Positions 1 through 64,000 of a stretch of 64,000 nt of DNA are shown here, in pieces; positions within the stretch are counted from its first letter, which is position 1; the number at the start of each line of letters is the position of its first letter. Both the position numbers and the translations under genes were made by a program. Under the pieces are notes generated by a model. The model searched no databases, was not told the origin of the DNA, and saw only the letters and a program-made list of their open reading frames with translations. This DNA is from Thermoleptolyngbya sichuanensis A183 (GTDB taxonomy: Bacteria > Cyanobacteriota > Cyanobacteriia > Elainellales > Elainellaceae), in contig NZ_CP053661.1 in the NCBI RefSeq assembly GCF_013177315.1, positions 2,604,001 through 2,668,000 on the forward strand, given 5' to 3'.

Positions 1-617
1 TCGTAGCGCTCGATTGTCGGCAAGTAAAGGCGATCGCGCCAGGGATTGGCCGACACGCCCAGCACCAGTTCGGCCCGCGTCCAGCCGACGGCAAAGCTGT
101 GGGCATTTAGCACCGTCCGCACCCGCCGCTGAAACTCCGGCCGCACGTACACCGCATTTGCGCCATGCTCGCAGGTCAGCACGTCAAATCGGCGCTGCTG
201 CACTGCGTCATCCACCCAGGCTTGCAGCGCGGGGCTATGGCGAAAGGCCACGTTCGGCGGAATGCCCCAGAGGTGCGATCGCCCCAGTCGCATCAGCTTG
301 CCCAGGGAATTGCGAAATGAGTCGCCCGGAAAATCGTCCTGAGGCGATTCCCTTAGGGATTGCTCCGCGAGTCGTCCCAGGGGAAAACACACCACCCTTG
401 CGCCCGTTGCTGCCAGTGCCGCCAGATCAGCATCCACGCTCATCGGGGGTTCCGCACCTTCAGCCAACACTTCCAAACCGGTCGCATTCACCCGCTGCGT
501 CAGCAGGGTCACCTCGTGCCGTTGCGCCAGCCATCGCAGCAGGTGGAAGGTTCGCACCTCTGTCCCGCCGCGAGTCGGCGGATAGGGAAAGGTTGAAGAC
601 AGCATCACGATCCGCAT
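1..617 (-). CDS. Glycosyltransferase, GT4/GT1-like, N-terminal part (cut by window edge)
   Basis: The minus-strand frame is open from an ATG at 617 to the first base of the window, giving 205 codons of a protein whose C-terminal half lies outside. The N-terminus reads MRIVMLSSTFPYPPTRGG, then a helix with EVRTFHLLRWLAQRHEVTLL. This is the first beta-strand, Gly-rich loop and helix of the acceptor-side Rossmann domain of GT-B glycosyltransferases. Such enzymes move a sugar from a nucleotide-sugar to a glycan or lipid acceptor in the cytoplasm. The sugar-nucleotide binding domain, which would confirm the family, is not visible. The substrate cannot be inferred. Confidence 0.75.
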   Translation of the reverse strand, partial: MRIVMLSSTFPYPPTRGGTEVRTFHLLRWLAQRHEVTLLTQRVNATGLEVLAEGAEPPMSVDADLAALAATGARVVCFPLGRLAEQSLRESPQDDFPGDSFRNSLGKLMRLGRSHLWGIPPNVAFRHSPALQAWVDDAVQQRRFDVLTCEHGANAVYVRPEFQRRVRTVLNAHSFAVGWTRAELVLGVSANPWRDRLYLPTIERY

Positions 618-779
618 GGGATGCCAGGGGACTTGGGGCAGGGGTTTAGGGAATTCAAAAGACACGGCCCAACTTTTGAAAATGCGCCAATAAAGCGCCA
701 ATAATGCACCAATAAAATGCGTAAATCCTATAGCCTTTTATTAAAAACCCCTGCACCCCCCAATCAGCAATCCCTAACA

Positions 780-1214
780 ATGCCCACGCTCTATGCCAAA
801 ACGGAAATCAACGCGCCGCGATCGCACGTCTGGCAAGTGCTGATGGACAAACACCAGTGGTTTCGCTGGAACACCTTTTTCTACGACCTGTCGCCCGATC
901 GCCCCTTTCGCCAGGGCAAAACCGTGCGCTTGTCCATTAAGCGCGTCATGGGCGAAGAAGAAACCCAGATCGAGCCGCTGGTCACGCTGGTGCAGCCGTC
1001 GGTTTGTCTGAGCCTGCGCTACACCGCGCCCGGATTTCGCAGCGAACACTGGTTTGAACTGCAAGACCTAGGGGGCGATCGCACGCAATATCTCCACCGC
1101 GAAACCCTCTCTGGCACGCTGACCACCCTGCTGCTGCCGTTTATCCGTCGGGACGAACAGCACGGGCTGCGACGCATGGCGCAGGAGCTAAAGCGCTACG
1201 CCGAGCAAGGGTAG
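780..1214 (+). CDS. SRPBCC-family (START-like) ligand-binding protein
   Basis: A 144-residue protein if it starts at the ATG at 780, where MPTLYAKTEINAPRSHVWQV begins. The frame is open upstream to 717, but those 21 residues do not look like part of the fold. The pattern of a strand with 'INAP..HVW..L.D...W..WN', a middle section of beta-strands and a long C-terminal helix (RRDEQHGLRRMAQELKRYAE) is that of polyketide cyclase/dehydrase-like SRPBCC proteins. They form a deep hydrophobic pocket for lipids or other small molecules. No catalytic residues stand out. The gene is alone on this strand and converges with the lipoprotein gene after a 19-base gap. Confidence 0.7.
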   Translation: MPTLYAKTEINAPRSHVWQVLMDKHQWFRWNTFFYDLSPDRPFRQGKTVRLSIKRVMGEEETQIEPLVTLVQPSVCLSLRYTAPGFRSEHWFELQDLGGDRTQYLHRETLSGTLTTLLLPFIRRDEQHGLRRMAQELKRYAEQG

Positions 1215-1233
1215 AAAGCAAGGGTTTGAAGAA

Positions 1234-1971
1234 TCACGGCTCCAGACGGTTTAGCGACGAAGCAATCGCCACGGCGGAGTCTGGGTCGAGGAAGTTGCAG
1301 GCCCGCACCAGTTCCGAATCGATCAGGCCGCTGCTGAGTCGATAGCCGCCGGGTACGCCCGGAACCTCAATCCAGTCAGAAAACACAGCATTGGCTGGAA
1401 AGGGGGAATCATCGCTGGATGGCTCGTTGTCTGCCCAATAGATGAAGTAGGGGCCGTTGGAGCGGGCGATCGCAGGCGTTTCGATGGGCCGGCTATTGGG
1501 CGGCACTGGGCCACCAAAGCCGCCGTCAGCGTATTCAATCTGAAAACAGGTGGCGATCGCACGATCGGCTGAAAACGAGCGGTAGTAGAGCGTATATTCC
1601 TTGCCCCAGTCTGGATCAGACGTGACCACCACATCGGATAAATACGTCTCCGGCGGCAGAACCGTAGGCACCACCAGCGGCACGCCCAACTGCCGAATCG
1701 CGGCCCGATCGTCTGCCGAGATTTCTGCGGTGGTGGATTCGAGAGCTGCTGCGCCGGAAACGGTTGTGGCGGATGCGAGAGAGGCTTCTGGAGCCTGTCC
1801 CTTCGCAATGGGGGACGGTTCTATGGGAACGCGGGAAACACTGGATGAGCAAGCCCCCAGGGCGATTGCCCCCAGCGCCATTCCCAGCATCGCCCCAAGC
1901 ATTGCCCGATTGCCAGACGTATCCGTCATCTGCCGCATTCCTGCCTCCAAAACTTTCCTAAACATCTGCAT
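1234..1971 (-). CDS. Putative lipoprotein of unknown function
   Basis: The 245-residue frame has a hydrophobic segment ending in the lipobox LGAC (Cys41 counted from the first Met), followed by SSS. This predicts a lipoprotein on the periplasmic side of a membrane. Several Met codons precede the signal peptide; the start may be at residue 12, 15 or 24 rather than at 1971. The mature part has a Ser/Ala/Glu-rich linker and then a compact domain with two Cys residues (ATCFQ and RACNF) that could form a disulfide. I do not recognise the family. It converges on the SRPBCC gene and is divergent from the M16 protease gene. Confidence 0.65.
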   Translation of the reverse strand: MQMFRKVLEAGMRQMTDTSGNRAMLGAMLGMALGAIALGACSSSVSRVPIEPSPIAKGQAPEASLASATTVSGAAALESTTAEISADDRAAIRQLGVPLVVPTVLPPETYLSDVVVTSDPDWGKEYTLYYRSFSADRAIATCFQIEYADGGFGGPVPPNSRPIETPAIARSNGPYFIYWADNEPSSDDSPFPANAVFSDWIEVPGVPGGYRLSSGLIDSELVRACNFLDPDSAVAIASSLNRLEP

Positions 1972-2283
1972 CTCGCTGGATCGCGGGCAAAGTCTGTCAG
2001 ACCTTTCTCAACTGCGTCGCCCTGACCGCCCGAAACCCCAGACCTTCAGCCCCCTGCCCTGTCTGCCATTCCCAAACCCAGCGCCAATCATCCCAATCAT
2101 TCTTTCCTACCAGGATTCCCTGGAGCGCTCCGGAAAGTGAAGTCTGCTCATGGATTGAGGTCAGCGATTGAGGGTAATTGAGATGGGGATGGGTAGGATG
2201 AAACTAGGAAAACTAGAGCGGCAATGCTGTTTTCAATGGTTCAGACGATTAAGATAGATTAAGAACTGTTTGTCTGTTACCCA
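1972..2283. other. Intergenic region between divergent lipoprotein and M16 protease genes
   Basis: About 310 bases with no convincing gene. It must hold the promoters of both divergent neighbours. AT-rich sequence close to the protease start (GATTAAGATAGATTAAG near 2248-2264) is a plausible promoter zone, but no clear -35/-10 pair can be assigned. Confidence 0.5.
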
Positions 2284-3594
2284 ATGACTCCAATTCCGAC
2301 TGTGCTAGAGGCGAGCAAACCGCCTCGTCTCAATGCGCCAACGGTTCACCGACTCCCCGATGGGTTAACCATTGTTGCCGAACAAATTCCCGTAGAGGCC
2401 GTGAACCTGAGCCTGTGGCTGGGGGTGGGGTCTGCGGTTGAAACAGATGCCATCAACGGCGTGGCGCATTTTCTGGAGCATATGGTGTTTAAGGGCACGG
2501 CCCGGCTCCAGAGTGGCGAATTTGAGCGGCTGATCGAACAGCGCGGTGCAGTCACCAATGCCGCCACCAGCCAGGACTACACCCATTACTACATCACCAC
2601 GGCTCCGCAGGATTTTGCAGCGCTGGCCCCGCACCAAATCGAGGTGGTGCTAAACGCTGCGATTCCCGATGAAGCCTTTGAGCGAGAGCGCCATGTGATT
2701 TTGGAAGAAATTCGCCGGGCAAACGACAATCCCCAGCGGCGCACGTTCTACCGGGCGATGGAAATGACCTTTGGGCGATCGCCCTATCGCCGCCCGGTTC
2801 TTGGCCCTGCGTCTGTGATTGAGGCGCTCACGGCGCAGCAGATGCGCGATTTTCACCAGACCTGGTATCAGCCGCAATCCATGACTGCCGTAGCAGTCGG
2901 CAATTTGCCCGTCGAGCAATTGGTGGAGATCGTCGCGGAGGGCTTCGCGCAGACCCAGGCGCATCGGGCCCAGCCGGCCCCCTCAACGCTGCAAGAACCA
3001 CTGCACACCGAGCCGGAGCCGCCGTTCCAGTCCATCCATCGCTACGAGCAGACCGACCCCACTCTCCAGCAAGCCCGACTGGTGATGACCTGGCGCGTGC
3101 CAGGGATGGACAGCCTGCCCCAGACCTACGCGCTAGACGTGCTGGCATCGGTGCTGTCGCAGGGACGAACCTCGCGGCTAGTGCGCGATCTGCGGGAAGA
3201 TCGGCGGCTGGTGTCGGGCATTTCTGCCAGCAACATGACCTACACCCATCAGGGCGTATTTTACATTTCTGCCCAGTTGCCCGCTGAGAATCTAGACGAC
3301 GTGGAAGCAGCGATCGCCCAGCATATTCGTCGCCTGCAAAGCGAACCCGTCACCGACTTCGAGATTCAGCGCATCCGCACACTGGTCGCCAACCGCTTTA
3401 TCTTTGGCAACGAAACACCGGGCGATCGCGCCGGACTCTATGGCTACTATCATTCTGTCGTGGGCGATTTGCAGCCCGCCCTGCTCTATCCCACGCACAT
3501 TCAGTCCGTCGAGGCTGCCGACCTGATGGCTGCGGCTCAGCAATACCTCTCTGCCGATGCCTACAGCGTAGTCATCCTCAAGCCCGAAGCCTGA
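2284..3594 (+). CDS. M16-family zinc peptidase (processing-protease-like)
   Basis: A 436-residue protein with the inverted zinc motif HFLEH at residues 62-66 and the downstream Glu ligand in ILEEIRRANDNP (Glu141/142). This spacing is typical of the M16 family, which includes pitrilysin and mitochondrial processing peptidase beta. The motif is intact, so this should be the catalytic subunit. The C-terminal half (about 180-430) is the second M16 repeat and ends in a conserved-looking region. The length matches the short bacterial M16B class. No signal peptide is visible, so a cytoplasmic or membrane-associated role in degrading peptides is most likely. It is followed 24 bases later by the fructosamine-kinase-like gene, so the two are probably co-transcribed. 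Confidence 0.9.
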   Translation: MTPIPTVLEASKPPRLNAPTVHRLPDGLTIVAEQIPVEAVNLSLWLGVGSAVETDAINGVAHFLEHMVFKGTARLQSGEFERLIEQRGAVTNAATSQDYTHYYITTAPQDFAALAPHQIEVVLNAAIPDEAFERERHVILEEIRRANDNPQRRTFYRAMEMTFGRSPYRRPVLGPASVIEALTAQQMRDFHQTWYQPQSMTAVAVGNLPVEQLVEIVAEGFAQTQAHRAQPAPSTLQEPLHTEPEPPFQSIHRYEQTDPTLQQARLVMTWRVPGMDSLPQTYALDVLASVLSQGRTSRLVRDLREDRRLVSGISASNMTYTHQGVFYISAQLPAENLDDVEAAIAQHIRRLQSEPVTDFEIQRIRTLVANRFIFGNETPGDRAGLYGYYHSVVGDLQPALLYPTHIQSVEAADLMAAAQQYLSADAYSVVILKPEA

Positions 3595-3618
3595 TCCCTA
3601 ACTTTTGACTCCTCCTGC

Positions 3619-4488
3619 ATGTGGAATGCGATCGCCGACCATATCCGCCAAGTCACCGGAGCGCCACTGGGCAGCCTGCGCCAGCGTCCCGTCGGCGGCG
3701 GCAGCATCAACCAGGGCTATGCGCTGACAGATGAGCGCCACGCCTATTTCGTCAAGCTGAACCAGGCGGCTCGCGTGGCGATGTTTGAGGCAGAAGCTCT
3801 GGGCCTGCGCCAGATGGCAGCCACCCACACGATTCGCGTGCCGCAGCCGCTCTGTTGGGGCACGGCGGACGGCTCGGCATATCTGGTGCTGGAGTGGCTA
3901 GATTTTGGCTATGGCACGCACCGCAGTTGGGCGGAGATGGGGCGAAATCTGGCGGCGATGCACCGGGTCACGAGCGATCGCGGCTTTGGCTGGGATCTGG
4001 ACAATACCATCGGCTCTACGCCCCAGCCCAACCCCTGGACCGCAAGCTGGGTCGATTTTTGGGCAGAGCATCGCATCGGCTACCAGCTTCATCTGGCAAA
4101 AAAGCGCGGGGGTCACTTTCCAGAGGGCGATCGCCTGCTAGACGCAATTCCCAAACTGCTGCAAGGGCACGATCCCCAGCCCTCCTTGGTACACGGCGAT
4201 TTGTGGTCGGGCAATGCGGCCGTTACCCAGCTAGAGGAACCCGTGATTTTTGACCCAGCGACCTACTTTGGCGATCGCGAAGTCGATCTGGCCATGACGG
4301 AACTCTTCGGCAGCTTCCCCAATGATTTCTACCGCGCCTACAACGAAGCCTTTCCCCTGGAACCGGGCTATGCCCAGCGCAAAACGCTCTACAACCTTTA
4401 CCACATCCTGAATCATTTCAACCTCTTCGGCAGCGGCTATGAGGGCCAGGCGCGGCGGATGATGGAGGGGCTGCTGAGGTTGGCTTAA
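3619..4488 (+). CDS. Fructosamine kinase family protein
   Basis: A 289-residue protein of the fructosamine/ketosamine-3-kinase family, normal length. It has the nucleotide-binding loop GGGSINQGY (27-34), an ATP-site Lys in YFVKLN (about 46), the catalytic loop HGDLWSGN (192-199) and the metal-binding FDPATYFGDRE (211-221). These kinases phosphorylate ketosamine adducts formed by spontaneous glycation of proteins, which then break down and free the amine; this is protein repair in the cytosol. The C-terminus (KTLYNLYHILNHFNLFGSGY) is also typical. It lies 24 bases after the M16 protease gene. A role of the pair in handling damaged proteins is inference. Confidence 0.9.
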   Translation: MWNAIADHIRQVTGAPLGSLRQRPVGGGSINQGYALTDERHAYFVKLNQAARVAMFEAEALGLRQMAATHTIRVPQPLCWGTADGSAYLVLEWLDFGYGTHRSWAEMGRNLAAMHRVTSDRGFGWDLDNTIGSTPQPNPWTASWVDFWAEHRIGYQLHLAKKRGGHFPEGDRLLDAIPKLLQGHDPQPSLVHGDLWSGNAAVTQLEEPVIFDPATYFGDREVDLAMTELFGSFPNDFYRAYNEAFPLEPGYAQRKTLYNLYHILNHFNLFGSGYEGQARRMMEGLLRLA

Positions 4489-4492
4489 TCTC

Positions 4493-4520
4493 GATTTTGG
4501 ATTTGCGATTTTGGATTTTG
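4493..4520. repeat. Simple GATTTTGGATTT-type repeat
   Basis: Right after the fructosamine kinase stop codon there are three near-copies of the word GATTTTGGATT. The same type of word occurs on the complementary strand at 32781-32795 and 32907-32930. It appears to be a dispersed low-complexity intergenic sequence with no assigned role. Confidence 0.6.
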
Positions 4521-4574
4521 GGGTACTCGTCCAGCGTTTGCAGGTTGGGTCGAGAAGGCAGGAGGAGTGAAGCC

Positions 4575-6674
4575 CTAACGTCCCACTCCCAGGTCATTCC
4601 AATGCCTGACCAGTTCGGCAACAGACCAGGCCTGGGCGATCGCCCCTTGCGGATCGTGCGGCGGGTCGCCGTCAAAGATCTCAGAAATGGAGCCGAGGCA
4701 GGCCTGGTTTGCAAAGTGGTCGAGCAGAGGCTGGGCATCCCAGGGCAGCGCTTCACCGGGATAAAACCGCTGCCACGCCCGGATGAAGGGGCCGATCAGC
4801 CAGCTCCAAACCGTCCCCTGGTGATAGGCGTGGTCGCGATGCACGGGGTCGCCGATGTAGCGGCCGACGTAGTGGGGGTCGCCAGGGTCGAGCGATCGCA
4901 GTCCGTAGGGGGTCAAGAGGCGATCGCGGGCGGTGACCAGCGCCTTTTTGCCTTGCAGATCAGAAAAGCCACAGTGGGTGAGCGAGAGGGCAATCACCGC
5001 GTTGGGGCGAATTTGCGTATTGGGACTGTCGCCGGGGTCGATCAGGTCATAGAGGTAGGCCAGTCGCCCGTTCCAAAACTTTTGCAGCGATGCCTTTACC
5101 TGTTCGGCCTGCTGCCCATAGCGGCGGGCGTGGTTGGCATAGTTGGCGGGTTCCTCGCCGTTGATGCCTTTTTCCGCCAGCCAGGTGGCCCAGCGCTCCG
5201 CCCAGCACAGCGCCGAATACCACAGCGCGTTGATTTCCACGCATTTGCCCTGGCGCGGCGTGGCGGGTTCACCATTCACCACCGCATCCATCCAGGTCAG
5301 CGCAAAACCGGGATGCTCCCAGGTCACTAGCCCGTCCATCGCGTCGATGCGGATATTGTAGGACGTGCCCGTGGCGAAGGACTTGTGAATTTGCCGGACG
5401 ACAGGATATTGCTGCACCAAAAAGTCCCAGTCTTGGCTGGCTTCCAGGTAGAGGCCCAAAACCTCGACCCACCACAGCGCCGCGTCGATGCTGTTGTAAA
5501 TTGGGTGTGCGCCGTTGTCTGGGAAGGTATTGGGAATCAGACCGCCCTGGCAGTATTTACCAAAGGATTCCAGCAGCCCCCGCGCCAGGTCAAATCGCTG
5601 CGTTGTTAGACATAGCCCCGGCAAGGCGATCAGCGTGTCGCGGCCCCAGTCGCTAAACCAGTGGTAGCCCGCGATTACCGTCGGGCCGCAGATGGAGGCG
5701 CGATGGGCGATGAACTGATCGCTGGCGCGGAGCAGGGCTGCCAGCATGGATTCTGTGGGGCTGAGATGGGGCGCGGCGAAGGTAACGGTGGGCGATCGCC
5801 CCCGGTCGATCGGCTTCAGCATCGGCGCAAAGACTTGTCTGAGTCGCGCCTGCTCTGCCTGGAACGCGGTTTCAAACGTCTCATTGCTGGGCGGCACGAA
5901 GGGCCGCAGTGGGTTGATGATGCGGACGCGGGCCTCCAGCACCAGACTTTGCCCCGGATGGAGCAGTATTGCCAGATGCCCCGGACTGTACAAATCCTCG
6001 CGATCGCCCAGACCGCGCCGCGTCTCTTCGGGATAGCGATAATCCCAATACCACGTCCCGTCGGGATAATAGTCGCCCTGGCTCCAACTCAGTTGCCAGG
6101 ACGTGCCCACCCAGTTGCCCCGCGTCGCCTGGATCGACACGCGGTTGGGTTCCACCAGTTGCGAGAATTGCAGGCCGGGTCCGGACTCTGGGCTGTGGTG
6201 CTGCTGATGGTGAAAGTTGCGATCGCCCACCAGCGGTCGCAGGTTAACCCAGGCAGGCTCCCGGCCGGCATAGCGATAGCGAATGTAAACTTGATGTCGC
6301 AATCGGGGTTCGGGCTTGCCGTCGGGATTGGGCAACAGCCCGTGCGTCATCAAAATTTCGCGGGTCAGCGTCCAGTTTGACGTGCCCCACACCCACGTCG
6401 GCACGGGGTCAATCGAAAAAGATTGCAGCAGCTTGTAGCCTACTGGCGACACCGACCCACTGCCCCAGTAGTTTGTGCCCAGCGGGTAGCCCTTGCCTGC
6501 CACATCCAGGTAGGCTTCCACCCGCGACAGCAGTAGCGTCCGCTGGCCCGGTGGCGACACTGCCGCAAACAGCCATCCGTGATAGGTACGGGTGTGCGCG
6601 TCGGCAACCGTGCCGCTGGCAAAGCTGCCCAGGCCGTTGGTCAGGAGCCATTCGCGAGTGTCGAGAAAATCCAT
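4575..6674 (-). CDS. Glycogen debranching enzyme (amylo-alpha-1,6-glucosidase)
   Basis: A 699-residue protein of the prokaryotic GDE family. The N-terminal beta-rich domain (about 1-270) begins with EWLLTNGLGSFASGTVADAH and TRTYHGWLFA, the family's N-terminal hallmark. The C-terminal alpha/alpha barrel (about 310-690) contains GYHWFSDWGRDTLIALPGL and later WWVEVLGLY and HQGTVWSWLIGPF. The enzyme hydrolyses alpha-1,6 branch points of glycogen so that phosphorylase can continue, and acts in the cytosol in mobilising stored carbohydrate. Length is complete. It converges with the fructosamine kinase gene and is divergent from the peroxiredoxin gene. Unlike GlgX-type debranching enzymes it is not a GH13 protein, as none of the GH13 motifs is present. 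Confidence 0.9.
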   Translation of the reverse strand: MDFLDTREWLLTNGLGSFASGTVADAHTRTYHGWLFAAVSPPGQRTLLLSRVEAYLDVAGKGYPLGTNYWGSGSVSPVGYKLLQSFSIDPVPTWVWGTSNWTLTREILMTHGLLPNPDGKPEPRLRHQVYIRYRYAGREPAWVNLRPLVGDRNFHHQQHHSPESGPGLQFSQLVEPNRVSIQATRGNWVGTSWQLSWSQGDYYPDGTWYWDYRYPEETRRGLGDREDLYSPGHLAILLHPGQSLVLEARVRIINPLRPFVPPSNETFETAFQAEQARLRQVFAPMLKPIDRGRSPTVTFAAPHLSPTESMLAALLRASDQFIAHRASICGPTVIAGYHWFSDWGRDTLIALPGLCLTTQRFDLARGLLESFGKYCQGGLIPNTFPDNGAHPIYNSIDAALWWVEVLGLYLEASQDWDFLVQQYPVVRQIHKSFATGTSYNIRIDAMDGLVTWEHPGFALTWMDAVVNGEPATPRQGKCVEINALWYSALCWAERWATWLAEKGINGEEPANYANHARRYGQQAEQVKASLQKFWNGRLAYLYDLIDPGDSPNTQIRPNAVIALSLTHCGFSDLQGKKALVTARDRLLTPYGLRSLDPGDPHYVGRYIGDPVHRDHAYHQGTVWSWLIGPFIRAWQRFYPGEALPWDAQPLLDHFANQACLGSISEIFDGDPPHDPQGAIAQAWSVAELVRHWNDLGVGR

Positions 6675-6813
6675 AGGGGTCTAAGGCTCAGTGAACCGCC
6701 AGTCTACTACAGGCTCAAGGGGCGAAGAATTAAGACTGTCTAAGGAAATAGGGGCGGGGAATTAAAGTTTTGGAACTGAGCTGAAAACTTAGCGACAAAC
6801 TTTACTCAAAATC

Positions 6814-6838
6814 GTTATGACTATGATATAGTCGTAAC
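6814..6838. promoter_or_regulatory. Candidate operator palindrome upstream of 2-Cys peroxiredoxin
   Basis: GTTATGACTAT and ATAGTCGTAAC are 11-base arms separated by GAT, with one mismatch. The palindrome is about 105 bases before the peroxiredoxin start codon and about 140 bases before the divergent debranching-enzyme start. The symmetry and AT content resemble a metalloregulator or redox-regulator site such as those of the Fur/PerR family. Assignment to a specific regulator is inference. Confidence 0.45.
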
Positions 6839-6942
6839 AGTTCGCAATCTGGGAATTGTGGCAAGGCAATGCCGACCATTTCCCGCCAGATTATCTAAGG
6901 AAACTATAGACGCATTAGGAAGTTCTAAGGAGAGTACATTTC

Positions 6943-7545
6943 ATGACTCACAGCACCGAATGTCTTCGCGTTGGTCAAGCAGCACCTGACTTTACTGCCG
7001 AAGCGGTGGTCGATCAAGAATTTAAGACCATCAAGCTGTCTGACTATCGCGGCAAATATGTCGTTCTGTTCTTCTATCCTCTGGACTTCACCTTTGTCTG
7101 CCCGACGGAAATCACCGCTTTTAGCGATCGCCATGCCGATTTCAAAGCCATCAACACCGAAATCCTGGGCGTATCAGTAGACAGCGTGTTCTCTCACCTC
7201 GCCTGGATTCAGACCGACCGCAAGAGCGGCGGCGTGGGCGACCTAAACTATCCGCTGGTGGCAGACATCAAGAAAGAAGTGAGCGCTGCCTACAACGTGC
7301 TAGACCCCGAAGCAGGCGTTGCGCTGCGCGGTCTGTTCATCATCGACAAAGACGGCATTATTCAGCACGCCACCATCAACAACCTCGCCTTTGGTCGCAA
7401 CGTGGATGAAACCCTCCGCGTGCTGCAAGCGATCCAGTATGTGCAGTCTCACCCCGATGAAGTGTGCCCTGCCAACTGGAAGCCCGGCGATGCCACGATG
7501 AATCCCGACCCTGTGAAGTCGAAGGATTTCTTCGCCGCTGTGTAG
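6943..7545 (+). CDS. 2-Cys peroxiredoxin (typical, AhpC/Prx1 type)
   Basis: A 200-residue protein with the peroxidatic Cys53 in [14 protein letters not shown] and the resolving Cys175 in [13 protein letters not shown], so a typical 2-Cys peroxiredoxin. It reduces hydrogen peroxide and alkyl hydroperoxides using thioredoxin. In cyanobacteria the reductant is photosynthetic electrons passed through ferredoxin-thioredoxin reductase, whose catalytic chain is encoded in this window at 29136-29489. The start is supported by the Shine-Dalgarno sequence AAGGAGAG at about 6927-6934. A strong terminator follows at 7613-7637, so the gene is probably monocistronic. A palindrome at 6814-6838 may control it. 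Confidence 0.95.
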
Positions 7546-7612
7546 GTTTGGCATCAGATTTGGCTGTCTCGGTGAGCGTTCAGCAATGAAAGCTCTGTAA
7601 TTGCAAAACTGG

Positions 7613-7637
7613 GGGTGCAATGCACCCTCTTTTTTTT
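7613..7637 (+). terminator. Intrinsic terminator of the peroxiredoxin gene
   Basis: GGGTGC and GCACCC form a 6-bp stem with loop AAT, directly followed by TCTTTTTTTT. This is a classic rho-independent terminator 68 bases after the stop codon. Confidence 0.85.
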
Positions 7638-7699
7638 GAAAAAAGCACAGAGGCCGTTTCTCGCTGAACTAAAATCCATAGCATCAAACCATCAACGTT

Positions 7700-7788
7700 A
7701 GGACTTACGCAGTTGGACGATTTCTCGCAGGCTGCGCCCGCGAGAAATTGTCCAAAACCTAGAAAACCTATCGAAGTGCCTAAGTACT
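7700..7788 (-). repeat. About 90-bp palindromic dispersed repeat, copy 1
   Basis: This block starts AGGACTTACGCAG and contains a long internal palindrome (ATTTCTCGC...GCGAGAAAT). It aligns over its whole length with the reverse complement of 14825-14914, with scattered differences. The outer ends are imperfect inverted repeats (AGGACTTACGC and a degenerate CCTAAGTACT). Two copies in opposite orientation in one window, both intergenic, suggest a MITE-like element without coding capacity. Confidence 0.75.
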
Positions 7789-7816
7789 GAACGTTTTTAA
7801 GCAACAGGAGTGAACC

Positions 7817-8275
7817 GTGAGGATTTTGTATGGGCTTTCGGCGGCGGCACTGGTGACGCTGGGCGGCGTGGGCACAGCAGGGGCAAATCTGCCGCTTCAG
7901 GTGGGGGCGTATCAGGCGGAAAATCGCAGCGTCCGCGTAGCAGCGCTGAACAATCGCCTCTGTGTGCAGTTTTTTGCGCTGGGAACCATTGTCACGGCAT
8001 CGATTAACCGTAGTCCCGATCGCCTGGGTATTTATAGCATTCACCGAATGAACCAAGTACTGGTGCAGCCCGACGTGCGATCGCTCTTGATCGGTCCACC
8101 CCACGAACTAGTCGCCTATATGCGGGTCGAAAACGTGCCTCCAGGGGTCAATCTATTCATGCAAGAGTGTCTCACCTCCCGGCGGGATTATCTCAACCAG
8201 ACCAACGCGGTTGGCAGCTTGGAGTTCGTGCCGGGCCCGGCAGATCTGTATTCAGACAGGATTCTAGAGGACTGA
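7817..8275 (+). CDS. Small secreted protein of unknown function
   Basis: A 152-residue protein starting at a GTG codon, chosen because CAGGAG lies just upstream (7805-7810). The N-terminus MRILYGLSAAALVTLGGVG followed by TAGANL is a signal peptide with an AxA-like cleavage site, so the protein is probably periplasmic. The mature region is all-beta in character, with two Cys residues (RLCVQF and MQECLT) that could pair. I do not recognise the family. The stop is 4 bases before the rimM start, so it is probably translated together with rimM, which is an odd pairing of an exported protein with a ribosome maturation factor. Confidence 0.7.
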   Translation: MRILYGLSAAALVTLGGVGTAGANLPLQVGAYQAENRSVRVAALNNRLCVQFFALGTIVTASINRSPDRLGIYSIHRMNQVLVQPDVRSLLIGPPHELVAYMRVENVPPGVNLFMQECLTSRRDYLNQTNAVGSLEFVPGPADLYSDRILED

Positions 8276-8279
8276 GCGT

Positions 8280-8885
8280 ATGGCATCGGAACCTGCTAAA
8301 TCCACAGACGCTCAATCTACAGACGCTCAATCTACAAACGCTACAGACCCAGACACGGAGTGGATGGAGGTTGGGCGCATCGTCGGGGCGCAGGGCCTCA
8401 AAGGCGAAGTGCGCGTTTATCCCGATTCCGATTTTCCAGAGCGGTTTTTGGAACCGGGGACGCGCTGGCTGCAAGGGCCAGGAGAAGCCACGCCCCGGTC
8501 GGTCAAGCTGGTCGCAGGGCGCTTGCTGGCAGGCAAGAATCTGTACGTCGTGAAGTTTGCCGAGGTGGGCGATCGCACTCAGGCAGAGGCGCTGCGCGGC
8601 GCGGTGATGCTGGTTCCGGCGGGCGATCGCCTGCCCCTAGAAGAAGACGAGTTCCACGTCCGCGACCTGATCGGGCTGGAAGTCTGGCACCAGGTCACGC
8701 AAACCCAAGTGGGCACGGTCACTGACCTGATCGCCGCAGGCAATGATCTGCTAGAAGTGAAACTGTTAGCGCCGCAGGGCAAAACGACCACTGTGCTGAT
8801 TCCCTTTGTGAGGGCGATCGTGCCCGTGGTCGATTTGCCCAGTCGTCGCCTCGAAATCACCCCACCCGATGGACTCCTGCCTTGA
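8280..8885 (+). CDS. rimM: Ribosome maturation factor RimM
   Basis: A 201-residue protein. After a Ser/Thr/Asp-rich leader of about 25 residues come EVGRIVGAQGLKGEVRVYP, the RimM N-terminal beta-barrel signature, and then a PRC-barrel region (DLIGLEVWHQ...VGTVTDLIAAGNDLLEV...LIPFV..IV). RimM binds S19 in the 30S subunit and assists maturation of the 16S rRNA head domain. The leader is encoded by a 15-base tandem repeat (8304-8342), which gives it the low-complexity sequence STDAQSTDAQ. The start at 8280 is the only ATG close to the upstream gene. Confidence 0.95.
   Translation: MASEPAKSTDAQSTDAQSTNATDPDTEWMEVGRIVGAQGLKGEVRVYPDSDFPERFLEPGTRWLQGPGEATPRSVKLVAGRLLAGKNLYVVKFAEVGDRTQAEALRGAVMLVPAGDRLPLEEDEFHVRDLIGLEVWHQVTQTQVGTVTDLIAAGNDLLEVKLLAPQGKTTTVLIPFVRAIVPVVDLPSRRLEITPPDGLLP
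8304..8342 (+). repeat. 15-bp tandem repeat inside rimM
   Basis: Two perfect copies of ACAGACGCTCAATCT followed by a partial third copy. The unit is a multiple of three, so it adds five residues per copy to the poorly conserved RimM N-terminal leader without changing frame. Confidence 0.85.
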
Positions 8886-8886
8886 A

Positions 8887-8913
8887 GAGGAGAGAAGTTT
8901 CGGAAGTCTCCTC
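8887..8913 (+). terminator. Possible terminator after rimM
   Basis: GAGGAGA and TCTCCTC can pair around a 13-base loop directly behind the rimM stop codon, followed by CTACTTTCTCTT. The U-tract is poor, so this is a weak candidate. Confidence 0.4.
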
Positions 8914-8992
8914 CTACTTTCTCTTACTTAAGGGGGATTTAAGGATTGAGGGGATTTAAGGGCGATCGCCTCACCAAGACTCAAACCAGCCC

Positions 8993-10339
8993 CTAAGCCG
9001 TTGCCTTCAGCAGGTCAGTCAGCATCGACACCATCTGGTCAATATGGCGCTTCTCGATCATCAGCGGCGGCGATAGGGCAATAATGTCGCCCGTGGTGCG
9101 GATTAACAGACCCTGCTCATAGGCCCGCACAAACACATCAAAGGCGCGGGCAGTCGGCCTCCCCGGAATCGACTCTAGCTCGATGCCACCCACCAGACCC
9201 AGATTGCGAACGTCGATAACATGGGGCAGCCCCTTCAGCGAATGCAGCGCGTCTTGCCAATAGCCCGACAGGTCGTTTGCCCGCTGGAATAGGCCGTCTT
9301 CTTCGTAGACATCCAGCGTCGCTAGGGCCGCCGCGCAGGCCACCGGATGTCCAGAATACGTGTAGCCGTGGAATAGCTCGATGGCGTTTTCGGGCCCGTG
9401 CATAAAGGCATCGTAGATATGCTTGCGGACGAAAACTGCTCCCATTGGCACGGTGCCGTTGGTAATGCCCTTGGCGACGGTGATCATGTCTGGCAGCACG
9501 CCAAAATAGTCTGCCGCAAAGGGCGCACCCAGCCGCCCAAAGCCCGTAATCACCTCGTCAAAAATCAGCAGAATGCCATACTTGTCGCAAATTTCTCGCA
9601 GACGCTGCAAGTAGCCGACGGGGGGAATCAGCACGCCCGTCGAACCCGCCACAGGTTCCACAATCACAGCGGCAATGTTTGACGCATCGTGTAGCGCCAC
9701 AATCCGCTCTAGGTCATCGGCCAGGTGTGCGCCCCAGGCGGGCTGTCCTTTGCTGAAGGCATTGTGTTCCAGGCTGTGGGTGTGGGGCAGGTGGTCTACG
9801 CCCGTCAGCAGCCCGCCGAAGAATTTGCGAACCGTGGGAATGCCGCCGACGGAGATGCCGCCAAAGTTGACCCCGTGATAGCCGCGCTCGCGCCCGATCA
9901 GCCGCTGGCGAGTGCCGTCGCCCTTAGCCCGATGATAGGCGATCGCAATTTTCAGCGCCGATTCCACCGCCTCAGACCCAGAGTTGGCGAAAAACACATG
10001 GTCGAGATCCCCCGGCAGCATCTTCGCCAGCCGATCCGCCAGTTGAAACGCGCCCGGATGCCCCATCTGAAACGCTGGAGCATAGTCCATCGTGTTGACC
10101 TGGCGGCTGACGGCTTCGGCAATTTTGACGCGGCAATGTCCGGCATTGACGCACCACAGTCCCGCCGTGCCATCCAGTACCTGCCGCCCATCGGCGGTCG
10201 TGTAGTGCATATCCTTTGCGGCGACAAACAGTCGAGGATTTGCCTTAAACTGTCGATTAGCAGTAAACGGCATCCAGAACGCTTCCATGTCTGTAGCGCT
10301 GCCGCAAGGGGAATTGGGGTAGGTTAATTCTTGCACCAT
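8993..10339 (-). CDS. Class III aminotransferase (omega-amino acid/beta-alanine--pyruvate type)
   Basis: A 448-residue PLP-dependent class III aminotransferase. Visible elements: MEAFWMPFTANRQFK near the N-terminus, GLWCVNAGHCR, the phosphate loop ANSGSEAVESALK, the substrate-side RGYHGVNFGG, the PLP-ring Asp in ILLIFDEVITGFGRLG, and the Schiff-base Lys in TVAKGITNG. The Phe/Trp-rich N-terminus and GYTYSGHP are typical of beta-alanine:pyruvate and omega-amino-acid:pyruvate transaminases. It moves the amino group of a terminal amine to pyruvate in the cytosol. The precise substrate is not determined by the sequence. It is transcribed alone, convergent with rimM and divergent from the hydrolase gene. 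Confidence 0.9.
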   Translation of the reverse strand: MVQELTYPNSPCGSATDMEAFWMPFTANRQFKANPRLFVAAKDMHYTTADGRQVLDGTAGLWCVNAGHCRVKIAEAVSRQVNTMDYAPAFQMGHPGAFQLADRLAKMLPGDLDHVFFANSGSEAVESALKIAIAYHRAKGDGTRQRLIGRERGYHGVNFGGISVGGIPTVRKFFGGLLTGVDHLPHTHSLEHNAFSKGQPAWGAHLADDLERIVALHDASNIAAVIVEPVAGSTGVLIPPVGYLQRLREICDKYGILLIFDEVITGFGRLGAPFAADYFGVLPDMITVAKGITNGTVPMGAVFVRKHIYDAFMHGPENAIELFHGYTYSGHPVACAAALATLDVYEEDGLFQRANDLSGYWQDALHSLKGLPHVIDVRNLGLVGGIELESIPGRPTARAFDVFVRAYEQGLLIRTTGDIIALSPPLMIEKRHIDQMVSMLTDLLKATA

Positions 10340-10583
10340 AATGCTGGGTCGCTCCTCGCCAAATGGCTTCAGTTAAATAGCCGTCAAACGCCTGAAATAC
10401 TTACGATTCAGCCATTCTAGCGCCAGCCCGACCACCTATCCCTAATTATGACCATCCGTTAACACGGCGTAATACAGATAGGGTTTCAGAAATTAGGATT
10501 GCAGAAAAGTAGAATAACTTGAACCTTTGTCTAGCTTGCCCTAAATCCCATTCTCCAAAAATGGGTAGATTTGTATTTCTTAA

Positions 10584-11291
10584 ATGCTGACAAATAGATT
10601 AATGAGCAAAGTTGAAAACAAAATCAAAGCCATCGTCTTGGTGCATGGTTTTTGGGCGGACGGCTCTTGCTACCGTGAAATCATCCCGACGCTTTTGGCA
10701 GAAGGCTATGAAGTTGTTGCCGTTCAAAACCCATTGACTTCTCTAGTAGACGACATTGCAGCTACGAAACGTGCTTTGGATCGGATCGAGGGGAACTGTC
10801 TTTTGGTGGGCCATTCATGGGGTGGTTTTGTCATTACCGAAATTGGCAATGACGAACGGGTTTTAGGCTTGGTATATCTTGCTGCACTTGTGCCTGATAC
10901 TGGTGAATCCATGATGGATTTGATGAGTAAGTACGGCGCTCCATCGCCCCATTTTCAAGAGCAGAATGGCTTCGTTTGGATTTCCAGAAAAGGCGTTGAA
11001 GAAGTTTTGGTGCACGATCTTTCGGAAGTAGATCAGGCATTACTATATGCAGCCCAAACTCCGCCCTCCGTTTCTCTGATGGCAGCCAAAGCAAGTTCTG
11101 CGGCATGGAAACAAAAGGCAAGCTGGTATGTTTTAGCAGCGGAAGATAAAGCAGTTCCCCCAAATTTGCAGCATGAATTATCTCAACGAATGGGTGCAGA
11201 AACGACTGTCGTAAAGTCAAGCCATTTCCCGATGATTTCGTATCCGCAAGATGTTTTGAATGTAATTAGGAAGGCGGCGACAAATTGTTGA
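10584..11291 (+). CDS. Alpha/beta hydrolase, probably acquired horizontally
   Basis: A 235-residue alpha/beta hydrolase. IVLVHGFWADGSCY forms the first strand and oxyanion loop, GHSWGG the nucleophile elbow with Ser, VLAAEDKAVPP the acid region and VKSSHFPMIS the catalytic His. The small size and the HG(F)WADGSCY start resemble the salicylate-esterase/AHL-lactonase-like cluster of bacterial hydrolases. The substrate is unknown. Two ATG codons (10584 and 10602) are possible starts and neither has a clear ribosome binding site. The gene is visibly richer in A+T than its neighbours and has no HIP1 sites, unlike most other genes here; both suggest recent transfer. Confidence 0.85.
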   Translation: MLTNRLMSKVENKIKAIVLVHGFWADGSCYREIIPTLLAEGYEVVAVQNPLTSLVDDIAATKRALDRIEGNCLLVGHSWGGFVITEIGNDERVLGLVYLAALVPDTGESMMDLMSKYGAPSPHFQEQNGFVWISRKGVEEVLVHDLSEVDQALLYAAQTPPSVSLMAAKASSAAWKQKASWYVLAAEDKAVPPNLQHELSQRMGAETTVVKSSHFPMISYPQDVLNVIRKAATNC

Positions 11292-11339
11292 GAATGAGCA
11301 AACCTGGCATGGGGTCGCACCATTTCTTCATCCCCTTGC

Positions 11340-11345
11340 TATAAT
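11340..11345 (+). promoter_or_regulatory. -10 box of the tmRNA promoter
   Basis: A perfect TATAAT lies 26 bases before the first paired base of the tmRNA acceptor stem. No good -35 box is visible. The tmRNA is processed at its 5' end, so the small offset is expected. Confidence 0.65.
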
Positions 11346-11371
11346 GTGATGAGGCATACAGATGCCCTCAT

Positions 11372-11760
11372 GGGGCTGTCACGGTTTCGACGTTTTGGCG
11401 AACACTACCTTGTGATGCAGGCCGAGAGCGGGCTACCTCTCGTTAATCAATGGCTCAAACCAACGTACATGCGAACAACATCGTACCTTTTGCTCGTAAG
11501 CGCGTAGCTGTTGCTGCCGCCTAACAACCTCCTTACGGTTCGAGCGTCTGCGATTTGACTCCGTTAAGGATTGCAGACCAACCCCCAACGGATGCTCCGG
11601 ATGATTGCCTCTGGTCAATCTCCGGCTAAGACCCTACCAGAGCATCCCACTGTCCGGGATAAGTGACAGTCCCCGCCCTGAGGGTCACCAGGGCTAAGCC
11701 TGTGAATGAGTGAGGTACCAATACCCAGGACGGACAGGAGTTCGACTCTCCTCAGCTCCA
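11372..11760 (+). ncRNA. ssrA: Transfer-messenger RNA (tmRNA)
   Basis: The 5' end GGGGCTGTCACGGTTTCGAC and the 3' end with GGAGTTCGACTCTCC plus CAGCTCC are the tRNA-like parts of a one-piece tmRNA. The acceptor stem GGGGCTG/CAGCTCC pairs in all seven positions, counting one G-U. CCA is not encoded after the discriminator A. tmRNA rescues ribosomes stalled on mRNAs without stop codons together with SmpB, and marks the products for proteolysis. The tag reading frame is at 11471-11524. A terminator follows at 11777-11810. Confidence 0.97.
11471..11524 (+). other. tmRNA proteolysis-tag reading frame
   Basis: The frame GCG AAC AAC ATC GTA ... GCC GCC TAA encodes the tag ANNIVPFARKRVAVAAA (17 residues after the non-encoded first Ala). 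ANNIV and the small hydrophobic C-terminus are typical of cyanobacterial tags. The Ala-rich end is a ClpXP-type degron. The extra Arg within ARKRVAV makes the tag slightly longer than the cyanobacterial tags I remember. Confidence 0.9.
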
Positions 11761-11776
11761 CTTCTCGCAAAAGGCG

Positions 11777-11810
11777 CAAAGCCCCGAAGCTTAAAAACTT
11801 TGGGGCTTTG
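11777..11810 (+). terminator. Terminator of tmRNA
   Basis: CAAAGCCCC pairs perfectly with GGGGCTTTG, with a 16-base AT-rich loop that has its own short helix. It begins 17 bases after the tmRNA end and is followed by TTGT. Confidence 0.8.
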
Positions 11811-11848
11811 TTGTAAGTAGATAGACCAGATTAAAAAACAGATCCTGA

Positions 11849-11883
11849 ACCCTGCGCCGCCCGCGCAGCGGGCGGCGCAGGGT
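11849..11883. repeat. Perfect GC-rich hairpin with 16-bp stem
   Basis: ACCCTGCGCCGCCCGC and GCGGGCGGCGCAGGGT pair without any mismatch around the three-base loop GCA. It stands between the tmRNA terminator and the 3' end of the ExoD gene, and is followed by CTTTGGTTTTG on the plus strand. It could stop transcription from either side, but it is far more stable than a terminator needs to be. Confidence 0.85.
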
Positions 11884-12004
11884 CTTTGGTTTTGTATTTA
11901 TTAATGTCCACCTACTTATTCGTTTTAGGAATAGGTTGTATTTGTTGTGGAAATAGAAGGACTAAGAGCGATCGCCCTCTCCGTTTACCCACCAACCTCT
12001 CCGG

Positions 12005-12637
12005 TTACCCGCCAAGGTTAAGCACGGTCTCCTTGAACAGGTCGATCGCGGCGCGGACGGCGGTATAGCCGAAGGTGAGTACCGCCGTGGTCAGCGTTGC
12101 CCCCATGACGCACAGCACCAGTCCACCCAGGCTGATTGCGCCATCGTCGTCTAGCAGGCCGAACCCGGTGACGAAAATGCCCATTGCGGGCAGCGTGTTG
12201 GTCAGGGGGATGGGGATCATCATGGAAATGGCCATGAGGGCGATCGCCACGCCAATCACCACGCGCCCCGACAAGCTCGTGCAAACGGGCGTGAGTCGGG
12301 GACGAGACAGCGCTTCAATTCGCCGCAGCCAGGGTAGCCCAGCATTTAGCACGCCCTGCACCTGCTTCAAATCGAGCGCGTGCTGCTTAAACTTTTCGGG
12401 AAACCAGGGCGTTTCTCGCCCCGCAATCAACTGTACTGCCAGCAAAAACAGCAGAATCCCGAAGGGGACAGAATAGCCCGGAGCCGGAATTGGCAGCGCC
12501 GACGGCAGCGCCAGCAGCACAAACAAAAAACCAAAAATTCGCTCACCCGCTAGGTTCAAAATATCGGCAAGTGTGACTTTTTCGGGCGGGTTTTCGTCAA
12601 AAAAATAGCGTTGCAGTTCGGTTGAGAGTCGAGCCAC
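12005..12637 (-). CDS. ExoD-family membrane protein
   Basis: A 210-residue protein. The N-terminus MARLSTELQRYF and the region LADILNLAGERIFGFLFVLLALPSALP are the signature of the ExoD family (exopolysaccharide synthesis, ExoD). Hydrophobic stretches near residues 37-75, 127-150 and 165-195 indicate an inner-membrane protein with about four spans. ExoD was first linked to exopolysaccharide production and alkaline tolerance in rhizobia; its biochemical function is not known. The family is widespread in cyanobacteria. The gene is downstream of ahcY on the same strand, with a hairpin between them. Confidence 0.85.
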   Translation of the reverse strand: MARLSTELQRYFFDENPPEKVTLADILNLAGERIFGFLFVLLALPSALPIPAPGYSVPFGILLFLLAVQLIAGRETPWFPEKFKQHALDLKQVQGVLNAGLPWLRRIEALSRPRLTPVCTSLSGRVVIGVAIALMAISMMIPIPLTNTLPAMGIFVTGFGLLDDDGAISLGGLVLCVMGATLTTAVLTFGYTAVRAAIDLFKETVLNLGG

Positions 12638-12666
12638 GTTTGGGGGAAGAGATGAGGGGTAGGGGT

Positions 12667-12701
12667 TTCCTGTTTCGGATGGGATGCACCCGAAACAGGA
12701 A
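12667..12701 (-). terminator. Strong hairpin behind ahcY
   Basis: TTCCTGTTTCGG and CCGAAACAGGAA pair perfectly over 12 bases around an 11-base loop. A second small inverted repeat (CTTAGG...CCTAAG) lies between it and the ahcY stop codon. No U-tract follows, so it may be a transcript end-stabilising structure rather than a true terminator. Confidence 0.55.
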
Positions 12702-12722
12702 CTAAACTTAGGTCTTTAAGGC

Positions 12723-14565
<1,843 letters not shown>

Positions 14566-14808
14566 ATGGAACCTGGTAGTCGAAACGACACCTCTCCTGA
14601 AACCCCGCTTTACCGCGCTGCTGAGATTGCAGGCACTTTCATCGCCGTGTTGACGCTGGTTGTTCCTGTGGCAGCGATCGCCTATTTTTCAACCCCGATT
14701 CCGCCATCGTCGCTGCCGACTCGAACCATCCAAGCACCGACGGTCACCGTACCGACAGTTACCGAGTCATCCATTTGGAATCGCCACCATCCCCTACAGC
14801 CCAAATAA
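14566..14808 (+). CDS. Small single-span membrane protein, unknown
   Basis: An 80-residue frame with a polar N-terminus, one hydrophobic segment (TFIAVLTLVVPVAAIAYF, about 25-42) and a Pro/Thr/Val-rich tail. The organisation would suit a small membrane-anchored protein with its tail on the far side. Codon use looks like that of the genome and a HIP1 site is present. I do not recognise the family and there is no clear ribosome binding site. A dispersed repeat begins 16 bases after the stop. Confidence 0.45.
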   Translation: MEPGSRNDTSPETPLYRAAEIAGTFIAVLTLVVPVAAIAYFSTPIPPSSLPTRTIQAPTVTVPTVTESSIWNRHHPLQPK

Positions 14809-14824
14809 TGACCCAAATAATGAC

Positions 14825-14914
14825 AGGACTTACGCTCTTGCAATAAGTTTGCTGGGTTTTGGGCGATTTCTCGCGGGCGCAGCCCGCGAGAAATCATCGA
14901 GCTGCATAAGTCCT
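14825..14914 (+). mobile_element. About 90-bp palindromic dispersed repeat, copy 2 (MITE-like)
   Basis: Ends are inverted repeats: AGGACTTACGC on the left and GCATAAGTCCT on the right, one mismatch. The centre has GATTTCTCGCGGGC and GCCCGCGAGAAATC as a long palindrome. The whole unit aligns with the reverse complement of 7700-7788. This copy is the better preserved one. No target-site duplication is evident. Confidence 0.75.
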
Positions 14915-14949
14915 AAATGAAGCACTTGTAAAGCACTCGTCAGGCGCAG

Positions 14950-15028
14950 AGGCTAGGGGCTGTCATCAATGGTCTACCTAGCATGTCTACTCAACATCTG
15001 GTTACTTGGAAGGTTCAGCCCCTAGCCT
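14950..15028. repeat. 13-bp perfect inverted repeat with 53-bp spacer
   Basis: AGGCTAGGGGCTG (14950-14962) and CAGCCCCTAGCCT (15016-15028) are exact inverted copies. The unit lies downstream of both neighbouring genes. It could be a large hairpin ending both transcripts, or the ends of a very small element. Confidence 0.6.
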
Positions 15029-15104
15029 GATTTGTTTGGACGGGCGCGATACGGCTGATTCCTCAAGGCTTCTGAAGTTAACGTATCGGAATTAATGCCG
15101 CGCT

Positions 15105-16067
15105 CTAGGGCTTGCTGAGCCAGAGGGCTATGGGAAAGATCAGATACTCCAGGAAAAACAGCTTCCAGATGAACTGATAGAACTGGGCGATCGCCCTGCG
15201 GTCGTCTAGATTGACCTGTCGCTGTTGCCACCAGAGGGCCGCCAGCGCCAGTCCGTGCGTCGCTATCAGCCAGCCCGTAGAGGCGCGAGACAGAGCAGGT
15301 GCAGCCACAATGATGCCCCCATAGCAAGCGCTGATCAGTCCCAGCACGATGCGAAACACGGGGCGCTTGCCCAGACTGAGGGCAAAGGTGCGGATGTGGT
15401 AGCGGCGATCGCCCTCTAGGTCGGGAATGTCTTTGCAGAGGGCGATCGCCCCCGTGAAGCCCAGAATGAACAGCGTCAGTGCCCAAACTTCTGCCGGGAT
15501 GCCGCTGGGCAGCCCCAGCACGCTGCTAAAGTGCAGAAACAGCCCCAGGTTTACAATTGCGCCGCGCACCGTGAAGATACACAGCGAGGCCCACACAGGA
15601 AACCGCTTCAGACGGATGGGCGGCAATGAGTAGGCTGTGCCAATCAGCAGGCTGAGTCCGACCGTCGCCAGCAGCCAGGGCCCACCCCCTGCCGCCAGCA
15701 TCAACGCCAGCAGCCCACAAATTGCCACGATTGCCCAGCCCTGCTGCCGCGAAAACTCGCCCGATGCCAGCGGCAGGTGTGGCTTGTTGACCCGGTCAAT
15801 ATCCACATCCTCAAGCTGGTTTAGCCCGACGATGTAGACATTACCGCAGAGACAGGCGAAGAGGGCAATTCCTATAGGGATCGCTTCGCGAATCGCCACG
15901 GCTTCCCACGAGGCACTGAACGGTTGGGCAACCTGAGAGCGGGCGATCGCAAAAATTCCTGCCACGCTGAGCGTTGTCCCGATAATCGTATGGGGTCGAG
16001 AAAATTTCCAAAAAGCGTAGAGCGCAGTAGATGCAGTAGAAGCTGACTTAGGCGAACGATCATCCAT
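15105..16067 (-). CDS. hpt: Homogentisate phytyltransferase (UbiA family)
   Basis: A UbiA-type prenyltransferase that joins phytyl diphosphate to homogentisate with loss of CO2, the committed step of tocopherol (vitamin E) synthesis, in a membrane. The N-terminus FWKFSRPHTIIGTTLS, the first Asp-rich motif NQLEDVDIDRVNKPHLPLA and the second one KDIPDLEGDRRY match the cyanobacterial/plastid enzyme. Eight to nine hydrophobic spans follow the usual pattern. I place the start at the ATG at 16067 (320 residues). The frame is open to 16154, but the extra 29 residues are encoded by a 12-base tandem repeat (MLHQMLH...) and are unlike the family. It is divergent from the HMG-CoA reductase gene. Confidence 0.92.
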   Translation of the reverse strand: MDDRSPKSASTASTALYAFWKFSRPHTIIGTTLSVAGIFAIARSQVAQPFSASWEAVAIREAIPIGIALFACLCGNVYIVGLNQLEDVDIDRVNKPHLPLASGEFSRQQGWAIVAICGLLALMLAAGGGPWLLATVGLSLLIGTAYSLPPIRLKRFPVWASLCIFTVRGAIVNLGLFLHFSSVLGLPSGIPAEVWALTLFILGFTGAIALCKDIPDLEGDRRYHIRTFALSLGKRPVFRIVLGLISACYGGIIVAAPALSRASTGWLIATHGLALAALWWQQRQVNLDDRRAIAQFYQFIWKLFFLEYLIFPIALWLSKP

Positions 16068-16111
16068 TAGAAATTCACTAAGCGTGTATAGGTATAGCTG
16101 GTGCATGATCC

Positions 16112-16147
16112 GGTGCAACATCTGGTGCAACATCTGATGCAACAGAT
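16112..16147. repeat. 12-bp tandem repeat upstream of hpt
   Basis: Two exact copies of GGTGCAACATCT and one near-copy, in the leader of hpt. It lies inside the possible N-terminal extension of hpt, where it would encode repeated Met-Leu-His-Gln. Confidence 0.75.
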
Positions 16148-16154
16148 CATGCAA

Positions 16155-16466
16155 TCATGCAAAACATTGAACTCCCGCCTCCACCGTGCCGATCCTCGGT
16201 CAGCGGATCAGTGGAAATACGGGAAATCCTGCCAGGACTTAGGATAGTTCACCTGTTGGGCGATCGCACGTTCCCTGCCCAAAAGTCCCGTGGCCAGTCC
16301 GAAAAACTGACCCGCTTTTTCCCGACTTGCAAATTTGCTGCATAACCTGGGAATCAAGGGGTTAGGGTTCACAAAGACAGAGCCAAGTCAGGACTGACCC
16401 GCTCGAAGCCGCCGAGCCTAAATCCCTCAGCCCTCCTACTCTCAACTCGCGCTCTCACCGCCATCC
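16155..16466. other. Intergenic region between divergent hpt and HMG-CoA reductase
   Basis: About 310 bases, or 400 if hpt starts at 16067. It must hold the promoters for both genes. I see no clear operator or small gene in it. Confidence 0.45.
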
Positions 16467-17759
16467 ATGTCTACCTACGCCCAGCACGCCGGCCAGCACC
16501 TCGCGCAACTGCTCCAGTCGCGCACCGTTCCTCAGCTTGAGCAAGCCCTCCAGCCCAAGCCCCAGGAGCCGCCGCCCCAGTTTCCTGGCGGGTCGCGGAT
16601 TACGCCTGCTGCCGTCGATCGCCGCTGGAAGGCCCTGGGCGCAGCAGAGAATCTGCAAGCTGCCCTGCTCGATCCGCAAACAGCTGAGCAGATGCAGGCT
16701 TACCGCAACAACATTGAGAACTTCATCGGCACGGTCAAGGTTCCTGTCGGTATTGCCGGGCCGCTGCGGGTGAATGGCCTGTTTGCCCAGGGCGATTACT
16801 ACGTGCCCCTGGCAACGACGGAAGCGGCGCTGGTTGCCTCCTATAGCCGGGGGGCACACCTGCTAACGGCGGCAGGCGGCTGCACTACACTGCTGCTCAA
16901 TGAGGGTCTGGGTCGCGCTCCGGGCTTTGCCTTTGCCAATTTGGTCGATGCAGGCAAGTTTGTCATGTGGGCGATCGCCCAGCAAGACACCTTCCGCCAA
17001 GTCGCCGAAGCCACCACGCGCCACGGCAAGCTGATCGACCTGCGGGTAACCGTCGAGGGCAACCACGTCTACCTCGACTTCCAGTTCACCACGGGCGATG
17101 CCTCCGGGCAAAACATGGTCACCATCGCCACCCAGGCCATTTGTGACTACATTCAGCAGCACGCGCCAATCCAGCCGCAGTATGCCTTCGTAGAAGCCAA
17201 CCTGTCGGGCGACAAGAAAGCCAGCGCCCAGTCGTTTCTGTCGGTGCGCGGCAAGAAAGTCACCGCTGAGGCCACACTGCCCGCCGATCTGGTCGCAAAA
17301 TGCCTGCACGCCACGCCCGCCCAAATGGTGGACTATTGGCGGATGTCGGCCCTGGCAGGCACGCTGACGGGCACTATCGGCGTGCAGGGGCACTACGCCA
17401 ACGGCCTCGCCGCCCTCTATCTCGCCTGCGGCCAGGATGTCGCCTGCGTCGCCGAGTCTGCTGTGGGTGTCACCCGGTTTGAAGTCACACCCGATGGTTC
17501 CCTCTATGCCGCTGTGACCCTGCCGAATCTCGTGGTGGGCACGGTCGGCGGCGGCACGGGACTGCCTAGCCAGCAGGCGTGTCTAACCCTGCTAGGACTG
17601 GCTGGTAGTGGTCACGCCCGCGCCTTTGCCGAAGTTTGCGCCGGACTGCTGCTGGCGGGCGAACTTTCGATCATCGGCGCGCTGACCTCCGGTGAGTTTA
17701 CCCGCGCCCATGAGCGGCGGGCCCGACGAAAGGGGAGCGGAGAGGGAGAGCGAGCATGA
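16467..17759 (+). CDS. Hydroxymethylglutaryl-CoA reductase (HMG-CoA reductase)
   Basis: A 430-residue protein with all the main HMG-CoA reductase signatures: ENFIGTVKVPVGIAGPL (84-100), PLATTEAALVASYSRGA (114-130), FTTGDASGQNM (207-217), LSGDKKASAQSFLSVRGKKV (246-265) and LPNLVVGTVGGGTGLP (352-367). The four catalytic residues are present: Glu119, Lys250, Asp324 (CGQD) and His415 (TRAHERR). The enzyme reduces HMG-CoA to mevalonate with two NAD(P)H. The DKK motif and the C-terminal His place it with class I enzymes, but it has no membrane anchor. Cyanobacteria make isoprenoids by the MEP route, so this gene needs another explanation. Codon use and HIP1 content look native. Confidence 0.92.
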   Translation: MSTYAQHAGQHLAQLLQSRTVPQLEQALQPKPQEPPPQFPGGSRITPAAVDRRWKALGAAENLQAALLDPQTAEQMQAYRNNIENFIGTVKVPVGIAGPLRVNGLFAQGDYYVPLATTEAALVASYSRGAHLLTAAGGCTTLLLNEGLGRAPGFAFANLVDAGKFVMWAIAQQDTFRQVAEATTRHGKLIDLRVTVEGNHVYLDFQFTTGDASGQNMVTIATQAICDYIQQHAPIQPQYAFVEANLSGDKKASAQSFLSVRGKKVTAEATLPADLVAKCLHATPAQMVDYWRMSALAGTLTGTIGVQGHYANGLAALYLACGQDVACVAESAVGVTRFEVTPDGSLYAAVTLPNLVVGTVGGGTGLPSQQACLTLLGLAGSGHARAFAEVCAGLLLAGELSIIGALTSGEFTRAHERRARRKGSGEGERA

Positions 17760-17809
17760 AGGGATGGGGTGGTTTTTACTTTCTTCGCTCCTCCGCCAAC
17801 ACCCAACCC

Positions 17810-18223
17810 TCACTCTCCCCAGACATGCACTACCAACTCCCGCGTATGACTGTGGCGGCGGTGTTCCCAGATGTAGATGCTCTGCCAGGTTCCCAACAAG
17901 AGCCGACCGTTACCTACAGGGATTTGTTCGGAGGTATGGGTTAGCACGGTGCGGATGTGGGCGGGCATGTCGTCCGGCCCTTCGGCGCTGTGAATGTATT
18001 GATAGCCTTCGGGAACCAGTTTTGACAGAAAGGTTTCTAGATCCCGCAACACGTCTGGATCAGCATTTTCCTGAATGATTAGGCTGGCAGAAGTGTGGCG
18101 CAGGAACAGATTGCATAGTCCGGTGCGAATGCCCGACTCGGCGACGACCTGCGCCACCTGAGCCGTGACTTTTTGCAGCGTTTTGCCTTGGGTGGAGATG
18201 CGGAGAATTTGCTGGTGCTGCAT
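17810..18223 (-). CDS. YjbQ family protein (UPF0047)
   Basis: A 137-residue protein with the family patterns TGLCNLFLRHTSASLIIQEN and the C-terminal GTWQSIYIWEHRR (Gln and His residues of the putative active site), plus the middle His-containing AHIRTVLTHTSEQIPV. YjbQ/UPF0047 proteins are small trimeric enzymes; E. coli YjbQ has been reported to have weak thiamine-phosphate synthase activity, and the in vivo role is not settled. It converges on the HMG-CoA reductase gene. The upstream 125 bases are an eight-copy tandem repeat, which must be part of its promoter region or leader. Confidence 0.9.
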   Translation of the reverse strand: MQHQQILRISTQGKTLQKVTAQVAQVVAESGIRTGLCNLFLRHTSASLIIQENADPDVLRDLETFLSKLVPEGYQYIHSAEGPDDMPAHIRTVLTHTSEQIPVGNGRLLLGTWQSIYIWEHRRHSHTRELVVHVWGE

Positions 18224-18227
18224 GGTC

Positions 18228-18352
18228 GAGGCGGAGTTCTGTGGAGGCGGAGTTCTGTGGAGGCGGATTTATGTTGAGACGGATTTATGTTAAGGCGGAT
18301 TTATGCTGAGACGGATTTATGTTAAGGCGGATTTATGTTGAGGCGGAGTTAG
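18228..18352. repeat. 16-bp tandem repeat array, 8 copies
   Basis: Eight head-to-tail units of the form GAGGCGGATTTATGTT (variants GAGGCGGAGTTCTGTG, GAGACGGATTTATGTT, AAGGCGGATTTATGCT) keep an exact 16-base period. The array fills the gap between a YjbQ-family gene start (18223) and the 3' end of the next upstream gene (18356). The alternation of GAGACGG and AAGGCGG units indicates duplication of a 32-base dimer. Confidence 0.95.
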
Positions 18353-18355
18353 GAA

Positions 18356-18661
18356 TCAGGAATCGGCGTGGAATTTGCGAGATTGCCAGACGTAGAGCCG
18401 CCAGATCAGCCGACACAGGGCGTAGAAGGCAACAGTGAGCAAGACCACACCCAGCGCCAGGAAGACGAATTGCAGCAGGGCACTGAGAAAGACGGCGGCG
18501 ACAAGGGCGATCGCCATCAGGTTCACCACCCAGTCGAACGGGGTGCGGCGATGGGGGGCGATCGCCTCTGGGCAAAACGGCTGGGGATACAGCACCTCCG
18601 ACTCAGCAGACAGGTCTGAGCAGGGCAGCGGCTTGGCGAAGGTGGACTGGACGACGTTCAT
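18356..18661 (-). CDS. Small membrane protein of unknown function
   Basis: A 101-residue frame with a polar first 40 residues and two adjoining hydrophobic segments (VVNLMAIALVAAVFLSALL and LQFVFLALGVVLLTVAFYAL), followed by a basic cytoplasmic-type tail (RLIWRLYVWQSRKFHADS). This predicts a two-span membrane hairpin. I do not recognise the family. Codon use and a HIP1 site fit the chromosome. The 16-bp repeat array begins right behind its stop codon. Confidence 0.6.
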   Translation of the reverse strand: MNVVQSTFAKPLPCSDLSAESEVLYPQPFCPEAIAPHRRTPFDWVVNLMAIALVAAVFLSALLQFVFLALGVVLLTVAFYALCRLIWRLYVWQSRKFHADS

Positions 18662-18731
18662 GAATCGTCAAAAATTCGTCAGAAGCAACGCGAACCATTT
18701 TGACCCAAAGTGGAAAGATTGAGCAGTGTTT

Positions 18732-18810
18732 GCAGTGACACAAATTTTGCGGTGCCATAAAGAGTGACACAAGTGCCATAAAGAGTGACACAAGTAATGA
18801 CACAAATTAG
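18732..18810. repeat. Short direct repeats containing TGACACAA
   Basis: TGACACAA occurs four times, at 18736, 18765, 18786 and 18798. The second and third copies belong to two exact 21-base tandem units (18752-18772 and 18773-18793). Spaced direct repeats of this kind can be transposase-binding sites at an element end, but no transposase is found near. It stands just before a decayed gene. Confidence 0.6.
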
Positions 18811-18829
18811 GACTGAACGGGACTGATAT

Positions 18830-19141
18830 TCATCGCTGGGCTGGCGGCTTACGAACTTGCAGAATGTGGGCATCGAGTTAAGGCAGTGCTAGAGGCGAGC
18901 GATCGCGTCGGCCAGCGAATCTACACTTACAGATTCAACAACAGTACGCACAGGGAACTGGGCGCAATGCGGGTGGGGCAGCCTGACCGAAGCAGAACAA
19001 CTCGACCTTATTTATGGGTAAAATCAGCACTGATCTGCGGCGCTACTCTGCGGCGCTACTACGATTTACGATTCGCTGGCGCTGGGCGAATTGTGTAGCC
19101 GCCGCGCTAGCCTAGAAACGCAGCAGGCGATCGCCGCCTAA
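18830..19141 (+). pseudogene. Remnant of a flavin monoamine oxidase gene
   Basis: In one frame 18832-18975 reads IAGLAAYELAECGHRVKAVL, then EASDRVGQRIYTYRF and ELGAMRV. This is the N-terminal FAD-binding Rossmann fold of flavin amine oxidases. Further on, other frames read LTEAEQLDLIYG, GKISTDLRRY and YDSLALGEL...RRASLETQQAIAA, which are also typical of that family, but they are separated by stops, frameshifts and a large deletion (the intact protein is about 450-600 residues). A local duplication (CTGCGGCGCTACT twice, near 19036-19061) breaks the last part. The gene is dead. Confidence 0.8.
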
Positions 19142-19301
19142 ACTTGCCTAGGCCCCTTCTGGGATCGATCGTTCACCGTTTTCCTGCGGGAGGAACTAGT
19201 AAACACTGCCGCCCATTAGACGATGATCGAGGGCGACATGGTTCTCTTCTAGAGCCGATTTTAGAGAATTTTGGGAATCGACCTTACGCGCTGATTGGAG
19301 C

Positions 19302-20393
19302 ATGGCATTGAATCGGGACGAGGGCGATTGCCCGATGATGCGTCGCTGTTTGGAGCTAGCCCAGCGGGCCCGTGGCCAGACGGCTCCAAACCCGATGGTG
19401 GGCGCGGTGGTGGTCAAAGACGGGCAAATCGTGGGCGAAGGCTTTCACCCGCAGGCGGGGCAGCCCCACGCCGAAGTATTCGCGCTGCGAGAAGCGGGCG
19501 ATCGCGCTGCGGGTGCAACGGTTTACGTCAACCTGGAGCCGTGTAGCCACTTTGGCCGCACGCCGCCCTGTGCCGATGCGCTGATTGCGGCGGGAGTGGC
19601 GCGGGTGGTGGTGGGCATGGTCGATCCCAATCCGCAGGTGGCGGGGCGCGGGCTAGAAAAGCTGCGGGCTGCGGGCATTGCCGTCACGGTGGGCGTAGAG
19701 GAAGCGGCTTGTCAGGCGCTCAACGAACCCTTTGTCTACCGCATGACGCACCAAAAGCCCCTGGGCATTTTGAAATATGCCATGACGCTGGATGGCAAAA
19801 TCGCCACGACGACGGGCCATAGCGCGTGGGTCACATCGCCCGCCTCGCGCCAGTTGGTTCACGACCTGCGGGCCGGATGCGATGCCGTGGTCGTAGGCGG
19901 CAACACGGTGCGCCGCGACAACCCGCTGCTGACCAGCCACGGACAGGGCCACAATCCGCTGCGGGTGGTGATGAGCCGCCATCTCGATTTGCCCGCCGAC
20001 GCAAAGCTCTGGCAGACCGACGAAACGCCCACCGTCGTTTTCACCGAAACGGGCGCAAATCCCGACGTTCAGCAGCACTTGCAAAAACTTGGCGTGGAGG
20101 TGGTAGAGCAAGCGGAGTTAACGCCCGCAGCGGTCATGGCAAATCTCTACACGCGCGGCGCAATGGCTGTGCTGTGGGAATGCGGCGGCACGCTGGCGGC
20201 AAGGGCGATCGCCGATGGGTCTATCCAAAAAGTCCTCGCCTTTATCGCACCCAAAATCATTGGTGGCGCAGCGGCTCCGTCTCCCGTCGGCGATCTGGGT
20301 TTGACCCTGATGACCGAGGCGATCGCCCTGGAGCGCGTCCAGTGGCGGGCGATCGGGCCAGACCTGCTGATCGAGGGCTATTTGCAGCGTTAA
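19302..20393 (+). CDS. ribD: Bifunctional riboflavin biosynthesis protein RibD
   Basis: A 363-residue protein with an N-terminal deaminase domain (zinc ligands in PHAEV, His56-Ala-Glu58, and PCSHFGRTPPC, Cys81 and Cys90) and a C-terminal reductase domain (KYAMTLDGKIATTTGHSAWV, AVVVGGNTVRRDNPLLT, WECGGTLAARAI). It deaminates and then reduces the pyrimidine intermediate made by GTP cyclohydrolase II, giving 5-amino-6-ribitylaminouracil phosphate. Length is normal. TTGGAG about 10 bases before the ATG at 19302 supports that start; a second Met-Met at 12-13 is possible. Its last four bases overlap cofG on the other strand. Confidence 0.96.
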   Translation: MALNRDEGDCPMMRRCLELAQRARGQTAPNPMVGAVVVKDGQIVGEGFHPQAGQPHAEVFALREAGDRAAGATVYVNLEPCSHFGRTPPCADALIAAGVARVVVGMVDPNPQVAGRGLEKLRAAGIAVTVGVEEAACQALNEPFVYRMTHQKPLGILKYAMTLDGKIATTTGHSAWVTSPASRQLVHDLRAGCDAVVVGGNTVRRDNPLLTSHGQGHNPLRVVMSRHLDLPADAKLWQTDETPTVVFTETGANPDVQQHLQKLGVEVVEQAELTPAAVMANLYTRGAMAVLWECGGTLAARAIADGSIQKVLAFIAPKIIGGAAAPSPVGDLGLTLMTEAIALERVQWRAIGPDLLIEGYLQR

Positions 20394-21442
20394 CGGTCAG
20401 CGTCATGCTCTCCGGATTCCGGCTCAAGCTGCCCGGTTTCTGAAATCCACTCCCTGAAGCCCTGCACCCGTTCTCGAATCGCTGAATACAGCCAGTCGTC
20501 GTATTGCGGATACACGGGCAAGCGGGGTACGAGTCGCCAGCCTCCGGGCCGAATCTGTGCGGCTAATGCATCGGCTTGCGGATGGGCGTAGTCAGGATTC
20601 ACTTCATCAATGGGGCTGATGCCGCCGAGGTCGGTGGCTCCGGCGGCGAGGCAGTCCAGCAGGGTTTGGGGCGACACAAGATTGGGGGGAATTTGGAGGG
20701 CGATGTCAGCAGGGAGGATCTGGCGGGCGATCGCCACGGTCTCTGTCAACCGTTCCGGCGCAAAGGGTTCGCCGATTTCGGTCTGCGAGGAACCGGGGCT
20801 GTGGGGCTGCAAGATCACCTCCTGAATATGCCCATAGCGGCGATGGAGGCGGGCGATCGCCGTCAACGTGTCTACCCAGTCGGCCGCCGTTTCGCCAATC
20901 CCCAGCAGCAGCCCCGTGGTAAAGGGAATCCGCAGTTCTCCCGCCCACTCAAGCTGTTGCAAGCGGACTTCTGGCTGCTTGCTGGGTGCATGGCGATGGA
21001 CGGTCTGCATCAGGGCGGGCGTGACCTGCTCCAGCATTAGCCCCATCGAGGCGTTCACCCGCTTCAACTGCGCCAGTTCCTCATAGCTCAGCGGGCCAGC
21101 GTTGGTGTGCGGCAAAAAGCCCAGCCGCAGCGCCAGGTCGCACAGGTCATAAATTCGCCGAAACCAGGCAGTCCGGCGATGACTTTTGGGATGCACCTCG
21201 CCGCTCAGCACCAGCGCTTCGATGACGGAGCCACTGGGGAGCGATCGCAGCCTGAATTCTGCCTGTTCCAGCGACAGCCACCGATCGGTTCCCGGCTCGG
21301 CGCGAAAGTTGCAGTAGGTGCAGCGATTAAAGCATTCGTAGGTCGGAACGAGCGTGTAGGACGGGCTATAGGTGACGCGGCGCATTTGGACGGACGCTGG
21401 CAGGGAGGTTGATCCAGATGAAGTTTGCAATACTGTGGACAT
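20390..21442 (-). CDS. cofG: FO synthase subunit 1, CofG (radical SAM)
   Basis: A radical SAM enzyme with the CxxxCxxC cluster motif in YECFNRCTYCNF, followed by LSGEVHPKSHRR and GLMLEQVTPAL and HRHAPSKQP, which are typical of CofG. With CofH it joins 5-amino-6-ribitylaminouracil and tyrosine to give 7,8-didemethyl-8-hydroxy-5-deazariboflavin (FO). In cyanobacteria FO serves as antenna of photolyases rather than as a precursor of abundant F420. I chose the ATG at 21442 (350 residues, MSTVLQTSSG). The frame continues to 21526, but that part runs through a 13-base tandem repeat and an inserted element. CofH is not in the window. Confidence 0.92.
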   Translation of the reverse strand: MSTVLQTSSGSTSLPASVQMRRVTYSPSYTLVPTYECFNRCTYCNFRAEPGTDRWLSLEQAEFRLRSLPSGSVIEALVLSGEVHPKSHRRTAWFRRIYDLCDLALRLGFLPHTNAGPLSYEELAQLKRVNASMGLMLEQVTPALMQTVHRHAPSKQPEVRLQQLEWAGELRIPFTTGLLLGIGETAADWVDTLTAIARLHRRYGHIQEVILQPHSPGSSQTEIGEPFAPERLTETVAIARQILPADIALQIPPNLVSPQTLLDCLAAGATDLGGISPIDEVNPDYAHPQADALAAQIRPGGWRLVPRLPVYPQYDDWLYSAIRERVQGFREWISETGQLEPESGEHDADR

Positions 21443-21457
21443 GACCCATCGTGCGGC

Positions 21458-21688
21458 AGTGTCAGCGTTAAGTGTCAGCGTTAGAGGATGTTTGAAAAGT
21501 CCTACTGTTTGTAACAAAGCGTGCAAGATCCCCCTAAATCCCCCTGAAACAAGATCCCCCTAAATCCCTCTTAAAAAGGGGGACTTTAAGGCGGCTTCCC
21601 CCCTTTTTAAGGGGGGCGAGGGGGGATCTCTGAGTGCTTAACATTACAGGCGATACCTTTTCAAACACCCTCTTAAGTGTCAGCGTTA
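21458..21688. repeat. 13-bp tandem repeat split by an insertion
   Basis: AGTGTCAGCGTTA occurs at 21458-21470, 21471-21483 and 21676-21688. Removing the element at 21484-21672 together with one TTA joins the three copies into a perfect head-to-tail array. Confidence 0.9.
21484..21672. mobile_element. 189-bp MITE with 16-bp terminal inverted repeats and TTA target duplication
   Basis: The ends are GAGGATGTTTGAAAAG and CTTTTCAAACACCCTC, inverted with one mismatch. TTA flanks both sides (21481-21483 and 21673-21675). The interior is filled with GATCCCCCTAAATCCC-type palindromes that can fold into long hairpins. No protein is encoded. TIR sequence and a 3-base TTA/TNA duplication are reminiscent of IS5-group elements, but the source element is not identified. 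Confidence 0.85.
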
Positions 21689-21770
21689 ACAGCATTATTA
21701 ATTTCAGCATTAACCGAATCTGCTCCTGTCCTAATCCTCCCATTGCCCTGATATAAACCCTTTTCCCACA

Positions 21771-22601
21771 ATGCACCCCCTGCTCACGGGCCCACTCACC
21801 CTCGAAAGCGTCACCGTTCGCATCGCCGACCTGCCGCCCTCCTGCGACGGGCTACGAATTGCCCAGCTTTCCGACTTTCACTACGACGGGCTGGGCCTGT
21901 CGGATGAATTGCTAGAAGAGGCGATCGCCCTTGTGAACCGCCTCCAGCCAGACCTAGTGGCGCTGACGGGCGATTTTGTCACCCACGACCCCAGCCCCAT
22001 CGAGCCGCTATCCAAACATCTCAAGGTGCTGCACAGCCGACTAGGACGCTTTGCGGTGCTGGGAAATCACGATTCCTATCGGCTCGGCGCGGCGGATTAT
22101 ATTACTCGCACGCTCACTGCGGCCGGCATCGAGGTGCTGCGAAACCAGATTGCCTATCCGCTGGGGGATGCCCTGCCGCTGGTGGGGCTGGCGGATTTTT
22201 GGTCGAAGGCGTTTTCACCCAAGGTGCTGGAATCGCTGCCGTCCGACAGGCCGCGCCTGGTGCTGTCGCACAATCCCGACAGTGCAGCAGAGTTGGCCAA
22301 CTATCGCGTAGACTTGCAGCTTTCGGGCCACACCCACGGCGGGCAGATCGTGATTCCTGGCGTGCAATCGCCCCAGCAGTTGTATTTTGACCTCTGCGCC
22401 AAGCTGCCCTGCGCTGTTCGCCGCTGGCTGCCCTTTGGCAATAGCGCCTGTGCCCGCGTCGTCCGCCATTGGGCCTGGGCCCAGGGATTGCATTCGGTCG
22501 GACGCAATCAGCTTTATGTGAATCGAGGTCTGGGCACTTACTTACCCGGTCGCTTTCTCTGCCCGCCAGAGGTGACGCTGCTCACCCTCCGCCCGTTTTG
22601 A
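21771..22601 (+). CDS. Metallophosphoesterase, YkuE-like
   Basis: A 276-residue calcineurin-like phosphoesterase with the complete metal-site motifs: QLSDFHYD (Asp35, His37), TGDFV (Gly67-Asp68), LGNHDS (Asn99-His100) and LSGHTHGGQ (His187, His189). The gap pattern matches the YkuE family, whose members are often exported or membrane-associated; this one has no signal peptide. The substrate is unknown. The start codon at 21771 has no strong ribosome binding site. It is on its own on this strand, 99 bases after an insertion element. Confidence 0.85.
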   Translation: MHPLLTGPLTLESVTVRIADLPPSCDGLRIAQLSDFHYDGLGLSDELLEEAIALVNRLQPDLVALTGDFVTHDPSPIEPLSKHLKVLHSRLGRFAVLGNHDSYRLGAADYITRTLTAAGIEVLRNQIAYPLGDALPLVGLADFWSKAFSPKVLESLPSDRPRLVLSHNPDSAAELANYRVDLQLSGHTHGGQIVIPGVQSPQQLYFDLCAKLPCAVRRWLPFGNSACARVVRHWAWAQGLHSVGRNQLYVNRGLGTYLPGRFLCPPEVTLLTLRPF

Positions 22602-22787
22602 GGAATGCTGAATCGAAGCAATCTGAAATCAAAACAAGACCACCAAAGCGCAAAGTGCTGCTCACGAGAGGCAACGGATGAGAGCAAGCTCCGAGATCCC
22701 TCACCCTACACCAAGCAGCACTCTGGGCGATCGCCTTAATCATGAAAACTGACATGTCAGCGAGATGTCAGCGAGAAGTCAGCGGGA

Positions 22788-23225
22788 TTACAGTCCCAAA
22801 TCTGCGAGGATATCCGTTGCGTGGGTTTCGGTCTTTACCGAATCGTACACCTTGGCAATCTTACCTTCACCGTCGATCACATAGGTCACGCGCTTGGAAT
22901 AGCCGCCGCCGTCTACATCGTAGGCGCTGGTCAAGATGCCGTCCACGTCTGCCAGCAGCGGGAAGGGCAGGTTGAACTTTTGCGTAAAGGCCTGGTGCGA
23001 GGCTTCGTCATCGCGGCTCACGCCAAGCACCACGATATCTTTGCCCTGGTAGGCGCTATAGGAGTCACGGAAGCTGCACGCCTCCTTGGTGCAGCCGGGG
23101 GTGTCGTCCTTGGGGTAGAAATACAGCACGACGGTCTTGCCTGCATAGTCTGCCAGAGACACCGTGTTGCCGTTCGTATCTTTGACCGTGAAGCCGGGGG
23201 CGTGAGCGCCAACAGAAAGAGCCAT
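22788..23225 (-). CDS. Peroxiredoxin Q (BCP family)
   Basis: A 145-residue thioredoxin-fold peroxidase with YPKDDTPGCTKEAC, which gives the peroxidatic Cys45 and the nearby resolving Cys50 typical of PrxQ/BCP. It reduces hydrogen and lipid peroxides using thioredoxin. The gene lies 53 bases behind sufS on the same strand, so it may be read from the suf transcript. This would link peroxide defence with Fe-S assembly; that link is inference. Confidence 0.93.
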   Translation of the reverse strand: MALSVGAHAPGFTVKDTNGNTVSLADYAGKTVVLYFYPKDDTPGCTKEACSFRDSYSAYQGKDIVVLGVSRDDEASHQAFTQKFNLPFPLLADVDGILTSAYDVDGGGYSKRVTYVIDGEGKIAKVYDSVKTETHATDILADLGL

Positions 23226-23278
23226 ACCAAAAATCCTTTAAGCGTACACTCCGTTACAGATTGTAAAGGTAAAGTGGC

Positions 23279-24541
23279 TTATCCAAACACACTGCCAAAA
23301 AACTCGATCGCCTCCTTCAGCGACGCAATGAAGGTGTCGATTTCTTCCTTGGTGTTGTAAAAGTAAAGGCTGGCGCGGGCAGTGGATTGGGCTTTGACCT
23401 CACGGTGCAGCGGCTGGGTGCAGTGGTGTCCGGCGCGGATGGCGATGCCTGCCTGGTCAAGAATGGTGGACAGGTCGTGGGGATGCACCGCGCCCGTAGT
23501 AAAGGCGGCCAGGGCAGCGTGGCCTTCACCACGGACATCGGGCTGGGGGCCGTAGGTGCGGACTTCGGGCAGTTCCGCCAGCCGCTGGAACAGGTAGGCG
23601 GTGAGGTCGGCTTCGTAGGCGTGAATTTTGTCCATGCCGATGGCGCTTAGGTAATCGACGGCCGCACCGAGGGCGATCGCCTCTGCAATGGCCGGCGTTC
23701 CCGCCTCAAATTTGTGGGGAATGTCAGCATAGGTGGCGTGGTCGAGGAACACATCGGCAATCATCTCGCCGCCCCCCAAAAACGGCGGCATTGCCCGCAG
23801 CACCTCCTTCTTGCCGTAGAGGAAACCAATGCCCGTAGGCGCACACATCTTGTGGCCCGAAGCCACCAGCCAGTCGCAATCCATCGCCTGCACGTCAATC
23901 GGCGTGTGGGGAACGCTCTGGCAGGCATCGATCAGCACCTTCGCGCCGACCCGATGGGCAGCGGCGGTGATGTCCGTCACAGGGTTGATGCAGCCCAGCG
24001 TGTTAGACACATGCACCACCGACACTAGCCTGGTTTTGTCCGACAGCAGCGATTGGTAATGCTCGAAGTCAAACTCCTCCGTCTCCGTCAGCCGCACAAA
24101 CTTCAGCACTGCCCCGGTCTTTTGCGCCACCAGTTGCCAGGGAATCAGGTTGCTGTGGTGTTCCATCACCGTCAGGATGATTTCGTCCCCCGGTTGCAGC
24201 GTGTTCATGCCCCAAGCGTAGGCAACGAGGTTGATGGCTTCGCTGGCATTGCGCGTGTAAATGATTTCTTCGCGTTGGGCGGCGTTCACAAACCGCTGCA
24301 CCTTATCTCGCGCCCCCTCGTAGGCATCGGTGGCCAGCCCGCTGAGGGTATGCACGCCGCGATGCACGTTGGAGTTATAGCGTTTGTAATAGTCCTCCAG
24401 CGCATTCAGCACCGCCAGCGGCTTTTGCGACGTGGCGGCGTTGTCAAAGTAAACCAGCGGCTTCCCGTGAATGTCCTGTTGCAGGATGGGGAAGTCGGCG
24501 CGGACTTTGGTAGCAAGGGTGCGTTCTTGGGCGAGGGTCAT
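23279..24541 (-). CDS. sufS: Cysteine desulfurase SufS
   Basis: A 420-residue group II cysteine desulfurase. The PLP Lys is in [12 protein letters not shown], the aminotransferase-like N-terminus contains [12 protein letters not shown], and the active-site Cys374 is in [10 protein letters not shown] with the short loop typical of SufS. It releases sulfur from cysteine as a persulfide for Fe-S cluster assembly on SufBCD. It follows sufD after 29 bases. The start ATG at 24541 gives [14 protein letters not shown], a normal N-terminus. Confidence 0.97.
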
Positions 24542-24570
24542 GGCAGGGGTTTGGGATTAGGGGTCTGGAA

Positions 24571-25926
24571 CTAGGAGTTTGGGCAAAAGAGGGGTGAGGA
24601 GGCAAGCGACTCCCGCAGCGAGGCAATGGGAATCTTCTCTAAAATTTCGTAGGCAAAGGCGTATATCAGCAACTGCTGGGCGCTGGCGGCATCAATACCC
24701 CGGCTTTGCAGGTAAAATACTTCGTCGGCCTCAAGCTGGCTAACGGTTGCGCCGTGGGTGCATTTTACGTTGTCGGCGACGATTTCAAGCTGGGGCTTGG
24801 TGTCAATCCGCGCTTTGGACGACAGCAGCAAGTTGCGGTTCAATTGTCCAGCATCGGTAAGCTGCGCGGCTTGCGGCACGAAGACTTTGCCGTTGAAGAT
24901 GACATGAGCGCGATCGCCCACGATGTTTTTCTGCAACTGGCGCGTGGTGCAGTGGGGCTGGCGGAGGGCGATCGCGCTGTGCAGGTCGCTTTCCTGGTCG
25001 CCCGTGGCCACGGTCAGTCCGTTTAGCGTCACCTCGGCCTGGTCGCCCGTGGGATGCACCTCTAGGTGATGGCGCGACAGGGCTGCCCCCAGGCTGAGGG
25101 CATTGCAGGTGTATCGGGCGCTGCGCTTCAGGGAGACGGCGGTTTTGCCAATGTGAACCGCGGTTCGGCTGTCGCGCTGGAGGCGGGTGTGGTTCACCGA
25201 GGCGTTGTCGCCCAGCCAGATTTCGGTAACAGGGTTGACGAAGTAAGAATCGTCGGCTCCGTCGGCGATCGCCAGATAATCTTCCAGCAGCGTGATCGAG
25301 CTATTCGCCTCGGCGATCACCAGCACGCGGGGCTGGCTGAAGGTCGGCGGGTCTGCTGCGGTGGAGACAAACAACAGCCGAATCGGTTCTGCGGCTTCCA
25401 CGTTCTTGGGCACAAACACAACCGCCACATCGCTCAAGCCAGCAGTGTTCAGCGTGGTAAATAGCTCCTCGGCGTTGGGCTGCTGCGCCAGGTAAGGCTG
25501 GAGTCGTTCTGTCCAAGCAGCATCCAGCCCTGCCAAGTTGGCCACCGTCACGCCCGATGGCAAGTCTCCCAGCGCCGACAGGCTCTCGGAATACACGCCG
25601 TTGACGAAGACTAGGCGGCGGCTGGCGGTTTCCGGCATGAAAAACGCTTCTAGGTCATCCAGCTGAACAACGGGGTTCGTCTCAGCCGTCGTCAGCTTCA
25701 GGCTAAGCAGCGCCGACAAGTCGTTGAACCGCCATTCCTCATCGCGGTTAGTCGGAAACTCCTGCTCCTGAAGCTGACCCAGAGCGCGATTCCGCAGTGG
25801 CTCTAGGGATGCAATCCGAGACGGAATCGCCTGCGCCAACTGCCGCAAGTGCTGAAGAAACTCGGCCCGCAGAGCAGCAGCCTGTGATATGGGTGTATTC
25901 ACCTCTGGGGAAACTTGGACTGTCAT
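24571..25926 (-). CDS. sufD: Fe-S cluster assembly protein SufD
   Basis: SufD is the partner of SufB in the SufBC2D scaffold. The sequence has LFVNGVYSESLS, a long right-handed parallel beta-helix region and the C-terminal signature KCTHGATVSQLEADEVFYLQ followed by SRGID. I start it at the ATG at 25926 (451 residues, MTVQVSPEVNTP), because AGGGGG lies just upstream on the minus strand and sufC ends 14 bases before it. A longer frame to 25974 would overlap sufC. Confidence 0.95.
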   Translation of the reverse strand: MTVQVSPEVNTPISQAAALRAEFLQHLRQLAQAIPSRIASLEPLRNRALGQLQEQEFPTNRDEEWRFNDLSALLSLKLTTAETNPVVQLDDLEAFFMPETASRRLVFVNGVYSESLSALGDLPSGVTVANLAGLDAAWTERLQPYLAQQPNAEELFTTLNTAGLSDVAVVFVPKNVEAAEPIRLLFVSTAADPPTFSQPRVLVIAEANSSITLLEDYLAIADGADDSYFVNPVTEIWLGDNASVNHTRLQRDSRTAVHIGKTAVSLKRSARYTCNALSLGAALSRHHLEVHPTGDQAEVTLNGLTVATGDQESDLHSAIALRQPHCTTRQLQKNIVGDRAHVIFNGKVFVPQAAQLTDAGQLNRNLLLSSKARIDTKPQLEIVADNVKCTHGATVSQLEADEVFYLQSRGIDAASAQQLLIYAFAYEILEKIPIASLRESLASSPLFCPNS

Positions 25927-25940
25927 CGTGCGATCGCCCC

Positions 25941-26720
25941 CTATGCCTTCACCGTCGCGTCTTCCAGCACCCACTCATAGCCGCGCTCCTCTAGCTCCAG
26001 CGCCAGTTCCTTCGTGCCGGTGCGGATAATTCGACCATTCGCCATCACATGCACATAGTCGGGCACGATGTAGTTCAGCAGGCGTTGATAGTGCGTAATC
26101 ACCAGCATGGCGTTCTCAGCGTTCGCAAGCTGGTTTACGCCATCCGCCACCACCTTCAGCGCGTCAATGTCCAGTCCCGAATCCGTTTCGTCTAAAATCG
26201 CCAGCTTCGGCTCCAGCAGGGCCATTTGCAGGATTTCGTTGCGCTTCTTCTCGCCACCCGAAAAGCCCTCGTTCACGCTGCGGCTGAGAAAAGATGCGTC
26301 CATCTTTACTACGTCCAGCTTTTCGCGCACCAGTTCGTCGAAATCAAAGGCATCCAGTTCTTCTAGCCCCTGGTGCTTGCGCTTGGCGTTGTAGGCGACG
26401 CGCAAAAAGTCCAGATTGCTCACACCGGGAATCTCCAGCGGATACTGGAAAGCGAGGAAAATACCAGAGCGCGATCGCGCTTCAGGTTCCATCTCCAGCA
26501 AATTCTGCCCCAGGTAAATCACCTCGCCACCCGTTACTTCATAGTCCGGATGTCCAGCAACCACCTTAGAAAAGGTGCTTTTTCCAGAGCCATTCAGCCC
26601 CATAATGGCGTGAATTTCGCCCGCCCGAATTTCCAAATCCACACCCTTCAGAATCTCCGTGCCGTCCACCTCAGCCCTGAGATCCTTCACCGATAAAATC
26701 ACATCGTTACTACCAATCAT
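25941..26720 (-). CDS. sufC: Fe-S cluster assembly ATPase SufC
   Basis: A 259-residue ABC-type ATPase with Walker A GLNGSGKS (41-48), the family signature [12 protein letters not shown] and Walker [17 protein letters not shown]. SufC drives conformational changes of the SufBC2D complex; it has no membrane partner. It is followed by sufD 14 bases later. Upstream, between it and sufB, lie a 14-bp tandem repeat and a nuclease-like gene, which is not the usual sufBC arrangement. Confidence 0.97.
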
Positions 26721-26755
26721 GGATTAGATTTCCTCTCTTACGCTGCGCTCTCCGT

Positions 26756-26811
26756 TATTGACTCAAAGCTATTGACTTAAAGCTATCGACTCAAAGTTAT
26801 CAACTCAGATC
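26756..26811. repeat. 14-bp tandem repeat upstream of sufC
   Basis: Four head-to-tail units of TATTGACTCAAAGC (second TATTGACTTAAAGC, third TATCGACTCAAAGT, fourth TATCAACTCAGATC) with an exact 14-base period. More decayed words (ATTGATTCAGATATCGATTC) continue to about 26850. Confidence 0.85.
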
Positions 26812-26853
26812 TAATACTGATATCGACTATGGACTATTGATTCAGATATCGAT

Positions 26854-27498
26854 TCAGAGTTGTCCAATTCGCTTCAGAACTTTGTAAGCATCATAAATTC
26901 CATTGACTCGGTTTCGGGTCGCAAACTGGTCAGACAACGCATACTGAGTCTGTTTTTCTTCAAGAGAATCTATACCGCCACGCCGGACAAGCTTCACAAA
27001 CAAAAAAGCACCGCCTGTCGCAATCAATCCAAAGCACGACCTATCGGAATTGAGACTCGCCAGCATGTAGGTAAGAAGCTGCGCCAATCCTACCTCGGGC
27101 GCAAAAGAAAACTCTTTAGACTCGATGACCAGCGTCCAAAACTGTTCCTTCAGCAGTAAGACATCAATTTGTCCCTTCACGACTAAGCCGTCATCTTCTG
27201 CCGAAATCTCTACAGATTTCTCAGCCCGAATATGGAATGGGGGTAGATAAAAGCCAGCCAAAAAGAGCATGGGCCCAAGCACTGCCATCTGCACCGCTCT
27301 CTCCAAAAAGGGAGGACTTTCGAGCAGATTCAGACATCCTGCACGCAACCGATCTAGAAATTGCCGCTCAGATTCTGTGATTTCTGGTAAATCAACTCTC
27401 CATTCCCAGAAAAATGACTCATCCTCAACTAACGACAACCCAAAGTTGTGAGTCAGCGTTTGCAGGTCAGTTGCTCTAGCTTGGAGAGTTTGCACCAT
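26854..27498 (-). CDS. PD-(D/E)xK nuclease-like protein inside the suf cluster
   Basis: A 214-residue protein. GQIDVLLLKEQFWTLVIESK gives Asp112 and Glu126-Ser-Lys128 on adjacent strands, the PD-(D/E)xK nuclease core. The overall layout resembles short proteins that cyanobacterial genomes annotate as restriction endonuclease subunit R-like, with no helicase or methylase attached. Its biological role is unknown; it could be a solitary restriction-type nuclease. It sits between sufB and sufC in the same orientation, 20 bases after sufB. The base composition is richer in A+T than the suf genes and there is no HIP1 site, so it was probably inserted. Confidence 0.7.
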   Translation of the reverse strand: MVQTLQARATDLQTLTHNFGLSLVEDESFFWEWRVDLPEITESERQFLDRLRAGCLNLLESPPFLERAVQMAVLGPMLFLAGFYLPPFHIRAEKSVEISAEDDGLVVKGQIDVLLLKEQFWTLVIESKEFSFAPEVGLAQLLTYMLASLNSDRSCFGLIATGGAFLFVKLVRRGGIDSLEEKQTQYALSDQFATRNRVNGIYDAYKVLKRIGQL

Positions 27499-27518
27499 GA
27501 CTCCATCAGGCTCCTAAA

Positions 27519-28955
27519 CTACCCAACGCTGCCTTCGAGCTTTAGCGCCAAGAGGCGATCGGCCTCCACTGCAAATTCCATCGGCAGTTGGTTAAACACG
27601 TCCTTGCAGAAGCCGCTGATCATCATGGAGATGGCATCCTCAACGGAAATGCCGCGCTGCTGCAAGTAAAATAATTGGTCTTCGCCAATCTTGGACGTAG
27701 ACGCTTCGTGTTCCACCCGTGCCGTGTTATTTTGCACTTGGATATAGGGGAAGGTGTTTGCGCCAGCAGTGTCGCCAATCAGCATCGAGTCACACTGGGA
27801 ATAGTTGCGTGCGCCGTCTGCCTTGGGGCCAATCTTCACCAGCCCGCGATAGCTGTTCTTTGACTTGCCTGCGGAAATGCCCTTGGAAATAATCGTGCTG
27901 CGGGTGTTTTTGCCAACATGCACCATCTTGGTCCCCGTGTCGGCTTGCTGCATGTTGTTGGTCAGGGCAACGGAGTAGAACTCGCCCACGGAGTTATCGC
28001 CCACTAGCACGCAGCTTGGATATTTCCAGGTGATGGCAGACCCCGTTTCGACTTGCGTCCACGAGATCTTGGAATTCACGCCCTGACACAGGCCGCGCTT
28101 CGTCACAAAGTTATAGATGCCGCCCTTGCCGTTTTCGTCTCCGGCGTACCAGTTTTGCACGGTGGAATACTTGATTTCGGCATTGTCCAGTGCGACTAAT
28201 TCCACCACAGCGGCATGGAGTTGGTTCGTATCGAACATCGGCGCGGTACAGCCTTCCAGATAGCTAACGTAGCTGCTTTCTTCTGCGACAATCAGCGTCC
28301 GCTCGAACTGTCCGGATTCACCATTGTTAATCCGGAAGTAGGTCGAAAGCTCCATCGGACAGTGAACGCCCTTGGGAATGTAGACGAACGACCCGTCGGA
28401 AAACACCGCTGAATTGAGTGCAGCAAAGTAATTGTCTGCAACCGGAACAACGCTGCCCAGATACCTCTGAATCAGATCCGGATACTCACGCATCGCTTCC
28501 GAGATCGAGCAGAAGATGACCCCCTCCTTCGCCAGCTTTTCGCGGAAGGTCGTGGCAACTGAAACGCTGTCGAAGATGGCATCCACCGCCACGTTGGACA
28601 GTCGCTTCTGCTCCGAAAGTGGAATGCCCAGCTTTTCAAAGGTTTCCAGCAGCGTCGGATCGACTTCTTCCAGGCTGTTGAGTTTTTTTGCCTGCTTGGG
28701 CGCGGAATAGTAGACGATGCTCTGATAGTCGATCGGCGGATATCCCACCGCAGCCCAGTTGGGTTCCTCCATTTTGAGCCACTGGCGATAGGCCTTGATG
28801 CGAAACTCCAGCATGAATTCTGGCTCGTTCTTTTTAGCAGAGATGAGCCGCACCACGTCTTCGCTTAGCCCACGCGGAATAGTGTCGGACTCAATCTCGG
28901 TGACAAAGCCGTATTTGTAGGGCTGATTTACAAGAGATTTGACAGAGGTAGACAT
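27519..28955 (-). CDS. sufB: Fe-S cluster assembly protein SufB
   Basis: A 478-residue SufB, the cluster-building scaffold subunit. Visible: [53 protein letters not shown], the catalytic-tunnel region [19 protein letters not shown], and the C-terminal [20 protein letters not shown]. The conserved Cys and Glu/His positions appear intact. It is the first suf gene, 180 bases after ftrC. The next gene is a nuclease-like protein rather than sufC. Confidence 0.97.
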
Positions 28956-29135
28956 TTTGAGGGTTAAGGGATTGGGGGTTTGGAGTTGAGGACTAGGCGC
29001 GAAGGGAAGGAATTGGGCACTGACTCAGATTCAGCTTGGAGGAAAGAACCAGTTGAAATAGGGAACCGCATAAGCCAAATGCATCTGTGATGAAATGCTT
29101 CTGCAATGGCTGGTTCGGTTCCCTAGACTTGACTT

Positions 29136-29489
29136 CTAATACTGGCTGGTAACTCCGCGGATTTCGTCGATGCTAATTTCCTGCTTGTCGCCTGCAAAGT
29201 CGTTGTCGGGGGTGAGAAAGAGCATACAGTGACATTCTTTGCGTTCGCGCATGGGGACGCAGGGGCAGTTCCAATAGGCTGCGGCCGCTTCGGCTTCTTT
29301 ATCTTCGTAGTGGCGGCAGGGGCAGAGGGGCGCGCCTAGGTCGTCTTTGTGCTTGGCGAGGCCTTCGATGACCACTGCCGTAACGCCTGGATCAACGCAA
29401 AAGTAGGTGCCAGTGCGCTTTGCGTAGCTTTCTGCGAAGCTCCGCATAAGTTCCAGATTCTTTTCCGAAGCCTGAGTTGGTTTTTCCAT
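29136..29489 (-). CDS. ftrC: Ferredoxin-thioredoxin reductase, catalytic chain
   Basis: A 117-residue protein with the complete pattern of the catalytic subunit: PLCPCRHY (Cys56, Cys58), NCPCVPM (Cys75, Cys77) and KECHCMLF (Cys86, Cys88), plus Cys31. Four of these bind a 4Fe-4S cluster and Cys58/Cys88 form the redox-active disulfide. It passes electrons from photosystem I-reduced ferredoxin to thioredoxin, which switches on Calvin-cycle enzymes and feeds peroxiredoxins. It is the first gene of the minus-strand array leading into sufB, directly beyond two SufR operators. Confidence 0.97.
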   Translation of the reverse strand: MEKPTQASEKNLELMRSFAESYAKRTGTYFCVDPGVTAVVIEGLAKHKDDLGAPLCPCRHYEDKEAEAAAAYWNCPCVPMRERKECHCMLFLTPDNDFAGDKQEISIDEIRGVTSQY

Positions 29490-29531
29490 GAGTAGGGCGA
29501 CAGCGCGAACGATTCATGCCTATAATTAAAA

Positions 29532-29545
29532 CAACTTGAGAGTTG
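29532..29545. promoter_or_regulatory. SufR operator 1 (CAAC-N6-GTTG)
   Basis: CAACTTGAGAGTTG is a perfect example of the CAAC-N6-GTTG palindrome described for SufR of Synechocystis. It is 43 bases from the ftrC start codon. Its TTGAGA, with TGTAAG 17 bases further on, could be the -35/-10 of the sufR promoter, so SufR would block its own transcription. Confidence 0.85.
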
Positions 29546-29555
29546 CTTTAGTTCT

Positions 29556-29561
29556 ATTGTA
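29556..29561 (-). promoter_or_regulatory. Possible -10 box for ftrC/suf transcription
   Basis: On the minus strand the sequence reads TACAAT. Operator 2 would then cover the -35 region and operator 1 would lie just downstream of the start site. The -35 box is poor, so the assignment is tentative. Confidence 0.4.
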
Positions 29562-29573
29562 AGGGTACTTTAG

Positions 29574-29587
29574 CAACACTTCAGTTG
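29574..29587. promoter_or_regulatory. SufR operator 2 (CAAC-N6-GTTG)
   Basis: CAACACTTCAGTTG is a second perfect CAAC-N6-GTTG palindrome, 42 bases (four helical turns) from the first. Such a pair allows two SufR dimers to bind on the same face of the DNA. Confidence 0.85.
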
Positions 29588-29628
29588 TCAAAGTTAATTC
29601 TAAGGCGTTTTGACGCTTTTGAGGGACG

Positions 29629-30276
29629 ATGACCGCAACTCAGCAACCGTCCACCAAGCAAGACATTCTGCATTACCTCGCTAAGCAGGGGCAGGTGAGC
29701 GCTCAGGCTTTGGCAGAGCATTTCGGAATTAGCCCCCAAGCGATACGCCGTCATCTAAAGGATTTGACGGATGAGGGTTTGGTGGAACACGAGGCTATGC
29801 AGGTAGGGATGGGTCGCCCCAACTATCTGTATAGGCTGAGTCGAGAGGGGCGCGATCGCCTGCCTGAGCGCTACGACGAGTTTGCCGTGTCCTTGCTGAC
29901 GACTCTGGCGGAAACCGTCGGCCCCGACCAGATGGGGTCCATTCTTCGCAAGCAGTGGGAACAAAAAGCCCTGGAATATCGCAAGCAGGTCGGTGCGGGC
30001 ACGCTGCAAGAGCGAGTCATGCGGCTGGTTGATCTGCGAAAAGCCGAAGGCTACATGGCCGAGTGGCACTTTGTTGAACCTGAAGACGGGGCAGAGCCGC
30101 AGTTCATTATTACGGAATATAACTGTGCTATTTCGCACATTGCTGAGTCGTTTCCTAGCGTGTGTGGTCATGAGCTAGAAATGTTTGAGATGGCGCTGGG
30201 AGACTGTCGCGTTCAGCGAACGCACTGGTTAGCCAATGGAGAACATCGCTGCGGCTACCTGATTCAGGCGCAGTAG
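29629..30276 (+). CDS. sufR: Iron-sulfur cluster biogenesis repressor SufR
   Basis: A 215-residue regulator. The DeoR-like winged helix lies at about 10-60 (LAKQGQVSAQALAEHFGISP followed by QAIRRHLKDL). The C-terminus has Cys166, Cys179, Cys193 and Cys208 with spacing C-x12-C-x13-C-x14-C, the SufR 4Fe-4S signature. With clusters bound it represses the suf genes; when clusters are lost through iron starvation or oxidative stress the suf genes are released. It is divergent from ftrC-sufB. Two perfect SufR operators lie in the shared upstream region. Confidence 0.97.
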   Translation: MTATQQPSTKQDILHYLAKQGQVSAQALAEHFGISPQAIRRHLKDLTDEGLVEHEAMQVGMGRPNYLYRLSREGRDRLPERYDEFAVSLLTTLAETVGPDQMGSILRKQWEQKALEYRKQVGAGTLQERVMRLVDLRKAEGYMAEWHFVEPEDGAEPQFIITEYNCAISHIAESFPSVCGHELEMFEMALGDCRVQRTHWLANGEHRCGYLIQAQ

Positions 30277-30285
30277 CGCTCGGTT

Positions 30286-30360
30286 TCCGCAATGCATCTT
30301 TCCACAATGCATCGGTGATAATGCATCGGTGGTGATAATGCATCGGTGATAATGCATCAA
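30286..30360. repeat. Tandem repeat with core ATAATGCATCGGTG
   Basis: Five copies of a unit with AATGCATC, mostly 14 bases apart (one 17 through a GGT duplication), directly after sufR. The unit contains the palindrome ATGCAT. Confidence 0.75.
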
Positions 30361-30580
30361 TGGTTTTGATAGAGCAAACTGGCTGGGCGATCGCCCTTCT
30401 GCCTGTATGCCTCACGACGTGCTTTCCTGACTGTTGCAGGGTTGTTAAACCTGACGCTTTGTGTAAAGAGTTGGGGCATAATGAACGAAACTCTTCCGAG
30501 GCAAAATCTCACTCGCCTTCGGTCTTGCCCAGGTCTGCATTGCCTACTCGTCTCCCCTCTTTCAACCACTCACCTTACTC

Positions 30581-31042
30581 ATGATGCACTTTCGCTCGCT
30601 CAATGCCTCCTTGCTCCTGTCTGTGGCTTCTCTCCTGATCGGACTGGGAACACCAGCCTACGCCCAGAGCGCCACCCAACAAGGCAGGACGATGTATAAC
30701 CCCATCCCTCTGCCTTCTAGCAACGAGGTGACGGACACCCTTTCGGACAAGGATATTCCGACTGGGTTTGGGGGCTTTGCCCGCGATTACGTTGTAACTT
30801 TTCAAAAGGGCGACCAAGTGGTGATGGATCTGCTCTCCGACGAATTCGATACCATCATTACGCTGATTGCGCCCGATGGCACCACCATTGGCGAAAATGA
30901 TGACGGCCCCGATGGAACCACGAATTCGCTGCTGTTTATGCGGATTACTCAAGACGGCAATTACATTCTGCGGGTGCGTCCCTACGGCGGCCAGGGCAGT
31001 GGGCGGTTTACGCTAAAGGTGACTCGGCTACGCCCCATCTAG
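30581..31042 (+). CDS. Secreted PPC-domain protein
   Basis: A 153-residue protein with a signal peptide (SLNASLLLSVASLLIGLG followed by TPAYAQS, cleavage after AYA). The mature part has the bacterial pre-peptidase C-terminal (PPC) beta-sandwich pattern: YVVTFQKGDQVVMDLLSD, FDTIITLIAPDGTTIGENDD, NSLLFMRITQDGNYILRVR. PPC domains usually accompany secreted proteases; here the domain is alone. Its function is unknown, probably binding in the periplasm or outside the cell. Upstream there are 304 bases with the ATGCAT repeat and no other gene. Confidence 0.8.
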   Translation: MMHFRSLNASLLLSVASLLIGLGTPAYAQSATQQGRTMYNPIPLPSSNEVTDTLSDKDIPTGFGGFARDYVVTFQKGDQVVMDLLSDEFDTIITLIAPDGTTIGENDDGPDGTTNSLLFMRITQDGNYILRVRPYGGQGSGRFTLKVTRLRPI

Positions 31043-31186
31043 CCATGCTGGAGGTTAAAGACAGAGAAAATGGCGATCGCCCCTCAAAAGGGGTTGCCAA
31101 GATCTCTCAAAGTCTGTTAGCTTGATTAAGCGCTGAAGTTTTCCAAAGGCGTTTGGGTTGCTCCAAGCCTCTAGAAAGCTTTATCT

Positions 31187-31259
<73 letters not shown>

Positions 31260-31292
31260 TTTTTTAGATTGCAAGTTTTTAGTTTCAAGAAA

Positions 31293-31316
31293 CGGGTGCC
31301 TTTTGAGGGGCACCCG
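31293..31316. terminator. Hairpin after tRNA-Phe
   Basis: CGGGTGCC and GGCACCCG form a perfect 8-bp stem with loop TTTTGAGG, 34 bases after the tRNA. No U-tract follows. It may end the tRNA transcript and that of the opposing LuxR gene. Confidence 0.5.
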
Positions 31317-31360
31317 GCGCATCAGGAAGGTTTGATTACTGAAGTGGATTCTGTCCGCTG

Positions 31361-31900
31361 CTATTCTTGCGCCCACTCGAAGGCTTCGCGCTTGGCGTAG
31401 ATATTGCGGACATGCTTTTTCACGGTGTCTACGGTGATGTGCAGATTGGCGGCGATCGCCTTATAGGTCCAGTTTAGATGGCGCAACAGCCAGACCTCTG
31501 CCTCACGTTCCGTCAGTCCATAGCGCTCTCGTTCGGCGATCGCCCGTTTGCGGGCAGACTGCATCCGGTCCTCGATCGTCACGCGCAGGCACGGCCGCTC
31601 TACTGATTCCAGCGAGATCCACTCCACCCGAACTCGCAAAGGATTGTTGTTGCTGGTGAGGATTTCGTCTTCTAGAATCACGGTCGTATCCTGGTGTAGC
31701 GCTCGGTTATTCACCAGCATTTGGCAAATGCGCCAGATCTGGTTAGGCAAGCGCATAGTTTTCAACCCATCAGACGATAACATTCGGCAAATTTCATGGG
31801 CTGAGCGATTGGCGTAGATGACCTCGCCGCGATCGCTCACAATCAGCACACCATCGATAAAGCTCTCGAAAATCGCTTGCAGTAAAAAGTTGCTGTTCAT
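31361..31900 (-). CDS. PAS-LuxR transcriptional regulator A
   Basis: A 179-residue regulator. The N-terminal PAS-like domain begins LLQAIFESFIDGVLIVSDRG followed by EVIYANRSAHEIC. The C-terminus is a LuxR/NarL-type helix-turn-helix: YGLTEREAEVWLLRHLNWTY, KAIAANLHITVDTVKKHV. There is no receiver domain, so it probably senses a ligand or redox state through the PAS part and binds DNA as a dimer. A paralogue with the same architecture lies at 32932-33531 on the same strand. The target genes are unknown. Confidence 0.87.
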   Translation of the reverse strand: MNSNFLLQAIFESFIDGVLIVSDRGEVIYANRSAHEICRMLSSDGLKTMRLPNQIWRICQMLVNNRALHQDTTVILEDEILTSNNNPLRVRVEWISLESVERPCLRVTIEDRMQSARKRAIAERERYGLTEREAEVWLLRHLNWTYKAIAANLHITVDTVKKHVRNIYAKREAFEWAQE

Positions 31901-32698
31901 GGGGGCTTTCCAAAATACACTGCATTTGCCTCGGCGAATGAAAAAGTCAGTTTCCCTGATTCATAGGTTCCTGGCTGATTGCTCTGGCGGAGCTTTGGGG
32001 CAAAGCATAAACGTCAGAGTCATTCGTTGAGGTCGCAGCATTTTCTCGCTAGGTGAGCGCTATCTGAATCGCTCTACGTTTGGGCTTCGGAGTGCGATTG
32101 ATGCATCCCACCGCTTCAAAAATGCTGTACCCCGATTGAAATCCACCGATCTTGTGTTCAGAAGTGGCACTGTGCCACTATCCAAACTGCTGCTCCGGAT
32201 GGGGCGTGTGGATGATGGAAAATCATAGGTTGAGCGTTTAACTGAGCGCTTAACTAAGTTGCCACACGAGAGATTGGTTGCTGAAACAAACTGGAACTGT
32301 TCGGCGGTGTCGCGCACAGCACTGCGGATTGTACAGGTGCGATGGCACACCGCCGAAAACACCTTGCTCAGCGGTGCGCCATCGCGCCCCCTGAGAGAAT
32401 CCTGAGGGCGATCGCAACGGCATCCAGGCAGACAATAGAGCAAGACGCAATCCGGACGCGAAATCATTCCAAATGCCGAGTTGATTGGGTAGAGCTATTG
32501 CAGTTATCGGCTCTGCTTCCAGGTTTTACGCAGTGATTTTTGGGGTTAGGCTGGGGTTAAGCTTCAGTGGGTGATTGGTCTGCAAAAGGGCGTAAAGCTC
32601 CAGATATGCCAGAGGCTTTTTACTCTTTCCTATCAGTGTTTCTGAGGGTCTACGAAAGGGGCGCATCCCAGTTGTGCAAGTTTGCCCTCATCCCCCAG

Positions 32699-32725
32699 CC
32701 CCTTCTCCCTTTTTGGGAGAAGGGG
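32699..32725. repeat. Perfect 11-bp-stem palindrome, dispersed type
   Basis: CCCCTTCTCCC and GGGAGAAGGGG with loop TTTTT, preceded by CCCTCATCCCCCAG. A related sequence occurs in reverse orientation at about 35112-35153, so it is a dispersed intergenic repeat. Confidence 0.75.
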
Positions 32726-32796
32726 AGCCGAATTGTACGAAAGAAATTGCCAGAAGCCCCGCAGATGCATGACTGGCAATCCAAAATCCAAAATCG

Positions 32797-32905
32797 TTAG
32801 TGTCCCGATTTATTCGCCACCCTCACAATGACCAATCAAGAACAACCATGCTGTAAGGGTTTCAGCAGTTGCCAGATTGAGGTGGCGAAAAACTAAGGAC
32901 ACTAA
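32797..32905. mobile_element. 109-bp inverted-repeat element (MITE-like)
   Basis: The left end TTAGTGTCC...TTCGCCACC and the right end GGTGGCGAA...GGACACTAA are inverted copies over about 25 bases with an internal mismatched stretch. It sits between CCAAAATCCAAAATC words on both sides, as if inserted into that low-complexity sequence. No reading frame is present. Confidence 0.7.
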
Positions 32906-32931
32906 CCAAAATCTAAAATCCAAAATTGAGA

Positions 32932-33531
32932 TCAGCCTGCTGCTTCCCAGGGTTCGATTTTGGCGCGGACGCTTTTCAGGTGTTTTTTCACGGTTTCCAG
33001 CGTGATGTAGCAGAGGTCGGCAATTTCCTGGCGGCTGTGGCCAGCGCGGTGCAGTTCCCAAATTTCTGTTTCGCGTCGGGTGAGACGAAAGCGACGGGCT
33101 TCGGCGCGGGCGGCTCGGCGGCGCAGGCTGTCCTGGTCTTCCAGAATCACCAGCAGATAAGGGCGATCGCCCTCAGCTAGGGTCATCCAGTGCGATCGCA
33201 TCCGAATTTGCTGGCGCGGTTCCACGAAATATTCGCCATCTTGAACCGTGAGTTTGTCAACGTGGCCAGTCGTGACTAACTGGCACACTTGCCAGATATC
33301 AGTCGGTACTTGGAGGGGCGATCGCCGCTCAGACTGGGCCCGATGCCACAGCACCGTACAAATCTGTCGGGCGGCATCGTTTGCAACAATCAGCTCGGTT
33401 TCCGTTGCAATGAGAACACCGTCTAACAAGCTCTCAAAAAGCGAAATCGGGGGCGTAATGGGAGGCTTGGTGGGAGGCTTGGTGGGAGGCTTGGTGGGAA
33501 ACATATTGGGGGTCATATTAGGGGGCATCAT
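32932..33531 (-). CDS. PAS-LuxR transcriptional regulator B
   Basis: A 199-residue paralogue of the regulator at 31361-31900. PAS part: LFESLLDGVLIATETELIVA. Helix-turn-helix part: RLTRRETEIWELHRAGHSRQ, EIADLCYITLETVKKHLKSV. The first 30 residues are low complexity (Met/Pro/Thr with repeats of TKPP) encoded by a 12-base tandem repeat, so the true start may be inside or after this stretch. The target genes are not evident. Confidence 0.85.
   Translation of the reverse strand: MMPPNMTPNMFPTKPPTKPPTKPPITPPISLFESLLDGVLIATETELIVANDAARQICTVLWHRAQSERRSPLQVPTDIWQVCQLVTTGHVDKLTVQDGEYFVEPRQQIRMRSHWMTLAEGDRPYLLVILEDQDSLRRRAARAEARRFRLTRRETEIWELHRAGHSRQEIADLCYITLETVKKHLKSVRAKIEPWEAAG
33466..33503. repeat. 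12-bp tandem repeat in the 5' part of regulator B
   Basis: Three copies of the 12-base unit GGCTTGGTGGGA. In frame with regulator B it encodes Pro-Thr-Lys-Pro. Confidence 0.8.
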
Positions 33532-33990
33532 TTATGACTATCTGCCGAAAACTTTCAAATCACGGTGCTGGAAATAGCGCCAGACAGCACAACACCTCAA
33601 CTTTCTGGGAAGCCCTTGATTGCAAATATGCAAGCAATTTTGAACCGACTGTCTGTGCTGTAGCGTTTAACAGGTGGCGCTGAATGGATGGATCTCAACT
33701 GCTAACAGATGAGACTCGAATTGAACGAAAACGACGAATTCAGGGGCTAGAGGCGATCGCATCGCAGGTCGTCAAATTGCACTCTACGCGCTACTCGATA
33801 CGCGCTCTATAGGCTCTACAACCTACTGACCCAGTTGGCGCAAAGTCATCCGGGCGATCGCCCAGGTGAAACAGAGTCAGCATCGTACTACAGGGTATTA
33901 CACTCTCACGATAGGCTATTCCGGATGCTCTGTCAATATCAATTCTTAGTATCAAGCTGGTGCAATGCCGCTGCAATGGGCGCGCTCCAG
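33532..33990. other. Intergenic region upstream of regulator B
   Basis: 459 bases. A 42-codon frame at 33684-33812 (MDGSQLLTDETRIERKRR...) is the only candidate for a small gene, and it has neither a clear ribosome binding site nor a recognised family. Otherwise nothing is visible. Confidence 0.45.
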
Positions 33991-34836
33991 CTATTCTTCT
34001 TCTAGCAAAATCCGCACCCAGCGCGGCGGTTCCGGAATGGCGTTGCCCAGCCGCCCCAGCAAGAGCCAGGCCGCCAGGTGAATCGTGAACACATACACCA
34101 GATCGCTCAGCAAAAAGGCCCCCACCGTCAGCGCCTGCACCGCAGACAGATTAATCTGTCCCAGAGCCTCAACCCCCAACACGCCCCAGTCCACCAGCCG
34201 CGTCACCAGCCACTCCAGCAAATCGGCGATGCGCCGCGTCAAATAAACCCACAGGTCTTCGCCCACGAAGGCAGACGTTAGAGCGACTCGCGCAAACAGG
34301 CCTAGCGTCGCCAGCACTGCGCCAATGCTAATGGAAACCGGCCAACCTGCGCCCCGCCGCCACAAAAAGCCAAGCTGCACGCCCAGCAGTCCGTAGGGAA
34401 TGATGAACAAGATGCTGAGAAATGGGCCCATTAGCACCGATAGCAGTAGCCCCGTCACCAGCAGCGACATCCAGGCGGCCCGCGCTCCCCAGCGCAAATA
34501 CACCAGGGCGATCGGCAGCGGAAACACAATCCGCATCCAGGGCACAAGGCTGAGATAGTAGCTCACCAGCCACAGCAGCCCCGCCGTGCTAGACAAAAAT
34601 GCCGTTTCCACCAGCTTAAGCGGAGCCGGAGCTACGTTTACCTGCACGGGCGAGGGATCAGAAGCGTCGGCGATCGCCCGTGCAGGTTCCTCGCCCATTG
34701 CCCGCAGTGCTGCGTCCCATTCGGCATCGCTGGACGAAGAGGGGCGATCAAAGGGTGAACGGGAGGGCGATCGCCCTGTTCCCTGCCACCCCTGGGCATC
34801 ATCTTCTGCTGGCACGTCATCTTGCAAATGGCTCAT
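33991..34836 (-). CDS. DUF2232 membrane protein
   Basis: A membrane protein of about 281 residues from the ATG at 34836 (MSHLQDDVPAEDD); the frame continues to 34920 but that part has no family character. The first 85 residues are acidic, Ser/Pro-rich and probably disordered. Then come TAFLSSTAGLLWLVSYYLSL, RIVFPLPIALVYLRWG, AAWMSLLVTGLLLSVLMGPF and further spans, which fit the cyanobacterial/Firmicutes DUF2232 family of polytopic proteins. The molecular role is unknown. The protein ends with PRWVRILLEEE. Confidence 0.8.
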   Translation of the reverse strand: MSHLQDDVPAEDDAQGWQGTGRSPSRSPFDRPSSSSDAEWDAALRAMGEEPARAIADASDPSPVQVNVAPAPLKLVETAFLSSTAGLLWLVSYYLSLVPWMRIVFPLPIALVYLRWGARAAWMSLLVTGLLLSVLMGPFLSILFIIPYGLLGVQLGFLWRRGAGWPVSISIGAVLATLGLFARVALTSAFVGEDLWVYLTRRIADLLEWLVTRLVDWGVLGVEALGQINLSAVQALTVGAFLLSDLVYVFTIHLAAWLLLGRLGNAIPEPPRWVRILLEEE

Positions 34837-35068
34837 CCCAGTTTCAAACCGCAGCTTTTCTACTATACTTGCCTGCCAGGTTTGTGACGTTCTTGCCACA
34901 CTTGCTTCACATCGGTTCAAGCTGATACGTGATACTCACAAGCGTAGTATTCAAAAGCTTGGGATTCACAAGCACGTTATGAGCATGATGAGCCTTGTCC
35001 AGGCACTAATATACTTCGCACAGCAATTTCAGCCCTCACCCTTTTCTGGTGTGCCGAAGGCTTTTAAG

Positions 35069-35153
35069 CCCTCTCCCAGAGCGGGAGAGGGACTTCAACC
35101 CCATATCTAGCTCCCCTTATCCCCACTTGGGAGAAGGGGCTGGGGGATAAGGG
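35069..35153. repeat. Dispersed palindromic repeats
   Basis: CCCTCTCCC and GGGAGAGGG form a perfect 9-bp stem at 35069-35091. It is followed by CCCCTTATCCCC...GGGGGATAAGGG at about 35112-35153, which includes the inverted form of the GGGAGAAGGGG unit at 32699-32725. Confidence 0.7.
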
Positions 35154-35224
35154 CAGTAAGTTTGCTGTCTCAGGTATGTCAGTGCCCTTGTCCAGCCCTA
35201 GAACTCAGATGTCAAGATGCCAAT

Positions 35225-36289
35225 CTAGTTGTTGTTGTCGTTTTGTAGCAATCCATCCAGCCCTTCCAAAATACCGATAACTGATCCCAGAGGATTCAGC
35301 ACACGTCCCACCATCTGTAGAAAGCTCGTGTCCTGTCGCTTGGGGACGATGACGACATCCCCGTCTTGAATCTCGTTGGCATCGCTGAGATTACGGAGAT
35401 CAATCACTCGTCGCTCGATAACCCCCTGCTCGTTCATGCGGATAAAGGCGACGCGGCTGAGACGGGCATCTTCTGTCGGGCCTCCGGCGATCGCCACAGC
35501 GCTAGACACCGAACTACCGGGCGGCACCTGCACTTCACCCGGCTTGGTCACTTCGCCCACCACGCGCACCCGCACCGTCGCAGGCGAGAAGCTAGAGCGG
35601 GCTAACAATCGACGATCCAAAATTTCGCCCTGACCCAGCGGGGGAATGTAAATGCTGTCGCCATCTTGAATCAACAGGTCAGCAGAGGCGTTGTCACTGC
35701 TGATCGCATCCCACAGGTTAATCGTGTAGGACTGATTGCCACCGTTGGGGCCAACGCGACGCAGATAGACTTGGCGAATATCGGCATTGCGCGTGATGCC
35801 ACCTGCCGAGATCAGCGCGGCGCTGAGTGTGGGCGTGCCTTGCAGGTCTGTTCCTCGCACCGGCCCAGGACGCATCACTTCGCCAGCAACGTTGACCACG
35901 ATCGGGCGCGGAGTTAGCACGGTCACTGTGGTTGCTGGATTGACCAAGATTGCCCGCAGCCGCTCGGTTAGGTCTTGCTTGAATTGCTCTGTAGTCTTAC
36001 CCGCTGCCTGAATTGGCCCAATCAGCGGCAGGGTGATGGTGCCGTCTGGCAGGATCGAAGTAGTCAGGGTGTATTCGTCATACCCATAGACGGCAATGCT
36101 CAGTTCATCGCCCGTGCCGAGAATGTAGGCAGGTTGCAGCAGCGGAGAGGCAGCGCTGACGGCGGTTACATTCGACACATTCTGCCCGGTCACCGTTTGG
36201 GCGGGCGTAAGGCTGGGCGAGGCGATCAGGATCGCTGCCGAGGTGACAGCCGAGTAGCCGATGCGCTTGACAATTTTCCAGGTCAGCAT
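35225..36289 (-). CDS. Polysaccharide export protein (Wza-type, poly_export/SLBB)
   Basis: A 354-residue protein with an N-terminal signal segment (AVTSAAILIASPSLTPAQT). Then comes the poly_export domain (YILGTGDELSIAVYGYDEYT and LPDGTITLPLIGPIQAAGKT) and two SLBB beta-grasp domains (VVNVAGEVMRPGPV, about 129-205; VRVVGEVTKPGEVQVPPGSS, about 235-320). Such proteins form the outer-membrane/periplasmic channel for capsular or extracellular polysaccharide. The poly-Asn tail is unusual. No other export genes lie next to it; the truncated glycosyltransferase at the window start is far away. Confidence 0.9.
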   Translation of the reverse strand: MLTWKIVKRIGYSAVTSAAILIASPSLTPAQTVTGQNVSNVTAVSAASPLLQPAYILGTGDELSIAVYGYDEYTLTTSILPDGTITLPLIGPIQAAGKTTEQFKQDLTERLRAILVNPATTVTVLTPRPIVVNVAGEVMRPGPVRGTDLQGTPTLSAALISAGGITRNADIRQVYLRRVGPNGGNQSYTINLWDAISSDNASADLLIQDGDSIYIPPLGQGEILDRRLLARSSFSPATVRVRVVGEVTKPGEVQVPPGSSVSSAVAIAGGPTEDARLSRVAFIRMNEQGVIERRVIDLRNLSDANEIQDGDVVIVPKRQDTSFLQMVGRVLNPLGSVIGILEGLDGLLQNDNNN

Positions 36290-36486
36290 GGGTTGATAGA
36301 GGATAAAAAGGACGAAAAAGCTGGCGATCGCCCCCAGCCCGCCAGGGTGCAGGAGATCCAGTTCGGCAATCCAGCAAGACTTTCAGTGGTATCTCTAGTA
36401 TTGCGATCGCGCCCTTATGCTGGCTAGACCATTCAGTAAAGTTTCGGTGAGGGTTGACCGGAATTTTACGGGTTTCCAAGTCAAGA

Positions 36487-39348
36487 TTACGTAAAGTCCT
36501 GAATTAGCTCCGTCTGGCTGAGCAATGCCTCCGCTGCTTCCGCATCGATCGCCTTGCTAAACAAAAATCCTTGACCGCATTCGCAGTTCATCTCTTTCAG
36601 GCGGGTCACCTGTTCGGGATCTTCCACCCCCTCAGCGGTAACATCCAGCCCGAGGCTATGGGCCAGGTTGATAATCGTGCGGACGATGGCAGCGCTGTCC
36701 TTATCGGTATGCATCTTGGTGATAAAGGAGCGGTCGATTTTCAGCGTGTTGATGGGAAAACGGTAGAGGTAGCTGAGGGAGGAATAGCCCGTGCCAAAGT
36801 CGTCGATAGCAAGCTGGATGCCGAGCGATCGCAGTTGATAGAGCATATCGATGACGGCTCGACCGTTTTCCATAATCGTGCCTTCCGTAATTTCCAGCTT
36901 CAGGCTGGAGGCATCTAGCCCCGTTTCGTAGAGGATGCCCTGGATTTGCTGGGTCAGGTCGGGCAGGGAAAACTGGCGGCTGGAGAGGTTGACGTTGATC
37001 GTCAGCGGCGGCAGGTCGGGAAACTGCATCTGCCAGCGGTTCATCTGGCGGCAGGCCTGGCGCAAAATCCACCAGCCTAGGGGGATAATCTGCCCGGTTT
37101 CCTCTGCCATTGGAATGAATTTTCCCGGCGACAAAAATCCCGTGCTGGGGTGATACCAGCGGATCAGTGCCTCGAAGCCCACAATGCGCCGAGTGTCGAG
37201 TTGCACCAGCGGCTGATAGTGCAAAAATAGCTCCGGTTCTGGGTTGTCTGCGCCGATCATGGCGTAGCGCTCTTCCTGGGCAATCGCCCGCCGCAGATCA
37301 TTTTCTAGCTTGAGCCGGGCCAACATGCGGTTGTGCATGGCCGGGTCAAAGACTTGGTGGCGAGCCTTGCCGCTGGCCTTGGCGCGATGCAGCGCTGTGT
37401 CGGCATCTTGCAGCATATGCTCCGCCTGGGTATAGCGGGCAGAGCTAATGGCAATGCCGATACTGATGGTAATGTAAACCTCTTGGTCGCCAACGTTGAA
37501 TGGCCGGGCCAAGATTTGCTGAAGCTGCTCGGCAGTGCGGGTGGCTTCGCGCTCGTCTTCAATGTTGGGCAGCAGGATAGCAAACTCATCCCCCGGCAGC
37601 CGAGACACCACAGCTTCGCTGGGCAAAAAACCCTTCAGGCGATGCGCCGTGGCAATCAAAAGCTGGTCGCCAACGCTGTTCCCCAGGCTGTTGTTGACCA
37701 CCTGAAACCGATCCAGGTCAATCAGCAAGACAGCATGAAAACAGAGCGGATATTCCTGGGAAAAGGCGATCGCCTGCCGCAGTCGATCCAAGAAAAAGGC
37801 CCGGTTGGGCAGCCCAGTCAAGTCGTCGTAGTAGGCGTTGTGCCAAAGCTGGTCTTCGGCCTCTTTGCGCTGGGTGATGTCGCTTTGGGAGCCCGCCATC
37901 CGATAGGCTGTGCCGTCCCGATGCTTGATAGCCACACCCCGCGTCAGCATCCAGCGATAGCTGCCCTCGCGATGAATCATGCGATGCTCATGCTCGAAAT
38001 GGGCCGTGTGCCCGTCGAGATGCTCTTGGAGGGCGGCCTTGAGCGAATCTAGGTCATCGGGATGCACCCGCTCGTACCATTCCTCAAGGCGATCGCCCAC
38101 CTCCGACTCCTCCCAGCCCAGCATTTCCTTCCAGCGCGGGGAATAGTAAACCTGATTAGTCATCAGGTTCCAGTCCCACAGACCCTCGTTCGACCCCTGC
38201 ACTGCCAGGGCATAGCGTTCCTCACTCTGGCGCAGCAGCAGGTTGGTTCGCGACTGTTCCCGCAGCGCCACCGCCGCCCCCGTCAGCGTCACCAGCAGCA
38301 CAGGCATCGCTACCGGAATCCAATACTGGTAATGAAACAACAGCACCGACAGCCCCAGCCAGCCCAAACACAGCCCCAGCCACGCCATCAGCCGCCGCTC
38401 AAACGACCACCCCATCAGCCCAAAGCTCAGCACCGGCCCGCCCAAGAGCAGCAGCAGCAATCCCTGCCAGCCGTTGCCCAGCCGTCGCAGGTCATTCTGC
38501 TGAAGCAGGTTGCTAATCGCAGCCGCTTGCAGGTACATATCGCTGACCGGAACAGTCCGGTCAAACGGCGTTTGCAGCGAGTTCATGGGGGAGGTAGTAA
38601 TGCCCACCAGCACAATCTTGTCTCGGAAAAACTGGAGCGGCACCTGCCCCCGCACCACATCTGCGTAGGAGTAGTGAGTCAATTCGCGGGCAGCGGCGGG
38701 CCAGTTGATCCAGAGTTCCTGGTTGGGATTTTCCACAACAATGCGCTCTCCCAGCGGGCGCAGGTGGAGATTGGCCGCCACGAGCGACAGCGCTGGCACC
38801 CCATAGCGTCGCAGGCGAATCTGGCGCACCAATCCATCCAGGTCTTCCCGCGAAAAGACGTGTCCGATATCAACTGCAACGGCTCGTAGGGGCAAAGAGG
38901 GCACGATCGCCGAGTCGGTATCAGTCCAGGACTGGCCCAACACAACTTTTCCAGATTCTCCCATCGCCGCCACTAGGGCCATGTCCTGGGGGTCATTTTC
39001 CGACAAGAGCGGGTTGAGGACGATGACGCTGGGTTGGGCGGGGCTAAGCTGGTTAATTAGGTCTGCGTAGCGATCGCGCGTCCAAACGGCTTGCCCAATG
39101 CTCCGCTGGCTTTCTTCATCAATTTCGACCACGACGATATCCCTGCTCCAGGGAATGGGCCCACGCAGCGAGAAGAGGGCGTTGTATCCCAAATGTTCTA
39201 GAGACTGCACTAGGCCCAGATGAATCAGCCCCAGCACCAGCAGTCCCGCTAATACTCCCGGCAAAATCCGATCCCAAACCGTCTTCACCAGCGGCAAGCG
39301 CTGAATCGCGAACGGCAGTTTTGCGGGCGGCTTTAACCAATGGAGCAT
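36487..39348 (-). CDS. CHASE2-PAS-GGDEF-EAL cyclic di-GMP signalling protein
   Basis: A protein of about 953 residues from the ATG at 39348; the frame extends to 39507, adding a Lys/Arg-rich stretch that is probably untranslated. Order: N-terminal span and extracytoplasmic CHASE2 domain (about 42-292, DIVVVEIDEESQRSIGQAVW), three spans (about 295-360), a PAS domain (about 372-497), GGDEF (about 502-672) and EAL (about 679-937). The EAL part keeps its catalytic set: FEALIRW, NVNLSSRQF, EITEGTIM, DDFGTGYSSL, LKIDRSF, AEGVED and CGQGFLF. The GGDEF signature is RLPGDEF, with Pro for the first Gly. So phosphodiesterase activity is likely, and cyclase activity doubtful. Confidence 0.93.
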   Translation of the reverse strand: MLHWLKPPAKLPFAIQRLPLVKTVWDRILPGVLAGLLVLGLIHLGLVQSLEHLGYNALFSLRGPIPWSRDIVVVEIDEESQRSIGQAVWTRDRYADLINQLSPAQPSVIVLNPLLSENDPQDMALVAAMGESGKVVLGQSWTDTDSAIVPSLPLRAVAVDIGHVFSREDLDGLVRQIRLRRYGVPALSLVAANLHLRPLGERIVVENPNQELWINWPAAARELTHYSYADVVRGQVPLQFFRDKIVLVGITTSPMNSLQTPFDRTVPVSDMYLQAAAISNLLQQNDLRRLGNGWQGLLLLLLGGPVLSFGLMGWSFERRLMAWLGLCLGWLGLSVLLFHYQYWIPVAMPVLLVTLTGAAVALREQSRTNLLLRQSEERYALAVQGSNEGLWDWNLMTNQVYYSPRWKEMLGWEESEVGDRLEEWYERVHPDDLDSLKAALQEHLDGHTAHFEHEHRMIHREGSYRWMLTRGVAIKHRDGTAYRMAGSQSDITQRKEAEDQLWHNAYYDDLTGLPNRAFFLDRLRQAIAFSQEYPLCFHAVLLIDLDRFQVVNNSLGNSVGDQLLIATAHRLKGFLPSEAVVSRLPGDEFAILLPNIEDEREATRTAEQLQQILARPFNVGDQEVYITISIGIAISSARYTQAEHMLQDADTALHRAKASGKARHQVFDPAMHNRMLARLKLENDLRRAIAQEERYAMIGADNPEPELFLHYQPLVQLDTRRIVGFEALIRWYHPSTGFLSPGKFIPMAEETGQIIPLGWWILRQACRQMNRWQMQFPDLPPLTINVNLSSRQFSLPDLTQQIQGILYETGLDASSLKLEITEGTIMENGRAVIDMLYQLRSLGIQLAIDDFGTGYSSLSYLYRFPINTLKIDRSFITKMHTDKDSAAIVRTIINLAHSLGLDVTAEGVEDPEQVTRLKEMNCECGQGFLFSKAIDAEAAEALLSQTELIQDFT

Positions 39349-40398
39349 GATAGGGGCGTGTATCCAGCGACTATAGGCATTCTTGGAAATTTCGTAGCAG
39401 CATTTTGGGGCGGTTTTTCTGGCGGCTTTTGGAAGTCGTTTTAGAAGTCGTTTCAGACAGCTTTTCCTTTGGTGAACGTTTGAGTTCTCAGTTCGAGACG
39501 TTGCCAAGAGGACGTTGCCAAGAGAATGTTACGCCAACTTTAACGCTTTACCTTTAACGCTTTACCGCCTGACGGCTAAGGCGAGATGCCCTGGCGCAAA
39601 CTGCCTCGCTTCTGGAGAGTCGTTCGCCTGGGCCGAGCGTGTTCCAACACGACTCGAAAAGGGGTTAGGCTGCTGACATCGTGAGATGACATTGTGAAAC
39701 GGGTGAAACAACGCAGTAGATTGCGCTGGGTGGCACCTGTCTAGCAACGAATTGGGCAAAATAGCCAGTTGAGTCAGCAGGGTTGCAGGCGAAGAAAAGT
39801 GGGTGAAAGGGGTGATGCAGGTAGACGACAGAGCAATTTGGCGAGATGTCCTCGTTGGGGGCAGGGTGGGGCGCTGCAAAGACCTTGAGGCATCGTTTCT
39901 TGGAGACATTGTTTCACAAACCAGAACCCCACTTCAGCGATCCGGCAGATCGCGCTGGACTGAAGATGTAGTCAGAATTACAGGGCAATCCCCGTGATAA
40001 CCATAGCATCAACCGCAAAGGGGAGAGCCGCATCTCCAGCAGTGACACTTTGGGCGATCGCCCTGAGCTGCACCCCTGGCCACATCCTTTGCAGACTCCA
40101 GTCACCTGCTGGTTTTAGACTTGTCCCTACGTTGGTCAGGACTCGTCTATCCAGCCGTTTTAACGCTAGCCCCGCGCCAGCAACCCCTGTGCCTTTACCT
40201 GTGCCTTTACCTAAGTGGGTCATCATACTGCATGGTCGTGAACTTTCCCTGAAGGCTTTCACCCTGTCTTTACCCTCCTAGTGCTCATCCTTCTGGTGCA
40301 AGCCAGCAGGGTTCTAAAGCCTGCACGCAGCACGGTATCTTGTCGGGAATGGCAGAATTGGGAAATAGGATGGAGTGCAACGCTTGAACGGGACTGTT

Positions 40399-40450
40399 GA
40401 TGACGCACTTTGATTACGCACTTTAGGTCACGCACTTTGGTCACGCAATT
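40399..40450. repeat. 13-14-bp tandem repeat (CACGCACTTTGGT type)
   Basis: Four units around ACGCACTTT (GATGACGCACTTT, GATTACGCACTTTA, GGTCACGCACTTT, GGTCACGCAATTA). Period about 13-14 bases. Confidence 0.75.
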
Positions 40451-40550
40451 ATGATTTCGCCGTTCGATTTAAGCCATTACGCTGAACAATTTCAGCCTTA
40501 ATGAGGGGCGATCGCGCTGGTGATAGAAGCCGCCTTGGGGCCGTGATGCT

Positions 40551-40590
40551 AGAGGGAGCCATTCCAGAGGGAGCCATTCCAGAGGGAGCA
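40551..40590. repeat. 15-bp tandem repeat (AGAGGGAGCCATTCC)
   Basis: Two exact copies and a partial third copy. Part of the unexplained region upstream of the helicase gene. Confidence 0.8.
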
Positions 40591-40846
40591 ATATTGGATG
40601 ATTGTCCGTCTGACTGCTCGTCTGGTCTTTGGGTAGGCAAACCCCTGCTCGTTCAATAGCAGCACCCCGATCAATGCTCACCCGGCTCTGGTGATCCCTG
40701 TTTCCTGAATTGCTGAGAAAGCCTGTCCAGATCCGGTTGAAGTTGGGCAAATCCACAATTTCTCCGAAACACTGGAACCGTTCGATGAAATAGCCGATAC
40801 AATTGTTTCCCATCCTAGACCTACCCTACGTTCCCAGGCAAAACCC

Positions 40847-43540
40847 GTGGATGTTTCTTCTGCCCCATTTCAGCTCGATTTAAATCAAGTATTCCCATTT
40901 GAGCTGGATGCCTTTCAACGGGAGGCGATCGCCGCCCTAGATGCCGGAAAATCTGTGGTGGTCTGTGCGCCGACGGGTTCGGGCAAAACGCTGATCGGGG
41001 AATACGCCATTATTCGAGCGCTGAAGCAGAACGAAGAACTAGCCGCTCAAGGCGGCAGACTGTGCCCCCGGCGCGTGTTCTACACCACCCCGCTCAAAGC
41101 CCTGTCAAACCAGAAATTGCGCGATTTCCGCGATCGCTTTGGGGAGCAAAATATTGGCTTGCTCACGGGCGATGTATCGATCAACCGCGACGCGCCAATT
41201 CTGGTGATGACAACCGAAATCTTTCGCAACATGCTCTACGGCACGCCCATCGGTGAAGTAGGCACATCGCTGGAGGGTGTAGATGCGGTCGTGCTGGACG
41301 AGTGCCACTACATGAACGATCGCCAGCGGGGCACGGTCTGGGAAGAATCCATCATCTATTGCCCCAGAGAGGTGCAGTTGGTGGCGCTATCTGCCACCGT
41401 CGCCAACAGCGACCAACTCACCGACTGGATCGACCGGGTTCACGGCCCCACCACGCTGATCTACTCGGACTTTCGCCCTGTGCCCCTAGAGTTTTACTTT
41501 GGGTCGCCCAAGGGTCTGTTTCCCCTGCTCAATGAAGAAAAAACCGCCGTCAACCCTCGCTTCAAGAAAAAACGCGGCAAACAGCCCAGGGTACGGCAAG
41601 AGCCAACCAAAATTTCTTTTTTGGTTAGCCAGCTTCAGCAGCGCGATATGCTACCAGCCATTTACTTCATCTTTAGCCGCCGGGGCTGCGACCAGGCAGT
41701 GCAGGAAATCGAAACCCTGTCGCTGGTGAATGAGGCTGAACAAGCTCAGCTAAAAACCTTCATCGACCTGTTTCTGGAGCGCAACCCAGAGGCCGTCCGC
41801 GCCAGCCAGATCGAGCCGCTGTATCGAGGCATCGCGGCACACCACGCAGGCATTCTCCCGGCTTGGAAGGTGCTCGTGGAGGAACTGTTTCAGCGGGGGC
41901 TGATCAAGGTTGTGTTTGCGACCGAAACGCTGGCTGCCGGAATCAACATGCCTGCCCGCACCACAGTCATTTCCAGCTTGTCAAAGCGGACGGATCGGGG
42001 GCATCGCCTGCTAACGGCCTCAGAATTTTTGCAGATGGCGGGGCGGGCCGGGCGGCGCGGCATGGACGACCGGGGCTATGTGGTGACGGTGCAAACGCCG
42101 TTTGAAGGAGCTACGGAGGCGGCGTATCTGGCGACGCAGGGCGCAGATCCACTGGTGAGCCAGTTTACCCCCAGCTACGGCATGGTGCTGAATCTGCTGC
42201 AAACGCACTCGGAGGAGGAGGCGCGGGATCTGATCGAGCGCAGCTTTGGGCAGTATCTATCTACGCTGTATCTGCGGCCGCAGCAATTGGCAATCGCCGA
42301 TTTAGAAGCCGAGGTCGAGCAGCAGCAGGCCCAGATCGCCCATGTCGATGCCGAAATTCTCAACAGCTACGAAAAGCTGCACGACCGGATCAAAGAAGAG
42401 CGCCGCATTTTGAAATATCTCCAGCAGCAGGCGCAAGAGTTGCAAGTGAAGGACATGCACGCGGCGCTGCCGTTTGCGATCGCCGGAAGTATTCTCTCAC
42501 TCAAAGGGAAATACGTACCCGTTGCCAAGCCCTTGCCTGCGGTGCTGGTGGCTAAGGCACAGGGGGGTGGGCAGTTGCCCTATTTTGTTTGCCTGGGGCA
42601 AGACAACCGCTGGCGCGTGGTGACGGCGAACGACGTGGTGGGCCTTCATGCCGAACTGCCCCGCATGGCGCAGGTGGATCATTTAACCGTGCCGCCAGAA
42701 TTGCCGCCAAAGCCTGGTCAGGTTCGCTCTGGCTCAGAAGAATCGGCGGCGATCGCCCAGCAGATTCCCCCCATCCCCGCCCCGACCGAGCAGGCTCCCG
42801 AAGTGGTCGAGCAGCAGGCAAAGGTGCGGGAGCTAGACCTAGAGCTACAGCGACACCCGGCGCGTCAGTTTGGCAATCCGGGACACATTTTGAAGCGGCG
42901 CAAGCAGGTCGAGCGGCTGCTGGAGGAACTGGGCGATCGCCGCGCCAAGCTAGAGCGCCACACCCACCGCTACTGGCAGGAATTTGTCAACCTGATGGAA
43001 ATCTTGCGGCGGTTTGGCTGTCTGGATGGCGTGGTGCCAACGGAATTGGGACAAATTGCCGCCGCCATCCGGGGCGATAATGAACTGTGGCTGGGGCTGG
43101 CGATGGCATCGGGTGAACTAGACGACCTCGATCCCCATGAACTGGTGACCGTCTGCGCGGCGCTGACGACGGAGGTGTCTCGCCCTGATGTGTGGACAAG
43201 CTATCAGGTGTCTGCCAGGGTAGAGTCGGCGCTGGAAGGACTCCGCAGCACGCGCCGCCAGTTGTTCAAGCTCCAGCACCAGTATCAGGTGGCGCTGCCT
43301 GTGTGGATGGAATATGACTTTATTCCGCTGGTGGAGCAGTGGGCGCTGGGGGTGGAATGGCCGGAACTGTGCGCCAATACTAGCCTGGATGAGGGCGATA
43401 TCGTCCGCGTGCTGCGGCGGACGCTGGATTTTATGTCGCAACTTCCCCATGTGCCGTACCTGCCGTCTAGCTTGCGGGATAATGCTCGACGGGCGATCGC
43501 CCTGATTGATCGCTTCCCGGTGAATGAGGGAATTGAGTAA
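40847..43540 (+). CDS. Ski2-like DEAD/DEAH-box RNA helicase
   Basis: An 897-residue superfamily 2 helicase. Motifs in order: FQREAIAALDAGKSVVVCAP with Walker A APTGSGKT (41-48), YTTPLKALSNQK (Ia), TTEIFRNML (Ic), DECH (151-154, motif II), LSATVANS (III), FATETLAAGINMPARTTV (V) and QMAGRAGRRG (VI). The C-terminal third ends in a DSHCT-type helical domain. This is the Ski2/Mtr4 architecture, found in cyanobacteria and plant chloroplasts (ISE2-like) and linked to RNA processing. It starts at GTG 40847, the only start ahead of the conserved region. A coiled-coil segment lies near 480-530. Confidence 0.92.
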   Translation: MDVSSAPFQLDLNQVFPFELDAFQREAIAALDAGKSVVVCAPTGSGKTLIGEYAIIRALKQNEELAAQGGRLCPRRVFYTTPLKALSNQKLRDFRDRFGEQNIGLLTGDVSINRDAPILVMTTEIFRNMLYGTPIGEVGTSLEGVDAVVLDECHYMNDRQRGTVWEESIIYCPREVQLVALSATVANSDQLTDWIDRVHGPTTLIYSDFRPVPLEFYFGSPKGLFPLLNEEKTAVNPRFKKKRGKQPRVRQEPTKISFLVSQLQQRDMLPAIYFIFSRRGCDQAVQEIETLSLVNEAEQAQLKTFIDLFLERNPEAVRASQIEPLYRGIAAHHAGILPAWKVLVEELFQRGLIKVVFATETLAAGINMPARTTVISSLSKRTDRGHRLLTASEFLQMAGRAGRRGMDDRGYVVTVQTPFEGATEAAYLATQGADPLVSQFTPSYGMVLNLLQTHSEEEARDLIERSFGQYLSTLYLRPQQLAIADLEAEVEQQQAQIAHVDAEILNSYEKLHDRIKEERRILKYLQQQAQELQVKDMHAALPFAIAGSILSLKGKYVPVAKPLPAVLVAKAQGGGQLPYFVCLGQDNRWRVVTANDVVGLHAELPRMAQVDHLTVPPELPPKPGQVRSGSEESAAIAQQIPPIPAPTEQAPEVVEQQAKVRELDLELQRHPARQFGNPGHILKRRKQVERLLEELGDRRAKLERHTHRYWQEFVNLMEILRRFGCLDGVVPTELGQIAAAIRGDNELWLGLAMASGELDDLDPHELVTVCAALTTEVSRPDVWTSYQVSARVESALEGLRSTRRQLFKLQHQYQVALPVWMEYDFIPLVEQWALGVEWPELCANTSLDEGDIVRVLRRTLDFMSQLPHVPYLPSSLRDNARRAIALIDRFPVNEGIE

Positions 43541-43584
43541 AGGCGCTAGCTTCTGATTCCTGCTGTATGAGAAGTTTTGGCTTC

Positions 43585-43694
43585 GAGCCAACAGCCTTGG
43601 GGGATATCCCCCAAACCCCCTTTTGCAGGGGACGAAGCGTCCCCCAAGTCTGTTGGTTTGGACGAGGCAATGTTTCCCCAGGACTGTTGGCTCA
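43585..43694. mobile_element. 110-bp inverted-repeat element
   Basis: The left end GAGCCAACAGCCTTGGGG and the right end CCCCAGGACTGTTGGCTC are inverted copies with two mismatches. The centre has further palindromes of the type TTGGGGGATATCCCCCAA. It does not encode a protein. No target duplication is seen. Confidence 0.7.
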
Positions 43695-44214
43695 GACATA
43701 GCTAATGCGAACTGTTACCATCGGTGAATTTTTTTAACTGGAGATCCTCCGTAGATTATGGTCAGGTTAATCTGAAGCTAATGCAGTTGGGATCAGTCAT
43801 TCTCTACTCATTTAATCTCAAATTAAGCTCAACTCAGATCAGGTCATATCTGGTCGTATCTAAGGATTCCTGCCTTAATCCACCTGCGAAATACCAGCAA
43901 AGTCTTTGGAGTCGGTTCAGTTGACATGGGGCGATCGCCCTCATGCTTCTCTACACAAGCATGAGTCGTTTTATACCGCTTCTTAATACATGAAGTGCCG
44001 TTTGAAAAACCTGTGGGAACGGTTGATTCTTGATCATCTCTGATTCAAATCATCGAGATTCAAATCATCGAGAGATTGATCAAGACTAGAGCGCTTCAGA
44101 TGACCGAGTAAAACGCCCGGCCCGTCGTTTCAAACCTTCTTAACCGCATCGGCAGAAATCCTCTGGTTTCAACTGCTTGAACCCGACCAGGGTGAGTCAT
44201 CAAGCTGAAATATC

Positions 44215-44222
44215 AGGAGGAA
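44215..44222 (+). promoter_or_regulatory. Strong ribosome binding site of the EF-G-like gene
   Basis: AGGAGGAA ends six bases before the ATG at 44229. It is the strongest Shine-Dalgarno sequence in the window and fixes the start. Confidence 0.8.
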
Positions 44223-44228
44223 TTTTCT

Positions 44229-46268
44229 ATGTCTGAAACTGTTAGCACAAATGCAGAAAGCCGTACTAGAACCGTGGCGATCGTGGGGCCCTATCTCAGC
44301 GGCAAAACGACGCTTCTGGAAAGCTTGCTGTTTGTCACTGGAGCCATTTCCCGCAAGGGCAGCGTGAATGATAAAAACACGGTCGGGGATGCATCACCCG
44401 AAGCCCGCGATCGCCAGATGACCGTTGAAATTAATGCCGCCAGCACTCAGCAGGGCGGCATTTTGTTTACCTTTCTCGATAGCCCTGGCTCGGTGGAATT
44501 TGCTCAGGAAACCTGCAACGCGCTGATGGGCGTAGATGCCGCCGTGGTAGTCTGCGAGCCAGATCAGGCGCGAGTGCTGACGCTGGCTCCGCTGTTCCAA
44601 TTCCTCGACGACTGGGAAATCCCCCACCTAGTCTTTATCAACAAGATGGATCGAGCCAACGACAGCTTTGCCGACATCCTGAACGCGCTGAAGCAGGTGT
44701 CGAGCCGACCTTTGGTGCTGCATCAATATCCCATCGGTCAGGGCGAAACCTTGCAGGGCTTTATCGACTTGGTGACGGAGCAGGCGTATCACTATCATCC
44801 GGGTGCGCCCGCCGATCCGGTGCCGCTGCCGGAGGCACTACGTGAAGCTGAACACGCCGCCCGTGTTGAAATGCTAGAAACGCTGGCTGATTTTGACGAT
44901 CACCTGCTGGAGGAACTGCTGGAAGAAATTGAGCCGCCAGAAGAGGAAATTATCACCGATTTGAAAATGGAACTGGGCGCAGACCTGATTGTGCCCGTGT
45001 TCATCGGCGTGGCCGAGAAAGATTTTGGCGTGCGGCCGCTGCTGGCAGCGCTGTTGCGGGAGTGTCCTGAACCCAGCGTCATGGCAGAACATCGCGGCAT
45101 CCCTGCGGGCAACGAGCCGCTGGCCCAGGTGCTAAAGACCTACTACACGCCCCAGGGCGGCAAGCTGTCGCTGGTGCGCGTCTGGCGCGGAATGCTGACG
45201 GACGGCATGACCCTGAACGGCGTGCGGATGGGCGGCATGTATCGCCTGATGGGGCAGCAGCAGCAGAGCGTGCAGCGGGCCTATGCGGGCTGCGTGGTGG
45301 CGCTGGCGCGGATGGAAGGGGTGAAAACGGGTGATACGCTGAGCGCTAATGGGGTCGCGGTCGATGCATTGCCCAAGGCAGAGGCGATCGCCCCGGTGTA
45401 TGCCCTCGCCCTCACCGCCGAAAACCGCAACGACGAAGTGAAGCTGAGCAGCGCCCTGACGAAACTGCTGGAAGAAGACCCATCGCTCTATTGGGAGCAG
45501 CACGGCGACACGCGGGAAGTGATCCTCTGGGGCCAAGGCGACATTCACCTGAAGGTGGCGCTTGATCGCCTGCGCCGCAAATACAGCCTGCCCATGAGTA
45601 CGCACCTGCCGCAAATTCCCTACAAGGAAACGATCCGCCGCCCCGGTAAGAATGTCCACGGACGCTACAAACACCAGACCGGTGGACACGGTCAGTTTGG
45701 CGATGTGTATATCGACATCCAGCCGCTGGCGCGGGGTGAGGGCTTCCAGTTTAGCGAAACAATTGTGGGCGGCGTAGTGCCCCGGCAGTACATCCCCGGC
45801 GTGGAAATTGGCGTGCGGGAATACCTCGCCCACGGGCCGCTGGGCTTCCCGGTGGTGGATGTGGCAGTGACGCTGACGAACGGCTCTTACCACAGCGTCG
45901 ATAGCTCAGAGCAGGCATTTAAGCAGGCGGCGCGGTTGGCCATGCAGGAGGGACTGCCCAAATGCGAACCGCAGTTGCTAGAGCCGATTTTGGCGATCGC
46001 CATTTCCATTCCCAGCGAGTTCACTTCCAAGGTGCTGCGGCTGGTGAGCGGGCGGCGCGGTCAAGTACTGGGCTACGATGCCAAGAGCAACTGGCGCGGC
46101 TGGGATGAGGTGTCGGCTTACCTGCCCCAGGCGGAAATGCATGATCTAATTGTCGAATTGCGATCGCTCACAATGGGGGTCGGCTTCTTCCGCTGGCAGT
46201 TCGACCACCTGCAAGAAGTGCCCGATAAAGTTGCTGAGCGCGTCCTTGCCCGCAGCAATGGTGGCTAA
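44229..46268 (+). CDS. Elongation factor G-like protein with altered GTPase site
   Basis: A 679-residue protein with the five-domain EF-G layout. The P-loop is GPYLSGKT (20-27) and G4 is NKMD (138-141). G3 reads DSPGSVEF (84-91) in place of the usual DTPGHVDF: the catalytic His is replaced by Ser. The switch I motif is also divergent (EARDRQMTVE where EF-G has a 'RGITI' sequence). Domains IV and V (VHGRYKHQTGGHGQFGDVYI, SSEQAFKQAARLAMQEGL) are well preserved. It belongs to the EF-G-like paralogues whose ribosome role is not established. The ribosome binding site AGGAGGAA at 44215-44222 is strong. A good terminator follows. Confidence 0.88.
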   Translation: MSETVSTNAESRTRTVAIVGPYLSGKTTLLESLLFVTGAISRKGSVNDKNTVGDASPEARDRQMTVEINAASTQQGGILFTFLDSPGSVEFAQETCNALMGVDAAVVVCEPDQARVLTLAPLFQFLDDWEIPHLVFINKMDRANDSFADILNALKQVSSRPLVLHQYPIGQGETLQGFIDLVTEQAYHYHPGAPADPVPLPEALREAEHAARVEMLETLADFDDHLLEELLEEIEPPEEEIITDLKMELGADLIVPVFIGVAEKDFGVRPLLAALLRECPEPSVMAEHRGIPAGNEPLAQVLKTYYTPQGGKLSLVRVWRGMLTDGMTLNGVRMGGMYRLMGQQQQSVQRAYAGCVVALARMEGVKTGDTLSANGVAVDALPKAEAIAPVYALALTAENRNDEVKLSSALTKLLEEDPSLYWEQHGDTREVILWGQGDIHLKVALDRLRRKYSLPMSTHLPQIPYKETIRRPGKNVHGRYKHQTGGHGQFGDVYIDIQPLARGEGFQFSETIVGGVVPRQYIPGVEIGVREYLAHGPLGFPVVDVAVTLTNGSYHSVDSSEQAFKQAARLAMQEGLPKCEPQLLEPILAIAISIPSEFTSKVLRLVSGRRGQVLGYDAKSNWRGWDEVSAYLPQAEMHDLIVELRSLTMGVGFFRWQFDHLQEVPDKVAERVLARSNGG

Positions 46269-46304
46269 GACTTCGGTCGAACCAGTACTTTAGATCCCCC
46301 CAAA

Positions 46305-46330
46305 TCCCCCTTGGCAAGGGGGACTTTTTT
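46305..46330 (+). terminator. Intrinsic terminator of the EF-G-like gene
   Basis: TCCCCCTT pairs with AAGGGGGA around loop GGC and is followed by CTTTTTT. It is placed between the convergent EF-G-like and leuS genes. Confidence 0.85.
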
Positions 46331-46335
46331 GTGGC

Positions 46336-48906
46336 TTACTGCACCACGAAATTTACCAGCTTGCCCGGTACGACAACCACTTTTTTGATGGTCTTGCCCT
46401 CGATATAGCGCTGGGCCAGTTCGGACTCTGTGGCCAGTTGTTCTAGCGTTTGGGCATCGGCTCCCGCAGGCACCTGAATGGTGCCCCGCGTCTTGCCCAT
46501 AATCTGAATCACCAGCGGAATCTCATCCACCACCAGCGCTTCTGGATCGGCCACAGGCCAGGCGTGATGATGCACTGAGTCGGCATGTCCCAGCAGGTGC
46601 CACAGTTCCTCAGCAATGTGTGGCGCAAAGGGAGCCAGCAGCGCCAGCAGCGTTTCAATTCCTTCGGCGTAAACTGGAGACTCCTTGCAGGGAGCATCAT
46701 TCAGCGCATTGCTCAGCTTCATTAGCTCCGACACTGCCGTATTAAACTGATAGTCGCCCTCTAGGTCTTCGGTGATTTCCTTAATTGCTGTATGAATCGC
46801 CCGCCGCAGATCCTTTTCGGGCTTGGTCAGTTCGCCAGAACCTTGCGGCTTCGCCCCTGATGCCTGGAATTCCGTAACCAAGCGCCAGACCCGGTTCAAA
46901 AAGCGGAACTGCCCCTCTACATCGGCATCGTCCCATTCCAGATCCTTCTCTGGCGGTGCTTTGAACAAAATGAACATGCGGGCGGTGTCTGCGCCGTATT
47001 TCTCCAGCACGTCCTTCGGGTCGATGCCGTTGTATTTCGACTTCGACATTTTCTCGAAGACGACCTCCAGCCTGTCGCCCGTGGCAGGATCGCGGGGATC
47101 AGACAGGTCGGCAATATCCGCCGGAGCGATGTATTTGCCCGTCACCGGGTTCTTGTAGGCGGCCGCCTGCACCATACCCTGGGTCAGCAGGCGCTTGAAG
47201 GGTTCGTCGAAGTTGAGCAAGTGGCGATCGCGCAGCACTTTGGTAAAGAATCGCGAATACAGCAGGTGCAAAATCGCGTGTTCAATGCCGCCGACGTATT
47301 GATCCACCGGCATCCAGTCGTTCGTCTTGGCCGGGTCAAAGGCAGCGCTTTCATTTCGCGCATCAGGATAGCGCAGGAAATACCACGACGAACAGATAAA
47401 CGTGTCCATCGTGTCGGTTTCGCGCTTGGCGGGTTCGCCGCAACTAGGGCAGGGCACATTCACCCAGTTCTCTAGCTTCGCCAGGGGCGACGGCCCCCGC
47501 CCCGAAAACTCCACCTGTTCTGGCAGCGTCACGGGAAGCTGGTCATCGGGAACGGGCACTGTGCCGCAACTGGGGCAATGCACCACCGGAATCGGGCAGC
47601 CCCAATAGCGCTGACGAGAAATCAGCCAGTCCCGCAGGCGATAGTTAGCCGTGCCCTTGCCTTTGCCGTTGGCTTCTAGCCATTTCACGGCGGCTTCCAC
47701 GCTCTGCCCAGCGCCTTTGCCCGCCGGGATGCCGTCCAGTGGCCCAGAATGAACCATCACGCCCTCGCCTGCATGAGCCACGGTCATCGTGTCGCCATCC
47801 AGTGTCTCGCCTTCCGGCTGCACCACAACCTTCACCTTTAGCCCAAACTTGCGGGCAAACTCAAAGTCGCGCTGGTCGTGCGCGGGCACCGCCATAATCG
47901 CGCCCGTGCCGTAGCCCATCAGCACATAGTCAGCAATCCAGACGGGAATCTGCTCACCGTTTACCGGGTTAATCGCGTAGCTGCCCGTCCACACGCCCGT
48001 TTTCTCGCGATCTTCCGCCGTGCGATCGATTTCGCTCTTGTCAGCGGCCTCGGCTTTGTAGGCGGCGACGGCGGCAGACTGGGCTGGGGTTGTTAGCTTG
48101 TCCACCAGCGGATGCTCCGGCGACAGCACCATAAAGGTCGCCCCCCACAGCGTGTCGGGGCGCGTCGTATAAACCGTCAGGTCGTCGCCTGCTTCGGTTT
48201 TGAAGACGACCTCTGCGCCCGTAGACTTGCCGATCCAGTTTTCCTGCATCAGGCGGACGCGCTCGGGCCAGCCGTCGAGCTGGTTCAGGTCTTGCAGCAG
48301 TTGTTCAGCGTAGTCGGTGATTTTCAAAAACCACTGCTTCAGCAAACGCCGCTCCACCTTTGCGCCCGATCGCCAGGATTTGCCCTCGCTATCGACCTGC
48401 TCGTTCGCTAGCACAGTCTGGTCGATGGGGTCCCAGTTCACCGCTGCTTCTTTCTGGTAGGCCAGCCCTGCCTGGAAAAATTGCAGAAAAATCCACTGCG
48501 TCCATTTGTAATAATCGGGCGAGCAGGTGGTGACTTCGCGGTCCCAGTCGTAGGACAGGCCCAGCCGCTTGAGCTGGGCGCGCATCTGGGCGACGTTCTG
48601 ATAGGTCCACTTGGCAGGCGCAATGCCCCGATCGATCGCCGCATTTTCCGCAGGCAGTCCAAACGCATCCCAACCCATCGGGTGTAGCACGCGATAGCCG
48701 CGCATTCGCTGCACGCGGGCGATCACGTCGGTAATTGTGTAGTTGCGGACGTGGCCCATGTGCAGATTGCCCGACGGATAGGGAAACATGGACAGCGCGT
48801 AAAACTTGGGCTTGCTAGGGTCTTCCAGCGTTTGGTCTAGCCCTTGCGCGTCCCACGCAGTTTGCCACTTTTCCTCAATCTCGGCGGGGTTGTATCGGGA
48901 CTCCAC
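46336..48906 (-). CDS. leuS: Leucyl-tRNA synthetase
   Basis: An 856-residue class I synthetase of normal bacterial length. Signature motifs: HMGH in [18 protein letters not shown] (about 43-60), the Cys-rich zinc module ([15 protein letters not shown]), the editing domain with [13 protein letters not shown], and [12 protein letters not shown] as the KMSKS loop. It charges tRNA-Leu in the cytosol and hydrolyses mischarged products. The start ATG at 48906 gives [16 protein letters not shown] tRNA-Leu (CAA) gene is present at 60762-60843. The gene converges with the EF-G-like gene. Confidence 0.98.
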
Positions 48907-49256
48907 GAACGCAACTCCTTGTATGTCTTGGTTTGCAGGGATGGGGAACGGAAAGTACCCTCCATTTTAAGCCTTAAACGCAGCCTGGGACGGGCGGAAT
49001 TGTGGGGCAGCGACCCAGAAGGCGATCGCCCCTGATCAGCGCCCTCTCCCCTCTGCACAGCCCTGATGCTTCATTGGCTAGCGAGATCGCCCTCTTTCCT
49101 GACCCTGCACAACCTAGTGCTAGGCAAACTGATGCACAAACTCCCGCTGTGCCGCCACCGACAGCGCCCCCGATCGCACGGCCTGTACCGTGGCGATCGC
49201 CGCTTCTGGGCCGTGACCTAGCTTTACCAGACATTATGTTGGTTCCTGGGTTGGTT
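48907..49256. other. Intergenic region between leuS and acr3
   Basis: 350 bases, both neighbours on the minus strand. One frame on the minus strand is open for 37 codons without a start (HGPEAAIATVQAVRSGALSV) and could be a leftover of a gene. No other content is visible. The leuS promoter lies here. Confidence 0.4.
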
Positions 49257-50423
49257 TCATAGCGGGTTCTGCGGCAAATTCCGAATACATCGAGGGTCGG
49301 GTAGCGTCGCTTTTTCCGGTTCACGGGGAAACCAGAACGCTGTGCGCTTGCAAACTTCCACCAGCATTAGCATGACGGGCACTTCGATCAGCACGCCCAC
49401 CACGGTCGCCAGCGCCGCGCCAGAGTTGAGGCCGAAGAGCGTGACGGCCGTGGCGATCGCCACTTCAAAATGGTTACTCGCACCGATCATCGCTGCCGGA
49501 GCCGCGTCTTCGTAAGAGAGGCCCAGTTTTTGGGCTGCCCCGTAGGAAATCAGAAAAATAAAGTTCGTCTGCACAAACAGCGGCACTGCAATCAGCAAAA
49601 TATGCAGCGGATTTTGCACGATCAAGTCGCCCTTGAAGGCAAACAGCAGCACCAGCGTCGTCAGCAGCGCTACCACTGCCACCGGGCTGAGATAACGCAA
49701 AAACACGCGCTCAAACCAGACCTTGCCCTTGTTTCGCAAGATCCAGGTGCGCGAAATGGCTCCTGCCAACAGCGGCAGCCCCACGTAAACCAGCACCGAC
49801 AGCACAATCGTTTCCCACGGAACCGAGAGATTGTTTGCCGCCAACAGCCAGCGGCCCAGCGGTGCGTAGAGAAACAGCATGACCAGAGAATTGACCGCTA
49901 CCATTACCAGCGTCAAACCCTGATTGCCAAAGGACAGGTAACCCCACATCAGCACCATCGCCGTGCAGGGCGCAATGCCCAGCAAAATTGTTCCCGCAAT
50001 GTAGGAGTTTGCCAGCGAGATTTCACTGCCCCGGATCACTTCTGTTCCAGTAATCAGCGGACGGAACAGGTATCCCAAAAAGAATTGGGCAAAGGCGACC
50101 ATTGTGAACGGCTTGATGAACCAGTTCACCACCAGCGTTAGCAGCACCGGGCGCGGCGTTCGAGCGGCCCGCTTTGCCTGCGAAAAATCAATTTTTACCA
50201 TGATGGGATACATCATGAAGAACAGGCAAATGGCAATTGGAACGGACACCTGATAAACACTCATGCGGTCGAGGGCGATCGCCACATTGGGAAACAGGCG
50301 GCCCAGCGCAATACCCCCCAGAATGCACAGAAACACCCACAGCGTCAGGTAGCGCTCAAAGATGCTAAGACGATTGCCAGCTCGAACCGAACTGGCAGGA
50401 GAGGAGGACTTTTCAAATGACAT
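49257..50423 (-). CDS. acr3: Arsenite efflux transporter Acr3
   Basis: A 388-residue membrane protein with about ten hydrophobic spans. [20 protein letters not shown] at the N-terminus and [20 protein letters not shown] with the essential Cys are typical of the Acr3 (BASS-superfamily) arsenite exporters. Also visible is [20 protein letters not shown]. It expels As(III) driven by the proton-motive force. It is the last gene of the ars cluster, 293 bases after arsJ. The insertion element between them may separate it from the rest of the transcript. Confidence 0.93.
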
Positions 50424-50545
50424 AGACCACCACGATATCTGGAACGCCAGAAAGACTATAAAAAGGTTAGAGAAAGGTTGAAAACGCGCAGGAGCAGTGA
50501 ATTCGCGCTAAAAACCAGCAAAACCTCTATTCTAAAGCCTTTATT

Positions 50546-50703
50546 CTAGGACGTGCTTTAAAGCCCTTTTGATCCCCCCTAGCCCCCCTTAAAAAAGGGG
50601 GGAACCGAGCCGAATCACTCCGGAGATCCCCCTTAATAAGGGGGATTTAGGGAGATCGACTCAAGGCAATCAACGACCTAGAAAGTTTTAAGACACTGCC
50701 TAG
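50546..50703. mobile_element. About 158-bp inverted-repeat element between arsJ and acr3
   Basis: The left end CTAGGACGTGCTTTAAAGC and the right end GTTTTAAGACACTGCCTAG are imperfect inverted copies. The interior is GATCCCCCC...TTAAAAAAGGGGGG palindromes like those inside the element at 21484-21672. It does not encode a protein. Confidence 0.55.
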
Positions 50704-50716
50704 CGATGAGACAGAG

Positions 50717-51973
50717 CTAATCTCCATCGCCGCCTTTCCAGGCTACAGACGGCATCGGCTTGGGGTCGGGCAGGCGCAACTCAATGAGCCAGGCCGCCAA
50801 CACAAACAGGCTCGACACCCAAAGACAGCCCACCAGCCCAAAAAGCTGATAGATCAAACCCGATAGCACCGTTCCCGCTAGTCGCCCCGCCGAGTTTGCC
50901 ATGTAGTAAAACCCAACATTCAGCGCTACCTTGTCATCATCGGTGAACGCCAACACGAGATAGGAATGAACGGCTGAATTGAACGCAAAGATGATGCCAA
51001 AGAGCATCAGTCCCACTACAATCACCGCATCAGGGGGAAGATTAGTGGTCAGACCGAGGGCGATCGCCGCTGGAACGGCCGTCAGAATCAGCGTCCAAAA
51101 CTGAATCGTCACGGCGCGGGGCGGCTGTCCACCATTAAAGCGACGCAACAGAGTCGGCGCGAGGAATTGAATAATCCCATAGCCGATCACCCAGCAAGCC
51201 AGGAAGCCGCCCGCCTGAAAGAACGACCAACCCAGCACGCTCCGCAGGAAGACCGGAAGCCCCACGACAAACCACACGTCACGCGAACCGAACAGGAAAA
51301 ACCGCGCTAGTGACAGGATATTAATTTCCCGACTCTTGGAAAAAAGCTGCGTAAATTTGACCTTGGACTTGATTTTGCCCATGCCGCTGGGCAGGAAAAA
51401 GCCCGTCAGCAGGATCAGCGCCAGACCCGCCGCCATGATCCAGAGCGATCGCTCAAACCCAAACAGCGACAGCAGCGCCGCCCCCAGGAAAAAGCCCACA
51501 CCCTTCAGCGCGTTTTTGGAACCCGTTAGCACTGCCACCCATTTGAACAGCGACGACTGCGCCTCCTGCGGCACGACTAGCCGAATCGCGCTCTTGGAAC
51601 TCATCTTGGTCAGGTCTTTGGCGATTCCCGAAAACGCCTGCGACACCATCACATACAGCACTGCAAACCACTGCGCCCAGTCGCGGTTCAAGAACGACAG
51701 CATCAGCAGCGCCAGAACCTGCAACGCAATGCCTGCATACAGCGTCACCTTTAGACCCAGTTGCGACCCAATCCAGCCGCCCAAAAAGTTGGTGACAATG
51801 CCGAAGATTTCGTAAAACAGGAACAGAAACGCAATTTCCAGCGGCGTATAGCCAATTTCGTTGAAATACAGCAGCACCAGCATCCGCAGCGCCCCGTCTG
51901 TCAGCGTAAAGCCCCAATAGGCCAAGGTGACAAGAGCGTAGTTTTTGACGTTGGCAGCTTGGGTAGCAGTCAT
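50717..51973 (-). CDS. arsJ: Organoarsenical efflux permease ArsJ (MFS)
   Basis: A 418-residue major facilitator protein with about 12 spans. The N-terminus NYALVTLAYWGFTLTDGALR and MLVLLYFNEIGYTPLEIAFL is the ArsJ signature. ArsJ exports 1-arseno-3-phosphoglycerate, which forms when GAPDH uses arsenate in place of phosphate and which breaks down outside the cell. The pairing with the adjacent gapdh gene (105 bases upstream) is the known two-gene arsenate resistance route. The start ATG at 51973 gives MTATQAANVKN. Confidence 0.92.
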   Translation of the reverse strand: MTATQAANVKNYALVTLAYWGFTLTDGALRMLVLLYFNEIGYTPLEIAFLFLFYEIFGIVTNFLGGWIGSQLGLKVTLYAGIALQVLALLMLSFLNRDWAQWFAVLYVMVSQAFSGIAKDLTKMSSKSAIRLVVPQEAQSSLFKWVAVLTGSKNALKGVGFFLGAALLSLFGFERSLWIMAAGLALILLTGFFLPSGMGKIKSKVKFTQLFSKSREINILSLARFFLFGSRDVWFVVGLPVFLRSVLGWSFFQAGGFLACWVIGYGIIQFLAPTLLRRFNGGQPPRAVTIQFWTLILTAVPAAIALGLTTNLPPDAVIVVGLMLFGIIFAFNSAVHSYLVLAFTDDDKVALNVGFYYMANSAGRLAGTVLSGLIYQLFGLVGCLWVSSLFVLAAWLIELRLPDPKPMPSVAWKGGDGD

Positions 51974-52078
51974 AAAGCGTTTGAGGTAGTGGGGTTTGGG
52001 GATGGGCCGTGAGGCTGCTGTATTTCGCTGCTGTATTTTACGGCTGTATTTTACTGACGATGGGTTCAGGACACTTCC

Positions 52079-53113
52079 TCATGCCCGCAAGACGGCCACC
52101 TTCTTCGCCAGTTCCGCCATCCGGTTCGCATACCCCCACTCGTTGTCGTACCACGCCAGAATTTTTACCTGCGTGTCGTCGATGACCATTGTGGAGAGCG
52201 CGTCGATGATGCTGGAGCGGGGATCGTCTTTGTAGTCAATGGAGACGAGGGGGCGCTCTTCGTAGCCGAGGATGCCGTTCAGCGGGGCAGTTTCGGAAGC
52301 AGTTTTGAGCAGTTGGTTCACCTCTTGGATCGTTGTGGGGCGGGCGACTTCAAATACGCAGTCGGTGAGGGAGGCATTGAGCAGGGGGACGCGGACGGCG
52401 AGGCCGTTGAGCTTGCCTTTGAGTTCGGGATAGATGAGGGCGATCGCCGTTGCAGAACCCGTCGTCGTGGGGATCAGCGACATCCCCGTGGCGCGGGCGC
52501 GGCGCAGGTCTTTGTGGGGCGCGTCTACGATTGTCTGCGTGTTGGTGTGGTCGTGGACAGTGGTAATCACACCGTGCCTGATCCCAATGCCTTCGTGAAT
52601 CACCTTTACTACGGGAGCCAGGCAGTTCGTAGTGCAAGAAGCCGCCGTTAGCAGGTGATGCTCAGCAGGGTTGTAGAGGTGATCATTCACGCCCATCACC
52701 ACATTCAGCGCCCCCGTTTTCACCGGAGCCGCCACAATCACCTTCTGCACACCGCGTTTGAAATACGGCTCCAGCGTTTCCACCGTGCGAAACTTGCCCG
52801 ACGCTTCTAGCACCAGGTCTACACCATACTCTTCCCAGGGCACCTCGCTAGGGCTGCTGTGTTCGCTAAAGCTAAGGGACTGGTCGTTAATGCGAATACG
52901 GTCATCTCTTTCCGCCACCACCTCATGCCCCCAGCGCCCATGCACCGAGTCGAACTTCAGCAGATGCGCCGCGCAGTCTGCCCCGCCTTTGACCTCGTTG
53001 ATGTGGACAAACTCCAGTTCGGGCCAGTCCCAGGCTGCCCGCAACGCCAGTCGTCCAATTCGGCCAAAGCCATTGATGCCAACTTTAATGGAAGAAGCTT
53101 GTGTAGCGGTCAT
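52079..53113 (-). CDS. ArsJ-associated glyceraldehyde-3-phosphate dehydrogenase
   Basis: A 344-residue phosphorylating [17 protein letters not shown] (11-22) is the NAD(P) loop, SCTTNC with Cys160 the catalytic site, and His187 in TTVHDHT the base. In an ars cluster this isoenzyme makes 1-arseno-3-phosphoglycerate from arsenate and glyceraldehyde-3-phosphate as the substrate of ArsJ. Its unusual HDHT (usually HSYT) and longer N-terminus suggest a paralogue distinct from the housekeeping Gap1/Gap2. It lies 101 bases after the pstS-like gene. Confidence 0.93.
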
Positions 53114-53214
53114 GCGGGGTTAGGAGAGTGGGAGATTGCAGAGTAAAGCTTGACATCAAGCGGGCACAGCCTAGCCCTGAGACTAAACCGCGCCCGCGTT
53201 TTGCCGAGTGCTGC

Positions 53215-54351
53215 TTAGAAGGCGGCTTCTTTTTGCAGCAGGTCTTCCAGTTTTAGATCTGTGGGGGCTGCCCCTCCAAACACAGTGCCCACCTTACCCG
53301 TTTGGAAATGGGTCAGCGCAATGTTGTAGACCTCATCGGGCAGGGGCACGTAGCCTACCACCCTGGCCAAAAATCGGCCGTTGTTGAGGTAGTACTCTAC
53401 AAACTCTTTGAGCTTGGGGTTCTTTTCAACCGAATCCGCGTTGACATAGATGAACAGCGGTCGCGCCAGGGGTTGATAAGTCCCTTCTCGAACCGCCTCT
53501 GCGGAGGGTTCGACCGGGCCTGCGCCGTTGTCGATTGGCACTGCCCGCAGCAGCGTGCGGCTTTCTTCAAAGTAGGCAAGACCGAAATAGCCCAAGGCAT
53601 TGGGGTTGTTGCGAACGCCGCGCACGAGATCGTAGTCATTTTCGCTGGCAGTGTAGTCCTTGCGGCTGGCTCCGGTTTCACCCACGATTGCCTCGGTGAA
53701 GTAGTCAAACGTACCCGAATCGCTGCCTGCGCCGTAGAGTTCTAGCGGGCGATCGGGGAAGGTCGAGCGCACCTGGTTCCAGCGCGTAATCCGGCCTTCG
53801 GCACTGGGTTCCCAGATTTTTTTCAATTCTGCGACGGTCAGCGAATCGACCCAGTTGTTGTCTCGATGAACGGCCACCGTTAGCGCATCATAGGCGACGG
53901 GTAGCTCGTAGTAGCGAACGCCCGCAGCTTTGCAAGCATCCATTTCGCGCCTGTTGATGGGGCGAGAGGCGTTGCTGATATCGGTTTCGCCTGCACAGAA
54001 TTTTCGGAAGCCTGCTGAGGTTCCCGAAAACGCAACTTTGACTTCTGGATAATCTTTGCGCTCGAAGGCGTATTCTTTAACGACTTCATCGGTGATGGGA
54101 TAGACCGTGCTGGAACCGTCGATGGTGATGATTGCCTCGGCCGGGGCGACGGGCTTTCCGGTGGTGTCGGTGGCGGCGGGCACTCCGGGCGATTCTGTGA
54201 TGACGGGTGGTGTGGGTACGCTACAGGCTGCGATGGTTAGGCTGGTGGCGATCGCCATCACTGAATATCGAACCAGAGAATATCGAACCAAAGAATTTTG
54301 CATCTTTTGCATCTTAGAAAGATTGCTGAGCGCTTGGATAATTGCTTTCAT
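53215..54351 (-). CDS. PstS-family phosphate-binding lipoprotein in the ars cluster
   Basis: A 378-residue periplasmic binding protein of the PstS family: [60 protein letters not shown] and [20 protein letters not shown] are phosphate-site loops. The N-terminus ends in the lipobox IAAC, so it is a lipoprotein. A tandem duplication gives [12 protein letters not shown] ahead of the signal peptide; the true start may be downstream of it. PstS proteins bind phosphate far better than arsenate. In an ars cluster it could help uptake of phosphate against arsenate; transporter subunits are not in the window. Confidence 0.9.
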
Positions 54352-54811
54352 GGGTAGCCTTACTCCTGAGTTGCATCCAGGGCTAGACCAACGTTGGTCT
54401 GCTAGTGAACACGATTGTCCAATCGTGCAGCCAGGAAACCTTTGTCGGCAGGAACACAGACGCTTTAAGTTTTGTTTATAGCGATCGCAAAAAATTGCAA
54501 AAAACTTGTCTCAAACCTTAACTTGGCTGGGTTAGCAGCCCACCTAAAGCTTGACTGGAAAATCCGCCGGAGCTAAAACCTCTGCTCAGTTCGGCCCATC
54601 GTCCTCAACCTGCCAAATCAGCAGCCTGAGTCAAACTTGTGAAATAAACCTAGACAAACTAAGAAATATTGATACATCAAATAAAGTCGATGAGTCAAGC
54701 TGCAATGTAGCCTACAACACAGAAACTTTCAACGATTTATTAAATTACGCGCCTGAGCCAAAAAACCGCTCCAGAAGACCCCTAGCCCTCCGTCAGCGAA
54801 CCCTGCTGCTG
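54352..54811. other. Intergenic region between arsR and pstS-like gene
   Basis: 460 bases, both neighbours on the minus strand. No gene is supported; frames here are short and AT-rich. A promoter for the pstS-gapdh-arsJ genes may lie here, since the gap is too long for simple read-through. Confidence 0.45.
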
Positions 54812-55132
54812 CTAGGCACAGGGACGACCCGGACGAGCCTGTCCGCAGCGGCGAAAATCTGCCAAAAACTGCTCCAATAGCGCAAATTGCGGCAGATTCA
54901 GGCTGTAGTATATCCAGCGACCCTCTTGACGAGCGATGACCAGCCCTGCTTCGCGCAGCGCCTTGAGGTGAAACGACAGCTTGGATTGCGACACATCTAG
55001 CACGTCGCACAAATCGCACACGCATAGTTCCTGAGTCCGCAGCGCGTCGATGATTTGCAGGCGCAGCGGTTCCGACAGAGCGTGAAATCCGGCAATAGTC
55101 TGGGCAGGAGTGAGGGCGATCGCTTCAGCCAT
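54812..55132 (-). CDS. arsR: Arsenic-responsive repressor ArsR
   Basis: I place the start at the ATG at 55132 (106 residues, MAEAIALTPAQT), because the 30 residues upstream do not resemble the family. The winged helix contains FHALSEPLRLQIIDALR and SQSKLSFHLKALREAGLV. As(III) ligands are visible as ELCVCDLCDVL in helix alpha3, and two further Cys residues lie in the tail CGQARPGRPCA. Binding of arsenite releases the repressor from the ars promoter. It is the first gene of the minus-strand cluster. Confidence 0.92.
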   Translation of the reverse strand: MAEAIALTPAQTIAGFHALSEPLRLQIIDALRTQELCVCDLCDVLDVSQSKLSFHLKALREAGLVIARQEGRWIYYSLNLPQFALLEQFLADFRRCGQARPGRPCA

Positions 55133-55652
55133 TCTGAACTTACTGAACTTATAGGAGTCGTTGTGAAACTTGAGGCTCTTGGTCAGCAGCGCAACACCAG
55201 CACTACGCTCAAGTCCTTCCATTCTACGAGGTGTCTGCGAGTTGTCAGACAGATACCGGATACCAAAACGCTGGCTTGCGGCGATCGCGGGATCTGCTTG
55301 GGTCAGGGGTTGGAGTTATCAGCCAATTTGTTCAGCCGATTTGTTCAGCCAATTTATAGATCTCCAACCTACAAGCAAACGCCCAAACATAGATTCTGCC
55401 GTAGATCTGTTAAGATGCAGGTTCGCGGCACGCTATTCCAGTCTGAGGCCGCACTGGGCAATTCTAAGAACATTCCTCAGATCCTTTAGTTTCAGAGCAA
55501 CTGGTTTTAACCAACGGATTTCAATCCAACGGGTTTCCATCCAATAGGTTTCAATCCAGTGCGCCAAGAATCTGTCCTGAAATACCCCTTTTCTCGATTT
55601 GCGGCAGACTGGCGTTTCAAACGGCGCAGATCGAATCTATTTTGGAGTTTTA
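55133..55652. other. Intergenic region between divergent arsR and DEAD-box helicase
   Basis: 520 bases. It should contain the arsR promoter and operator on the left and the helicase promoter on the right. A 15-base tandem repeat (55503-55561) is the only structure that I can see. Confidence 0.45.
55503..55561. repeat. 15-bp tandem repeat (GGTTTCAATCCAACG type)
   Basis: Four consecutive units of 14-15 bases (GGTTTTAACCAACG, GATTTCAATCCAACG, GGTTTCCATCCAATA, GGTTTCAATCCAGTG), about 90 bases ahead of the helicase start. Confidence 0.8.
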
Positions 55653-57080
55653 ATGTCCTTTTCTGATCTCGGTCTGACCGATGAAATCGTCCGTGCGGTG
55701 ACTGCACGCGGCTACACTCAGCCGACTCCGATTCAAGCACAAGCCATTCCCGCCATATTAGCAGGGCACGACCTGCTGGCCAGCGCCCAAACGGGCACAG
55801 GGAAAACCGCTGGATTCACGCTGCCGATTCTGCACCTGCTGGCGGCATCGGGGCGTGGTGCTTCTCCTGGCAAGCCCATGCCGCGCGTTCCCGTGCGATC
55901 GCTCGTCCTCACGCCCACCCGCGAACTGGCCGCCCAGGTTGAAGAAAGCATTCGGGAGTATGGCCAGTTTTTGCCGCTGCGCTCCACCGTTGTCTACGGC
56001 GGCGTGGGAATGCAGCCCCAGGTGCAGCGGCTACGCGGCCGCGTTGATCTCCTGGTGGCCACGCCAGGGCGACTGCTAGACCATGTGCAGCAGGGCACGG
56101 TGGATCTGTCGCGGGTGGAAATTTTGGTGTTGGACGAAGCCGATCGCATGTTGGATATGGGCTTTTTGCCCGATATTCGCCGCATCCTGGCGCAACTACC
56201 CAAACAGAGACAGAATTTGCTGTTTTCTGCCACATTTTCCGACGAAATCAAGAAACTAGCCAGCGGGCTGCTTCATAATCCCGTCACGATTGAAGTGGCA
56301 CCGCCCAACGCCACGGCTGACCTGGTGGCGCAAAAGGTGTATCCCGTCGATCGCCACAAAAAGCGCCAGCTCCTGACCCACCTGATTCAGCAGAACAACT
56401 GGTTTCAAGTTTTGGTGTTTACTCGCACCAAGCACGGCGCAGACCATCTAGTAAAGCATCTGGGCAATCATCAGATTCCCGCGATGGCGATTCATGGCAA
56501 CAAAAGTCAGGCCGCCCGCACTCGCGCTCTGGCTCAGTTCAAAGACGGCAGCCTGCAAGTGCTGGTGGCAACGGACATTGCCTCTCGCGGCATCGACATT
56601 AGCGAACTGCCCCATGTGATTAACTTCGAGTTGCCGCATGTGCCAGAAGACTATGTGCATCGGATTGGGCGCACGGGGCGGGCAGGCACCGAGGGCGAGG
56701 CGGCCTCGCTGGTCTGCGTAGACGAGCTAAAGCTGCTGGCGGATATCGAAAAACTGATCCGGCGATCGCTCCCTCAGGAAATTGTCCCCGGCTTTGAACC
56801 CGACCTGAACGCCAAGCCGGAACCCATCCCTAACGGGCGCAATCGTCAGGCGGGCGGGCGCGGGCGATCGGGCGGCGGGTCAGGAAGTGGCTCAGGCGGC
56901 GGGCAAGCTCGTTCGCATTCTGACAGAGCGCCGGGTCGTGCGGCTGCCAAGGCTGGCCTGTCGGGACGGGGCGATCGCCCTAAACCCGGCAGCAACACAG
57001 ACAGCACCGATCCCGGCCGCCGCCGATCTCGCCCTGGCTCTCCGGGTTCCCGTCGTTCTGCCCGTCGCCCCGCCAGCTAA
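55653..57080 (+). CDS. DEAD-box RNA helicase (RhlE/Crh-like)
   Basis: From the ATG at 55653 (475 residues, [16 protein letters not shown]); the frame continues to 55599 but without conserved residues. Motifs: Q motif [14 protein letters not shown], Walker [17 protein letters not shown] (Ia), TPGRLLDH (Ib), [11 protein letters not shown] (II), FSATFS (III), [12 protein letters not shown] (V), [10 protein letters not shown] (VI). The tail (last 100 residues) is rich in Arg, Gly and Ser, as in RNA helicases that bind RNA without sequence preference. In cyanobacteria these enzymes are often cold- or redox-induced. It converges with the M23 gene after 8 bases. Confidence 0.94.
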
Positions 57081-57088
57081 GGCCAGGA

Positions 57089-58384
57089 TCACAAGTAATT
57101 CAGCGGGTCAACGGGTTCACCGTTTTTGCGGACTTCAAAATGCAAGTGCGGCCCGGTCGAAAAGCCCGTAGAACCCACAGCGGCGATCGCCTCTCCCCGG
57201 CTGACTGCCTGCCCTTCAGATACATACACACGGCTGGCATGGGCATAGAGCGTGGTGATGCCGTTGCCATGATCGACAATCACCGATCGCCCGTAGCCGC
57301 CATACCAGCCCGAATAAATCACCACGCCGTGGTTGGCAGCGCGAATCGGAGTGCCCGTCGGTGCGCCGAAGTCGATGCCCGCGTGAAAGCGGCGATAGCC
57401 CAAAATTGGATGGACGCGATAGCCAAAGCCACTGGTCAGCCGCCCATCGGCAGGAATACTCATAATACCATTGCCGCGAATCACAATCCGGCTGCGCGAC
57501 GCGGCGGCAAGGCGCTGGCGAATCAGGTTTGCCAGACTGGCGGAATCACGGGCCAACTGCTCCTCAGCTTCTTCCAGCGCTTGCTGATCCTGCTTGAGCC
57601 GGGTAATCAGCGTTTCCTGCGTGGCAGCCTGCTGCTGATATTCCGCCTTTTGAGACTGGAGTTCCTGAGTAATCAGGGCAATCTCGTTTTTCTGGCGCTC
57701 GACGGCGCGATGCCGGGCCACTAGCTCATCCGATTGCCGCTTGAGATCCACCAAAAACTGGTTGTCTGCCTGATAGACTCGCCGAAGCTGATAGCGCCGT
57801 TCTAGAAATTCGTTCAGGTTTTGACTTTGGAGCAGCACTGCCCAACCGCTGCTGTCCTTTTGTCGCTGCAAGAAGCGCAGCCGCGCCACAGTGGCAAACT
57901 GCTGCTGCTGATAACGCTCCTCTGCTTTTTCCAATTCAGCCTGAAGCTGAACCAAGCGCGTGTTGGCATCTTTTAGCTTCTTTTCATTCTGCTGAATTTG
58001 GGCAGTCGTCGTGTTGATTTTGTCTTCCAGTGCATCGAGCTTTTGCTGAGCAGAGTTTTCCAGATTTTCTAGCTGGTTGCGCTGCTGGTTCAGGGTCGAT
58101 CGCTTTTGCTCCACCTGCTGCCGCTGTTGCCGGAGTGTGTCTATGGAGGGCGATGCCTGAGCAAGGATCGTGGGCAGGGCGATCGCCCCCGATTGAACCG
58201 TCCCCGATTGAACTGTACTTGATTGAACCGTCCCCGATTGAAGCACCGCAGATTGCGCCAAAACTCGCATTCCCGCACTTCCCAGCAGCAGCACCGCCAG
58301 CACCAGCGCTATCCCCGCAGAAGAGATGCCAGCGCGACGCTGCCAAAGGCGATTAAGACGATTCCAGACCCTCGATTGACCCAC
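57089..58384 (-). CDS. Murein hydrolase activator/peptidase, EnvC-like (coiled coil + M23)
   Basis: A 431-residue protein starting with GTG at 58384, the only start that keeps the signal peptide (AGISSAGIALVLAVLLLGSA and ending MRVLAQ). A repeat of GTVQS-like pentapeptides follows. Then comes a long coiled coil (about 80-280) and the LytM/M23 domain (about 300-431) with HAGIDFGAPTGTPI and HLHFEVRKNGEPVDP. The metal ligands look present (H...D and HxH). It is periplasmic and acts on, or activates hydrolases of, peptidoglycan during cell division. The start overlaps the 3' end of the LysE gene by 76 bases. Confidence 0.9.
   Translation of the reverse strand: MGQSRVWNRLNRLWQRRAGISSAGIALVLAVLLLGSAGMRVLAQSAVLQSGTVQSSTVQSGTVQSGAIALPTILAQASPSIDTLRQQRQQVEQKRSTLNQQRNQLENLENSAQQKLDALEDKINTTTAQIQQNEKKLKDANTRLVQLQAELEKAEERYQQQQFATVARLRFLQRQKDSSGWAVLLQSQNLNEFLERRYQLRRVYQADNQFLVDLKRQSDELVARHRAVERQKNEIALITQELQSQKAEYQQQAATQETLITRLKQDQQALEEAEEQLARDSASLANLIRQRLAAASRSRIVIRGNGIMSIPADGRLTSGFGYRVHPILGYRRFHAGIDFGAPTGTPIRAANHGVVIYSGWYGGYGRSVIVDHGNGITTLYAHASRVYVSEGQAVSRGEAIAAVGSTGFSTGPHLHFEVRKNGEPVDPLNYL
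58187..58246. repeat. 15-bp tandem repeat coding for GTVQS-like residues
   Basis: Four units of CCCCGATTGAACCGT with small changes. On the minus strand, within the M23 gene, they encode repeated G-T-V-Q-S after the signal peptide. Confidence 0.85.
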
Positions 58385-58944
58385 TGTAAGCTGTTGGTTT
58401 TAGAAAAGGATGCTCGAAACAGACTGACACCGCCGCTTAGCAGCAGCCACCACAGCGCCGACCCCAAAAACACACCCAGCACCGTTACCGTAGCCGCCAG
58501 TGGGTCACCGCTAGAATTCGCCAGCCCCAGCCCAGCAAACACCGCCGCAAAGGACATGATAGTTGCCGGATTTGTCAGCGTTAACAAAATTGTCGAAAGA
58601 TAGGCACCCCATAGCCCAGCAGCCCGAATTTTGCCGTCGCTCGAAGCGGCCTCTGTGGCTGGCTGGGCGCGGAAGGTCTGCACCCCCAGGTAAATCAGAA
58701 ACAGCCCGCCGATCAGCCGAAACCACCCGGCTTGACCAATCAGGATAGCAGAGATCAGGGTCAATCCGTACGCGGCGATCGCCCCATATATAGCGTCTGC
58801 TGTGGCCGCGCCCAAACCTGATAGCAATCCCGCCAGTTGCCCCTGAGCCAGGGTTCGCCGAATGCACAATACGCCGATTGGGCCGACCGGAGCGGCGATC
58901 GAAAACCCTATTAGTAGACTCCGGATAAAGAGAGAGGCGTTCAT
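58309..58944 (-). CDS. LysE-family amino acid exporter
   Basis: A 211-residue membrane protein with about six spans. The N-terminus FIRSLLIGFSIAAPVGPIGV then LCIRRTLAQGQLAGLLSGLG is the LysE/RhtB hallmark (PxGP motif and the Gly-rich second span). It exports amino acids or similar metabolites. An Lrp/AsnC regulator is encoded directly upstream on the same strand, with a 90-base gap, and probably controls it. The gene ends inside the M23 gene start. Confidence 0.9.
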   Translation of the reverse strand: MNASLFIRSLLIGFSIAAPVGPIGVLCIRRTLAQGQLAGLLSGLGAATADAIYGAIAAYGLTLISAILIGQAGWFRLIGGLFLIYLGVQTFRAQPATEAASSDGKIRAAGLWGAYLSTILLTLTNPATIMSFAAVFAGLGLANSSGDPLAATVTVLGVFLGSALWWLLLSGGVSLFRASFSKTNSLQWVNRGSGIVLIAFGSVALASLLRG

Positions 58945-59034
58945 GAGTTTGGAGGTTCGCGATTGGAGGTTTGCGGTTGGGGGTTTGCGGTTGAGAATTT
59001 GCGTGATGAGATGGCGGGATAGTCGGGCGACCCA

Positions 59035-59493
59035 TCACTCCCGAATGGGCAAAACGCTCGTCTCTTTCACCGTGGACAGCACAATCGTTGTGCGGGTGCG
59101 GAGGATACCAGGAAGGCTCTTGAGTTCGTCGCTAACCAGGCGTTCCAGATCTTTGGTGTGCTGGCAGCGGACTTTCAGCCAGTAGTCATCTTCTCCGGCG
59201 ATGTGGTGGCATTCCTGCACTTCGGTGAGTTGCAGGACTTTTTCGAGGAAGGGGGCGCGGTGTTCGGGGCGCTCCAGCGTAACGGCAATGAAGGCAGTGA
59301 GGTGACAGCCTGCTGCCTCCGGATCGACCTGTGCGGTGTAGCCCAAAATCACGCCGCGTTCCTCTAGCCGCCGGACGCGATCGCCCGCCGCTGGGGCCGA
59401 CAGTTGCAGCACCGTCGCCAGTTCGGCCCAGGTCATGCGGCCGTTCTGCATCAGGTGTCGAATCACTTTGGAATCGATGTCATCTAGGCTCAT
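59035..59493 (-). CDS. Lrp/AsnC-family transcriptional regulator
   Basis: A regulator of 152 residues from the ATG at 59493 (MSLDDIDSKVIRHLMQNG); the frame runs to 59544, but that part is AT-rich and not family-like. The AsnC-type helix-turn-helix contains MTWAELATVLQLSAPAAGDRV. The C-terminal RAM domain has AFIAVTLERPEHRAPFLEKV, VQECHHIAGEDDYWLKVRC. It senses an amino acid; it likely regulates the adjacent LysE exporter, in the manner of many Lrp-exporter pairs. Confidence 0.93.
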   Translation of the reverse strand: MSLDDIDSKVIRHLMQNGRMTWAELATVLQLSAPAAGDRVRRLEERGVILGYTAQVDPEAAGCHLTAFIAVTLERPEHRAPFLEKVLQLTEVQECHHIAGEDDYWLKVRCQHTKDLERLVSDELKSLPGILRTRTTIVLSTVKETSVLPIRE

Positions 59494-59907
59494 AGGTTTA
59501 ACATAGCAAGATATTTTGAGCAAAAATCTTTTTTTATTAAGCAATCTGCGCTTTCAACTTTTGATGCCAGTATAAAATTTAATTGCCCGCCGCTCACATT
59601 TCCGCATTGTTTCCGCGTTGGGGAACTTGTCAGCATTCCGCACTCGTCCTCTATAGCTGGAGACTCTTGCGCTCCAAGCCTGGGAGGTTGGGGGGCTAGC
59701 CTTCCAGGCAAAAAATTTTCACCCGCTAATCTACATAGGGCAAATCAGGGCAAATCGCACAGGGCAGTTTGCGTAGGGCAATTTGCACAGGCTAAAGTCT
59801 GCCGAGCCAGCAATCTACAGGCGGGCTTGTCGCTAGAATGAAGAGAACCAGCGCGATCGCCCCATTCAGCGAAGATTTGCGCGGAATATTGCTCTCTGCC
59901 TGTTGCC
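59494..59907. other. Intergenic region between Lrp and M48 genes
   Basis: About 410 bases. AT-rich near the Lrp start. Repeated GGGCAAAT words occur at 59737-59793. No gene is visible. Confidence 0.5.
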
Positions 59908-60783
59908 ATGTCTGCCAAAACGCCGCTCATTGGTCTGCAATCCGCCCACTTTCGCCACCCGCTCGATTTGCAAGCAACTCAGGCATTGCAGCAGCTTCCG
60001 GGGCTGGACTTAGCGATTCGCGGGCTGATGGGGCCGGTAGCAGAGCAGTTTTTTCAGCTAGAGAACCTAGCATCGGGGATTTTGGTGAGCGATCGCCAGT
60101 TGCCCCAGCTTCATGAACTCCTGCGAGAGGCGTGCCAGATCCTCGACCTGGAGCCGCCGCAGCTCTACGTGCGGCAAAACCCCACGCCCAACGCCTACAC
60201 CTTTGCCATGCGCGGCAAGCAGCCGTTTGTGGTTCTCCACACCTCGCTGATTGATCTGCTAACCCCGGAAGAAATCCAGGCAGTGATTGCCCACGAACTG
60301 GGGCATTTGAAATGCGAACACAGCGTCTATCTGACGATGGCGAACATTGCGGTGCTGGCGGCGGGGCAACTGGGGCTGCCGCTGGGGCCGCTGGTGGCGC
60401 AGGGCTTGCAAGAGCGGCTGCTGGAATGGGTGCGCTGTGCCGAATTTACGTGCGATCGCGCTGCGTTATTGGTCGCGCAAGATGCTCGCGTAGTGGCCTC
60501 GGTGCTGATGAAGCTGACGGGCGGTTCCCCCACCCTCGCCAGCCAGCTTAACCTAGACGCATTTCTGGAACAGGCCCGCGCCTACGACGACCTCAGCCTC
60601 AGCGACATGGGCAAAATGCTGCGCGAAACCCAGACCGCCCAGCGCACCCATCCGGTTCCCGTGCTGCGGGCCCGAGAAATCGATCGCTGGGCCAGCAGCC
60701 AGGATTATGAAAAGCTGTTGCATCAGCGCCCAATCCCGTATAATGAAAAAGCCAAATCCCAGGGCGGGTGGCGAAACTGGTAG
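59908..60783 (+). CDS. M48-family zinc metallopeptidase (HtpX/Ste24-like)
   Basis: A 291-residue protein with HELGH at 129-133 and the third zinc ligand Glu179 in CAEFTCDRAALLV, the M48 arrangement. PTPNAYTFAMRGKQPFVVLH (94-111) and the hydrophobic helices near 140-165 fit the HtpX/Ste24-like class, which helps clear damaged membrane or envelope proteins. The last eight codons (QGGWRNW and stop) are read from the start of the tRNA-Leu gene, so the C-terminus depends on the tRNA sequence. A tRNA promoter lies within the last codons. Confidence 0.9.
   Translation: MSAKTPLIGLQSAHFRHPLDLQATQALQQLPGLDLAIRGLMGPVAEQFFQLENLASGILVSDRQLPQLHELLREACQILDLEPPQLYVRQNPTPNAYTFAMRGKQPFVVLHTSLIDLLTPEEIQAVIAHELGHLKCEHSVYLTMANIAVLAAGQLGLPLGPLVAQGLQERLLEWVRCAEFTCDRAALLVAQDARVVASVLMKLTGGSPTLASQLNLDAFLEQARAYDDLSLSDMGKMLRETQTAQRTHPVPVLRAREIDRWASSQDYEKLLHQRPIPYNEKAKSQGGWRNW
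60739..60744 (+). promoter_or_regulatory. -10 box of tRNA-Leu inside the M48 gene
   Basis: A perfect TATAAT ends 17 bases before the first base of the tRNA, which is the distance expected for a short leader. It is inside the reading frame of the protease. Confidence 0.6.
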
Positions 60784-60843
60784 ACGCACCACACTCAAAA
60801 TGTGGCACCTTCGGGTATGCGAGTTCGATTCTCGCCCCGCCCA
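60762..60843 (+). tRNA. tRNA-Leu (CAA)
   Basis: An 82-base class II tRNA with acceptor GGGCGGG/CCCGCCC, a D-arm, anticodon stem CCACA/TGTGG with loop CTCAAAA (anticodon CAA, reading UUG), a variable arm (GCACCTTCGGGTATGC) and T-arm GCGAG TTCGATT CTCGC. CCA is not encoded. Its first 22 bases are also the end of the M48 coding sequence. Confidence 0.97.
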
Positions 60844-61037
60844 TCTTAAAGACTCTGAAAGCGTCTGAAGAACAGTCTGAGGAGCAGAGAGTCTGAAACG
60901 CTGAATGGCTGCTAGCCTGAGCGCAACTACCTGGCTTAGGTCGTCGGTCTTGACTTAGTCTAAACGATTCTCCCGACCCCATTCGATACACTGGAGGTCA
61001 GGAGATGAAGTTTCAGAGAAAATCCTCAGGTTAATTC

Positions 61038-61697
61038 ATGGTTGATGCGCTGTCATCTTCGCCAAGCCTGATCTCAGATGCCTGGGTGCCTGCGACCTGG
61101 GAAGTGTTTTTGGCAAGCTGCGATCGCCCAGAGGTTGAAAACGCCCAATGCTATTACGATGCGGGCTGGATGAGGATTGAAACGATGCCAACGGGATCGG
61201 CACACGGTCAAGACAATTCGATTCTGGCGGCAGTCATTACGCTATATGGCACCCTGCGTGACCTTGCCTATACTGCTTTAATCAACACCAGCTTCCGGCA
61301 ACCGGGAGAGCGGGAGTGTCAGCCAGACTTGGCGTATTACATTGGCACAGATGCTGCCCGCCCACCCAAAAATAATCAGCCTGTGGATGTAACCGTTTGG
61401 GGTGCGCCGACCCTGGCGATTGAAATTTTCTCCAGCACGCTCAGCGATGACTTGGGGCAGAAGCGGCTGCTGTATGAGCGGCTAGGTGTACGGGAATATT
61501 GGGTGGTGAATGTGGAAGCAGCCGCAATCATCGCGTTTGAAATTGTGAGTGGTGGAAGTCGCCAGATCCAAGTTTCAACTGTGCTGCCAGATCTATCGCT
61601 GGCGATCGTGGAGGAGGCACTACGCCGCAGCCAAACGGAAGATCACGGTGCAGTGAATCGCTGGCTGTTGCATCAGTTTCAAGCCTTGAAGCACTGA
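61038..61697 (+). CDS. Uma2-family PD-(D/E)xK nuclease-like protein 1
   Basis: A 219-residue Uma2-family protein. The core has PDLAYYIG, TLAIEIFSSTLSDDLGQKRL and YERLGVREYWVVNVEA, the Uma2 pattern of a PD-(D/E)xK fold with the Asp and Glu ligands. The family is strongly expanded in cyanobacteria, often near mobile DNA; its function is unknown. It is followed by a second Uma2 gene 23 bases after its stop, so they form a pair. Confidence 0.88.
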   Translation: MVDALSSSPSLISDAWVPATWEVFLASCDRPEVENAQCYYDAGWMRIETMPTGSAHGQDNSILAAVITLYGTLRDLAYTALINTSFRQPGERECQPDLAYYIGTDAARPPKNNQPVDVTVWGAPTLAIEIFSSTLSDDLGQKRLLYERLGVREYWVVNVEAAAIIAFEIVSGGSRQIQVSTVLPDLSLAIVEEALRRSQTEDHGAVNRWLLHQFQALKH

Positions 61698-61720
61698 CAT
61701 TCAATTTGTAGGAACTTGCC

Positions 61721-62314
61721 ATGACCCAGGCCAGAACCACGTTTGCCAGCTTTGAGGAATACCTCACCTACAGCGATGCAGCGCCGCTGGAGGGTCGCTA
61801 TGAGTTAATCGATGGGGAGCTAATCGAGTTGCCGCCAGAAGCTAGGATCAACAGCACAATTGCCGTGCGAATTTTGCTGGTGCTGGTCGCGGCGGGTGTT
61901 TCGGTTGATCTTGTCCACCCTGGCAAGTGTGAAATTCAGGTTCCTGTTTTGCAGCCCCGGGACTCGGCTAATCGCTATCCCGACCTGGTAGTCCTGCGTC
62001 CCGAACATCTGAAGCTAACGCAACGACGGCTGACGATTACGCTGGAAATGCCCCCACCGCGCCTAGTAGTGGAAGTCCTCAGCCCTGGCAAAACAAACCG
62101 CGATCGCGATGATGTGCGAAAGCGGGCCCAGTATGCAGCAGTCGGCATTCCCGAATATTGGCTAATTGACCCAATCGCGCAGACGCTGACGGTGCTGTCG
62201 TTGGAAGGAACCGTCTATCGAGAAGTCGGCACCTTTGGCGCAGGCGAGGCGATCGCTTCCGTTGAGTTTCCTGACCTGGCGATCGCCGTAGATCGGCTCT
62301 GGGACGAGGGTTAG
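61721..62314 (+). CDS. Uma2-family PD-(D/E)xK nuclease-like protein 2
   Basis: A 197-residue Uma2 protein with FEEYLTYSDAAPLEGRYELI, YPDLVVLRPEHLKL, PPPRLVVEVLSPGKTNRDRD and the end YAAVGIPEYWLIDP. The catalytic Asp and Glu-x-Val are intact. It differs in sequence from its neighbour, so the two are not a recent duplication. The start ATG at 61721 fits the domain start. Confidence 0.9.
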   Translation: MTQARTTFASFEEYLTYSDAAPLEGRYELIDGELIELPPEARINSTIAVRILLVLVAAGVSVDLVHPGKCEIQVPVLQPRDSANRYPDLVVLRPEHLKLTQRRLTITLEMPPPRLVVEVLSPGKTNRDRDDVRKRAQYAAVGIPEYWLIDPIAQTLTVLSLEGTVYREVGTFGAGEAIASVEFPDLAIAVDRLWDEG

Positions 62315-62511
62315 GGGGATTCACCCCTGATTTACCCAAGGTATTTGCATCAAGGTTTATTAACTTATTGGCATCAGACCAGCGCTGGCATCTGTAATTT
62401 GTAAAAATGAATACAGAAATTTTTTCTGCTTTTTTTCGCTTCGGCGCGGGAAGAGCGCTTCTGTGTTGATTTTTTCTGCACTGATTTTTCATTAAGCCGG
62501 AGTCTGAAACT
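62315..62511. other. Short AT-rich gap after the Uma2 pair
   Basis: About 200 bases with a homopurine/pyrimidine-rich stretch (GAAATTTTTTCTGCTTTTTTTCGCTT-like words split here). It may contain a terminator for the Uma2 pair and the promoter of the next small gene. Confidence 0.4.
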
Positions 62512-62757
62512 ATGTCCCTTTACCCGACCGACACGGCGCGGCTGACGCTAGACCTAGAGCGGGCGATCGCCCAGGGTTGGAACCCAGTCTGTCGCATCAC
62601 CTACAACCGGGATACGTGGGTCAATCTGCTGCAACCGCTCAGTGCCTACAGCTTCAATGAAGCCAAGCTGCTGTGCCAGGAGGCTTCTGGGAGTTGGGTG
62701 GCGTGGGTGCCGGATTATGGTGAGGTCGTGTTAGACCGGAGCGATTTCTACTGCTAG
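62512..62757 (+). CDS. Small protein of unknown function, 81 residues
   Basis: Sequence features: MSLYPTDTARLTLDLERAIA, a central WNPVCRITYNRDTWVNLL and a Trp-rich end (SGSWVAWVPDYGEVVLDRSD). It is soluble, with a mixed alpha/beta look. HIP1 sites and codon use are native. I do not recognise the family. It resembles conserved small cyanobacterial proteins of unknown function. The next gene begins 72 bases later on the same strand. Confidence 0.6.
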   Translation: MSLYPTDTARLTLDLERAIAQGWNPVCRITYNRDTWVNLLQPLSAYSFNEAKLLCQEASGSWVAWVPDYGEVVLDRSDFYC

Positions 62758-62829
62758 GGCGATCGCCGCTGAATCTGGTTTGAATCTGAATGCTTGAACC
62801 AGAGCCGTAGACCGTTACAAATACCAACG

Positions 62830-63087
62830 ATGAACACCGACGCTGTGAACCCTGTAGTGGACTCTGTAATTGACTGGGAAGAGCTATTCGAGTATCTGCC
62901 CGGAACAATGGTAGAACTCAAGGAAAAACCTGGCGTTTTGTATCAAATTGAATTCTACGAAGCGCTGATGGTTCCCCCAATTTGGCTGGTGGGCGATCCG
63001 CGACCCCGCTATCCCAGCGATCTGCACATCGTCTCGCGGCGAGAGGTTCAGGTCTGTGAACTGGAGCCTCAGTCGGCGCTGGGCTAG
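62830..63087 (+). CDS. Small acidic protein of unknown function, 85 residues
   Basis: From the ATG at 62830; the frame is open to 62794 but the first 12 residues are doubtful. The acidic N-terminus (DSVIDWEELFEYLPGTMVEL) is followed by a small beta-rich part (GVLYQIEFYEALMVPPIWLV, DLHIVSRREVQVCEL). I do not recognise the family. It could form a unit with the previous small gene. Confidence 0.55.
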   Translation: MNTDAVNPVVDSVIDWEELFEYLPGTMVELKEKPGVLYQIEFYEALMVPPIWLVGDPRPRYPSDLHIVSRREVQVCELEPQSALG

Positions 63088-63264
63088 ACTTGCGCTGCCA
63101 CGGCACATCGTCAATTTACTTTTTATTATCTTTTGTTACTTTGTTCTATTACTCTATTCATTTTATTCATTGCTTTGTTGCGTCGCGCCTGCGTTTTTCA
63201 GCCTGCGGGCAACCAACCTGGGGCTAGCCTATCTGACTCGCTTTTTCTAGAGCCGATTTCGACC

Positions 63265-64000
63265 CTAAACTTCGACCAGTTCTGGTGGAGCGCTGGGCAG
63301 GTCGCTCCAATCATACTCAGACAATCGGGCGATCGCCCAGTCTAGCAGTTCCAGCCCTTGCTCCAGATTTTCGATGACGGCCAGCTTGCCGCGCAGCACC
63401 GCCGCATCGGGAAACCCCTTGGCATACCAGGTCATGTGCTTGCGGGCCTGACGAATGCCGCGATCGCCCTTATACTCCCACAGCATTTCCAAATGGTCGC
63501 GGGCACACTGCATCCGCTCCACCGGATTCGGCGGCCGACGCACCTCGCCCGTTTTCAGGAAATGATCCACCTCACCCACCAGAAACGGATAGCCCAGCGT
63601 CCCCCGCGAACACATCACGCCATCTGCACCCGTCTCCTCCAGGCAGCGCACCGCCGCCTCCACCGAAAAAATATCTCCATTGGCAATCACCGGAATCGAC
63701 AGCGCTGATTTCACCTTGCCGATCCACTCCCAGCGGGCGGGGCCGTTGTAGCCTTGAGCGCGAGTGCGGCCGTGCAGCGTCAGCATTTGCGCGCCCGCAT
63801 CTTCCATGCGGCGGGCAAATTCCACCGCGTTGATTTCCTGGTCGCTCCAGCCGATGCGCGTCTTCACCGTCACGGGCACATTCACCGCCTGCACCACAGA
63901 CCGCACAATCTCGCCCGCCAGTTCCGGCTGCCGCAGCAGGGAGGAGCCGCCGCCATTTTTGGTGATTTTATTCACCGGGCAGCCCATGTTGATGTCTACG
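63265..64000 (-). CDS. dus: tRNA-dihydrouridine synthase, C-terminal part (cut by window edge)
   Basis: The frame is open to the last base of the window, so about the first 90-100 residues are missing. VDINMGCPVNKITKNGGGSS contains the catalytic Cys and flavin-binding Lys. Further motifs are VTVKTRIGWSD, QMLTLHGRTRAQGYNGPARW, IPVIANGDIFS and TGADGVMCSRGTLGYPFL. These belong to the FMN-dependent Dus family that reduces uridines in the D-loop of tRNAs. DusB type is most likely. The C-terminus is complete. It converges with the small-protein genes. Confidence 0.92.
   Translation of the reverse strand, partial: VDINMGCPVNKITKNGGGSSLLRQPELAGEIVRSVVQAVNVPVTVKTRIGWSDQEINAVEFARRMEDAGAQMLTLHGRTRAQGYNGPARWEWIGKVKSALSIPVIANGDIFSVEAAVRCLEETGADGVMCSRGTLGYPFLVGEVDHFLKTGEVRRPPNPVERMQCARDHLEMLWEYKGDRGIRQARKHMTWYAKGFPDAAVLRGKLAVIENLEQGLELLDWAIARLSEYDWSDLPSAPPELVEV

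Follow-up and report, generated by a model that had tools for sequence, protein, structure and literature searches.

The window analysed here, a 64,000-nucleotide stretch of the Thermoleptolyngbya sichuanensis A183 genome, contains a suf locus in which a regulator gene, sufR (29629..30276, + strand), is divergent from an array on the opposite strand that is led by ftrC (29136..29489, − strand). The sufR product scored 321.9 bits with the TIGR02702 equivalog model (cut-off 178.8 bits), which places it in the SufR family of Fe-S cluster-binding repressors, and its C-terminal cysteines 166, 179, 193 and 208, matched to C164, C171 and C206 of the PCC 6803 protein by position only, are the predicted holders of a [4Fe-4S] cluster. 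The ftrC gene codes for the catalytic chain of ferredoxin-thioredoxin reductase (FTR; PF02943, 149.9 bits), with an exact match to the cysteine pattern CPC-X16-CPC-X8-CHC, and is the single ftrC of this genome (one match in a search of the genome itself). It is followed, all on the − strand, by sufB (27519..28955; TIGR01980, 673 bits, and NF008773, both over cut-off), an uncharacterised open reading frame (ORF) of 214 amino acids (26854..27498; no Pfam or NCBIfam match), sufC (25941..26720; TIGR01978, 360 bits), sufD (24571..25974; TIGR01981, 296.6 bits, over cut-off), the true start of which is probably internal to the ORF, and sufS (23279..24541; TIGR01979, 596 bits, over cut-off). The initial annotation had placed ftrC as the first gene of the array, behind SufR operators, and both the gene identities and the order were confirmed: ftrC comes first and shares its strand with sufB, and the operators lie 5' of ftrC with none before sufB.

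Relatives of the 214-amino-acid ORF are patchily distributed among suf loci and are also present on cyanobacterial plasmids; the plasmid relatives are 51–54% identical, and some relatives are annotated as restriction endonuclease subunit R. The same genome also has a second SufR-like gene (L257:3923-4651; G000:C1:817937-818536) with a TIGR02702 score of 140 bits, below the cut-off of 178.8. It adjoins psb32, a photosystem II repair gene, in an 8-kb stretch with no perfect CAAC-N6-GTTG, and sub-threshold SufR paralogues are likewise present in several other genomes.

An operator pair between sufR and ftrC

The divergent gap between sufR and ftrC holds two perfect matches to the SufR operator CAAC-N6-GTTG, 42 bp apart from start to start, which are predicted operators assigned to neither strand and kept in relatives: an ftrC-proximal site (CAACTTGAGAGTTG, 29532..29545) and an ftrC-distal site (CAACACTTCAGTTG, 29574..29587). 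The distal site forms the core of an extended 28-bp palindrome (ACTTTAGCAACACTTCAGTTGTCAAAGT, 29567..29594, no strand assigned; consensus over 74 loci) of the form ACTTT-N2-CAAC-N6-GTTG-N2-AAAGT, of which there is one copy genome-wide, allowing up to two mismatches. A count of two sites in 64 kb is by itself unremarkable, as two or more perfect sites were obtained in 26 of 100 shuffles (shuffle mean 1.07), and this is the one result that would favour reading the sites as chance matches. The special feature is the pair itself: two sites separated by 20–50 bases occur once in the 5.5-Mb genome and never with a reversed-pattern control (perfect sites genome-wide, 98 versus 57 for the control), and relatives across the class keep the pair in this position, on which grounds a chance origin was rejected and is left with a vanishingly small probability. 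The earlier placement of the two sites, 42 bases apart and between sufR and ftrC rather than between sufR and sufB, was therefore upheld in its coordinates, with the uniqueness of the pair in the genome and its conservation across the class now added.

The arrangement is common among closer relatives. In an FtrC scan of GTDB genomes, from which the best 80 of a larger set were taken and which is hence biased to close relatives, divergent sufR followed by ftrC-sufB was found in 75 of 80 ftrC loci from other genomes, while the five loci of these best 80 without nearby suf genes had no operator upstream of ftrC. Together with the window, the 75 linked loci make up a set of 76. No member of this set lacks a perfect operator in the gap from sufR to ftrC, and 66 of them carry two or more; a pair is present in 74 when one mismatch is allowed, at a spacing of 37–55 bp (mode 40, 37 loci). 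The proximal operator mostly starts 56–91 bases before the ftrC ATG, and in most relatives the distance is about 65–67 bases.

Candidate promoter elements are interleaved with the operators. A putative sufR −10 element (TATAAT, 29521..29526, + strand) stands directly before the proximal operator and was found by a consensus scan (10/12, with GCGACA at −35), and a putative ftrC −10 element (TACAAT, 29554..29559, − strand), read from the sequence, lies between the two operators. Anchoring 74 loci on the operators gave the consensus ACTTTgACAAC-N6-GTTGCTAAAgTA-nn-cTanaat ... gTTAagCAAC-N6-GTTGtTTTAATTaTA. The block TTTAATTATA, which reads TATAATTAAA on the sufR strand, is conserved after the proximal site and would suit a −10 element for sufR immediately ahead of that operator; TACAAT between the operators, of which there are 30 instances over the 74 loci with degenerate forms elsewhere, is the candidate −10 of ftrC.

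The gap between ftrC and sufB

In the 76 linked loci ftrC and sufB have the same orientation and are separated by 19 to 196 bases (median 81), the window gap (28956..29135, − strand) being the second longest at 180 bases. It has no SufR site at up to one mismatch, no terminator-like site and, in a consensus scan, no promoter-like match. Across all 76 gaps (5906 positions) there was no perfect operator, and the two one-mismatch operators equal the chance level (1.9 expected from shuffles). The initial annotation had named a SufR-dependent promoter directly before sufB, along with an ftrC that does not respond to sufR loss, as the observation that would speak against its proposal; a SufR operator in that place was sought and rejected, and since no gap has a perfect operator and terminators are not in excess, nothing of the kind was found at sequence level.

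Terminator-like sites in the same gaps numbered 2 versus 2.45 expected, and a conserved terminator or attenuator was accordingly rejected as well. The window gap does have a hairpin without a U-tract just 3' of ftrC (about 29059–29125; −28.9 kcal/mol, local z −4.5, for a stretch picked by eye), which was not found as a dispersed repeat in the genome and as such is missing from the gap of the nearest relative (L002). It might serve in RNA processing or stability, and with the long gap it means that sufB levels may not follow those of ftrC. Many relatives with either leading gene have a AAGAGAACAC-like stretch in front of sufB, which is missing from the window sufB leader (28956–28985).

The length of the gap, as had been pointed out, leaves room for a second promoter, and room for a SufR-independent one remains. 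According to PMC7058544, which cites Seki et al. (2006), sufBCDS of Synechocystis has two promoters, only one of which is repressed by SufR, and a SufR-independent promoter could therefore exist here too. This precedent, along with the long window gap and the hairpin 3' of ftrC, would suit a locus in which the operators serve only sufR and a monocistronic ftrC and in which sufB to sufS are expressed mainly from their own SufR-independent promoter within the 180 bases. We consider this improbable, because terminators are not in excess, the gaps of 19–60 bases in many relatives offer little space for a separate promoter, and the window gap has no promoter-like match.

Linked and unlinked ftrC across the class

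In a sample of 156 genomes spread evenly over the phylum, the class contributed 65 strong ftrC loci besides the window's own. Of these, 11 are suf-linked, and 10 of the 11 have a perfect operator; the eleventh (L173, family f19) has a diverged SufR. None of the 54 unlinked ftrC loci had a perfect operator within 400 bp upstream. As about 0.4 sites would be expected for 54 loci at the site density of the window genome, this reflects the absence of a functional pattern and not avoidance. One genome (G024) has two ftrC copies, a suf-linked one with an operator (L140) and another without (L121). As judged from these sequences, the link between SufR and ftrC is positional and not a general property of FTR.

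A second sample, centred on SufR, covered 80 genomes of the class, in which the leading gene was ftrC in 45 and sufB in 35. It was suggested at the outset that other genomes of the lineage be checked for the same order, and the order ftrC-sufB is indeed shared, by 75 of the 80 best-matching ftrC loci and by these 45 of 80 SufR loci. A perfect operator precedes the leading gene in 75 of 80 SufR loci, with two in the family f9 loci L181 and L182, as in the window. Three others (L187, L249 and L252) have one-mismatch pairs instead, and in the remaining two (L254 and L255, from G131 and G133; family f19) a search that allowed one mismatch found no CAAC-N6-GTTG ahead of either ftrC or sufB; as their SufR is also diverged, it may read another operator. 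The proximal site lies mostly 62–95 bases from the leading gene in ftrC-first loci and mostly 34–75 bases in sufB-first loci, with a second group of the latter at 115–168. These similar distances suggest that the operators are tied to the sufR side and would control the first gene of the array, be it ftrC or sufB.

On a SufB tree, which is weakly supported and unrooted, the linkage state changes at least nine times, and given the nature of that tree the ancestral state (gain versus loss) was not called.

Proposed SufR control of ftrC and its limits

FTR is a heterodimer, and ftrV codes for the partner subunit of FtrC. In this genome ftrV is located at G000:C1:286419, about 2.3 Mb from ftrC; neither the 900 bp upstream of it nor a 2-kb stretch around it contains a perfect operator, so a rise in FtrC need not raise FTR. 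Thus, while SufR control of ftrC is backed by operators that precede a leading ftrC in a conserved order, the initial annotation is on weaker ground where it extends this control from ftrC to light-driven thiol reduction, the partner gene being distant and operator-free. In Trichodesmium, leaving aside ftrC-suf linkage there, sufRBCDS transcripts fell and FTR transcripts rose when iron was added, the opposite of co-regulation (PMC12090762).

The reading that we favour, with a probability of roughly 0.78, is that ftrC leads a transcription unit repressed by SufR, namely ftrC-sufB-(ORF)-sufC-sufD-sufS. SufR with a [4Fe-4S] cluster would bind both CAAC-N6-GTTG operators, which would flank the ftrC promoter and overlap the promoter of sufR itself, so that both directions would be repressed; loss or reduction of the cluster under iron limitation, oxidative stress or high light would then release ftrC along with the suf genes. 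In this scheme we infer the promoter positions, the read-through from ftrC to sufB and the physiological direction, and by homology the window SufR is expected to act as a repressor of sufR as well as of ftrC-suf.

It is also conceivable, though rather unlikely in our estimate, that ftrC is a passenger, the operators existing for suf and sufR and the leader position having been reached without selection for co-regulation. The absence of operators at all 54 unlinked ftrC loci, the 35 of 80 SufR loci that manage without ftrC, a partner gene outside operator control and the repeated linkage changes on the SufB tree are all in keeping with such a history, but the linked arrangement has lasted in many families with the leader position constant. 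This alternative is compatible with a SufR-repressed ftrC-suf unit, as a passenger ftrC would still be regulated.

Comparison with known systems

The arrangement has precedents. Synechocystis SufR with its [4Fe-4S] cluster binds the motif and represses sufBCDS and itself (Wang 2004 and Shen 2007, as cited in PMC13421787 and PMC7058544). The window resembles Synechocystis sp. PCC 6803 in its divergent sufR and its CAAC-N6-GTTG operator, which is SufR-bound in PCC 6803 according to the same sources, but there sufB (ycf24) lies directly behind the operators with no ftrC between (PMC2662882). A likeness is also found in Synechococcus elongatus PCC 7942/6301, with a divergent sufR and with an ftrC that separates sufB from the intergenic region on the sufR side, as described for Synechococcus 6301 (BMC Genomics 2009, PMC2662882), although the window differs in its extra ORF between sufB and sufC and its longer ftrC-sufB gap. 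For S. elongatus PCC 7942, a recent review (FEMS review 2026, PMC13421787) implicates SufR in ftrC regulation, gives ftrC as co-transcribed with suf and describes the ftrC-suf neighbourhood as common; the main text of Vijayan et al. (2011) names neither suf nor ftrC. The idea of SufR control of ftrC is therefore already known from PCC 7942, and what is added here are the counts, namely the operator position in 76 linked loci, the lack of operators in their gaps and at 54 unlinked ftrC loci, and the two-copy genome G024 as an internal control.

Implications for iron-sulfur and thiol metabolism

Our survey suggests that ftrC and the suf genes are probably switched together in the window, as in roughly half of the SufR-carrying cyanobacterial genomes that were sampled. 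More tentatively, and with rather less than even confidence, there may be two regulatory kinds of cyanobacteria, linked lineages that would derepress the FTR catalytic subunit with cluster assembly upon Fe-S failure and unlinked ones in which SufR would have no hold on FTR; the light-thiol relay would then respond to iron in opposite ways in the two. The linked and unlinked lineages, together with G024 and its one copy of each kind, offer a natural contrast. Should ftrC and suf share a transcript, the Fe-S subunit of FTR would increase under iron or oxidative stress alongside the machinery that builds its cluster, and the thiol activation of carbon fixation would be tied to cluster supply.
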